Shown here piece after piece: positions 1 through 41,198 of a stretch of DNA of 41,198 nucleotides. Origin of the DNA: Bacteroidota bacterium (GTDB lineage: Bacteria; Bacteroidota; Bacteroidia; Bacteroidales; GCA-2748055); the NCBI GenBank assembly GCA_020047715.1, contig JAIFNN010000061.1, positions 1 through 41,198 on the forward strand. The letters run 5' to 3'. The first letter of the stretch is position 1. Each line of letters opens with the position of its first letter. The notes under the pieces are model-generated. The model was not told where the DNA came from. It saw only the letters and a program-made list of their open reading frames with translations, and did not search any database. A program made the translations under genes and the position numbers.

Positions 1-36
1 ATGATATCATTGAAGTTAGCAGTGCTCAATTGTGCT

Positions 37-1398
37 TTAATTTTTAGTGGACACTAATGATATTCCATAGCTAATCCCAATATTTCCAACCAGAGCAGAG
101 GGAGTAATATTGGTGTTTCCGAAAAGCTCGTCTTTGAGGTTCAGAATAAAGGCATTATAGCGTATTCCCGCTTCAAGCTCAATTCTTTCATAGGAGAATC
201 GATTCAGTGCGAAAGCTGAGGTGCTTGCCACTGAAGACTGGTCAGGATAAAGGCCTCTGAGATTTTCTACTGATCCTGTATTGAAATCAGTACGGGTGGA
301 ATTACTCTCAACAAAATCGTAATAGTATTCAATGCCAGTTATCATCTTCCAGAACGGATAAAGATCAGAAACATTTTCCATTGTAAAACCATAACTGGTA
401 ACGACATCGGTTTCTTTTGTAAATAAAGGACTTAGTGTTTTTTGTTTTTCCCTTATTTCAAGCGAGCGTTGGACTGATGCAGTAGTAGTTATTTCTGAAA
501 ACAGGGAATTGTCTGATTTGGATTTTAGTTTTATGTAGTACAGATCCCTCTTTTGAGGATCGAATGAGTAAATGGTATGGCTCTTATCAATAAGCTTATG
601 GTATAAAGGGACATCTTTCTGGTTTACTTGTTGCCATGCCAGGGTAAGCAGGTTTTTTTCCGAGAGTTTCAGGCTAATCTTCAGGTCGGCATCGTTTTCA
701 TTATAGGCTGTGTAGTTAAGTGTACCCAGGCCTTTTCCAGCTACGATATTCCCATAATTTTTCAGACTAAGTCCCCCGGCTATCGAGATTCTTTTTGCAC
801 TGACCTGTAGTTCAGCTCTTCCCGATTGTTCCATATTTGCTGAAACCATTTTCCCATACAGCAATCCATGAAACGCTTTGCCTTCAGCTGTAAATTCAGG
901 TTGTTTTGTAAGGATGTAAATGGTTCCCCCAATTGCATCAGTTCCGTACTGCACGCTACCTCCTCCCCGAAGGACCTCGATACGATCAACCGAAAGGGGA
1001 TCAATGGTATTAAGATATTGGTTTGGACCTGAGCGAAATGTAGCATTGTTCAGCCGTATTCCGTCGATTAAGATTAGCGTCTGATAACCGGTTAATCCCC
1101 TGATAAATGGTGAGCCTCCGCCGTTGTTGGTTTTTTGCATAAAAACTCCGCAGGTAGTTTCAAAAGCATCTGCCATTGATGTTTTTGAGTTGGCCCGGAG
1201 GAGGGGACTATTCAGAATGGAGATCGATGTAAGGCTATTGATGATTTTTTCGGGAAAACGGCTTCCAACCACAACGAGCTCATCGAAAAGTATTGTATCC
1301 GGGAGGGAAATGGGAATGCTATCTTTTTCAGATCCAAATGACAACTGAAAGGAAATTATTGAGAACAGAAGTATGCCAAACGCTTTATTGAATTCCAT
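37..1398 (-). CDS. TonB-dependent receptor, plug and partial barrel (C-terminally truncated or frameshifted)
   Basis: Signal peptide, plug motifs (ELVVVGSRFPEK, GGSPFIRGLTGYQTLILIDGIRLNNATFRSGPNQYLNTIDPLSVDRIEVLRGGGSVQYGTDAIGGTIYI). Only 453 aa, while family members are usually longer with a full barrel; see finding on possible frameshift. Confidence 0.85.
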   Translation of the reverse strand: MEFNKAFGILLFSIISFQLSFGSEKDSIPISLPDTILFDELVVVGSRFPEKIINSLTSISILNSPLLRANSKTSMADAFETTCGVFMQKTNNGGGSPFIRGLTGYQTLILIDGIRLNNATFRSGPNQYLNTIDPLSVDRIEVLRGGGSVQYGTDAIGGTIYILTKQPEFTAEGKAFHGLLYGKMVSANMEQSGRAELQVSAKRISIAGGLSLKNYGNIVAGKGLGTLNYTAYNENDADLKISLKLSEKNLLTLAWQQVNQKDVPLYHKLIDKSHTIYSFDPQKRDLYYIKLKSKSDNSLFSEITTTASVQRSLEIREKQKTLSPLFTKETDVVTSYGFTMENVSDLYPFWKMITGIEYYYDFVESNSTRTDFNTGSVENLRGLYPDQSSVASTSAFALNRFSYERIELEAGIRYNAFILNLKDELFGNTNITPSALVGNIGISYGISLVSTKN

Positions 1399-1457
1399 AT
1401 GGCGTTATTTTTGAGTTGCTTGGAATAATAAATGATGGTTTGGGCTATCAATGTATT

Positions 1458-4226
1458 TTATTCTTTATCCATATCATCAGGGTTATCAAGTTTTGGTGAA
1501 TCTGCAACAGCCTTCCAATCAAAATTCTCATCAAAGGGATCCAGTGCTTTTTGGGGATCAAAAATCCTGATATCAACCGGCAATGCGTGGTATGGGGTCA
1601 GATCAGGTTCGTCTGTAAACATTTCCCGCATATCGGTAGCGCCTGCATCATACTGGTTCAGGTAAGGAATCCCCAAAATGTTCCAGAAGGTTTTAAAAAT
1701 ACTTCCAAAGCTGTAATGAACATGGCTCACATGATTTTTCTTTGCATATGGAGAAATCATCATCAGGATACTTCGGTGAGCATCAACATGGTCGCGGCCG
1801 TCCTGCGCATCATCTTCGGTTACGAATATTGCCATGTTTTTCCAATAGGGAGTTGAGGAGAGAAATTCCACAATCCTCCCTAAAGCCAGGTCATTATCGC
1901 ACATATAGCTTTCGCGGAACGGATATCCGGCATGCACCCTTTCTCCCGCACCGTGATCGTTTGGCAACAGAACTGAAATAAACTGTGGTGGTTCGCTATT
2001 TTTATCGATCCAGTTCTCACGGTATTCCCGAATAAAGATATCCGCCCTGAACTGGTCAGGAATAGCCATATTGTAGGTTGGATATAACTTTGATGAATTT
2101 GAATATACCGGAGCAGGAACAGGGTAGTTTACCAGATAACGAACTCCGGCATATTTAAGGGTTGAATCCTCATACGATGAAGCCAGCTCAAGACTAAAGC
2201 CGAAATTATGCAGTCTGATGTTGTTTCGTTCGAAATGCTCCCACATCGATCCGGCTTCATTGTAATCTTCCGGGTAAATGGCACCCGAGGCTCCAACAAA
2301 GGCAAACCTGCCGGGAGCCGAAGAATTCATTTTGAACGACCTGCCACCCCCATAGGATGCAGCAGTGCTTGTTTCGACCCATTCATTTGGATAGGTGCAG
2401 GTAAGCCAGCGGTGTCCATCAGCTGAGACATCCGCATCGACATAGAAATTGTCGGACATCGAGAACTCTTTTGCCAGGGCGTGATGATTTACCATAATAT
2501 CGGCATTTTCAACCGATTTTGTTTTTTCCCTGTTTTTAAATGAGACTCCCATGCCATAGCGTGCCAGGGAAGAATCCCCATTGCCTTGTTCAATCTGGCC
2601 AAAAACCTCATCGTATGTACGATTTTCTTTGGAGATAAAAACGATGTATTTTATCGGAGATTCTTTTTCACCCGGGAATTGCGGGATTGGGTTTTCACTC
2701 TTCTTTGGATCCATTGCCTTGATATCAAAATTATTTTCCAGGACAATAGAGGTAAGTTCCGGCAATTTTTTCCTTTCGGGAACATCAATTATCGAAACCG
2801 TTCCAAACATCAGGTTTCCAATATAACTGCCATTGGGTCCTTTAATAAAACTGCTTCCTCCATTAGGTCCGCTTCCAAAGCCTTTGGCATTTGCAACCAC
2901 CAGTTTTTTCCCGTCGGGAGTGACTTTTAATTTCGAAGGGAACCACCCGACAGGTATATGTCCAAGGACTTCAAAACTCTCTGCGTCGATTACACCGATT
3001 GCATTAATCCCGGACTCTGCAACATAAAGTGTTTTTTGATCCGGTGAGAGGGCAAGTCCAAAAGGGATTATTCCACGAAGGTTTTGGAAGCGCTCATCGA
3101 TAAATAAATTTATGGAATGAACAATACTGTCTTTTTTTGGGTCAATAACCGAAACAAGGTCATTGTTTCCGTTGCTCACAAACACATATTTATCGCTTGC
3201 AACCAGGCTGTTAGGACTTGATCCGCCAACGGCAGGTATCCCTTCGATTTTTTCACCTACCTGATAACCCGTTTTGATTTTTGAGATAACATGGGCTGAA
3301 TCTTCAAGATTGAGGACCCACACAGAAAATGACTCTGGAGCATGAGGATCGCCCAATCCGGGAACGGAAATAGAGTCATTTATTTTATATCCTTTTTCTC
3401 CTTCTTCTGAGAGGTAGGCTGAAGTTGGGAATTGCAGACCTGAAGTTTTCATGTTGTTACGATTTAGTCCCTCAAGAGGACTGTATTCGTACATCCCAAC
3501 ATTGGCTACAAAGAGTTTTTTTTCATCAGGGGAGAGGATTAGTCCAAATGGATATCTGCCAACAGGAACCCTGAATTTAAGTTTGTTTGTTTCAGCGTCA
3601 AGAACGTTAACGCAGAAATTTATTTGGTCTACAACATATAATGTTTTTCCTGCCTTATCCAAAACCATGTCGCCGAGGTATCCATCAGAGAAATTCCTGT
3701 TAGCTGAATTTACTGCACAATCAATTGAATCTGTTTTTTCTCCCGTGAGCAAATTGAAAACAAAAACTTTGTTCGACGACCCGCCTGAAATAAAGAGTTT
3801 AGTATTATCGGGTGATACAGCAAGCCCCATAAATACCGATTCAAGGATGCCTTCATCAGATGAATTGCCTTCCGGAATTTGATTTACGTGTGGATTGGCG
3901 CTGTAAAGATCTCTGATTATAGATACTGAAAAAGGACTAACTCCTGAATTTGAAGTTATTGCAATTTGACCATCATGGCTGAGTACAAGTCCATATGGAT
4001 GAGGTGCTACTTTTACCTGTATTCCGGCAGGAGTAAGAATTCTTCCGTTGGGAATAACAGTTGCACCATTTTCATTTATCTGGCAGTACTGGCTTCCTGC
4101 AGGGGCATCAACAAGGTAAATCTCCTTATTGTTTTGGGGAGAGCATGAAAACAAGAATGCGAAACAAACAGGTAAGAAAATCAGGCTTGATATTTTTCTT
4201 GTCCGGGTAGTTATTAGGTTGCTCAT
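1458..4226 (-). CDS. Lipoprotein: YncE/YVTN-like beta-propeller fused to alkaline phosphatase-type phosphoesterase
   Basis: Propeller repeats (LSPDEKKLFVANVG, LSPDQKTLYVAESGINAIGVIDAESFEVLGHIPVGWFPSKLKVTPDGKKLVVANAKG) followed by phosphoesterase-like motifs (ENRTYDEVFGQIEQGNGD, VTEDDAQDGRDHVDAHRS). Lipobox LFSCS. Start moved from 4304 to the internal Met at 4226 on signal peptide grounds. Confidence 0.85.
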   Translation of the reverse strand: MSNLITTRTRKISSLIFLPVCFAFLFSCSPQNNKEIYLVDAPAGSQYCQINENGATVIPNGRILTPAGIQVKVAPHPYGLVLSHDGQIAITSNSGVSPFSVSIIRDLYSANPHVNQIPEGNSSDEGILESVFMGLAVSPDNTKLFISGGSSNKVFVFNLLTGEKTDSIDCAVNSANRNFSDGYLGDMVLDKAGKTLYVVDQINFCVNVLDAETNKLKFRVPVGRYPFGLILSPDEKKLFVANVGMYEYSPLEGLNRNNMKTSGLQFPTSAYLSEEGEKGYKINDSISVPGLGDPHAPESFSVWVLNLEDSAHVISKIKTGYQVGEKIEGIPAVGGSSPNSLVASDKYVFVSNGNNDLVSVIDPKKDSIVHSINLFIDERFQNLRGIIPFGLALSPDQKTLYVAESGINAIGVIDAESFEVLGHIPVGWFPSKLKVTPDGKKLVVANAKGFGSGPNGGSSFIKGPNGSYIGNLMFGTVSIIDVPERKKLPELTSIVLENNFDIKAMDPKKSENPIPQFPGEKESPIKYIVFISKENRTYDEVFGQIEQGNGDSSLARYGMGVSFKNREKTKSVENADIMVNHHALAKEFSMSDNFYVDADVSADGHRWLTCTYPNEWVETSTAASYGGGRSFKMNSSAPGRFAFVGASGAIYPEDYNEAGSMWEHFERNNIRLHNFGFSLELASSYEDSTLKYAGVRYLVNYPVPAPVYSNSSKLYPTYNMAIPDQFRADIFIREYRENWIDKNSEPPQFISVLLPNDHGAGERVHAGYPFRESYMCDNDLALGRIVEFLSSTPYWKNMAIFVTEDDAQDGRDHVDAHRSILMMISPYAKKNHVSHVHYSFGSIFKTFWNILGIPYLNQYDAGATDMREMFTDEPDLTPYHALPVDIRIFDPQKALDPFDENFDWKAVADSPKLDNPDDMDKE

Positions 4227-4392
4227 TGCAGTGAAGGATAATTGAATTTCAAGAATGATTGAAGCGCTGTAAAGATAGGAATAAGGAAGATAGGTTAACC
4301 CCAATGGAGTCCCGGATTTTAGCAGTATTTTTTATAAAAAACTGAACCCTGAAAACCATATGGGGCAACCTTTCCACAAACTAATTATAAAC

Positions 4393-5868
4393 CTATTTCA
4401 ACCACCAGGTAAGTTCCCTGGTTTTATCATTTCCAGCTCCAAACTGTCTGGCAATAGCTTCTGCTACATGTTCGGTATTCAATAAATATTCGTTGTTAGG
4501 ATACATCCAACGGGTTGGAGGGGTCAATCCGGGAAGAAACGCAAAAGAGGGAAACCCTGTGCGCAGGTGCTCGTAGTATGCTGACCATCCGCCCTGAAGG
4601 AACGACTGAAGGTATTTTTGTGTAATAATTCGTTCAATGCGCTCCTGATCGTTGACCGCGTTGTCAAAATCAATCAGGTTTTCATCCAGGTAAGAAGTTG
4701 CTGCTGTACCATCAACATATTCGGCATATTCATCGGAATAAGAATTGTAGAATTCGAATGAAGCTTTTACTCCGTTTTCATAGTATGTTTTTGCATCAGA
4801 AGCAGTTATCCATCCCCTTACACTTGCTTCAGCAAGAATAAACTGTAGCTCAGCATATCCAAGAATCATGTGTGGTTCATTGGTTGGGTCGGAAGTATAT
4901 CTCAGGTTTACTTTCGACACTTTTCCATCGGCAGCTTTCAGATTAACATCGTTATAAGGAGCCACAGGATTGCCTCCTTCATAAGCAGCAAAGTCGTTGA
5001 TTTCAAGGCCTGCTTCTTTGGCTACGCGGGTTTGCCCTGCAAATATGAATAACCGTGGATCTTTTCTGTCCTGAAGTCGTTTTATAAAAGTTGAATCCAT
5101 ATAGCGAGCTGATCCATAGCTACTGCTGTTGTATTCGGTATATCGGTTTCCGTCTTGATTGACAAACATAAGCTGGCCGTTATCCTCATTTGATTCAAGT
5201 AGTTCCTTATTCGCAACAATACTTGCAAAAGATTGAACGACTGCGAGGTCGGTTTCGGAAGTTTTACCTGAAAGGGTCAGCAATACTTTCAAGCGGAACG
5301 AATTGATCAGTTTTCTCCATTTCGCCGGATCACCACCATAAATAATGTCGCCTTCAATCAAGTCATCATTCAGGAGTTCATCTGCTTCTTTCAGTTCATT
5401 CAGAATTCCAGCAAAAACCTCTTTCTGTTGGTCATAAACAGGCTCATAAACATCGCCACTTTCGCCCTGCAGTGCTCCAGAATAGGGTATGTCGCCGAAT
5501 TTAAGGGTGAGGTTATAGAAATAGTATGCCCTGAAAAACTTTGCTAAAGCCTGGTAGGAAACATTTTCGATGCGTTTGGCCTCCTCCATCATTTTAGTGA
5601 CATTTCTGAGGTTGTTGTAATCATCAAAACTATTCCTGTCCCACTTGTAGTATTGTTCGGCTTCTTCACCATCGGTTTGAACAATCATTCTGGAAGCAAA
5701 AAGGGGAGAGGCACCTTCCACCTGAAATGCACTCCATTCGATTGATGTTAGAAGCAACTGGGGGTGAGTTTCTGACACATTGTTTGGGTTCTTGTTGACG
5801 TCTTCAAATTTTTCACAAGAAGCCAGCAACGCACTGAATATTGCTATTGATATAATTATTTTTTTCAT
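4393..5868 (-). CDS. SusD/RagB-family nutrient-binding outer membrane lipoprotein
   Basis: Lipobox ALLASCEKF, FEDVNKNPNNVSE N-terminus typical of SusD-like proteins, directly downstream of SusC-like gene. Confidence 0.92.
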   Translation of the reverse strand: MKKIIISIAIFSALLASCEKFEDVNKNPNNVSETHPQLLLTSIEWSAFQVEGASPLFASRMIVQTDGEEAEQYYKWDRNSFDDYNNLRNVTKMMEEAKRIENVSYQALAKFFRAYYFYNLTLKFGDIPYSGALQGESGDVYEPVYDQQKEVFAGILNELKEADELLNDDLIEGDIIYGGDPAKWRKLINSFRLKVLLTLSGKTSETDLAVVQSFASIVANKELLESNEDNGQLMFVNQDGNRYTEYNSSSYGSARYMDSTFIKRLQDRKDPRLFIFAGQTRVAKEAGLEINDFAAYEGGNPVAPYNDVNLKAADGKVSKVNLRYTSDPTNEPHMILGYAELQFILAEASVRGWITASDAKTYYENGVKASFEFYNSYSDEYAEYVDGTAATSYLDENLIDFDNAVNDQERIERIITQKYLQSFLQGGWSAYYEHLRTGFPSFAFLPGLTPPTRWMYPNNEYLLNTEHVAEAIARQFGAGNDKTRELTWWLK

Positions 5869-5891
5869 TGCTGTTAAGTATTAGAGATTTC

Positions 5892-8800
5892 TTAGAATGT
5901 TAATTTCAGGCTCATCCCGAGGTAACGTGAAGATGGATCCTGGAGGTTGTCATCGTCGCCATAATCAGGGTCAATAATCATTGCTTTTTTCATCATAAAC
6001 AGGTTGTACCCATAAGCACTGATTTCCATACCTTCTATTGCTCCATTTGATTTAATAAGGTCGGAGAGATCATACGAAACAGAAACTCTTCTCAGCTTAA
6101 TAAAGCTCCTGCTGAATACGTTTGCAAAAGTTTCACTTTCTTCTTCTGAAACGCGGGCTCTGTATGGGTAGTTCTGCGACCAGGTTTGCCAGCTGACTTT
6201 GGTGGCATTGTCTTTATAGGTTCGGGTGTCTGAAATTACAGTTCCATAAACGTCAGTCGTAAGTTCTCCCCCGGTAATATTTACCCCCTCAGGCACATAA
6301 ATAGGTTCTCCTGCAGCGTATTCCTCATCGCGATAAGTTGTAGAAAGAGGATGCTTTCCACCCCACCACATTTTTTCAACAGTAAGCGATCGGATAACTC
6401 CACCGATAGCGCCGTCAAAATCGATGTCAACCGCAAATTTCTTGTACGACAGTCGGTTCTGAATACCAAATCTCCAATCGGGATCAAGATGGCCGAACAT
6501 TTCCTGGTAAGGATTTCTAACAGGAAGGCCTGTGGATTCGGAAAGAATCACTTTCCCATCCGCATTTTTTAACCATCCTGTTGAGTAATAATTATCAACG
6601 CGTTCGTTCAGAGAGTAATTGCCATATCTAGCCGCGTCTCCATATATCTGCGTGATCTTTTTAACTCTTGTATCCCAGTTTGTGGTAATATTCCAGTTGA
6701 AGTTTGTCTGCCTAATTGGATTTGCACTCAGAACGATTTCGAAACCATTTGTTGTATACTCATTTCCATTTACCTTCATGCTGGTTGAACCGGTTGATTC
6801 GGAAAGAGGTAGGTTAATGATCTGGTTTTCATCAACAACATTGTAATAGGTAAGGTCCAGACTCAGCCTGTTTTTTACAAGTGAAGACGACAAACCCAGT
6901 TCAAATGAAGTTGACTTTTCAGGTTTGATATTTGGATTGTTAATAGAGCTGGGATAACTAAGCATGGTTGTCCCATTATAGGTTCCTGCGTTTGAGTAAT
7001 AAGAAGAAACCTGGTAGGGATTCAGATCGCTGGAAACTTCTGCCCATGAGCCATACACTTTCAGGTAATCAACAACTTCTGGCAAATCAATAAGATTTGA
7101 AACAACCGTACTCAATGATACAGATGGGTAGAAATATGATCGGTTGGATTCCGGAAGGGTTGAGGACCAGTCGTTTCTGGCTGCGAAATTGAGGTAAAAT
7201 GCGTCAAGCAAATCAAAATTCAATGTCCCATATCCGCTTCGAACAGCTCTGTTTTCAACATAGCTGGTGGCTTTTACATTTCCTTTGGTATTGCTTAAGC
7301 TATATACATAAGGAACAATAAGACCGTCGGTTGCATTGTAGTATTGGCCGTAACTGCGATAATAATTCGAGGCACCTGCATTTACAGTCATATTCAGGGA
7401 TGAACTCAACTGTTTTTTATAGGTTGCAAGAACATCATTGTCGATAGTCATCCAATCGGAATTCCAGGTTTTATAATCACCGTCTCGTGGATCGCCATAA
7501 TTCAGGTAGGTTTTAGGACTGGCCCTGTCTTCAAACAGGTCTTTTCTAACGGCTGAGGTTCTAACATGCACGCTTAGATCTTTGGTTACATCCCATGAAA
7601 GTTTTAACTGTCCATTCAAAACATCGGAATCATATTTCTGATTCAGTTCTTCAGCTGCAAAGTATGGGTTGTTATACCAAGCGTAATTGAAGTTTGCCTG
7701 TCGGTAACCTTCCTGACCCGGAATGTACAAATGATCCCTTAGGTCGGCTCCATTTACATCATCGCCCATCCAGATTAGGATAGTGTACATGTGATTTTTG
7801 GGTCCATAACCATATCTGGGGTAATTCGGGGAGCTAACCTTATTGTAAGAAAGTTTACTGTCGAATTTCAGTGATTTGCTAATCTGGTAAGAGGAATTAA
7901 AACTTAAGCCACCGGTTTTAAGTTCAGAATTAGGAACCTGGCCTAATTGTTTTGAATAGTTGCTTGAAAAGCGATAGTTAAGTTTTTCGCTTTTATATGC
8001 AACGGCAAAATCTGTGGTTGAAACATATCCTGTACGCAGGAAATCTTTCAGGTTATCATGGTATTCCCAGGGAGTAGGAACTCTTGAATATCTTGATTTG
8101 TCGTCATATTTAGTTCCAGCTACATCGCCCCACCAAGGTGTTGTTTCTCCGGATACATTATCATAGATTGGTGAATTCCATTGACGAACCAATTTACCTG
8201 ATTCAAATTTGGGTCCCCAGATCATATCCCCATCAGAAATTCCACCGTCCTGGCCATCCCAGAATTCATATTGTCCGTTTGAACCATTGCCATATTCGGT
8301 TTGGGTTTCAGGGAAAACAGTATATCCTGCAGTAATCATAGTGCTGTTGGAAAGGGTTACCTGATATCCTTCTTTTTTAGCTTTTTTGGTACTTATAAGG
8401 ATAGCGCCGTTTCTTCCCCTGGAGCCATACAATGCAGAAGCAGTGGTTCCTTTGAGAACATTTATTTCGGCTATATCAAAGGATGAAACATCAAAAAAGT
8501 CGGTTTCAACAGGGATGTCATCGATAACAATAAGTGGATTCTTGCCTCTGAGGGCAATTCCGGGCGACTGAAACAAGCCGGTTTTATTGGTTATGGTTAA
8601 TCCGGCAACCTGTCCACTCAAGAGATTACCAATGTTTGGCGAATTCGAGTTTGTAAGTGGATCGGTATCTACTTCCTGAGTTGCATATCCAATCGATTTC
8701 TTAGACTGGCTGATACCTAATGCCGTTATAACCAGTTCGTCCAGTGAAACTGAAGACTCGTTAAGAACAACATTGATCAATGCGGATTCTGAAACAGGAA

Positions 8801-9038
8801 TTTCCTGGCTTTCAAATCCAATAAATGAAAAAACAAGCGTTGCATTTTGGGAGACAAGTATGGAATAGCTGCCCGACGGATCGGTAATGGTACCATTTAC
8901 GCTGCCCTTTTCAATTACATTTACTCCTGGCAAAGCCTCTCCGGTATTACCAGAGACCTTACCGGAAACTCTGAGCTCCTGGCCGTACAAAGCGACGTTC
9001 AAAAGCATAAGAGCGATAAAAAACAGTTTTCTTTTCAT
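5892..9038 (-). CDS. SusC/RagA-family TonB-linked outer membrane protein
   Basis: 1048 aa; carboxypeptidase-like N-domain (VSGKVSGNTGEALPGVNVIEKGSVNGTITDPSGSYSI), plug (LVITALGISQSKKSIGYATQEV, VLKGTTASALYGSRGRNGAILISTKKA), C-terminus SSRYLGMSLKLTF. Confidence 0.96.
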   Translation of the reverse strand: MKRKLFFIALMLLNVALYGQELRVSGKVSGNTGEALPGVNVIEKGSVNGTITDPSGSYSILVSQNATLVFSFIGFESQEIPVSESALINVVLNESSVSLDELVITALGISQSKKSIGYATQEVDTDPLTNSNSPNIGNLLSGQVAGLTITNKTGLFQSPGIALRGKNPLIVIDDIPVETDFFDVSSFDIAEINVLKGTTASALYGSRGRNGAILISTKKAKKEGYQVTLSNSTMITAGYTVFPETQTEYGNGSNGQYEFWDGQDGGISDGDMIWGPKFESGKLVRQWNSPIYDNVSGETTPWWGDVAGTKYDDKSRYSRVPTPWEYHDNLKDFLRTGYVSTTDFAVAYKSEKLNYRFSSNYSKQLGQVPNSELKTGGLSFNSSYQISKSLKFDSKLSYNKVSSPNYPRYGYGPKNHMYTILIWMGDDVNGADLRDHLYIPGQEGYRQANFNYAWYNNPYFAAEELNQKYDSDVLNGQLKLSWDVTKDLSVHVRTSAVRKDLFEDRASPKTYLNYGDPRDGDYKTWNSDWMTIDNDVLATYKKQLSSSLNMTVNAGASNYYRSYGQYYNATDGLIVPYVYSLSNTKGNVKATSYVENRAVRSGYGTLNFDLLDAFYLNFAARNDWSSTLPESNRSYFYPSVSLSTVVSNLIDLPEVVDYLKVYGSWAEVSSDLNPYQVSSYYSNAGTYNGTTMLSYPSSINNPNIKPEKSTSFELGLSSSLVKNRLSLDLTYYNVVDENQIINLPLSESTGSTSMKVNGNEYTTNGFEIVLSANPIRQTNFNWNITTNWDTRVKKITQIYGDAARYGNYSLNERVDNYYSTGWLKNADGKVILSESTGLPVRNPYQEMFGHLDPDWRFGIQNRLSYKKFAVDIDFDGAIGGVIRSLTVEKMWWGGKHPLSTTYRDEEYAAGEPIYVPEGVNITGGELTTDVYGTVISDTRTYKDNATKVSWQTWSQNYPYRARVSEEESETFANVFSRSFIKLRRVSVSYDLSDLIKSNGAIEGMEISAYGYNLFMMKKAMIIDPDYGDDDNLQDPSSRYLGMSLKLTF

Positions 9039-9182
9039 AGGTTTTATTAAAGATTTAGGGTTAATAAACTAAATATCAGCAGGCACAGATTTCCTGGTAT
9101 CAGATCTTAAGAAGATCTAATTCGCATAAAATCAATACGGTATTGGTTTTCGTTACTTGAAAAGTGGAATTATAGAATTCTT

Positions 9183-9728
9183 CTAATAGGGTTCAATTTT
9201 TACTCTTTTAAATGTTGAAATCAGATCAAGATCTTTGTCCGATTCTTTAAGGGCTGATTCGAATTCACTTGTGTTTTCCTCAAAAAGAATAATTGATAAA
9301 TCGATGTATGCACTTAGTTCTGTTATTGCAGCCTCTTCCGGTATTTCAAGAGATTTAACTTTCTTTCTGTAATACTTTTCGATTTTATAGATACTGAAAT
9401 AAATCGTTGGTTTTTTAATGACCCGTTTGCCTGTGAATGCCCCCGGAGCTGGTTCACTTTCGTAGGTATAGGTCAAATCCAAAAGATATAGTCTTTTAGC
9501 TATTTCATCTCCCAATGCATGTTTCCTGACATCGGTTTCATTTATTGACTTGATTTCTTCAATTACTCGCGATTGATTATAAGATGTAATAAATACAAAG
9601 TAATTCGTAACCGGGTTCTCAGCACGGATAAACCCGGGAACAAAATCGCTGTTATATGTGAGCTCTTGGGAAAATATAGGGGAGAAAAACCCTGGTATTA
9701 AAAGAGCAAAGACAAAGATGAATTTCAT
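9183..9728 (-). CDS. Small secreted hypothetical protein
   Basis: Signal peptide MKFIFVFALLIPGFFSPIFSQ from the internal Met at 9728; no family recognised. Confidence 0.6.
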   Translation of the reverse strand: MKFIFVFALLIPGFFSPIFSQELTYNSDFVPGFIRAENPVTNYFVFITSYNQSRVIEEIKSINETDVRKHALGDEIAKRLYLLDLTYTYESEPAPGAFTGKRVIKKPTIYFSIYKIEKYYRKKVKSLEIPEEAAITELSAYIDLSIILFEENTSEFESALKESDKDLDLISTFKRVKIEPY

Positions 9729-9833
9729 TTTATTGTTCTCTTTATTGTTTACGCCACAAAAGTAGGTTGTGTTTTCCAATAGAATTTTAAAGTATCCTTA
9801 TGATTATCTTAAATATTACTTCAAGTAATTTAT

Positions 9834-10688
9834 TTAATTAACATTTAATTCAGTTAATACTCTCATTGCCATATTCGGATCATCTGTCATTATACTGTCA
9901 ACTCCTGCAAATATTAGTTTTTCAAGGGTTTTTGGTGAGTTAACATCATAAACACCTACAGCTATTCCATGCAAATGGGCAAGGTAGATGCTATCTCTGC
10001 TAACCAGATCGGAATGGAATAAAAGTCCTGGAAGCGAGGCTTTGCGTATCAATGCAATTGCAATTTGCATACCTTTCATAAGCATCCCTTTTGATAAAAA
10101 TTCATTAACTACAGGTGTAGGTTCATAAAACATGGTCAGGTTCATTCCTGATTCCCTGATTGCAGGAACACATTCAGGTATTCTTCCTGTAATTACAACC
10201 TCATTTTCCATATCATATTTCTTCAAAAGCTTGATCATTTCTGGTATGGCTGAGGGGTTTTTTAAATCAATATTCAACATGGTTTTATCCTTGCACAACC
10301 TCAATACATCTTCAAACAAGGGTATTCCAGCTCCTGCATATTCTTTAGACTTCCAGCTTCCTGCATCGAGGTTCTTCAATTCATCCCAGGTATATTCAGA
10401 AATCTTCCCTGATCCGTTGGTCGTCCTGTCTAAAGTAGTATCATGCATAAGCACTGGAACATGATCTTTGGAGCATTCAAGATCGATCTCAACTCTGTCT
10501 ACACCTGCTGCAATAGCTTGTTTAACAGATATTAAAGTATTTTCGGGAGCATCCATACTATTTCCGCGATGTGCTTCTACCAGAGGGCGGTATAATAATC
10601 TTGTTTCTTCTGTTTTACTCAATGGATTTGGTAATACTCCGGCAATGGCTAGCATGCCCATTCTTGAAAGCATTTCTTTTCTGTGCAT
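9834..10688 (-). CDS. Glycerophosphodiester phosphodiesterase family protein
   Basis: GDPD signatures EAHRGNSMDAPENTLISVKQAIAAGVDRVEIDLECSKDHVPVLMHDTTLDRTTNGSG; C-terminal GVDSIMTDDP. Confidence 0.93.
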   Translation of the reverse strand: MHRKEMLSRMGMLAIAGVLPNPLSKTEETRLLYRPLVEAHRGNSMDAPENTLISVKQAIAAGVDRVEIDLECSKDHVPVLMHDTTLDRTTNGSGKISEYTWDELKNLDAGSWKSKEYAGAGIPLFEDVLRLCKDKTMLNIDLKNPSAIPEMIKLLKKYDMENEVVITGRIPECVPAIRESGMNLTMFYEPTPVVNEFLSKGMLMKGMQIAIALIRKASLPGLLFHSDLVSRDSIYLAHLHGIAVGVYDVNSPKTLEKLIFAGVDSIMTDDPNMAMRVLTELNVN

Positions 10689-11021
10689 TTGTTTTCTTTA
10701 TTAGAAACCTGAGCAGTCCTAAAACTCAGGTTACATCATTTGTAAAAGTAGATAATGAATCTTAAGTTAAAATTGAATGGGCGTCAATTCAGGATGAATT
10801 AGTTTAGTATTTTCCTGGATTTGAATTCTATCGAAAAGTGCAAGTGTAGGCGAGAATGGTTATTATTTCAGCTAAGGGTTGGATTGAATATACTTCAACC
10901 CCAACAACTGAAGTAAGACTTTCTTTCCCAGTTTCACCTGAAACTTATCTCTCTAAATCCCTTTTTTTTCATTACTTTTGCCTTTTGGTCAAAACAAAAC
11001 GAATTATCGCAAAACCTCCAA

Positions 11022-12050
11022 ATGCTCATGTCTGCTATAAAAAAGATACATCCGGTTTTTTTGATTTTTTCTGTGGGAATAGTATCCTTTATACTTTCCG
11101 GATTGTATTTGAAATCAGGATGGTCGGCATCGGACGAAAAGAATCCTGCAAAAAGTCCGGAAAAAGTTTATGCTGTTTTCTCACTCGATATCCCCACTGA
11201 ACTTGATTTTGCAGGCGAAAACGTCCCGCTTGAGGAAGTTGATATCCGTGAAAACCTCGATCGCGAACTGCTTGTGAACACCTACTGGCAGTCACAGACT
11301 TTATTGTACATCAAAAGGGCTAACCGTTATTTCCCGGTTATTGAGCCTATACTGAAGAAATATGGGATTCCCGACGACTTCAAATACCTGGCGGTTGCCG
11401 AGAGCGGACTCACCAATGCCGTTTCCCCATCCAACGCAGTAGGCTTTTGGCAGATTCTTGAAGAAACCGCCAAAGAGTACGGGCTTATTGTAAATGCTGA
11501 GATTGATGAACGTTACCACATCGAAAAATCCACCGAAGCAGCATGCAAATACCTGCTCGATTCGCATAAAAAATACATAAACTGGACCCTCACAGCTGCA
11601 TCCTACAATGCCGGAAGAAGAGGGGTTGACCGCCAGATTGAAAGACAAAAAGAACCCATTTATTACGACCTCTTGCTGGGCGAAGAAACCGGAAGGTATA
11701 TTTATCGGATTCTCTCCTTTAAACTGATTATGCAGAATCCAGCCGACTATGGCTTTTTCCTCGGAGAGGACCACCTCTATCCCCAAATACCATCCTATGA
11801 AGTTACCGTGGATGGCAAAGTTGATAATTTTGCTGACTTTGCCAAGCGTTACGGCATAAGCTATAAAACTTTAAAATGGATGAACCCATGGCTTAGAGAG
11901 TCCTTCCTTACAAATCCTGCCGGAAGAGCCTATTATATAAAGATTCCCAAAGAGGGATTTTTCAAAATGACAGTGGTAAGAGGGGATTCAATAGACTTGG
12001 ATAATAAGCCAACGGCAAGATCCGAAAAAGTCGTTTCCGACAATTCTTAG
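11022..12050 (+). CDS. Lytic transglycosylase (SLT/MltD-like), membrane-anchored, with degenerate LysM-like tail
   Basis: AVAESGLTNAVSPSNAVGFWQILEETAKEYGL ... SYNAGRRGVDRQIE; N-terminal TM; C-terminal FAKRYGISYKTLKWMNPWL resembles LysM. Start could also be 11028. Confidence 0.9.
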   Translation: MLMSAIKKIHPVFLIFSVGIVSFILSGLYLKSGWSASDEKNPAKSPEKVYAVFSLDIPTELDFAGENVPLEEVDIRENLDRELLVNTYWQSQTLLYIKRANRYFPVIEPILKKYGIPDDFKYLAVAESGLTNAVSPSNAVGFWQILEETAKEYGLIVNAEIDERYHIEKSTEAACKYLLDSHKKYINWTLTAASYNAGRRGVDRQIERQKEPIYYDLLLGEETGRYIYRILSFKLIMQNPADYGFFLGEDHLYPQIPSYEVTVDGKVDNFADFAKRYGISYKTLKWMNPWLRESFLTNPAGRAYYIKIPKEGFFKMTVVRGDSIDLDNKPTARSEKVVSDNS

Positions 12051-12204
12051 AGTTTCAGTTTGAATGAAAATTACTTAATCATGTTGCCAGAAAATTATTT
12101 AATTTCCGCATTCATTACCTAAATATTTTTTCGGGGGATGCTAACATTAACTTACGAATTATGTTTTATCATCCTTCGACAATGCTTAAAACAAGAATGA
12201 ATAA

Positions 12205-15042
12205 ATGAACCAGGGCAGTGAGCAAAAATGGATCCGGGTGATGGGTGCCAGGGTGCATAATCTGAAAAATATCGACGTAGATATCCCCCGAAATAAACTA
12301 ACGGTAATTACCGGGCTAAGTGGCAGCGGGAAGTCATCCCTGGCCTTCGACACGATCTATGCCGAGGGTCAGCGCCGGTATGTAGAGACCTTATCGGCTT
12401 ATGCCCGACAGTTCCTTGGAAACATGGAGCGTCCGGATGTGGATAAGATTACAGGTCTGAGTCCGGTAATCTCCATCGAACAAAAGACTACCAACAAAAA
12501 CCCGCGGTCGACGGTTGGAACCATCACCGAAATCTACGATTTCCTCCGTTTGCTCTATGCCCGGGCATCCGATGCTTTTTCTTATGTTTCGGGGGAGAAA
12601 ATGGTGCGCTATACCGATGATCAGATCCTTAAGCTGATTCTCGAAAAGTATGAGGGCAAAAAGATTTATATTCTGGCTCCGGTAGTCAGGGGAAGAAAAG
12701 GGCATTACAAAGAACTTTTTGAGCAGATACGGAGAAAAGGCTTCATCTCAGCCCGGATCAACGGGGAGATCACAGAGCTTCGGCCAAACATGAAACTCGA
12801 CCGATACAAGGCTCACAACATCGAGATTCTGATCGACAAGATGGAGGTAAGCGCCGACAGCGATAAAGCTCTTAAGGAATCGGTCAAAATTGCTATGGAT
12901 CATGGCAAGGGAATCATCATGCTTCTTGAGAAGGATAATCCCGAGGGTCGCTATTTCAGTCGTTTGCTGATGTGTCCTACTTCAGGGATCTCCTACGATG
13001 AGCCGGCTCCCCACACTTTCTCCTTCAACTCGCCACATGGAGCCTGTCCGCATTGCAACGGACTCGGCAGCGTCAGCGAAATCGATATCGATAAGATAAT
13101 TCCCGACCCTGAATCAAGCATAAAGAAGGGTGGGATTTCGGCTTTGGGTCCTTATAAAAACTCGCTGATTTTCTGGCAGCTCGACAGTCTTCTTACCAAA
13201 CACGGGCTTAATCTCACCACTCCCATGAAGGATATCCCCGAGGAAATTATGGGCATTATCCTTTATGGCAGCGATGAGCCCTTCAAGCTGCAGAATACAC
13301 CGCTCGGGAATTCCGCAAATTATTTCCTCACTTTCGAGGGTGTAATCGCATATATCCAGAATCATAACGGGGAGGAGAGTTCTTCATCCGAGCAGAAATG
13401 GGCAAACCAGTTCATCAGAAAGGTTAAATGCAGCTCTTGCCATGGAAGCCGGCTCAAAAAGGAATCCCTTCATTTCAAAATCGACGGACAAAATATCGCA
13501 GCTCTGGCACAGATGGATATTACCGAGCTTTTCGAATGGTTTCGGGACATCGAAAGCAGGCTTTCCGATCGGCAAAATAAAATAGCCAGGGAAATTCTGA
13601 AGGAAATCCGCAACCGTTTGGGATTTCTGCTGGATGTGGGATTAAACTACCTGGCCCTCGACCGGCCTTCACGAAGCCTTTCCGGTGGCGAAAGCCAGCG
13701 TATCCGCCTGGCCACCCAAATTGGCTCGCAACTGGTAAACGTGCTTTATATTCTCGACGAGCCAAGCATCGGGCTGCATCAGAAAGACAATCTCAAGCTT
13801 ATCAACTCGCTGCAGCAGCTGCGCGACAATGGGAACTCCATTATTGTGGTTGAGCACGACAGGGATATGATCGAATCGGCCGACCATGTAGTGGATATGG
13901 GTCCCATGGCAGGGCGGCATGGGGGAGAAGTGGTTGCTTTTGGCAGCCCTGAGGAGTTAAAGACTGCCTCTACCCTGACGACAGACTACCTGCATTACAA
14001 GAAAGTTATCCCTATTCCGGCTGAACGAAGAAAGGGGAATGGAAAAAAACTGATTTTAAAAGGAGCCCGGGGAAACAACCTCAAAAATGTGGATGTAGAA
14101 TTCCCTTTGGGAGTGTTCATCTGTGTAACCGGAGTTTCCGGGAGCGGTAAGTCAAGCCTTATCAACGAGACCCTTCACCCGATACTTAGCCGGCATTTTT
14201 TCCGCTCAAATAAGGAGCCTCTTGAATATGACAGTATAAAGGGGATTGAGAATATCGACAAGGTTATCGAAGTCGACCAGTCTCCCCTTGGGCGCACCCC
14301 ACGTTCCAATCCGGCTACCTATACCGGGGTTTTTGGCGACATCCGAAAAATATTTGAACAGACTCCTGAGGCAAAAATCAGGGCCTATGGTGCAGGAAGG
14401 TTTTCTTTCAATGTTAGTGGTGGACGTTGTGAGACCTGCAAGGGGGCAGGGGTCCAGACCATTGAAATGAATTTCCTGCCCGACGTGTATGTTACCTGCA
14501 AGGATTGTAACGGCAAACGATACAACCGCGAAACCCTTGAAGTAAAATACAAAGGGAAAAACATTTCAGAGGTTTTGGATATGACGATTAATCAGTCTCT
14601 TGAGTTCTTCACCAATGTGCCTTCCATAAACAGGCGGATTAAAACACTCAAAGAGGTAGGTTTGGGATACATAACCCTGGGACAGCCTTCCACCACCCTT
14701 TCCGGCGGTGAGTCGCAGCGCGTAAAGCTGGCGGCGGAACTCTCCAAGAAAGATACCGGGCAAACGCTCTATATACTCGATGAGCCTACCACCGGACTGC
14801 ATTTCGAAGATGTGCGGGTTTTGCTTGAAGTGATTGGGAAACTCGTGGATAAGGGCAACACCGTGGTAATTATCGAACACAACATGGATGTTATCAAAAC
14901 AGCCGATTATATAATCGATATCGGAAAAGAAGGCGGCAACAAAGGCGGAGAAATCATTGCTACGGGAACACCTGAAGATATTGCTAAAAATAAGCAATCC
15001 TATACCGGACAATTTTTAGTTGCTGAATTATCCAGACTATAA
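12205..15042 (+). CDS. uvrA: Excinuclease ABC subunit UvrA
   Basis: Two ABC cassettes ([28 protein letters not shown]), zinc finger CETCKGAG...[22 protein letters not shown] and [13 protein letters not shown] signatures. Confidence 0.99.
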
Positions 15043-15103
15043 GAAAAAAACATAATTTTAAAAACTTCTAAATTCTAAATTCTAACTTATAACTTCTAAA
15101 TAC

Positions 15104-15814
15104 ATGTCCTCAAACGAAGAAAAGATCCTCAGGGCGTTCAAGCAAAAAGACTGGAACGAAATTAAATCATCCGACTCCTGGCAGATATTCAAGATCATGG
15201 CCGAGTTTGTTGAAGGTTTTGAAAAGCTGGGTTCCATAGGGCCTTGCGTGTCTATATTCGGTTCTGCACGCACTGTTCCCGGTTCGGAATACTTTAAACT
15301 GGCTGAGGATATCGCATTTCTCCTCACGCAGCATGGTTACGGGGTAATAACCGGAGGAGGTCCCGGGATTATGGAAGCCGGTAATCTCGGCGCAAAAAGA
15401 GGAAAAGGACGCAGTGTTGGGGTTAACATTGACCTTCCTTTCGAACAATCGCCCAACCTTTTTATCGACTCGGATAAACTCCTGAGTTTTAAGCACTTTT
15501 TTGTAAGGAAAGTAATGTTTATGAAATACGCTCAGGGTTTTGTTGTGCTTCCCGGCGGATTTGGCACCTTTGATGAACTCTTCGAAGCAATAACTCTGAT
15601 TCAGACAGGGAAAATTGGCAGGTTCCCAATCGTACTGGTTGGCGAAAAATACTGGGGTGGCCTGATCGATTGGATCAAGGACGTTATGCTAAAACAGGAG
15701 GGGAATATCAACCCCGACGACCTTGAACTTTTTACCCTGGTGAACAAAGCGGAAGATGCCGTTGAGGTGATCGATAAATTTTATAGCAAGTACTTGCTGA
15801 GTCCAAACTTCTAA
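15104..15814 (+). CDS. LOG family (TIGR00730-type) Rossmann-fold protein
   Basis: GGGPGIMEAGNLGA and PGGFGTFDELFEAITLIQTGKI motifs. Confidence 0.93.
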   Translation: MSSNEEKILRAFKQKDWNEIKSSDSWQIFKIMAEFVEGFEKLGSIGPCVSIFGSARTVPGSEYFKLAEDIAFLLTQHGYGVITGGGPGIMEAGNLGAKRGKGRSVGVNIDLPFEQSPNLFIDSDKLLSFKHFFVRKVMFMKYAQGFVVLPGGFGTFDELFEAITLIQTGKIGRFPIVLVGEKYWGGLIDWIKDVMLKQEGNINPDDLELFTLVNKAEDAVEVIDKFYSKYLLSPNF

Positions 15815-15915
15815 AATTGTTGATAAGCACTGCTCATTGTTAATATCTTCGTAGGGAAGCCTGTTTTTTAATACTCAAAAGCTCCTTACTTTGCACACAA
15901 ATTATTGATAATCTT

Positions 15916-17328
15916 ATGATTAGAACATTTGTGCTGCTTATTAACTTTGTGGGGATACTTTTTTTCTCATGGATATTTGATCAGGATATCACTGTAAACA
16001 TGGAAGTTCCGAATGAAGTCAGGGCCGGACAAGACTTTCAGGTCAAGCTTACCATCGACAAGGGCGATATCACAAGTTTCTCAAGGTTTCAACAAGACCT
16101 GCCCTATGGACTGACGGCTGTTCGTCAAAGCAATCCGAATGCGGATTTCACATTTGAGGATCAGAGAGTAAGGCTTATCTGGCTCAAATTGCCGGCTAAT
16201 CCCAGGATAGAGGTTGTTTATAATATTCATGTTCACGAAAGACTCAAGGGTAGCTTTAATCTTCAGGGAGAGTTCTCTTTTATTGAGGGGAATGAAAGAA
16301 GAACAATGAGTGTTGCTTCAGGAAAGGAAATAAAAATAATTCCCGATTCTTCCCTTGCGGAGAATATGCTTGTTGATATTAAAGACTACGAGAAAATCAT
16401 TCTCCCTCAGTTACAAGCACAAAAAGGAGTTGAAAATTTAGAGGCACTTCGAAAAACTCCTGTTCAAATCAATCCCCGGGAAATACTGATTGAGATGCAA
16501 ATCAGCAAGGGACAGCTCGATAAATTCGCCAAAATCGAGGAATTTGTCCCTCTTGGGTTCTCAGCAGTCGAAGTAAATTCGGCAAACGGAATATTTAGTT
16601 TTGCTGAAAACACAGTTAAAATATTGTGGATGAATCTCCCTAAAGAGCCCGTATTCACTGTATCTTACAAGCTAGTACCCGATCGCGACAAGACCATTTC
16701 AGACCTGAAGATTTCGGGTACATTTTCTTTTATTACAGGAAACCAGACCAAAAGTCTTGAAATTATTGAAAAAAATTATGATCTTGCCACTACAAATGGC
16801 GGGGACGCCGGATCAAAAGAGGTCGATAAACAGGTAGTTGACAAGATTGAGCCTCAGGCAGGGAGTAACGATTCCCTTGTGATAAAAGCTGAAAGACAAT
16901 TGCAGGTTGAGAAACCCGCGCAAGGAAAGGATGCCACCGCGGCCGGCAAAGTGCCTGCTAAAACGGTGACTAAGACCGCGGTAAAAAAGACTCCGGCCAA
17001 ACCTGTTCCTGGCGATGAGGTTTTTGCCTTGCAGCCGGAAAATGGTGTGTATTACCGGGTGCAGCTTGCAGCGGGTCATACGAAGGTGAATGTTAATCAG
17101 TATTTCAGCAAATTGAGCCTCGGGAAAGAGGTTAAGCTTGAGTTTCACGAAGGTTGGAGAAAGTACACGGTGGGTTCGTTCTATATTTACAAGGATGCGC
17201 GCGATTACCGGGTACATGTTTGGGAAACCACTCCTGTTAAAGACGCATTTGTTTCGGCATATAACGATGGAAAAAGAATCACTGTGCAGGAGGCGCTTAT
17301 GCTTGCAAATCACCAGTGGTACAAATAA
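15916..17328 (+). CDS. Secreted protein with two tandem homologous domains and C-terminal SPOR-like domain
   Basis: N-terminal signal/TM; internal duplication around residues 43-135 and 190-283; C-terminus [13 protein letters not shown]...[22 protein letters not shown]...[18 protein letters not shown]. Confidence 0.75.
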
Positions 17329-17363
17329 TCCAGTGTTGATCCCCCGTAATAATAAATTATGGG

Positions 17364-18722
17364 ATGACCGGAATCGGAAAGTACGTTTTCTCATTTGTTT
17401 TAGTTGCCGTTCCTCTTTTGGCACTGGCTCAGGATGATATTGAAGATATCCTGAATGAGGAAGTCGTGATCGAAAATCCAGTCTACAAACCAGTTATTTC
17501 TTTGGGCTCAGGGGTGTTTAATTTCTATGGAGATGTGAGAAGCAATTTCCTTAACCCCGTTATCGGCGACTTTGCCTACAAAATGAATGTTTCGGCGTTT
17601 ATCGACCAGAAACGTTATTACAAGGCCAACTTCTTTTTTCTTTATGGACAGCTTTCGGCCGACCAGCGCTCAACCACCGAACTTGCAGGGAATCTTAACT
17701 TTCGTACCGACCTTGTCGATTTCGGAATTAATCTGGAATATGGCTTCGGTCATGTTCTTCCGAAATTCAATGCCATCCGGCCTTTTGTATCCCTTGGAAT
17801 AGGTAATATTCAGTTTACCCCAAAGGGCGACTTAATGAACGGGAGCCAGGAAAAATACAATTATTGGTCCGACGGCACGATACGCGATATGTTGCAAACC
17901 GATCCCAACAGCAACCTGGCCGGGCTGATGCATCGGGATTTTGTGTTTGAAACAGACCTGCGCCAATTCGAAAAAGACAATTTCGATCTGGGCAACTACA
18001 GTCAGAATGCCTTTTCTATTCCCATCGACCTGGGACTTGATTTCAGGATTTCCGAGCGGGTGGCATGCCGACTTGGAACTTCATTGCATTTAACCTCTAC
18101 CGATTTTCTCGACAATGTAAGCTCAAAAGGCACTTCGGCCCAAGGGAAAAGCGGCAACGATAATTTCACCTTCAGCTATTTCTCCCTGCATTTCGATCTG
18201 TTTTCCCAGCCTAAAACCATGATTATTGAAAAGATGTTTGCCGAGCTTGAGATCGACGATGTGATGTTTGATGATGAAGACGGTGATTTCGTTATGGACC
18301 CGGTTGATGATTGTCCGGGCACTCCCTATGGCATAGTGGTCGATAGTTTAGGCTGTCCGCTCGATGTTGACAATGACGGGATTCCCGATTATCTCGATCT
18401 TGAACCTGAAAGCAGTCCGGGTGCCTGGGTGAATGCGGAAGGTAAAACTATTTCGGAAGAGGCTTATCTTGCCAAACTCCTGGAACGTTCAGAAGCCATG
18501 AGCCGTGAAGATGTAAAGGCCTATTTTGAAACCATTGGAAAGGGCTTTATCCGCAAATCGGTTACCGAAATCCCCGAGAAATTCAAGAAACTCGACACCG
18601 ACGCCGACGGTTATATTGCGTTTGAGGAACTGCTGCAGGCTATTGACGGTTATTTCGACTTCAAACTCAACTTTACGGTTGAGGATATTTATGAATTGAA
18701 TAATTTCTTCTTCGAACAGTAA
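17364..18722 (+). CDS. Outer-membrane-like protein with thrombospondin type 3 / EF-hand calcium-binding motifs
   Basis: Signal peptide; DEDGDFVMDPVDDCPGTPYGIVVDSLGCPLDVDNDGIPDYLDLEPESSPG; C-terminal DTDADGYIAFEELLQAI EF-hand. Confidence 0.75.
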   Translation: MTGIGKYVFSFVLVAVPLLALAQDDIEDILNEEVVIENPVYKPVISLGSGVFNFYGDVRSNFLNPVIGDFAYKMNVSAFIDQKRYYKANFFFLYGQLSADQRSTTELAGNLNFRTDLVDFGINLEYGFGHVLPKFNAIRPFVSLGIGNIQFTPKGDLMNGSQEKYNYWSDGTIRDMLQTDPNSNLAGLMHRDFVFETDLRQFEKDNFDLGNYSQNAFSIPIDLGLDFRISERVACRLGTSLHLTSTDFLDNVSSKGTSAQGKSGNDNFTFSYFSLHFDLFSQPKTMIIEKMFAELEIDDVMFDDEDGDFVMDPVDDCPGTPYGIVVDSLGCPLDVDNDGIPDYLDLEPESSPGAWVNAEGKTISEEAYLAKLLERSEAMSREDVKAYFETIGKGFIRKSVTEIPEKFKKLDTDADGYIAFEELLQAIDGYFDFKLNFTVEDIYELNNFFFEQ

Positions 18723-18744
18723 TTAATTAGTTGATTTAAATTAG

Positions 18745-18813
18745 CTAATTCTCAAATCCCCTCATCTTCAAATCCCCTAATCCCCTAATTCTCAAATCCC
18801 CCCATCTTCAAAT
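18745..18813. repeat. Pair of 29-nt direct repeats (40-nt spacing) in low-complexity intergenic DNA
   Basis: ctaattctcaaatcccctcatcttcaaat at 18745-18773 and ctaattctcaaatccccccatcttcaaat at 18785-18813 (1 mismatch). Confidence 0.85.
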
Positions 18814-18814
18814 T

Positions 18815-19264
18815 CTACTTAATCTTCCCAATCCTATCCATCGACCTCTTGGTATCCTTAAGTTTAATGGATTCGCGTTTATCGTACTCTTTCTTCCCTT
18901 TTGCAAGGGCTATGTCGAGCTTAACCAGACCTTTTTCATTTATAAACAGCCCCAGGGTTACAATAGTGAGTCCGGTTTCTTTAACTTTGCGATGGAGCTT
19001 TTTCAATTCCAACCGGTTGAGGAGCAGTTTCCTCTCTCTGCCGGGCGTATGGCTGTTATAACTGGCCCAGGCGTATTCCGATATCTGCATTCCCTTAACA
19101 AACAGTTCGTTGCCTTCAAAAAAGCAATACGATTCCACCAGGCTCACTTTTCCGAGGCGGATTGATTTAACCTCCGTACCCTGAAGTTTTATCCCGGCCG
19201 TGTACTTGTCGATTATTTCATAATCGTGATATGCTTTTTTGTTGCGGATGTTTATTTTCTGCAT
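18815..19264 (-). CDS. smpB: SsrA-binding protein SmpB
   Basis: [40 protein letters not shown]...[30 protein letters not shown]. Confidence 0.98.
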
Positions 19265-19302
19265 TGCAGCGGACTATTTTAGACCTCAAAGGTACTAAAC
19301 AA

Positions 19303-19338
19303 GTTCATAAAGTCTGTAAAGTTGATAAAGTTTGTAAA
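19303..19338. repeat. Four-unit 9-bp tandem repeat, consensus GTTNRTAAA
   Basis: gttcataaa gtctgtaaa gttgataaa gtttgtaaa read directly, between smpB and the TA pair. Confidence 0.8.
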
Positions 19339-19420
19339 GATGCGGTACTAAGATCCTATAAACCACATTACTTAAAGTCCCATTTCCCCTTAGCCGGAAA
19401 TTCATTCCTCTTGCAGCCCA

Positions 19421-19924
19421 CTACCCAAATAATTCTTTGATTGTTTTTATTGGTAAAAACATCTTTCCACTATCGGGCAATTTTATAAATCCATACTTAA
19501 GATAAAATTTTTCCGCTTCTTTATCCAAAGGATCTGTAATTATTGCGAAAGCCCCTATCGATTCTGAGGTTTCATAACATCTCTTTAGTGAATCAATCAG
19601 CAATAGTCTACCAATACCTCTTCCTTTAAAGTTCTTATCTAGTGCTAATCTACCTAATAGTATTGTTGGAAGAGAATCGTATGACTTGGGAAGCTTTTTT
19701 TTAAAGCTTTCAGGTATCAATTCGTTTGAAATACTGTTACTTGATAATGTGTAATAGCCTGCCAACTTTTTAGTTTCCTCATCAACAAGCACAAAACATG
19801 CTGAGAGTTTTCTTTTTACATCCTGCTTAGCTTGATACCAAAGGTAATTATCCAACAAATCTTTGCCACAGGAAAAACTCTTTCTGTCATGTTTTGAATC
19901 AAGAGGCTCCGTTAGATAAATCAT
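19421..19924 (-). CDS. GNAT-family acetyltransferase, TacT-like toxin
   Basis: FSCGKDLLDNYLWYQAKQDVKRKLSACFVLVDEETKKLAGYYTLSS ... ILLGRLALDKNFKGRGIGRLLL ... EKFYLKYGF; start overlaps upstream DUF1778 ORF by 4 nt. Confidence 0.92.
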   Translation of the reverse strand: MIYLTEPLDSKHDRKSFSCGKDLLDNYLWYQAKQDVKRKLSACFVLVDEETKKLAGYYTLSSNSISNELIPESFKKKLPKSYDSLPTILLGRLALDKNFKGRGIGRLLLIDSLKRCYETSESIGAFAIITDPLDKEAEKFYLKYGFIKLPDSGKMFLPIKTIKELFG

Positions 19925-20205
19925 TCAGAAATCATTTTAAGATAATCCTCTTTGGCCGAAAGCAAATCTTTGTTTGGTTTTGGAGAGTTCACCAAACTAT
20001 CAAAGAAAATCTCCTTATCTTTTTCGGATGCTAAAATTCTTTCTTCTTCTTCAATTATCTCCTTGGCTTTCTTTTGAACGGTTAATATAACAAAATCTGT
20101 CAGGTTTCTATACCCTCCGAGCATAGCTGCTCTTTCAAAGAACATTTTTTGCTCTATTGACAATCTTGTGTCAAATCTTGCCTTATCTGGTTTTATTGCT
20201 CCCAT
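19921..20205 (-). CDS. DUF1778 (TacA-like) antitoxin
   Basis: KARFDTRLSIEQKMFFERAAMLGGYRNLTDFVILTVQKKAKEIIEEEE, RHH-type antitoxin translationally coupled to GNAT toxin. Confidence 0.92.
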   Translation of the reverse strand: MGAIKPDKARFDTRLSIEQKMFFERAAMLGGYRNLTDFVILTVQKKAKEIIEEEERILASEKDKEIFFDSLVNSPKPNKDLLSAKEDYLKMISE

Positions 20206-20227
20206 AGTTCAAATGTTTTCACAAATG

Positions 20228-20244
20228 TACGGAGTTTATCCGTA
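20228..20244. promoter_or_regulatory. Candidate operator: TACGGA-GTTTA-TCCGTA inverted repeat upstream of antitoxin
   Basis: Perfect 6-bp inverted repeat with 5-nt spacer, 23 nt upstream of the antitoxin start codon. Confidence 0.45.
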
Positions 20245-20363
20245 AAAAAATGCGTTTGGTACGTATTATTTCAGTACTAATTTTCTACCAGGCTTTGTGT
20301 AAAACTTTTGAGGGATATTGATAAAAATTGAATAAATTTGGAATTATAATCCCCGTAACAAAT

Positions 20364-21290
20364 ATGGAATCTTCTTCCAAAGCAAATCTGATTTGCATTC
20401 TGGGCCCTACGGCTTCAGGAAAAACAGCTTTTGCAGCTTCTCTTGCTCATTTTCTCGGGGGAGAAATACTAAGCGCCGATTCGAGACAGGTGTACCGCGG
20501 TATGGATATTGGCACAGGGAAGGATTATGGGGATTATAAGGTGGGCGATTCGACAGTGCCCTATCATCTGATCGACATAGTTGATGCAGGCTCGGAATAC
20601 AATGTATTTGAATACCAAAAGGATTTTTACAAAGCATTTTCTGAAATCCAGGGCAGGGGAGCAATCCCGATTATGTGTGGAGGCACCGGATTGTATATTG
20701 AGGCAGTGCTGAAGGGATATACCCTTTTGCAGGTGCCGGTTAATGATGAATTACGAAGGGAGTTGGAGTCACAATCCATTGATTATCTAATTCAACGCCT
20801 GAAAGCTTTCAGGAACCCGCACAATACCACCGACACCATCATCAGAAAACGATTGGTCCGCGCCATTGAAATAGAGGAGTTTCTGCAGATCAATCCTTCC
20901 GCCGTTGTGGCAATACCCGAGATACATCCCGTTATTTTTGGGATGCATATTGACCGGGACTCCCGAAGAGCCAGAATAAGCCTTCGATTGAAGCAAAGAC
21001 TCGAGAATGGCATGATTGACGAGGCAAAACGATTGTTGTCGTCTGGCATTCCTCCTGAAATGCTTGAGTTTTATGGATTGGAGTATAAATACCTCAGTCG
21101 GTTTGTAACCGGAAAAATATCGTATGATGTAATGTTCAGTTCTCTGAATATTGCCATTCATCAGTTTGCCAAGCGACAGATGACATGGTTCAGAAAGATG
21201 GAGCGGGATGGGACTCAGATCAATTGGATAAGTTCATACCTCAGCACACAGGAAAAAATCGATTTTGTAACAATGGTTCTGAACCAATAA
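20364..21290 (+). CDS. miaA: tRNA dimethylallyltransferase MiaA
   Basis: ILGPTASGKTAFAASLA, GGEILSADSRQVYRGMDIGTGK, GGTGLYIEAVLKG. Start at 20364 rather than 20328 is likely. Confidence 0.98.
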   Translation: MESSSKANLICILGPTASGKTAFAASLAHFLGGEILSADSRQVYRGMDIGTGKDYGDYKVGDSTVPYHLIDIVDAGSEYNVFEYQKDFYKAFSEIQGRGAIPIMCGGTGLYIEAVLKGYTLLQVPVNDELRRELESQSIDYLIQRLKAFRNPHNTTDTIIRKRLVRAIEIEEFLQINPSAVVAIPEIHPVIFGMHIDRDSRRARISLRLKQRLENGMIDEAKRLLSSGIPPEMLEFYGLEYKYLSRFVTGKISYDVMFSSLNIAIHQFAKRQMTWFRKMERDGTQINWISSYLSTQEKIDFVTMVLNQ

Positions 21291-21388
21291 TTCTGATGCC
21301 ATTTTCGCTACGCAACCCTTTGCGTTGAATTGGCATCTATTTGAAAGCATCCCCACAAAAGCAACTTTGAGTCTCAATAATTATAACC

Positions 21389-22849
21389 ATGAGAAGAAAA
21401 CTGTATTTTTCGCTTTGCGTTCTGTTCGCAATTTTTCTAAGCAATTGCGAATCGGATGACAGATTTGGTTCCCCGGATTATTCTTCCGGCGATTATGAAG
21501 AAGAAAGCTCTTCAACAGAAAAGTATAAGGACTATGTTGAAAATCCCTTTATAAAAGCCGACGAACAAGCTGTTTCCACCTTCTCCGTTGATGCCGACGG
21601 AGCATCATACTCAAACATGCGAAGGTTTATGAATCTGGGACAGAAACCCCCAAAAGCTTCTGTGCGAATCGAAGAATATATTAACTATTTCACATTTGAT
21701 TATGAGGAACCGGCACCGGGCGAAAATGTTTCCCTGAATTCCGAGATCTCTACCTGCCCATGGAACGAGGCTCATCACCTTCTCCGAATTGGTATGAAAG
21801 GCAAATCTGTTCCCGAAAATGAGATTCCGAATTCCAACTTTGTTTTTCTTATCGATGTTTCCGGCTCTATGAGTTCTTCGGATAAGTTGGAAGTTCTGAA
21901 ATCAGGGTTTACTTTGATGGCCGATAACCTGAGGGACAACGACAAGGTAGCTATTGTTACTTACGCTGGGCATGCCGGGGTATTGTTGCCACCAACCTCA
22001 GGCAGTGAAAAGCAAAAAATCAAGCAAGCTATTTCTCAACTCGGAGCTGGCGGCTCTACGGCCGGTGCGGCTGGTATTTCAACAGCATATGAACTGGCAT
22101 CCCAAAACTTTATCACCGACGGAAATAATCGGGTGATTTTGGGAACCGATGGCGACTTCAATGTCGGTACTTCTTCCACTGAGGAATTGATTACCTTGAT
22201 TGAAGAGAAAAGGGAAAGTGGGATATATCTGACTGTGCTTGGGGTTGGTACAGGAAACCTTAATGATCACATGATGGAGCAGATTGCCAACAAGGGCAAT
22301 GGCAATTATGAGTATATTGATAATGCAATGCAAATTCAGAAGGTGTTCGATCATGAGAAAGGCAAGTTCTTTACAGTAGCAATCAATTCAAAAATCCAGA
22401 TAAGTTTTAACCCCGATGCCATTGATTCGTACCGTTTGGTTGGTTATGAGAACCGGAGTCTGAATGAAGATGATTTTGAAAATGACTCAACGGATGCCGG
22501 TGAAATAGGCGCATCTCAGACGATTACAGCTCTGTACGAAGTTCTGCTGCAACCCACGTTTAGTGCGTTTAAATATGCACAATTCGATTTCAGGTATGTA
22601 AAACCAGGAGACACAGAGAGCAGGCTGATCAGTCACGAAGTGAAATCCTTCCCTGTAAGCATTGCCAATGCATCCGAAAACATGCGTTTTGCAGCGGCAA
22701 TAACGGGCTTCGGACTCTTGATGAAGGAGTCGGAATATAAGGGAACTCTTACGAAACAAATGATTCTGGATTTTGCAGGAAGCACCACCGGGTTTGATCC
22801 CTTTGGATACCGTGAGGAGTTCTTCGAAATAGTGAGAAAATGGAAGTAG
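21389..22849 (+). CDS. VWA domain lipoprotein (YfbK-like, with vWF-A N-terminal and C-terminal DUF3520-like regions)
   Basis: Lipobox FLSNCES; TFSVDADGASYSNMRRFMNLGQ...RIEEYINYFTFDY; MIDAS FLIDVSGSMSSSDKLEVLKSGF. Confidence 0.93.
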   Translation: MRRKLYFSLCVLFAIFLSNCESDDRFGSPDYSSGDYEEESSSTEKYKDYVENPFIKADEQAVSTFSVDADGASYSNMRRFMNLGQKPPKASVRIEEYINYFTFDYEEPAPGENVSLNSEISTCPWNEAHHLLRIGMKGKSVPENEIPNSNFVFLIDVSGSMSSSDKLEVLKSGFTLMADNLRDNDKVAIVTYAGHAGVLLPPTSGSEKQKIKQAISQLGAGGSTAGAAGISTAYELASQNFITDGNNRVILGTDGDFNVGTSSTEELITLIEEKRESGIYLTVLGVGTGNLNDHMMEQIANKGNGNYEYIDNAMQIQKVFDHEKGKFFTVAINSKIQISFNPDAIDSYRLVGYENRSLNEDDFENDSTDAGEIGASQTITALYEVLLQPTFSAFKYAQFDFRYVKPGDTESRLISHEVKSFPVSIANASENMRFAAAITGFGLLMKESEYKGTLTKQMILDFAGSTTGFDPFGYREEFFEIVRKWK

Positions 22850-22889
22850 CTTAATCTCTTAACCAGGATGTATTTGGAAGCGATACGGC

Positions 22890-23294
22890 TTAAAACTCCC
22901 AGGACATGGTGTACATGATAAAAATCAATACGAGCGTGGTAAATACGTTAATCACGGTAAATATAAGGTTGTACTGACTTCTGAGCTTGTCGAATTTTCT
23001 TCTCAGCATAATGCCCAGATTGGGAACAAAAAATGCCAGAATAACAGCCACATAGTAAATCAAAAACGGATTTTTTCCTGCAGGATCTTCCTCATCAGCA
23101 CGGATACCGCTGTAAAACAGAACCAGATAGGCCAAAAGCAAAAAGGCGAGGAGGTAAACCAGATAGCTGACTTTAAGGGCAATGGTTGATACAGCACGTT
23201 TCCTGTGAACTCTGAACGGGCGCAGGATAATTATGGATACTACAAACAAAAAGATAAAGGTGGCAATGAAGATCAGATGCAGCAGTAGGTTCAA
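22890..23294 (-). CDS. Small multi-pass membrane protein, hypothetical
   Basis: Several hydrophobic segments across 134 aa; no family recognised. Confidence 0.65.
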   Translation of the reverse strand: MNLLLHLIFIATFIFLFVVSIIILRPFRVHRKRAVSTIALKVSYLVYLLAFLLLAYLVLFYSGIRADEEDPAGKNPFLIYYVAVILAFFVPNLGIMLRRKFDKLRSQYNLIFTVINVFTTLVLIFIMYTMSWEF

Positions 23295-23428
23295 TGGAAT
23301 TATTATTAGTAGTTATTGAATTGATGCAGCAAGGTACAAACTTTTTTTTAACACGGGAAAAATTTTGTTGTCAAAACTCAAAGTAAAGTTTTTGTCGAAA
23401 TTCAGTCTTTCACATTGTTCGGCCAATG

Positions 23429-25201
23429 TCACTCATACGACCTTAGGGTGAAACTGAATTTACAACCTTCTCCGGGTATATTTGAACTTTGAACACTTAC
23501 ACTTCCCCCAAGTTTTTCAACAATTCTCTTTACAATCGGAAGTCCCAAACCATGTCCTTCAATATCCTCTCTTCCAAGTCTTTCAAAATCATCAAATATT
23601 TTCCCAAGGGAGTTTTCCGGCAGACCATTCCCATTATCCCTGATCCAGAATGTTACGATCGAGGGGGTGGTAGTTTCATAGCCAAGGGTTATTTCAGGAG
23701 GATTTCCACCGTATTTTATTGCATTGCTAAAAAGGTTTACCCAAACTTCTTCGATCAGTTGACCATGCCCGAGAACTTTAGGGCATTTACTTGGAATATT
23801 TAATATTGCTTCTGAGTCGTTAATCTGTTTTTCAAGCCTTTTCCTTACTTCATTAATTATAGTGCAGGTTTCAATAGGAACAACCTGAATATCTTCCTTT
23901 CTGATGACAGAAAGTTTTAAAAGGTCATCAATAATTATACCCAGTTTTAAGCTGTCGTCCTTCATAATATCCAACAATTCTATTGCTTTTGCAGTATTGT
24001 TTTCCAATAAATTTTTCTTGATCAGCTCACTGAATCCAACCATTAAATTAATAGGGTTTTTCAAATCATGAGCAACAGATCGCGCATACGCATTCAGGTC
24101 TTTAATAAGGGCTTCTTTTTCAATAAGTTCAATTTTCCTTCTCTTGTTAGATTCAACAATTTCCTCTGTAATAATCTTTCTGCCGGTAATATCATTCAGA
24201 ATAAATATTTTGCATACCAGCTCATTGCTTTTTCCGAGAATTTCATGATACTTTACCTCGTAATACTTCTTCTCATCCTGGGTGTAAACCTGGGTTTCAA
24301 TGCAGAAGTTGTTTGAATCCCTGAAATCATCAGCTTTGATATTAATTTTCGATAATACTTCATCGAGACTGTATTTGATGCGAGTAGCTTCCCTGAGGTT
24401 GGAAATAATTTTAAATGCAGGGTTTAAATCAATAATCTGGTCCCTTGAGTCAACAACCAGGATTCCAACTGATAAGTTTTCAATTACCTGTTTTCTGGCA
24501 ATAGGCGTTATATCGAACATCCTGAACCGATAAAAACTGATCAGGATAATAATTCCAGAGAATACAAAGGAAATAGGGGTAAGATCAAGGCCTTTTATCG
24601 GCGTAAGTTTAAAGACATAAAGAATACTTGCGATAAAGGGTAAAATGCTACCGGTCACCAGTAGCCAGATATTTATCTTGAATGGCTGATATACCCTGTT
24701 TGCACTGACAAGCAGAAGGATAATCCCACCAGTAAGAGTCAAATAAGTATAGATAATATGAATCCAGAACCACCACCCGTAATAATAGATTCCAAAATGA
24801 GTTACTTCATTTATTTCAAGTCTTTCCCATAAAATGTTATGGTATGAATTCGTGACAGCCAGTAAAAAGGTAACAAAAGGAATAGTGAGAAGCAATAAAA
24901 ATGTTTTGTGGTTTGCAAATTTGTTCTGCCATGTGTAATACAGTGAAAACAATAAAAAAAACACAGGGCTGGTGGTGACACCGATGTAAGCGATTTTAGC
25001 CCACAAAAATTTTAAGGAAGCAGTTAAGGCAGCTTCTTCAAAGCCATCAGCAATGGTCCATACAGCAGCTGCCAGTTCGAAAAACGCAAGATATTTTGCA
25101 CCGAAAGCGATCTTTTTCTTCCAGATTATAATAGCAATAACAATCGCCAGGAACCCCAGGAGAAACCGAATGTAAGAAAGCAGGTTAAAATCGTAAAGCA
25201 T
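23429..25201 (-). CDS. Sensor histidine kinase with N-terminal 7TM-type sensor and PAS-like region
   Basis: N-terminal multi-TM; H-box ARSVAHDLKNPINLMVGFSELI; N-box NLFSNAIKYGG; IRDNGNGLP; GHGLGLPIVKRIVEKLGGSV. Confidence 0.94.
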   Translation of the reverse strand: MLYDFNLLSYIRFLLGFLAIVIAIIIWKKKIAFGAKYLAFFELAAAVWTIADGFEEAALTASLKFLWAKIAYIGVTTSPVFFLLFSLYYTWQNKFANHKTFLLLLTIPFVTFLLAVTNSYHNILWERLEINEVTHFGIYYYGWWFWIHIIYTYLTLTGGIILLLVSANRVYQPFKINIWLLVTGSILPFIASILYVFKLTPIKGLDLTPISFVFSGIIILISFYRFRMFDITPIARKQVIENLSVGILVVDSRDQIIDLNPAFKIISNLREATRIKYSLDEVLSKINIKADDFRDSNNFCIETQVYTQDEKKYYEVKYHEILGKSNELVCKIFILNDITGRKIITEEIVESNKRRKIELIEKEALIKDLNAYARSVAHDLKNPINLMVGFSELIKKNLLENNTAKAIELLDIMKDDSLKLGIIIDDLLKLSVIRKEDIQVVPIETCTIINEVRKRLEKQINDSEAILNIPSKCPKVLGHGQLIEEVWVNLFSNAIKYGGNPPEITLGYETTTPSIVTFWIRDNGNGLPENSLGKIFDDFERLGREDIEGHGLGLPIVKRIVEKLGGSVSVQSSNIPGEGCKFSFTLRSYE

Positions 25202-25464
25202 TTTTATATCCCGGGTATTACCTAATTCTACTTCGATTTATTAGAAAAGAGGTTTTCTTTTTACCCATAATTTCAAATGGGAAAAGATCCGCTCGCTTAT
25301 TTACTCCTGCGATGATTTAGCAAACCGCAACCGGATAGGTTATACGTTCGGAATAATCATCGGAAACGTCAATTCTCAATAGTAGTATTAGTTTTTATAA
25401 TTACCTAAAAATCTTATGACTAATTCTTTGTGCCATGCATTCAAGGTTAATACTTCAGTGATTC

Positions 25465-27549
25465 TTATTTAAGCCATCTATCCAGCCATCCAAAAAACTC
25501 TCTCTGCCATAGTATTGAATTCTGCGGTTTAACAACAAAGTGGGTTTCTTCGGGAAAAACGAGCAGTTTGCTGGGAATACCCCTTAGCTGTGCCGAGTTG
25601 AAGGCTTCCAGACTTTGCGTGTAGGGAACTCTCAGGTCCATCTCCCCTGTGATAATCATGATGGGAGTATCCCATTTATCCACAAAAAGATGAGGGGAAA
25701 ACTTGTAACCAACCGGTTGTGGTTTCGCCCAATAGGGACCGCCATTGTCGAAGTTTACGAAAAAAGTTTCTTCTGTGGAGCCGTACATACTTTCCAGGTT
25801 GTAAATACCGCAGTGTGAGATGAAGGCTTTGAAACGGCCTTCGTGATGCCCGGCCAGGTAGAACACCGAGTAACCCCCGTAACTGGCGCCAATGGCTCCC
25901 AGATTGTCTTTGTCAACAAAGGGTTCTTTGCTTACGTTATCAATGGCGCTAAGGTAGTCCTTCATATTTTGGCCTCCATAATCGCCCGAGATCTGACGGT
26001 TCCATTCCTCTCCAAAGCTTGGAAGTCCTCGGCGGTTAGGAGCTACAACGATGTATCCGTTTGCAGCCATCAACTGAAGGTTCCATCGGAAGGAGAAAAA
26101 CTGGCTTACAGCGCTCTGCGGACCACCCTGGCAATACAACAAGGCGGGATATTTCTTTGCAGGATCGAAATCCGGAGGGTAGATAACCCAAACCAGCATA
26201 TCCTTATTATCGGTTGTTTTCACCCACCGCTCTTCTACATTGCCCATTTTTACAGCATCATAGATATTTTTGTTGGTGAAAGTCAACTGGGTTTCCTCCC
26301 CCGAAACAGGATTTATTCTAAAGATCTCGGTTGCCATGGAAAGCGACATCTTTTCGCCGGTTATAAGGCCTTCAGACATCGAGAAAGCTGTGTAATCGTG
26401 GTCTCCCTTGGTGACCGCACTTATTTCGCCGGAGCTGGTATTTATTCTGTAAATCTGAAACCGGGCATGTCGTCCCGAAATGAAGTAAATCGTAGTATTA
26501 TCCTTGTCCCAAAGCATGTTTGCAACATCCTGATCGAATGTTTTTGTCAGGTCTGATTTTTCTTTTGTTTTAAGGTCCATCACTATTAGCCGCTGTTTAT
26601 CTGCCTCGTAGCCAGGAGTGGACATACTTTGCCAGGCCAGCTTGCTTCCGTCGGGACTGAAAGCCGGATATTTGTCATATCCGGGCATACCTTCACTCAG
26701 GTTTTGGGTTTCACCGGTTTCAAGATTGTATAAGTAGATGTCGGAATTGGTGCTCACTGCATATTCCCGGCCCTTCATCTTTTTGCAGGTATAAGCAATG
26801 GATTTCGAATCGGGACTCCATTTTATTTCCGCCTGGTCGAAGTATGGCGACAAGGGAGCGTCAAATGGCTCATCCATCTGAATGTCTCTGCCTTCGGTCA
26901 CCAATGCGCCATTTGGCTCAGCAATAAAAATGTGACTGTATGCATAGTCGCTCCAAGCATTCCAATGGCGGTACATCAGGTCTTCAGTAATCCTGACATT
27001 GGTAAGTGGGAGGTCGGGATAGATTTCCTGAGGGGTTTTATCGATTTTCACATCCTTTGTATAGAAGAATTTCTTCCCGTCGGGGGCAAATTCAAAACCG
27101 TTGATTCCTCCTTCAATCGCAGTAAGCTGCACTTTCCCTGAACCATCGGCGTTCATCTCCCAAATCTGTGCCGATCCGCTTTCTGATGAAATGAATCCCA
27201 CTAAGTCACTGCCCGGCTTCCACCGCATGTTTCCTCCAACACCAAGATCAACAGGATCGCCGCCTTCTGTGGAGACCTTATAGATTTTTGTCTGGCTTTT
27301 GTTTACCGCGGCGTCATAACGTGTAACATTGTAAAGCACGCTTTTTCCATCGGGGGAGAGCTGTTGATCGGCAACACGGCCGAATTTCCAGAGAATTTCG
27401 GGGCTGAGTTTTGCTGCTGAGATTTCTTCCGGGGTCAAGGCGTTTGTGAAATCGCCGACAACTGGTTTTTCGGTTTCTTTTGCTTTGGAGCATGACAGAA
27501 CCATCACGCTCGAAACAAGTACGGCTGAGAAGAAGGTTTTGAATTTCAT
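25465..27549 (-). CDS. S9 family (prolyl oligopeptidase-type) peptidase lipoprotein with propeller domain
   Basis: Lipobox VLSCSKA; GAIGASYGGYSVFYLAG nucleophile elbow; ITGEMDLRVPYTQSLEAFNSAQLRGIPSKLLVFPEETHFV. Confidence 0.96.
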   Translation of the reverse strand: MKFKTFFSAVLVSSVMVLSCSKAKETEKPVVGDFTNALTPEEISAAKLSPEILWKFGRVADQQLSPDGKSVLYNVTRYDAAVNKSQTKIYKVSTEGGDPVDLGVGGNMRWKPGSDLVGFISSESGSAQIWEMNADGSGKVQLTAIEGGINGFEFAPDGKKFFYTKDVKIDKTPQEIYPDLPLTNVRITEDLMYRHWNAWSDYAYSHIFIAEPNGALVTEGRDIQMDEPFDAPLSPYFDQAEIKWSPDSKSIAYTCKKMKGREYAVSTNSDIYLYNLETGETQNLSEGMPGYDKYPAFSPDGSKLAWQSMSTPGYEADKQRLIVMDLKTKEKSDLTKTFDQDVANMLWDKDNTTIYFISGRHARFQIYRINTSSGEISAVTKGDHDYTAFSMSEGLITGEKMSLSMATEIFRINPVSGEETQLTFTNKNIYDAVKMGNVEERWVKTTDNKDMLVWVIYPPDFDPAKKYPALLYCQGGPQSAVSQFFSFRWNLQLMAANGYIVVAPNRRGLPSFGEEWNRQISGDYGGQNMKDYLSAIDNVSKEPFVDKDNLGAIGASYGGYSVFYLAGHHEGRFKAFISHCGIYNLESMYGSTEETFFVNFDNGGPYWAKPQPVGYKFSPHLFVDKWDTPIMIITGEMDLRVPYTQSLEAFNSAQLRGIPSKLLVFPEETHFVVKPQNSILWQREFFGWLDRWLK

Positions 27550-27589
27550 GATTTTTAATTACTCGAAGTTTATTAAATCGGTTAAAGAT

Positions 27590-28615
27590 TTACTTCTGCT
27601 TGTTTTTAAGTGCTTCCCTGATTTTAGCTTCCAGTTCATCAGCAAGTTCCTGATTGTCGGCCAGCAAAGCCTTCACTCCGTCTCTGCCCTGTCCCAGCTT
27701 TGTTTCTCCATAGCTAAACCATGACCCGCTTTTCTTGATTATGTCGTTTTCAACACCCAGATCAACAAGTTCGCCGGTTTTGGAAATTCCCTCGCCATAC
27801 ATGATATCGAATTCAGCTTTGCGGAAAGGTGGGGCAAGCTTGTTCTTCACGATTTTAACTTTCGTACGGTTGCCATTGATTTCCTCACCGTCTTTCAGCT
27901 GACCGGTGCGTCGAATATCGAGTCGAACCGAGGCATAAAATTTCAGGGCATTACCACCGGTTGTGGTTTCGGGATTGCCAAACATAACACCGATTTTCTC
28001 GCGAAGCTGATTGATGAATATGCAGCAGGTGTTCGTTTTGTTGATGTTGGCGGTAAGTTTACGGAGTGCTTGTGACATGAGTCTGGCCTGAAGGCCCATT
28101 TTTGAATCGCCCATTTCGCCTTCAATTTCAGCTTTGGGAGTAAGGGCGGCAACTGAATCGATAACAACAATGTCAACAGCGCCTGAGCGGATCAGGTGAT
28201 CGGTAATTTCCAAAGCCTGCTCTCCGTTATCGGGCTGCGAAATGAGGAGGTTTTCAATATCCACCCCAAGTTTTTCAGCATAGAACCTGTCGAAGGCATG
28301 CTCGGCATCAATGAAAGCCGCAATTCCGCCTGCTTTCTGAGCTTCAGCGATAGCATGAATTGCCAGGGTGGTTTTACCGGACGACTCAGGTCCGTAGATT
28401 TCAATAACCCTTCCGCGGGGTAACCCGCCAATTCCAAGGGCAACATCCAAACCTATTGATCCCGTCGATATGGCTGGCACATCAACAATAACGCTATCTC
28501 CCATCCTCATGATGGAGCCTTTTCCATAGCCTTTTTCGATTTTATCCAGAGTAAGTTGTAGGGCTTTTAATTTTTCGCCATTAACGTTTACTGCTTCTTT
28601 TTTTTCCTTGCTCAT
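27590..28615 (-). CDS. recA: Recombinase RecA
   Basis: [69 protein letters not shown]. Confidence 0.99.
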
Positions 28616-28639
28616 ATTGTTTTTTACCTATTAATGTTT

Positions 28640-29095
28640 CTAGTCTTCAAAAATCTGCTTCGAATGTTCCTTTATTTTCACTTTATCAATAATTTTTTCG
28701 ATAATCCCATCTTCCGAAATCACGAAAGTCTTCCGCAGAATCCCTTCATATGCTTTTCCATACATCTTTTTCTCTCCCCAGACCTGGTAATCTTTGATTA
28801 TCTTTTTCTCCTCATCGGAAATAAGGGGGAAAGGAAGGTTGAATTTCCCGATGAAATTCTGATGCGACTTTTCGCTGTCGGCGCTTACACCCAGGACCTC
28901 GTGGTTTTTGTCGATGAGGTCGCTGTAGTTGTCGCGCAAATTGCAGGCCTCGGTGGTGCATCCCGGAGTATTGTCTTTGGGGTAAAAGTACAAAACGAGT
29001 TTTTTCCCTTTGTAATCCGACAGGCTAACGGTATTGCCATTCTGGTCCTTCCCGCTGAATTCAGGGGCTTTGTCTCCAGGTTTCAATAAGTTCAT
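28640..29095 (-). CDS. bcp: Thioredoxin-dependent thiol peroxidase (BCP-type peroxiredoxin)
   Basis: LVLYFYPKDNTPGCTTEACNLRDNYSDL motif. Confidence 0.97.
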   Translation of the reverse strand: MNLLKPGDKAPEFSGKDQNGNTVSLSDYKGKKLVLYFYPKDNTPGCTTEACNLRDNYSDLIDKNHEVLGVSADSEKSHQNFIGKFNLPFPLISDEEKKIIKDYQVWGEKKMYGKAYEGILRKTFVISEDGIIEKIIDKVKIKEHSKQIFED

Positions 29096-29207
29096 AGTGG
29101 GGATTTTAATGCGTAAATGTAAGGATTCGGCATGAAAAACCGGTTAGTAACTTCTATAGTTTATTAACAATTCGGTTTCAGAAGGGTATTAATTTATTAG
29201 TATTTTT

Positions 29208-31280
29208 ATGCAAAAATTTGCGAGCCCGGAATCCAATAACATAAAGCCAAAGAGTATGATGATCAGAGAAGTCCTTTTTAAGTCCATTTTAGCCCTACTG
29301 GTTTTGTTTTTCTTTTCCTCCAGGGATGTTCATGCTCAGTTTGAGAATAAGAATACCGCTGACCTGAAGTCGGAAGCCCTTTCGAATTTCAATTCGGGGA
29401 ATTACTCTGATGCTCTTGCGCAGTATAGGAGCCTTCTTACCCGCTATCCCAAAGACGGCTTGTTCAGTTATTATTGTGGGCTTTCCCTTTTGAATATGAA
29501 CAAGGATTTAAAGGCATCAATTGAATATCTTGAATTTGCTTCCTCCAAGGCAAGCGTCCCGAATCAGGTTTTTTATTTCCTGGGAGTCGCATATACCCGT
29601 AACTATCAGTTCCCCCAGGCAAAAAAAGCCTACAATCAATTTGCTTCCGTTGCCACCAAAACCGAATTGAAAGACCTGATGCCGTTAAGGTTGGCTGAAA
29701 TGTCGGATAATGCTCTTTCACAAACCACTTCTTATAATACATTGGATGTGTTGGCTTCTTCTCTGTTTTCGTTCAGCGACTCCAATTATGTCAGGCAAAT
29801 AAGTGCTCCCGGTGGTTCTCTCAAGCAGAAACCGGCAGAGCTCCTGCCTTCCTCAGAGGGTATGAAGGATATCACCAACCTGATGTTTATGCCCCGTGGG
29901 ATAGAAAAAAACGATTATGTGTTTTATGCGGGTTACGGTAAAAGTAAGAAAAGGGGTTATGAGATCTTTATGGCTAAATCGGGCAACGGTCAGCGGTTCT
30001 CTGAGCCGGTAGCTGTGGATGCTGTGAATACCGATTTTGATGAAATTCTTCCCTATTACGATCCCATTGGAAAGGATTTGTATTTTGCATCCCGCGGACA
30101 CAATAGCATGGGAGGATATGATTTATTCAAAGCGCACCATGATATAGAGAGGAACACCTGGACAGAGCCTGTGAATCTCGGTTTTCCAGTGAACTCGCCT
30201 TCCGACGAATTTTTGGTAATTCCAGGCACCGATCTGGGAAGTATTATGCTTATCACCGACAGGCAGGGGCTGGATAGCATGATCACTGCCTACCTTCTTC
30301 GCATCCACGAGCCTCGTGTGAAACTTGCAAATGCGGATCCTGTTGAATTGAAGAAGATTGGGAAATTCGGCGGGATCGAAGCCATTCCGGATATGGTGGA
30401 TATGAGTGCCGAAAATATTCTTGCCGAGACAGCTGTCAGGTCAGAGCCTGTTCCTGTCATGGCACCGGCCAAGAGGCCAAAGCCAGGTGAAGTTGTTGGC
30501 CAAATGCCCGCTGATTATAACAAGTACCTTCGTCAGGCACTCGACCAGCAGTTTAAAGCCGATTCTGTTGCGAAACTTGCACGTGAGGCCCGCCTGCAGG
30601 CTAAAAACATTCCTGACCCAGATGAGCGCTGGGCACTTCAGAAAAATATTATATCCTGGGAGAAGCAGTCGGCCGATTTTCAATCCAAAGCCGATGAGTA
30701 TTATCTCTTGGTTAAGCAAATGGAGAAGGGAAACGATGTCGACAGAAAAGTGCCTGATGCTATTGTAAAGGACACGGTTATCAACGACATAGCTCTTTAC
30801 AAGTACAAGACAGATGATGTAGTTGAGCAGAAACCCGCTCCGATTGAACCTGTTGTTGCAGAACCCATCGCTCAGGTGGAGAACAAAGTTCCTGCGCCCC
30901 CGGCTGAAGAACCCATAGCGAAGCAGGAGAAAAGCATGAGCCGTTTTGTGTTGCTCGACTCATCCCCTTACTCGGCAAATAATCCCTTTCCTGAAGAAAC
31001 CGTTTTTCCCAAGGGCTCCTATTATAAAATTCAGCTTGCCGTTCTAAGTCAGAATCCCGATTGGAAAGCTTTTGGAGGGCTCTCACCTGTGACCTTCGAA
31101 ACGGTTGTGGGCAAGCCCATGAAGCGTTATTATGCAGGCTCATTCGCCAGGTACGAGGATGCGAAGACGGCCATGGAAGTTGTTCGCGGGAATGGTTTTC
31201 CAGAGGCATTTATTGTTGGATGGTTTGATGGGCAAAAGATGGCGGTGACAAAAGTAATTGAATTGGAAAAGAGGAATTAG
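29208..31280 (+). CDS. TPR + PD40 (WD40-like) + C-terminal SPOR-like envelope protein
   Basis: TPR-like FNSGNYSDALAQYRSLLTRYPKDGLFSYYCGLSLL; PD40 DLYFASRGHNSMGGYDLFKA; C-terminal YYKIQLAVLSQ...RYYAGSFARYEDAKTAMEVVRGNGFPEAFIVGWFDGQKM. True start may be the Met at 29256-29259 region (MMIREVLFKSILALLVLFFF signal peptide). Confidence 0.85.
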   Translation: MQKFASPESNNIKPKSMMIREVLFKSILALLVLFFFSSRDVHAQFENKNTADLKSEALSNFNSGNYSDALAQYRSLLTRYPKDGLFSYYCGLSLLNMNKDLKASIEYLEFASSKASVPNQVFYFLGVAYTRNYQFPQAKKAYNQFASVATKTELKDLMPLRLAEMSDNALSQTTSYNTLDVLASSLFSFSDSNYVRQISAPGGSLKQKPAELLPSSEGMKDITNLMFMPRGIEKNDYVFYAGYGKSKKRGYEIFMAKSGNGQRFSEPVAVDAVNTDFDEILPYYDPIGKDLYFASRGHNSMGGYDLFKAHHDIERNTWTEPVNLGFPVNSPSDEFLVIPGTDLGSIMLITDRQGLDSMITAYLLRIHEPRVKLANADPVELKKIGKFGGIEAIPDMVDMSAENILAETAVRSEPVPVMAPAKRPKPGEVVGQMPADYNKYLRQALDQQFKADSVAKLAREARLQAKNIPDPDERWALQKNIISWEKQSADFQSKADEYYLLVKQMEKGNDVDRKVPDAIVKDTVINDIALYKYKTDDVVEQKPAPIEPVVAEPIAQVENKVPAPPAEEPIAKQEKSMSRFVLLDSSPYSANNPFPEETVFPKGSYYKIQLAVLSQNPDWKAFGGLSPVTFETVVGKPMKRYYAGSFARYEDAKTAMEVVRGNGFPEAFIVGWFDGQKMAVTKVIELEKRN

Positions 31281-31353
31281 CTTTGAAGTTCGCTTCATAC
31301 TAATTGCAGTTTGATCAATTTTTTTACTAAATTTGGATAATTTCTAATCAAGT

Positions 31354-31635
31354 ATGGCACAGAAGATTTATGAACGACCATTAATATGGAATAACGGCAA
31401 GGCTGAGAATGCTGAGTCTCATTTTCTTGTGCTTTATAACGACGACTTCAACACCTTTGAGTTCGTTATCCAGAGTTTGGTGGAGGTATGTGATCACAGC
31501 GCCGAACAGGCAGAGCAGTGCGCAACCATTACTCATTTCAAGGGAAGGTGTGAGGTGAAAAAGGGGCTGAAAACAGAACTTCAGCCGATGCAGGTTGCAC
31601 TGATAAAAAGAAATCTGAAAGCTTTAATAGAATAA
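31354..31635 (+). CDS. clpS: ATP-dependent Clp protease adaptor ClpS
   Basis: HFLVLYNDDFNTFEFVIQSLVEVCDHSAEQAEQCATITHFKGRCEVKKG. Confidence 0.95.
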   Translation: MAQKIYERPLIWNNGKAENAESHFLVLYNDDFNTFEFVIQSLVEVCDHSAEQAEQCATITHFKGRCEVKKGLKTELQPMQVALIKRNLKALIE

Positions 31636-31641
31636 AAATTA

Positions 31642-32106
31642 ATGGGGGCAATTATTATACTTATTGTTTTGGGGATTTTGTTATTCCTTATAGAGTTTCT
31701 TCTCATTCCGGGGATTACCATCGCAGGGATCGGAGGAGCTATTATGACCATGTCTGGAGTTTATATCGCTTTTGAACGCTTTGGAACCAAGATTGGGGTG
31801 CTTGTGCTTCTTTTTACCCTGGTTTCAACAATTGTGATGTTTGCTTTTTCTTTGCGGTCGAAAACCTGGAAAAAGGCAATGCTCAGCACCAATATCGATA
31901 GCAATGTTGCCGACGATTTGGGACTTGAGCTCCTTCACGAGGGCGATAAGGGCGAAACAATTGGCCGTCTTGCCCCAATGGGGATGATCAGAATTTCAGG
32001 TCACAGCTATGAGGCAAAATCAATAGCTGGATATATCGAACCCCATACCCCTGTCGAAATTGTTAAAATAAGTGCATCTCAAATCATTGTAAAACCAATA
32101 AAATAA
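31642..32106 (+). CDS. NfeD family membrane protein (short form)
   Basis: Hydrophobic N-terminus LIVLGILLFLIEFLLIPGITIAGIGGAIMTMSG; C-terminal OB-like GETIGRLAPMGMIRISGHSYEAKSIAGYIEPHTPVEIVKI; immediately upstream of FloA. Confidence 0.92.
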   Translation: MGAIIILIVLGILLFLIEFLLIPGITIAGIGGAIMTMSGVYIAFERFGTKIGVLVLLFTLVSTIVMFAFSLRSKTWKKAMLSTNIDSNVADDLGLELLHEGDKGETIGRLAPMGMIRISGHSYEAKSIAGYIEPHTPVEIVKISASQIIVKPIK

Positions 32107-32112
32107 CAAATT

Positions 32113-33099
32113 ATGGAAATTGGAATAATTATTATAGTCGCCGCTTCCCTTGTTGGGTTGTGGATTATCTTTTACTTTATCCCCATCGGTCTCTGGTTTA
32201 GGGCCTTGGTTTCAGGGGTGCACATTTCACTGTTGCAGCTCATTTTTATGCGTTGGAGAAAGGTTCCGCCAGGAACTATTGTGCAAGCCTTAATTGTTGG
32301 AACCAAAGCCGGCATTGATCTTAACCGTAACGACCTGGAAGCACATTTCCTGGCAGGTGGTCATGTGGAGAGAGTAGTTAATGCCTTGGTATCAGCCAGT
32401 AAGGCAAATATTGACCTTTCTTTTAAGATGGCAACAGCCATTGACCTTGCGGGAAGAGATGTGTTTGAAGCCGTTCAGATGTCGGTAAACCCCAAAGTCA
32501 TCAATACTCCCCCGGTAACCGCTGTGGCAAAAGACGGTATACAGCTTATTGCAAAAGCAAGGGTTACGGTCCGCGCAAACATAAAGCAACTTGTGGGTGG
32601 TGCCGGTGAAGAGACCGTTCTCGCAAGGGTAGGAGAAGGGATAGTATCTTCAATCGGTTCTGCAACCAATCACAAGGCTGTTCTCGAAAATCCTGATTTC
32701 ATATCTAAAGTTGTTCTCGACAAAGGACTTGACGCCGGTACTGCATTTGAGATCTTATCTATTGATATAGCAGATATCGACATCGGGAAGAACATTGGAG
32801 CTGTCCTGCAGATGGATCAGGCAAATGCCGATAAAAACATTGCTCAGGCAAAAGCCGAAGGCAGAAGAACCATGGCTGTTGCCCTGGAACAGGAAATGAA
32901 AGCCAAAGCTCAGGAAGCCCGCGCGAAAGTAATCGAGGCTGAGGTTGAGATACCCCTTGCAATGGCAGAAGCATTCAGAAAAGGAAACCTCGGAATTATG
33001 GACTACTACAAGTTTAAAAATATTGAGTCCGATACCAATATGCGCGACAGTATTTCAAAGGGAGGGAAAGATAAGGGTACCAACGAAAAAAGCAGCTAA
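32113..33099 (+). CDS. floA: Flotillin-like protein FloA
   Basis: 328 aa; [32 protein letters not shown], Ala/Glu-rich [67 protein letters not shown]. Confidence 0.96.
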
Positions 33100-33123
33100 A
33101 TCATTAGCTTTTTAAAATCACAC

Positions 33124-33163
33124 CCACCTGAAAAGTTTTGCACTCTTCAGGTGGTTTTTTTTT
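33124..33163 (+). terminator. Intrinsic terminator after floA
   Basis: ccacctgaa (33124-33132) / ttcaggtgg (33146-33154) followed by T9. Confidence 0.85.
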
Positions 33164-33362
33164 GATTTCCGCGCTCTTTCTGCGTTTGCTCGGCGCTTCT
33201 ATTACACATGCGTTTTGTGGGATGTTAACGAAAGCCTTATTCCCACTGGCAAATGTGTGTTTTTTGAGAATATGATGAATTCATTACTTATGTTGATTAA
33301 TAATTATGGATATTTCATTTGCAATTTGTAATTTCACCTTCATATTTAATAACCTTAGAATC

Positions 33363-33662
33363 ATGAATACAATTAAAAAAATTAGTCTGGTATTTTTCTT
33401 GTTCCTGGTAACGTTGACTCTTTCTCCAAATGCCTTTGCATATTCCCCAACCAACAATTCTCCAAATAAAGAGGTAAAGGGAAATAGTGGGAAGAATAAC
33501 AAGAAAGGCGGAAAAGGAAACAATGGCCACAATGGTAACAACGGGGGTGGTAACGCAGTTGGAGCACCTATTGATGGTGGCATTCTTTCGATCCTCGGAG
33601 CGGCTGGTGTTAGCTATTATCTGGTAAGAAAACGGAAAAGGAATTCGTCTGAAATTATTTAA
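33363..33662 (+). CDS. Small secreted protein with PID-CTERM-like sorting tail (copy 1)
   Basis: Signal peptide MNTIKKISLVFFLFLVTLTLSPNAFA; Asn/Gly/Lys-rich linker; C-terminus VGAPIDGGILSILGAAGVSYYLVRKRKRNSSEII (PID motif, TM helix, basic cluster). Start at 33363 rather than 33306. Confidence 0.85.
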   Translation: MNTIKKISLVFFLFLVTLTLSPNAFAYSPTNNSPNKEVKGNSGKNNKKGGKGNNGHNGNNGGGNAVGAPIDGGILSILGAAGVSYYLVRKRKRNSSEII

Positions 33663-33668
33663 TTTTCA

Positions 33669-33698
33669 AAACCTCCTGTTATTCAGGAGGTTTTTTTT
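33669..33698 (+). terminator. Intrinsic terminator after PID-CTERM copy 1
   Basis: aaacctcctg (33669-33678) / caggaggttt (33684-33693) followed by a T-tract. Confidence 0.85.
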
Positions 33699-33809
33699 GA
33701 TTTCTTCTAATGTCTTCAAAGCACTCCCTTCAATGAGGAGGTAGCTCATATCAATTGAGTTTGCTTTCTTGAGTGTAAATTTCTCGAACTTTCGGAGCAG
33801 AGGCTTAAA

Positions 33810-35339
33810 TTACTTAAACAAAGCCGGGTCAAGGGATCGTTCATTGTTCAGAAACGCCACCACAAATGCCTGAGGGTATCCCGATGCCCTGCATTTAGTC
33901 TGGAACGACTTGGCTTCCGCAAGAGTCTTCAACTCGCCCACCGTTGATCGGTAAGCACCTTTATACAGATACTCAAAGGTCTTATAGCTTTGCCCGCCAA
34001 TTGTTACAGAATAGCTTCCTTTTGCAGTTGTGTTTGCCGCAAACTGTACCCTGTAAATCAGAACATCTTTCTTTTCTTCAAAGTTCACCTTGGTAGTTTC
34101 TGCAGTTGGGATCGGAGCCTCAACAGATTTGGGAGTTTGAATGGTTTCAAGCTTTTCTTCTTTCTTGCTTGATGGTTGAGAAGGCAAGACTTCCACGGTG
34201 TTAGCAGGAGCCTGTGTAGAAGCGTTTTTTGGGGAAGCGAGGTATGTTTCGGCTATGGCCTCGGTTTTGTCCGGCTTTGCCTCCTCTGTTTTCCCGGGTT
34301 CTTTTTCCAGCGCTTGGGGGAAATCCGTTTCGAGAAGGGCGAAGTTGTAAAGCAACGACGACAGGTTTGCATCCGCAAAAAGAGCAGTGCTGTTTAAGGT
34401 CACACGGAATAACTGCATTCTGGTTTTGTCGGACTCCTGTTTCCTCGTAAACAATGCCGTGCTTCCGTCATTTTTGTTTAACGTGAAGGCCACTTCATCG
34501 TCCCGACTGTTAATAAGACTGGTGAGATTTACAGGTTTCCCCCATTCTCCGCCATTGTATTTGCACACAAAGAGGTCAAGGCCGCCATATCCCTTCATGC
34601 CATCGGATGAAAAATACAGGTTGTTTTCAGAGTCCAAAAATGGGAACAGCTCGTTGCCTTTAGAGTTTATTGTTGATCCCAGACTTACAGGTTCAGTCCA
34701 TTTGCCTGCTTCCAAACGAGTTTTGAACAAGTCCATCCCCCCCTCGGATCCGCTCCTGTTGGAAACAAAAAGGATTGTATTCCCATCATCCGATAAGGCG
34801 GGATGCGAATAAACAGAATTCCCGGCACAGAAACTTAGAGGGTTATTGTCCGAAACCCATATGTTTTCCTTTTCAGAAAATTCAGCAGCGAAGATTTTCT
34901 CATTGTCATCCTTTCCAGTCTTTTTTGTGAAATACATTTGGGAAAAATCTTTGCTGAAAGTAATTGCTTCGCAGGGATATGAAAACGGTGCGGAGGGGTG
35001 AAAAACAACCCGCTCCCCCAACATTGTATCCTGGTCTACTGCGTAATATGCTATAGGCGAGCCAAAAGAGACGTGTCCCGAAATCATTTTTTGCTCGTTT
35101 TTGGAAGAAGAGAGAAACACAAGCCCCTCTTTGTAAAACTGCACCCCGGAGGAAGGGGGAAGGATATCCAGAAAAAATGAATCTACACGTACCGGATGGT
35201 TGTTGACAGAACTGTCCGATATTGATCGATCGCCAGGTTCAATGAATAGCTCCCTTCCGTATGCGGACTTACCTGTTTTGTGGCCATTCAACCCAAAGAC
35301 CAGGATTGATAAAAGTATAACAGTATGATTTGCTTTCAT
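33810..35339 (-). CDS. PD40 repeat protein with C-terminal SPOR-like domain
   Basis: PD40 motifs DDGNTILFVSNRSGSEGGMDLFKTRLE, NLYFSSDGMKGYGGLDLFVCKYNGGEWGKPVNL; C-terminal LIYRVQFAANTTAKG...STVGELKTLAEAKSFQTKCRASGYPQAFVVAFLNNERS. Confidence 0.85.
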   Translation of the reverse strand: MKANHTVILLSILVFGLNGHKTGKSAYGRELFIEPGDRSISDSSVNNHPVRVDSFFLDILPPSSGVQFYKEGLVFLSSSKNEQKMISGHVSFGSPIAYYAVDQDTMLGERVVFHPSAPFSYPCEAITFSKDFSQMYFTKKTGKDDNEKIFAAEFSEKENIWVSDNNPLSFCAGNSVYSHPALSDDGNTILFVSNRSGSEGGMDLFKTRLEAGKWTEPVSLGSTINSKGNELFPFLDSENNLYFSSDGMKGYGGLDLFVCKYNGGEWGKPVNLTSLINSRDDEVAFTLNKNDGSTALFTRKQESDKTRMQLFRVTLNSTALFADANLSSLLYNFALLETDFPQALEKEPGKTEEAKPDKTEAIAETYLASPKNASTQAPANTVEVLPSQPSSKKEEKLETIQTPKSVEAPIPTAETTKVNFEEKKDVLIYRVQFAANTTAKGSYSVTIGGQSYKTFEYLYKGAYRSTVGELKTLAEAKSFQTKCRASGYPQAFVVAFLNNERSLDPALFK

Positions 35340-35361
35340 GAGTATTTGTAAATTGTTGGCA

Positions 35362-36324
35362 CTACCAGCTACTTTGGTTAGAAGACCTGGTTTTTTTTCC
35401 TTTTATATTAAGACCTGCAGTAAGTTCAATTACGGGCTCTCTGATATAAAACGCTGAATTTTTTGGGATTATAAAGTAGGCTCCCAAATATACGCCCGGG
35501 TATTTGTATTGAAAGAAAAACGAAGTTGAATTTCTGTCGTTGAAGTATGTGCCGATGCAGAAATCTTTGAGGTAAAGCTTAACTACCGGGTTAACATTTT
35601 CGAAGAGTTTGATAGAATTGAAGCTATCTGTCTCAAAAATAACCGAAGGTTCAAGCACGATTCCCATGGAACGCTGCAGAAGAATTTTATACCCGGTTTG
35701 GAAATGGAATTGCCGGGAAACAGGTATTTCATATCTGCCCAGACTATCTGGGGCTTCAGGGTTTCCTGCAATATTGGTAGATGATACCCCGATGTGGAAA
35801 TTGGAGTTGTAAAAGTAAACCCCTAAATCCATGTTGGGATAAAATGTTTTTTTAGGAGGAATTGCAAGCAATGAGTCACTCGAAGCATCATTGGTAATCG
35901 TGTTATAAACCCCTTTTATAGTTCCCCCGAAGGATAAAAAGGACAGGTTGTTTTTGCTTACGGGAATATGATAGGAGGCTGCAAATGCCCCACCCACATT
36001 GCGTGAAGCGTTATTCAAATCGTTAAAGAATGCCCCTCCAATACCGATATTGCTGAATTGTTTGGTTTCGGGGGATGAGAAATATACCGGTCCCTTTTTC
36101 GAAAGTCGGGTATCCCCGCTGAGAATTTGTGATGTGGTTTTATTATGAAAAGCAGCAATCACGTTTATAGAACTGTAGTCTTTACAGCCTGCCATGGCCG
36201 GGTTGAAAACAAAGGGGCTGAAAATCCGGTATGAAACAGGATTCAGAGGCATCTGTTGCCCCTCTGATTTAACTACGTAAAATGAAAGTGACAGTAGTAA
36301 GAAAACCTTGATTATAGAATACAT
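35362..36324 (-). CDS. PorP/SprF family type IX secretion system-associated membrane protein
   Basis: MPLNPVSYRIFSPFVFNPAMAGCKDYSSINVIAAFHNKTT (FNPAxAG N-terminal signature), GLNIKGKK C-terminus. Start chosen at 36324 (signal peptide). Confidence 0.85.
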   Translation of the reverse strand: MYSIIKVFLLLSLSFYVVKSEGQQMPLNPVSYRIFSPFVFNPAMAGCKDYSSINVIAAFHNKTTSQILSGDTRLSKKGPVYFSSPETKQFSNIGIGGAFFNDLNNASRNVGGAFAASYHIPVSKNNLSFLSFGGTIKGVYNTITNDASSDSLLAIPPKKTFYPNMDLGVYFYNSNFHIGVSSTNIAGNPEAPDSLGRYEIPVSRQFHFQTGYKILLQRSMGIVLEPSVIFETDSFNSIKLFENVNPVVKLYLKDFCIGTYFNDRNSTSFFFQYKYPGVYLGAYFIIPKNSAFYIREPVIELTAGLNIKGKKTRSSNQSSW

Positions 36325-36584
36325 ATGAGTTCGTAAGTGAATGAGTTTAATACAATCGGATTGCTGTTTTGGAACTACTAATAAAGATAGGTTATTTTTC
36401 CTATTCAATTCAAGTCATTTTTACGGAAAGTTTAATATTTTCTATATCATGGCCCTTTTAGTAGGGGCTAAATCTGATAATTAATAGTTTTATTAAACAG
36501 ATTTTTAGGCAGTGTTGTTCAAGGATTTGCTATAAAGGGGGTGTCGTAATCACAGGATCGATCTGCCACTAATTAACACAATAT

Positions 36585-36651
36585 AAAGGCCTCCCGACAT
36601 TTAAGTGTTTAGCGGGTTCATCAAAAATATGGGTTACATCGGGGGGCCTTT
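36585..36651. other. Long-looped hairpin in the 430-nt intergenic region upstream of PID-CTERM copy 2
   Basis: aaaggcctcccga (36585-36597) pairs with tcggggggccttt (36639-36651), one G-T wobble in 13 bp, ~41-nt loop. Confidence 0.55.
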
Positions 36652-36839
36652 CGGAGAGAGCTTTCATTATTATATCGCTCAAACCCTTTCCAGCTTGCGC
36701 AGTACCTGCACTTTGCAATGTCTTTTGCAATTTGATTAATGTTTATAATTCATTGATTAATAATTTGAATAAGTGAAGGGGGTATTATAATTTTATCATC
36801 TATAATAATCAGGTAGTATACACTCTTATTCTTAAAATA

Positions 36840-37061
36840 ATGAAACACTTTAAAAAACTAAGTTTTACCTTGCTTTTATGCATTGTAACGCTTGCGTTTT
36901 CTTCAGATGCATCTGCTGCTGTAAGAAAGCAAAACCGCAATGGAGGTGACAATGGCGCGGTTGGGGCTCCTTTGGACGGAGGCTTGCTTTCGGTGCTTGG
37001 CGCTGCAGGGGTAGGCTACTACCTCATGAGGAAAAAGAAAAGAAACTCTCCGGAAATTTAA
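36840..37061 (+). CDS. Small secreted protein with PID-CTERM-like sorting tail (copy 2)
   Basis: Signal peptide MKHFKKLSFTLLLCIVTLAFSSDASA; C-terminus VGAPLDGGLLSVLGAAGVGYYLMRKKKRNSPEI. Confidence 0.85.
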   Translation: MKHFKKLSFTLLLCIVTLAFSSDASAAVRKQNRNGGDNGAVGAPLDGGLLSVLGAAGVGYYLMRKKKRNSPEI

Positions 37062-37069
37062 AAACCTCA

Positions 37070-37100
37070 AAACCTCCCTGAAATAAGGAGGTTTTTTTTT
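37070..37100 (+). terminator. Intrinsic terminator after PID-CTERM copy 2
   Basis: aaacctcc (37070-37077) / ggaggttt (37087-37094) followed by a T-tract. Confidence 0.8.
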
Positions 37101-37321
37101 AGCATTATTTAATTGATGCTGTTGCAGTTTTTCTGCTTGCGAATTCCTTTTATGATTATTACATTTAGGTTTTATTTATCAGCGCAATCAAGTGGCCTTT
37201 TGCTTTTTTGGGGGAGAGAGATTGGCACGGATGGAAAATGTTGAATAAATCCCCAACTGATCACAATTATCATTAGCGCAACTTTATACATATTTCAGCA
37301 AATATTAATACTAATAAATTT

Positions 37322-37576
37322 ATGTCAACAGACCTTATTGCAACCAAAGAAAAAGTCAAAGCTTATATACTTGAAGTAACAAGTGTTGATAAAAGTAAAA
37401 TTGAGGATCACTCCTTGATCTTCAAAGAAGGGTATTTCGACTCAATGGGTTTTGTTTTATTGATTACATTTCTTGAAGAAACATTTGGAATTAGAACTGC
37501 CGATGCGGATCTTGTGGAAGACAACTTCGAATCGATTGATGCAATCACTGATTTTGTAATTCGTAAAACACAATAA
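37322..37576 (+). CDS. Acyl carrier protein
   Basis: 84 aa with phosphopantetheine site context LIFKEGYFDSMGFVLLITFLEETFGI. Confidence 0.9.
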   Translation: MSTDLIATKEKVKAYILEVTSVDKSKIEDHSLIFKEGYFDSMGFVLLITFLEETFGIRTADADLVEDNFESIDAITDFVIRKTQ

Positions 37577-37582
37577 CGAACC

Positions 37583-39550
37583 ATGTGTGGGGTTGCCGGA
37601 ATTATTGATTATCAAAAGAAAGATAACAATAAGCATATTGTAAAGAATATGCTCACAGCAATTAGTTATCGTGGACCGGATGAAAGTGGGATTTATCATT
37701 CTCCCTTCGCAACTATTGGAAATGTGCGCCTGAGTATCGTCGATATTTCCGGGGGACAGCAACCTTTATCGGATCCATCTGGCCGGTATTGGATTGTTTT
37801 TAACGGGGAAATATTTAATTATCCCGAGCTACGAAAAGATCTTGCTGCCAAAGGCTGTCAGTTTTCTACACACTCCGATACCGAGGTTTTGGTTCAGCTT
37901 TATGCAACTTATGGGAAAAAGTGTTTGTCGCTTCTCAACGGACAGTTTGCTTTTGCCATATGGGATAAGATGGAGCAGGAGTTGTTTGTTGCGCGCGACA
38001 GGGTAGGCATCCGGCCGCTCTTTTACAACATCTCTGATGGAGTTCTTACATTCGCTTCAGAGATTAAATCCCTTCTCCAGAATAAAAATATTGCAGCTGA
38101 ACTGTCGCATAAGAGCTTGTCGCAGGTTTACACCTTCTGGACGGCAATCACCCCTAATACAGCCTTCAAGAATGTTCTCGAACTTCCCCCCGGACACTGC
38201 CTGCATTATAGCAGAAAGGGCTTGCGAATTGAAAAGTTTTGGGATTTGAACTATGGAAAGCGTAACGCTTCCCTCTCCTTCAGCGATGCAACCGAAGGTT
38301 TTCATGAGCTTTTTACCGATGCGGTGAGAATCCGTTTAAGAGCCGATGTTGAGGTTGCTGCCTATTTGAGCGGGGGGATCGACTCCAGTGCAACTGTTTC
38401 ATACATCAAGGATATCGAGCCGGGGGTGCTCAATACCTTTTCAATAGGTTTTGAAGAGAAGGATTTTGATGAAAGTTCATACCAAAATGAGGCGGCCAGG
38501 TATTTTAATACCACTCACAAGTCGATAAAATGCTCGTCAAAAGAAATAGCGGAAAGTTTCCCTAAGATTGTGTGGCATTCCGAAACTCCAATAACCCGAA
38601 CGGCTCCTGTGCCGATGTTCCTTCTTTCGAAGCTGGTGCGTGAGAGTAATATAAAGGTGGTTATCACGGGGGAGGGTGCCGACGAAATCCTTGCCGGTTA
38701 CGATATTTTCAAAGAGGCGAAGATCAGGAGGTTCTGGGCCTCTCAGCCCGATTCTGCAATCCGGCCCTTGCTTCTTAAGAAACTGTACCCCTATCTTCCT
38801 CAGATGAATGGGGCAAATCCAGCCATGCTGAAGATGTTCTATGGTTTCAAACTGGAGGATATCGGAAACCCGTTTTATTCCCATCTGATGCGTTGGAACA
38901 ATTCAAACCACATCAAAAAACATTTTAACGAAGAGCTCAAGGGTAAATTGGATGGCTACTCTGTTTTTACGGATATTGAGGAGCGCTTGCCTGCTGGATT
39001 TGATTCCTGGGATTACCTGGAGAAATCGCAATGGCTTGAAACCACAATTTTCATGTCAGGCTACCTTCTTTCTTCCCAAGGCGACAGGATGGGTATGGCA
39101 AACTCGGTGGAAGGAAGATATCCTTTCCTCGACTACCGTGTAATTGAGTTTTGTAATTCACTTCCGGAACGTTTTAAGCTAAATGGACTGAATGAAAAGT
39201 TTTTGCTTAAGAAACTACTGATAAACAAAATACCGGATCGTATCCTTAACCGCTCAAAGCAAGCCTACAGGGCTCCCATAAGAAGCGTCTTCCTTTCGAA
39301 GGATGCACCTGAATATGTAGCTGAAATGCTTTCCCCGGAATATACCTCCAAAGTGGGCGTATTCAGTTATGATTCGATTTCAGCATTGCTTTCGAAGATT
39401 GAAAAATCCGGAAGCAGCAGCGAAGTGGACAACATGGTACTGACATCGGTTATTTCAACGCATTTGTTGTATTCTCAGTTCATTGAAAACAAGACAGAGG
39501 GATTGTTGGCTGCGCCATTGAGGAATTTTAGGGTGATTGAGGAGGGGTAG
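37583..39550 (+). CDS. asnB: Asparagine synthase (glutamine-hydrolysing)-type amidotransferase
   Basis: MCGVAGI N-terminal Cys nucleophile, SYRGPDESG, FNGEIFNY; synthetase motif YLSGGIDSSATVSYI; GEGADEILAGYD. 6 nt downstream of ACP stop. Confidence 0.95.
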   Translation: MCGVAGIIDYQKKDNNKHIVKNMLTAISYRGPDESGIYHSPFATIGNVRLSIVDISGGQQPLSDPSGRYWIVFNGEIFNYPELRKDLAAKGCQFSTHSDTEVLVQLYATYGKKCLSLLNGQFAFAIWDKMEQELFVARDRVGIRPLFYNISDGVLTFASEIKSLLQNKNIAAELSHKSLSQVYTFWTAITPNTAFKNVLELPPGHCLHYSRKGLRIEKFWDLNYGKRNASLSFSDATEGFHELFTDAVRIRLRADVEVAAYLSGGIDSSATVSYIKDIEPGVLNTFSIGFEEKDFDESSYQNEAARYFNTTHKSIKCSSKEIAESFPKIVWHSETPITRTAPVPMFLLSKLVRESNIKVVITGEGADEILAGYDIFKEAKIRRFWASQPDSAIRPLLLKKLYPYLPQMNGANPAMLKMFYGFKLEDIGNPFYSHLMRWNNSNHIKKHFNEELKGKLDGYSVFTDIEERLPAGFDSWDYLEKSQWLETTIFMSGYLLSSQGDRMGMANSVEGRYPFLDYRVIEFCNSLPERFKLNGLNEKFLLKKLLINKIPDRILNRSKQAYRAPIRSVFLSKDAPEYVAEMLSPEYTSKVGVFSYDSISALLSKIEKSGSSSEVDNMVLTSVISTHLLYSQFIENKTEGLLAAPLRNFRVIEEG

Positions 39551-39555
39551 GTAGT

Positions 39556-39708
39556 TGTTTCAGGGTTTTGGGCCTGCGGCCGTTCCAAGGTTTCAGGCCT
39601 GCGGCGTTTCAAGGTTTCAGGCCTTCGGCGTTTCAGGGCCTACGGCCGTTACATTGTTTCAGGCCTTCGGCGTTTCAGGGCCTACGGCCGTTGCATTGTT
39701 TCAGGGCT
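39556..39708. repeat. GC-hairpin repeat block L (GTTTCA plus GGCCTnCGGCC modules), including a 42-nt tandem duplication
   Basis: Copies at 39614-39655 and 39656-39697 differ at one base (gttacatt/gttgcatt); multiple ggcctgcggcc, ggcctacggcc and gccttcggc hairpins. Confidence 0.92.
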
Positions 39709-39727
39709 AGGTAATCCGAAATGCTTT

Positions 39728-39995
39728 GAAACTCTGAAACCCTGAAACTCTGAAACTCTGAAACTCTGAAACATTGAAACTCTGAAACTCTGAAACATTG
39801 AAACTCTGAAACTCTGAAACATTGAAACTCTGAAACTCTGAAACATTGATTGAAACTCTGAAACTCTGAAACTCTGAAACATTGAAACTCTGAAACTCTG
39901 AAACTCTGAAACCCTGAAACTCTGAAACATTGAAACATTGAAACCCTGAAACCCTGAAACCCTGAAACATTGAAACCCTGAAACCCTGAAACAAC
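39728..39995. repeat. 8-bp satellite array, 33 units of GAAAC[TC/CC/AT]T plus one GATT half-unit
   Basis: Manual parse: 33 x 8 bp + 4 bp = 268 bp. Units are GAAACTCT, GAAACATT and GAAACCCT; last unit GAAACAAC. Confidence 0.95.
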
Positions 39996-40055
39996 GAACA
40001 AACGAACACAAGCTCATAAAACAATAAATAAAAAATCAACCACATAACAAACATC

Positions 40056-41048
40056 ATGACACAAAAAAAGCCATTTTCCAAAGACCTGATTTTGCTTGAT
40101 AATGTAGAGAAAGCAGTTGATGAAATTGTACTGAAACTCCAGAATGACGTGCTGCATAATATTAAGCGCTTTGGCGCTGCCATTGGTATCAGCGGTGGGA
40201 TTGACTCCTCAGTATGCATGGCTCTGGCCGCTAAAGCCTTTGGACCGGAAAAAGTGTTGGGTATAATGATGCCCGAGCACGATTCCAGTCCCGAAAGCGA
40301 AGAGCTGGCTCGTGAGCTGGCCGACAAGTTCGGTGTCAAAGCCATCAAGGAGGATCTGACGCCTGCACTTGCCGGTTTTAAATGCTACGAAAGACGCGAT
40401 GAGGCCGTAAAAAGGGTTTTTCCTGAATACGATCCGAAAACTTATAAGATGAAAATCGGCGTCAGGCAGACAGGACTCTATAACAACCTGCCCCCGCTCT
40501 TCTCCCTCACCATTATCGACAAAGACGGGAAGCAGCAGGATAAAATTCTTCAGGCACGTGAGTACCTGCAAATTGTTGCCGCCTCAAACTTCAAGCAGCG
40601 GGCAAGAATGTCGATGGTTTATTACCATGCCGAAGCACTTCATTATGCAGTTATCGGAACTCCCAACAAGCATGAACAGGAACAGGGATTCTTTGTGAAA
40701 TACGGAGACGGTGGTGCAGATGTTATGCCCATCGGAAACTTATACAAAACGCAGGTTTATCAACTCGCTGAATACCTGGGAGTCCCCAAACGCATTATCG
40801 TAAGAACCCCAACAACCGACACGTATTCTGCCGAGCAGACTCAGGAAGAATTTTTCTACCAATTACCTTTTCAGCTGATGGATATATTCTGGCTTGGATT
40901 TGAGAATGGATACCCTGCCAAAGAGGTAGGATTGGTTATGGGTGAAACCGAGGAAAGAGTAGAGGCTCTGTTTAGAAATTTCGAAAGGAAGCGTTTAACT
41001 ACCGAATATCTTAGGATGGCTCCGGTGCGGGACTATTTTGGGAGTTAG
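40056..41048 (+). CDS. nadE: NAD(+) synthase, ammonia-dependent type (no nitrilase domain)
   Basis: GAAIGISGGIDSSVCMALAAKAFGPEKVLGIMMPEHDSSPES; HYAVIGTPNKHEQEQGFFVKYGDGGADVMPIGNLYKTQVYQLAEYLGVP. Confidence 0.96.
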   Translation: MTQKKPFSKDLILLDNVEKAVDEIVLKLQNDVLHNIKRFGAAIGISGGIDSSVCMALAAKAFGPEKVLGIMMPEHDSSPESEELARELADKFGVKAIKEDLTPALAGFKCYERRDEAVKRVFPEYDPKTYKMKIGVRQTGLYNNLPPLFSLTIIDKDGKQQDKILQAREYLQIVAASNFKQRARMSMVYYHAEALHYAVIGTPNKHEQEQGFFVKYGDGGADVMPIGNLYKTQVYQLAEYLGVPKRIIVRTPTTDTYSAEQTQEEFFYQLPFQLMDIFWLGFENGYPAKEVGLVMGETEERVEALFRNFERKRLTTEYLRMAPVRDYFGS

Positions 41049-41198
41049 TGTTTGAGGGTTTCTGGCCTTCGGCCGTTTCAGGGTTTCAGGGCCTTCGGCC
41101 GTTGGAGGGTTTCAGGCCTGCGGCGTTTCAGGCCTTCGGCCGTTGCAGTCGCCTATGGCGGTTTCAGGGCCTTCGGCCGTTGCATTGTTTCAGGGCTT
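41049..41198. repeat. GC-hairpin repeat block R, same family as block L, continuing beyond the window
   Basis: ggccttcggccg recurring; 24-nt string cggccgttgcattgtttcagggct at 41174-41197 is identical to 39685-39708. Confidence 0.92.

Follow-up and report, generated by a model that had tools for sequence, protein, structure and literature searches.

Introduction

Heptamer direct repeats of the TAACTGA type have been described in Beggiatoaceae, Cyanobacteria and some Bacteroidetes (MacGregor, 2015; PMC4679880). They occupy many loci per genome, and their arrays reach 43 copies in several Bacteroidetes and Cyanobacteria. Their orientation is biased toward start codons, although reverse sets occasionally follow stops (PMC4679880). 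Their taxonomic distribution is patchy, no mobility mechanism is known, and the Maribeggiatoa genome holds 169 direct sets and one inverted (PMC4679880). Short intergenic tandem repeats of this general sort are usually viewed as slippage debris.

The window analyzed here, i.e., the whole 41,198-nucleotide stretch, carries an array of GAAACNNT octamers between an asparagine synthase-like gene (asnB-like) and a nadE-like gene. Among described kinds, the TAACTGA heptamer repeats come closest, and this GTTTCARR element appears akin to them. Both consist of short intergenic tandem units of the 7-9 bp period class and are found at several loci per genome, with patchy occurrence and an orientation bias. 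The element differs in its 8-bp GTTTCARR unit, fixed-polarity inverted pairs and embedded GC-rich palindromes; its unit is GAAACNNT and not TAACTGA. It also resembles the long simple sequence repeats (LSSR) and cyanobacterial short tandemly repeated repetitive sequences (STRR) in having intergenic, copy-number variable 7-9 bp units, and periods of 8-9 dominate the samples from this genome, in which a second GAAAC array was found on contig C15. The LSSR and STRR classes are not known to be defined by inverted pairs of fixed polarity or by conservation of sites.

Like REP and BIME sequences (PMC3733652, PMC2817692), the element is intergenic, palindromic and dispersed, and the GGCCTNCGGCC hairpins of its left arm resemble small REP-like palindromes. 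Unlike these 20-40 bp palindromes with a GTAG or CGTC tag, however, its arms are tandem octamers of variable number; by inspection, no such tag was seen in the arm sequences, and none of the three Y1 transposase (Y1_Tnp) genes is a cognate RAYT flanked by the repeats. As in MITEs, the ends are conserved in fixed polarity. The interior is not conserved, and orthologous sites without the element were either diverged or carried other repeats, with no clean empty site, at which a target-site duplication would show, found among them. A CRISPR array was rejected, as the units are contiguous and without unique spacers of regular length, and a likeness to the CRISPR handle ATTGAAAC was judged coincidental. 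An Rfam search over the whole window returned no family, and no description of GTTTCARR pairs was found in the open-access literature using sequence strings and Acidobacteria repeat terms.

Architecture of the asnB-nadE interval

The features of the interval and its flanking genes are as follows.

37583..39550, + strand: upstream gene, asparagine synthase (glutamine-hydrolysing) like, 655 aa (Pfam PF00733, E 2.2e-84; PF13537, E 7e-46)
39557..39710, - strand: left arm, the array octamer inverted (GTTTCAGG/GTTTCAAG/GTTACATT) and interleaved with palindromes GGCCTGCGGCC/GGCCTACGGCC; from sequence and TRF periods of 24 and 42 bp, with GGCCTDCGGCC at 39571, 39637 and 39679
39711..39727, no strand: short spacer between the arms (sequence)
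39728..39992, + strand: right arm, 32 GAAACNNT octamers with NN = TC, CC or AT, plus a partial 33rd unit
39752..39847, + strand: four tandem 24-bp blocks TCT-TCT-ATT, units 4-15 (unit parse)
39848..39851, + strand: GATT half-unit, an ATT-type unit minus 4 bp (unit parse)
39993..40055, + strand: A-rich leader before nadE (sequence)
40056..41048, + strand: nadE-like NAD synthase, 330 aa (Pfam PF02540, E 2.6e-49)
41050..41198, - strand: a further left-type block (GTTTCAGG plus GGCCTTCGGCC), adjoining the nadE stop and cut by the contig end (sequence, TRF and pattern matches)

TRF placed one array of period 8, with 33.8 copies, at 39727-39992, and the two-unit pattern GAAACNNTGAAACNNT matched 30 times in the window against 0.01 expected from dinucleotide-preserving shuffles. 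The repeat noticed in the first-pass annotation is thus real, with 32 of its 33 units complete and the last, GAAACAAC, only partial. The units follow one another in the order TCTTTATTATTATTA, GATT, TTTATTTCTAACCCACC. As had been claimed from first sight of the sequence, variation is almost confined to two positions, with NN restricted to TC (17 units), CC (7) or AT (8). The proposed amplification of 24-bp blocks on top of the 8-bp unit was likewise found in the parse, units 4-15 reading (TTA)x4, i.e., a run of four 24-bp blocks. That GATT is a slippage or recombination scar is supported by its reading as an ATT-type unit lacking 4 bp. By permutation, unit order was modestly non-random at lags 3 and 4 (p about 0.01 and about 0.02, respectively), these p values being nominal with eight lags tested. 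The length of the array is provisional, the assembly being a fragmented MAG of 254 contigs and 87.6% completeness in which the window is one complete 41-kb contig.

The array does not stand alone, and the first-pass annotation overlooked the inverted copies with hairpins beside it and after nadE, as well as a second array of this genome on contig C15. Upstream of it lies the same octamer in inverse orientation, alternating with GGCCTNCGGCC hairpins, so that the element as a whole has the octamer GTTTCARR/YYTGAAAC and the array is one oversized half of a mirror-image intergenic repeat. The 505-bp asnB-nadE spacer folds as one long stem, with an MFE of -144 kcal/mol compared with -105.7 kcal/mol in shuffles (z -6.3). 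The free NN positions, however, do not co-vary between arms (12 identical versus 13.0 expected), and native stems and those with arms swapped between elements are equally stable, with a mean of -35.9 kcal/mol in both. The stem therefore exists through the common core of the two arms; selection on pairing drew no support, and an RNA stem under selection was rejected for lack of co-variation. An intrinsic terminator was rejected as well: in the window no terminator was called at either arm, and in Acidobacteriaceae just 13% of arm ends had TTTT in the 15 nt beyond the arm.

No moving enzyme was found. RAYT/REP mobilization was discarded, since the three Y1 transposase genes are present while their flanks hold neither the hairpin nor octamer arrays. 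Nor does GGCCTDCGGCC behave as a genome-wide REP, as seven of its 10 matches are on this contig and the other three apparently lie in coding sequence. In the congener G001, a locus (L096, 11450-11720) combining CCCTGAAA octamers, CGGCCGAAGG palindromes and CCCTTCGACAAGCTCAGGGCAGCG blocks is that genome's version of the left arm.

Distribution of the octamer and of short tandem arrays

Within its own genome, the three-unit GAAAC pattern recurred once, with the same variants CC, TC and AT, at the contig-end position C15:8967-9126. Counting this genome, three of the 61 genomes in the search of relatives carried the three-unit pattern, and two of 397 in the phylum search carried the four-unit pattern. 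Among the matches listed in a scan of species genomes were many uncultured Bacteroidales, Saprospiraceae and Acidobacteriaceae. One Acidobacteriaceae family was sampled further, and the element was patchy within it (14/101 genomes). A viral origin was rejected, only eight stretches having been found in 2.9 million viral contigs.

Short tandem arrays in the sampled contigs were almost all of period 7-9, with hardly any of period 2-6 or 10-12 and none in shuffled sequence. The preferred period was genome-specific: 8 and 9 in the present genome, 7 in G011 (16/17), and 7 and 9 in G048, where TAACTGA-like heptamers occur alongside GAAAC octamers; G002 had nearly none. Numerous unrelated unit families of 7-9 bp are thus found side by side. 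The first-pass annotation's view that such an array is unusual in bacteria is accordingly only partly right, intergenic arrays of several 7-9 bp unit families being common here and in some relatives.

These observations bear on the alternative of a plain neutral minisatellite, in which 8-bp units slip in intergenic DNA with no element behind them. The 24-bp block repeats and half-unit scar, the absence of the array from most relatives (present in 3/61 and 2/397) and the many unrelated unit families side by side are all in its favor; the evidence against it comes from inverted pairs, as described below.

Two more short arrays were reported by TRF in the window, at 18745-18816 and 15066-15101, with octamers like AATCCCCT and heptamers TTCTAAA. 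Both congeners also carry intergenic 9-bp arrays of AGTGCCTAG and of inverted CTAGGCACT (L059 and L061 in this genome, L101 in G001). In G048, the ends of contigs C51 and C122 (L040, L043) have a common unique flank and differ in the order and number of GTTTCARR units, which reflects either population variation or assembly ambiguity.

Polarity and site conservation of inverted pairs

With strict patterns run over 24 genomes, 21 of which were picked for carrying GAAAC arrays, GTTTC-N11..41-GAAAC was hit 169 times, in 15 of the genomes. This figure exceeds the number of elements because hits overlap within single elements. The reversed order gave 0 hits, as did a reversed-letter control. Thirteen of the 169 hits were in Bacteroidota. 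Among loci fetched by a pairing-blind query, inverted neighbors less than 200 bp apart were in the order GTTTC-then-GAAAC in 25 cases and in the opposite order in 0; the only two opposite-order cases were further apart, with a gene in between. Another locus set, only partly independent as it includes polarity-picked loci, gave 73 versus 0. Direct neighboring arrays, which are common in Bacteroidota, were absent from Acidobacteriota in this set.

We claim this polarity for the GTTTC family alone, because over all non-GTTTC tandem inverted repeats the count was 17 versus 8; the wider idea of a G+T-rich arm invariably on the left, which had held in 6/6 cases in one test, was thus abandoned. For the heptamer GGCAGT the count was 2 versus 0, too few to judge. 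The median distance to stop codons was shorter for GTTTC-sense arrays (24 bp) than for GAAAC-sense arrays (89 bp; p 0.001). Distances to start codons are biased and were not used, since the GAAAC strand has TGA in every frame and pins predicted starts beside the arrays.

The elements of Acidobacteriaceae lie near gene ends, with medians of 15.5 and 25 bp by simple ORF calls, whatever the orientation of the genes. At orthologous sites across these genomes the arms are kept while the spacers have diverged, and both arms were kept in 35 of 64 orthologous intervals. Several other intervals hold inverted pairs of another unit, e.g., TTTGTAATT/CAATTACAAA in L152 and AGTAATTG/CAATTACT in L137. Intergenic regions orthologous to an element scored higher for inverted repeats than others (p 0.003, eight comparable). 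Orthologous Acidobacteriaceae sites at which the unit of the inverted pair differs between genomes are L152, L137, L350, L356 and L380, where it is as if the sequence were exchanged while the architecture stays.

Slippage yields no inverted partner, yet the pairs are inverted with a polarity of 169 versus 0, and arms persist at orthologous sites where spacers do not. The polarity result speaks strongly against the neutral minisatellite as a full account, and we consider that explanation unlikely. The outcome that the first-pass annotation had set against its own reading, purely random slippage lacking both a conserved core and a preferred location, was not what we found; a conserved core, intergenic location and fixed polarity were all seen.

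Somewhat less likely still is a binding array, as that annotation had also suggested, for a putative nucleoid, transcription-boundary or RNA-binding protein that would recognize GTTTCARR and need two facing arrays. In favor of the idea, the core is kept with two free positions, the polarity is absolute, the arms are interchangeable as expected of repeated protein sites, and GTTTC-sense arrays lie nearer stops. On the other hand, some orthologous sites carry a different unit family, presence is patchy even within one family, and no candidate binder was found.

Interpretation of the element

We consider it probable, with some reserve, that an inverted-repeat element of GTTTCARR/YYTGAAAC, non-coding and intergenic, has the array as its overgrown right arm. 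Such an element would grow by slippage or exchange, spread between intergenic sites and serve at most as a generic boundary. The observations on which this is based are the inverted left arm, the lineage-specific presence between asnB and nadE, the second array with the same three variants, and the fixed polarity in many other genomes. In many uncultured Bacteroidota and Acidobacteriota the octamer recurs between genes, in smaller pairs of one constant orientation, which speaks for an intergenic element of an undescribed kind and not for a nadE switch. Its kinship with the compact Acidobacteriaceae elements would be one of octamer, polarity and placement, because in the present genome a gap of 109 bp separates the closest strict two-unit runs of left and right arm, and the whole-genome test with the strict paired pattern gave no hit.

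Under this inverted-repeat reading, the arms may lengthen or shorten as blocks of 8 and 24 bp are gained or lost through slippage or unequal exchange. It is also likely that the element spreads between intergenic sites by copying or recombination, since variants are shared and the octamer is identical across loci. Transcripts crossing it would form a long stem, and it could thus act at most as a generic boundary between neighboring genes, not as a nadE-specific switch. The polarity could come from descent from one founding element, from a binder, or from repeat-writing from broken ends.

More speculatively, and to be taken as a doubtful extension, there might exist a cross-phylum class of one-orientation intergenic boundary elements. 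An enzyme or copying process would lay down GTTTCARR, or a binder would maintain it, such that the GTTTC strand enters the spacer from both sides, like two telomere tracts fused head-to-head, and the site could be re-written with another unit. Slippage predicts neither a 169-to-0 polarity common to Acidobacteriota and Bacteroidota, nor positions that are kept while spacers vary freely, nor the substitution of other repeat families at these sites. Polarity and site conservation make the origin and spread of such repeats directly testable by genome comparison. In practical terms, such repeats break short-read assemblies, and the contigs of these genomes often end inside them.

Gene context and the nadE question

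Homologues of nadE with 60-72% identity were found in eight same-family relatives. In six of the eight, nadE is immediately preceded by a complete asnB-like gene whose stop almost adjoins the nadE start, and there is no array. Of the other two, G015 has a contig that holds only the end of the asnB-like gene upstream of nadE, and G002 keeps only a remnant. The congener G001 is without this nadE. Since the two genes almost touch in relatives and lack the array there, the 505-bp spacer is lineage-specific, which makes it unlikely that it has a conserved function in nadE control.

The first-pass annotation's phase-variable spacer, whose change in copy number would control nadE, is highly improbable: the array does end 63 bp before the nadE start, and an array of this kind in G048 varies in unit order and number within one assembly, but the same gene pair occurs in relatives without the array, similar arrays adjoin many unrelated genes, the array lies outside the reading frame, and nadE has a biosynthetic function that is not usual for a contingency locus. 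Its further suggestion of a replication or recombination site drew no support, as nothing indicative of ori/ter or of a recombination site was found. On the other side of the asnB-like gene, a gene for a PorP/SprF type IX secretion system membrane protein lies on the minus strand at 35362-36408.
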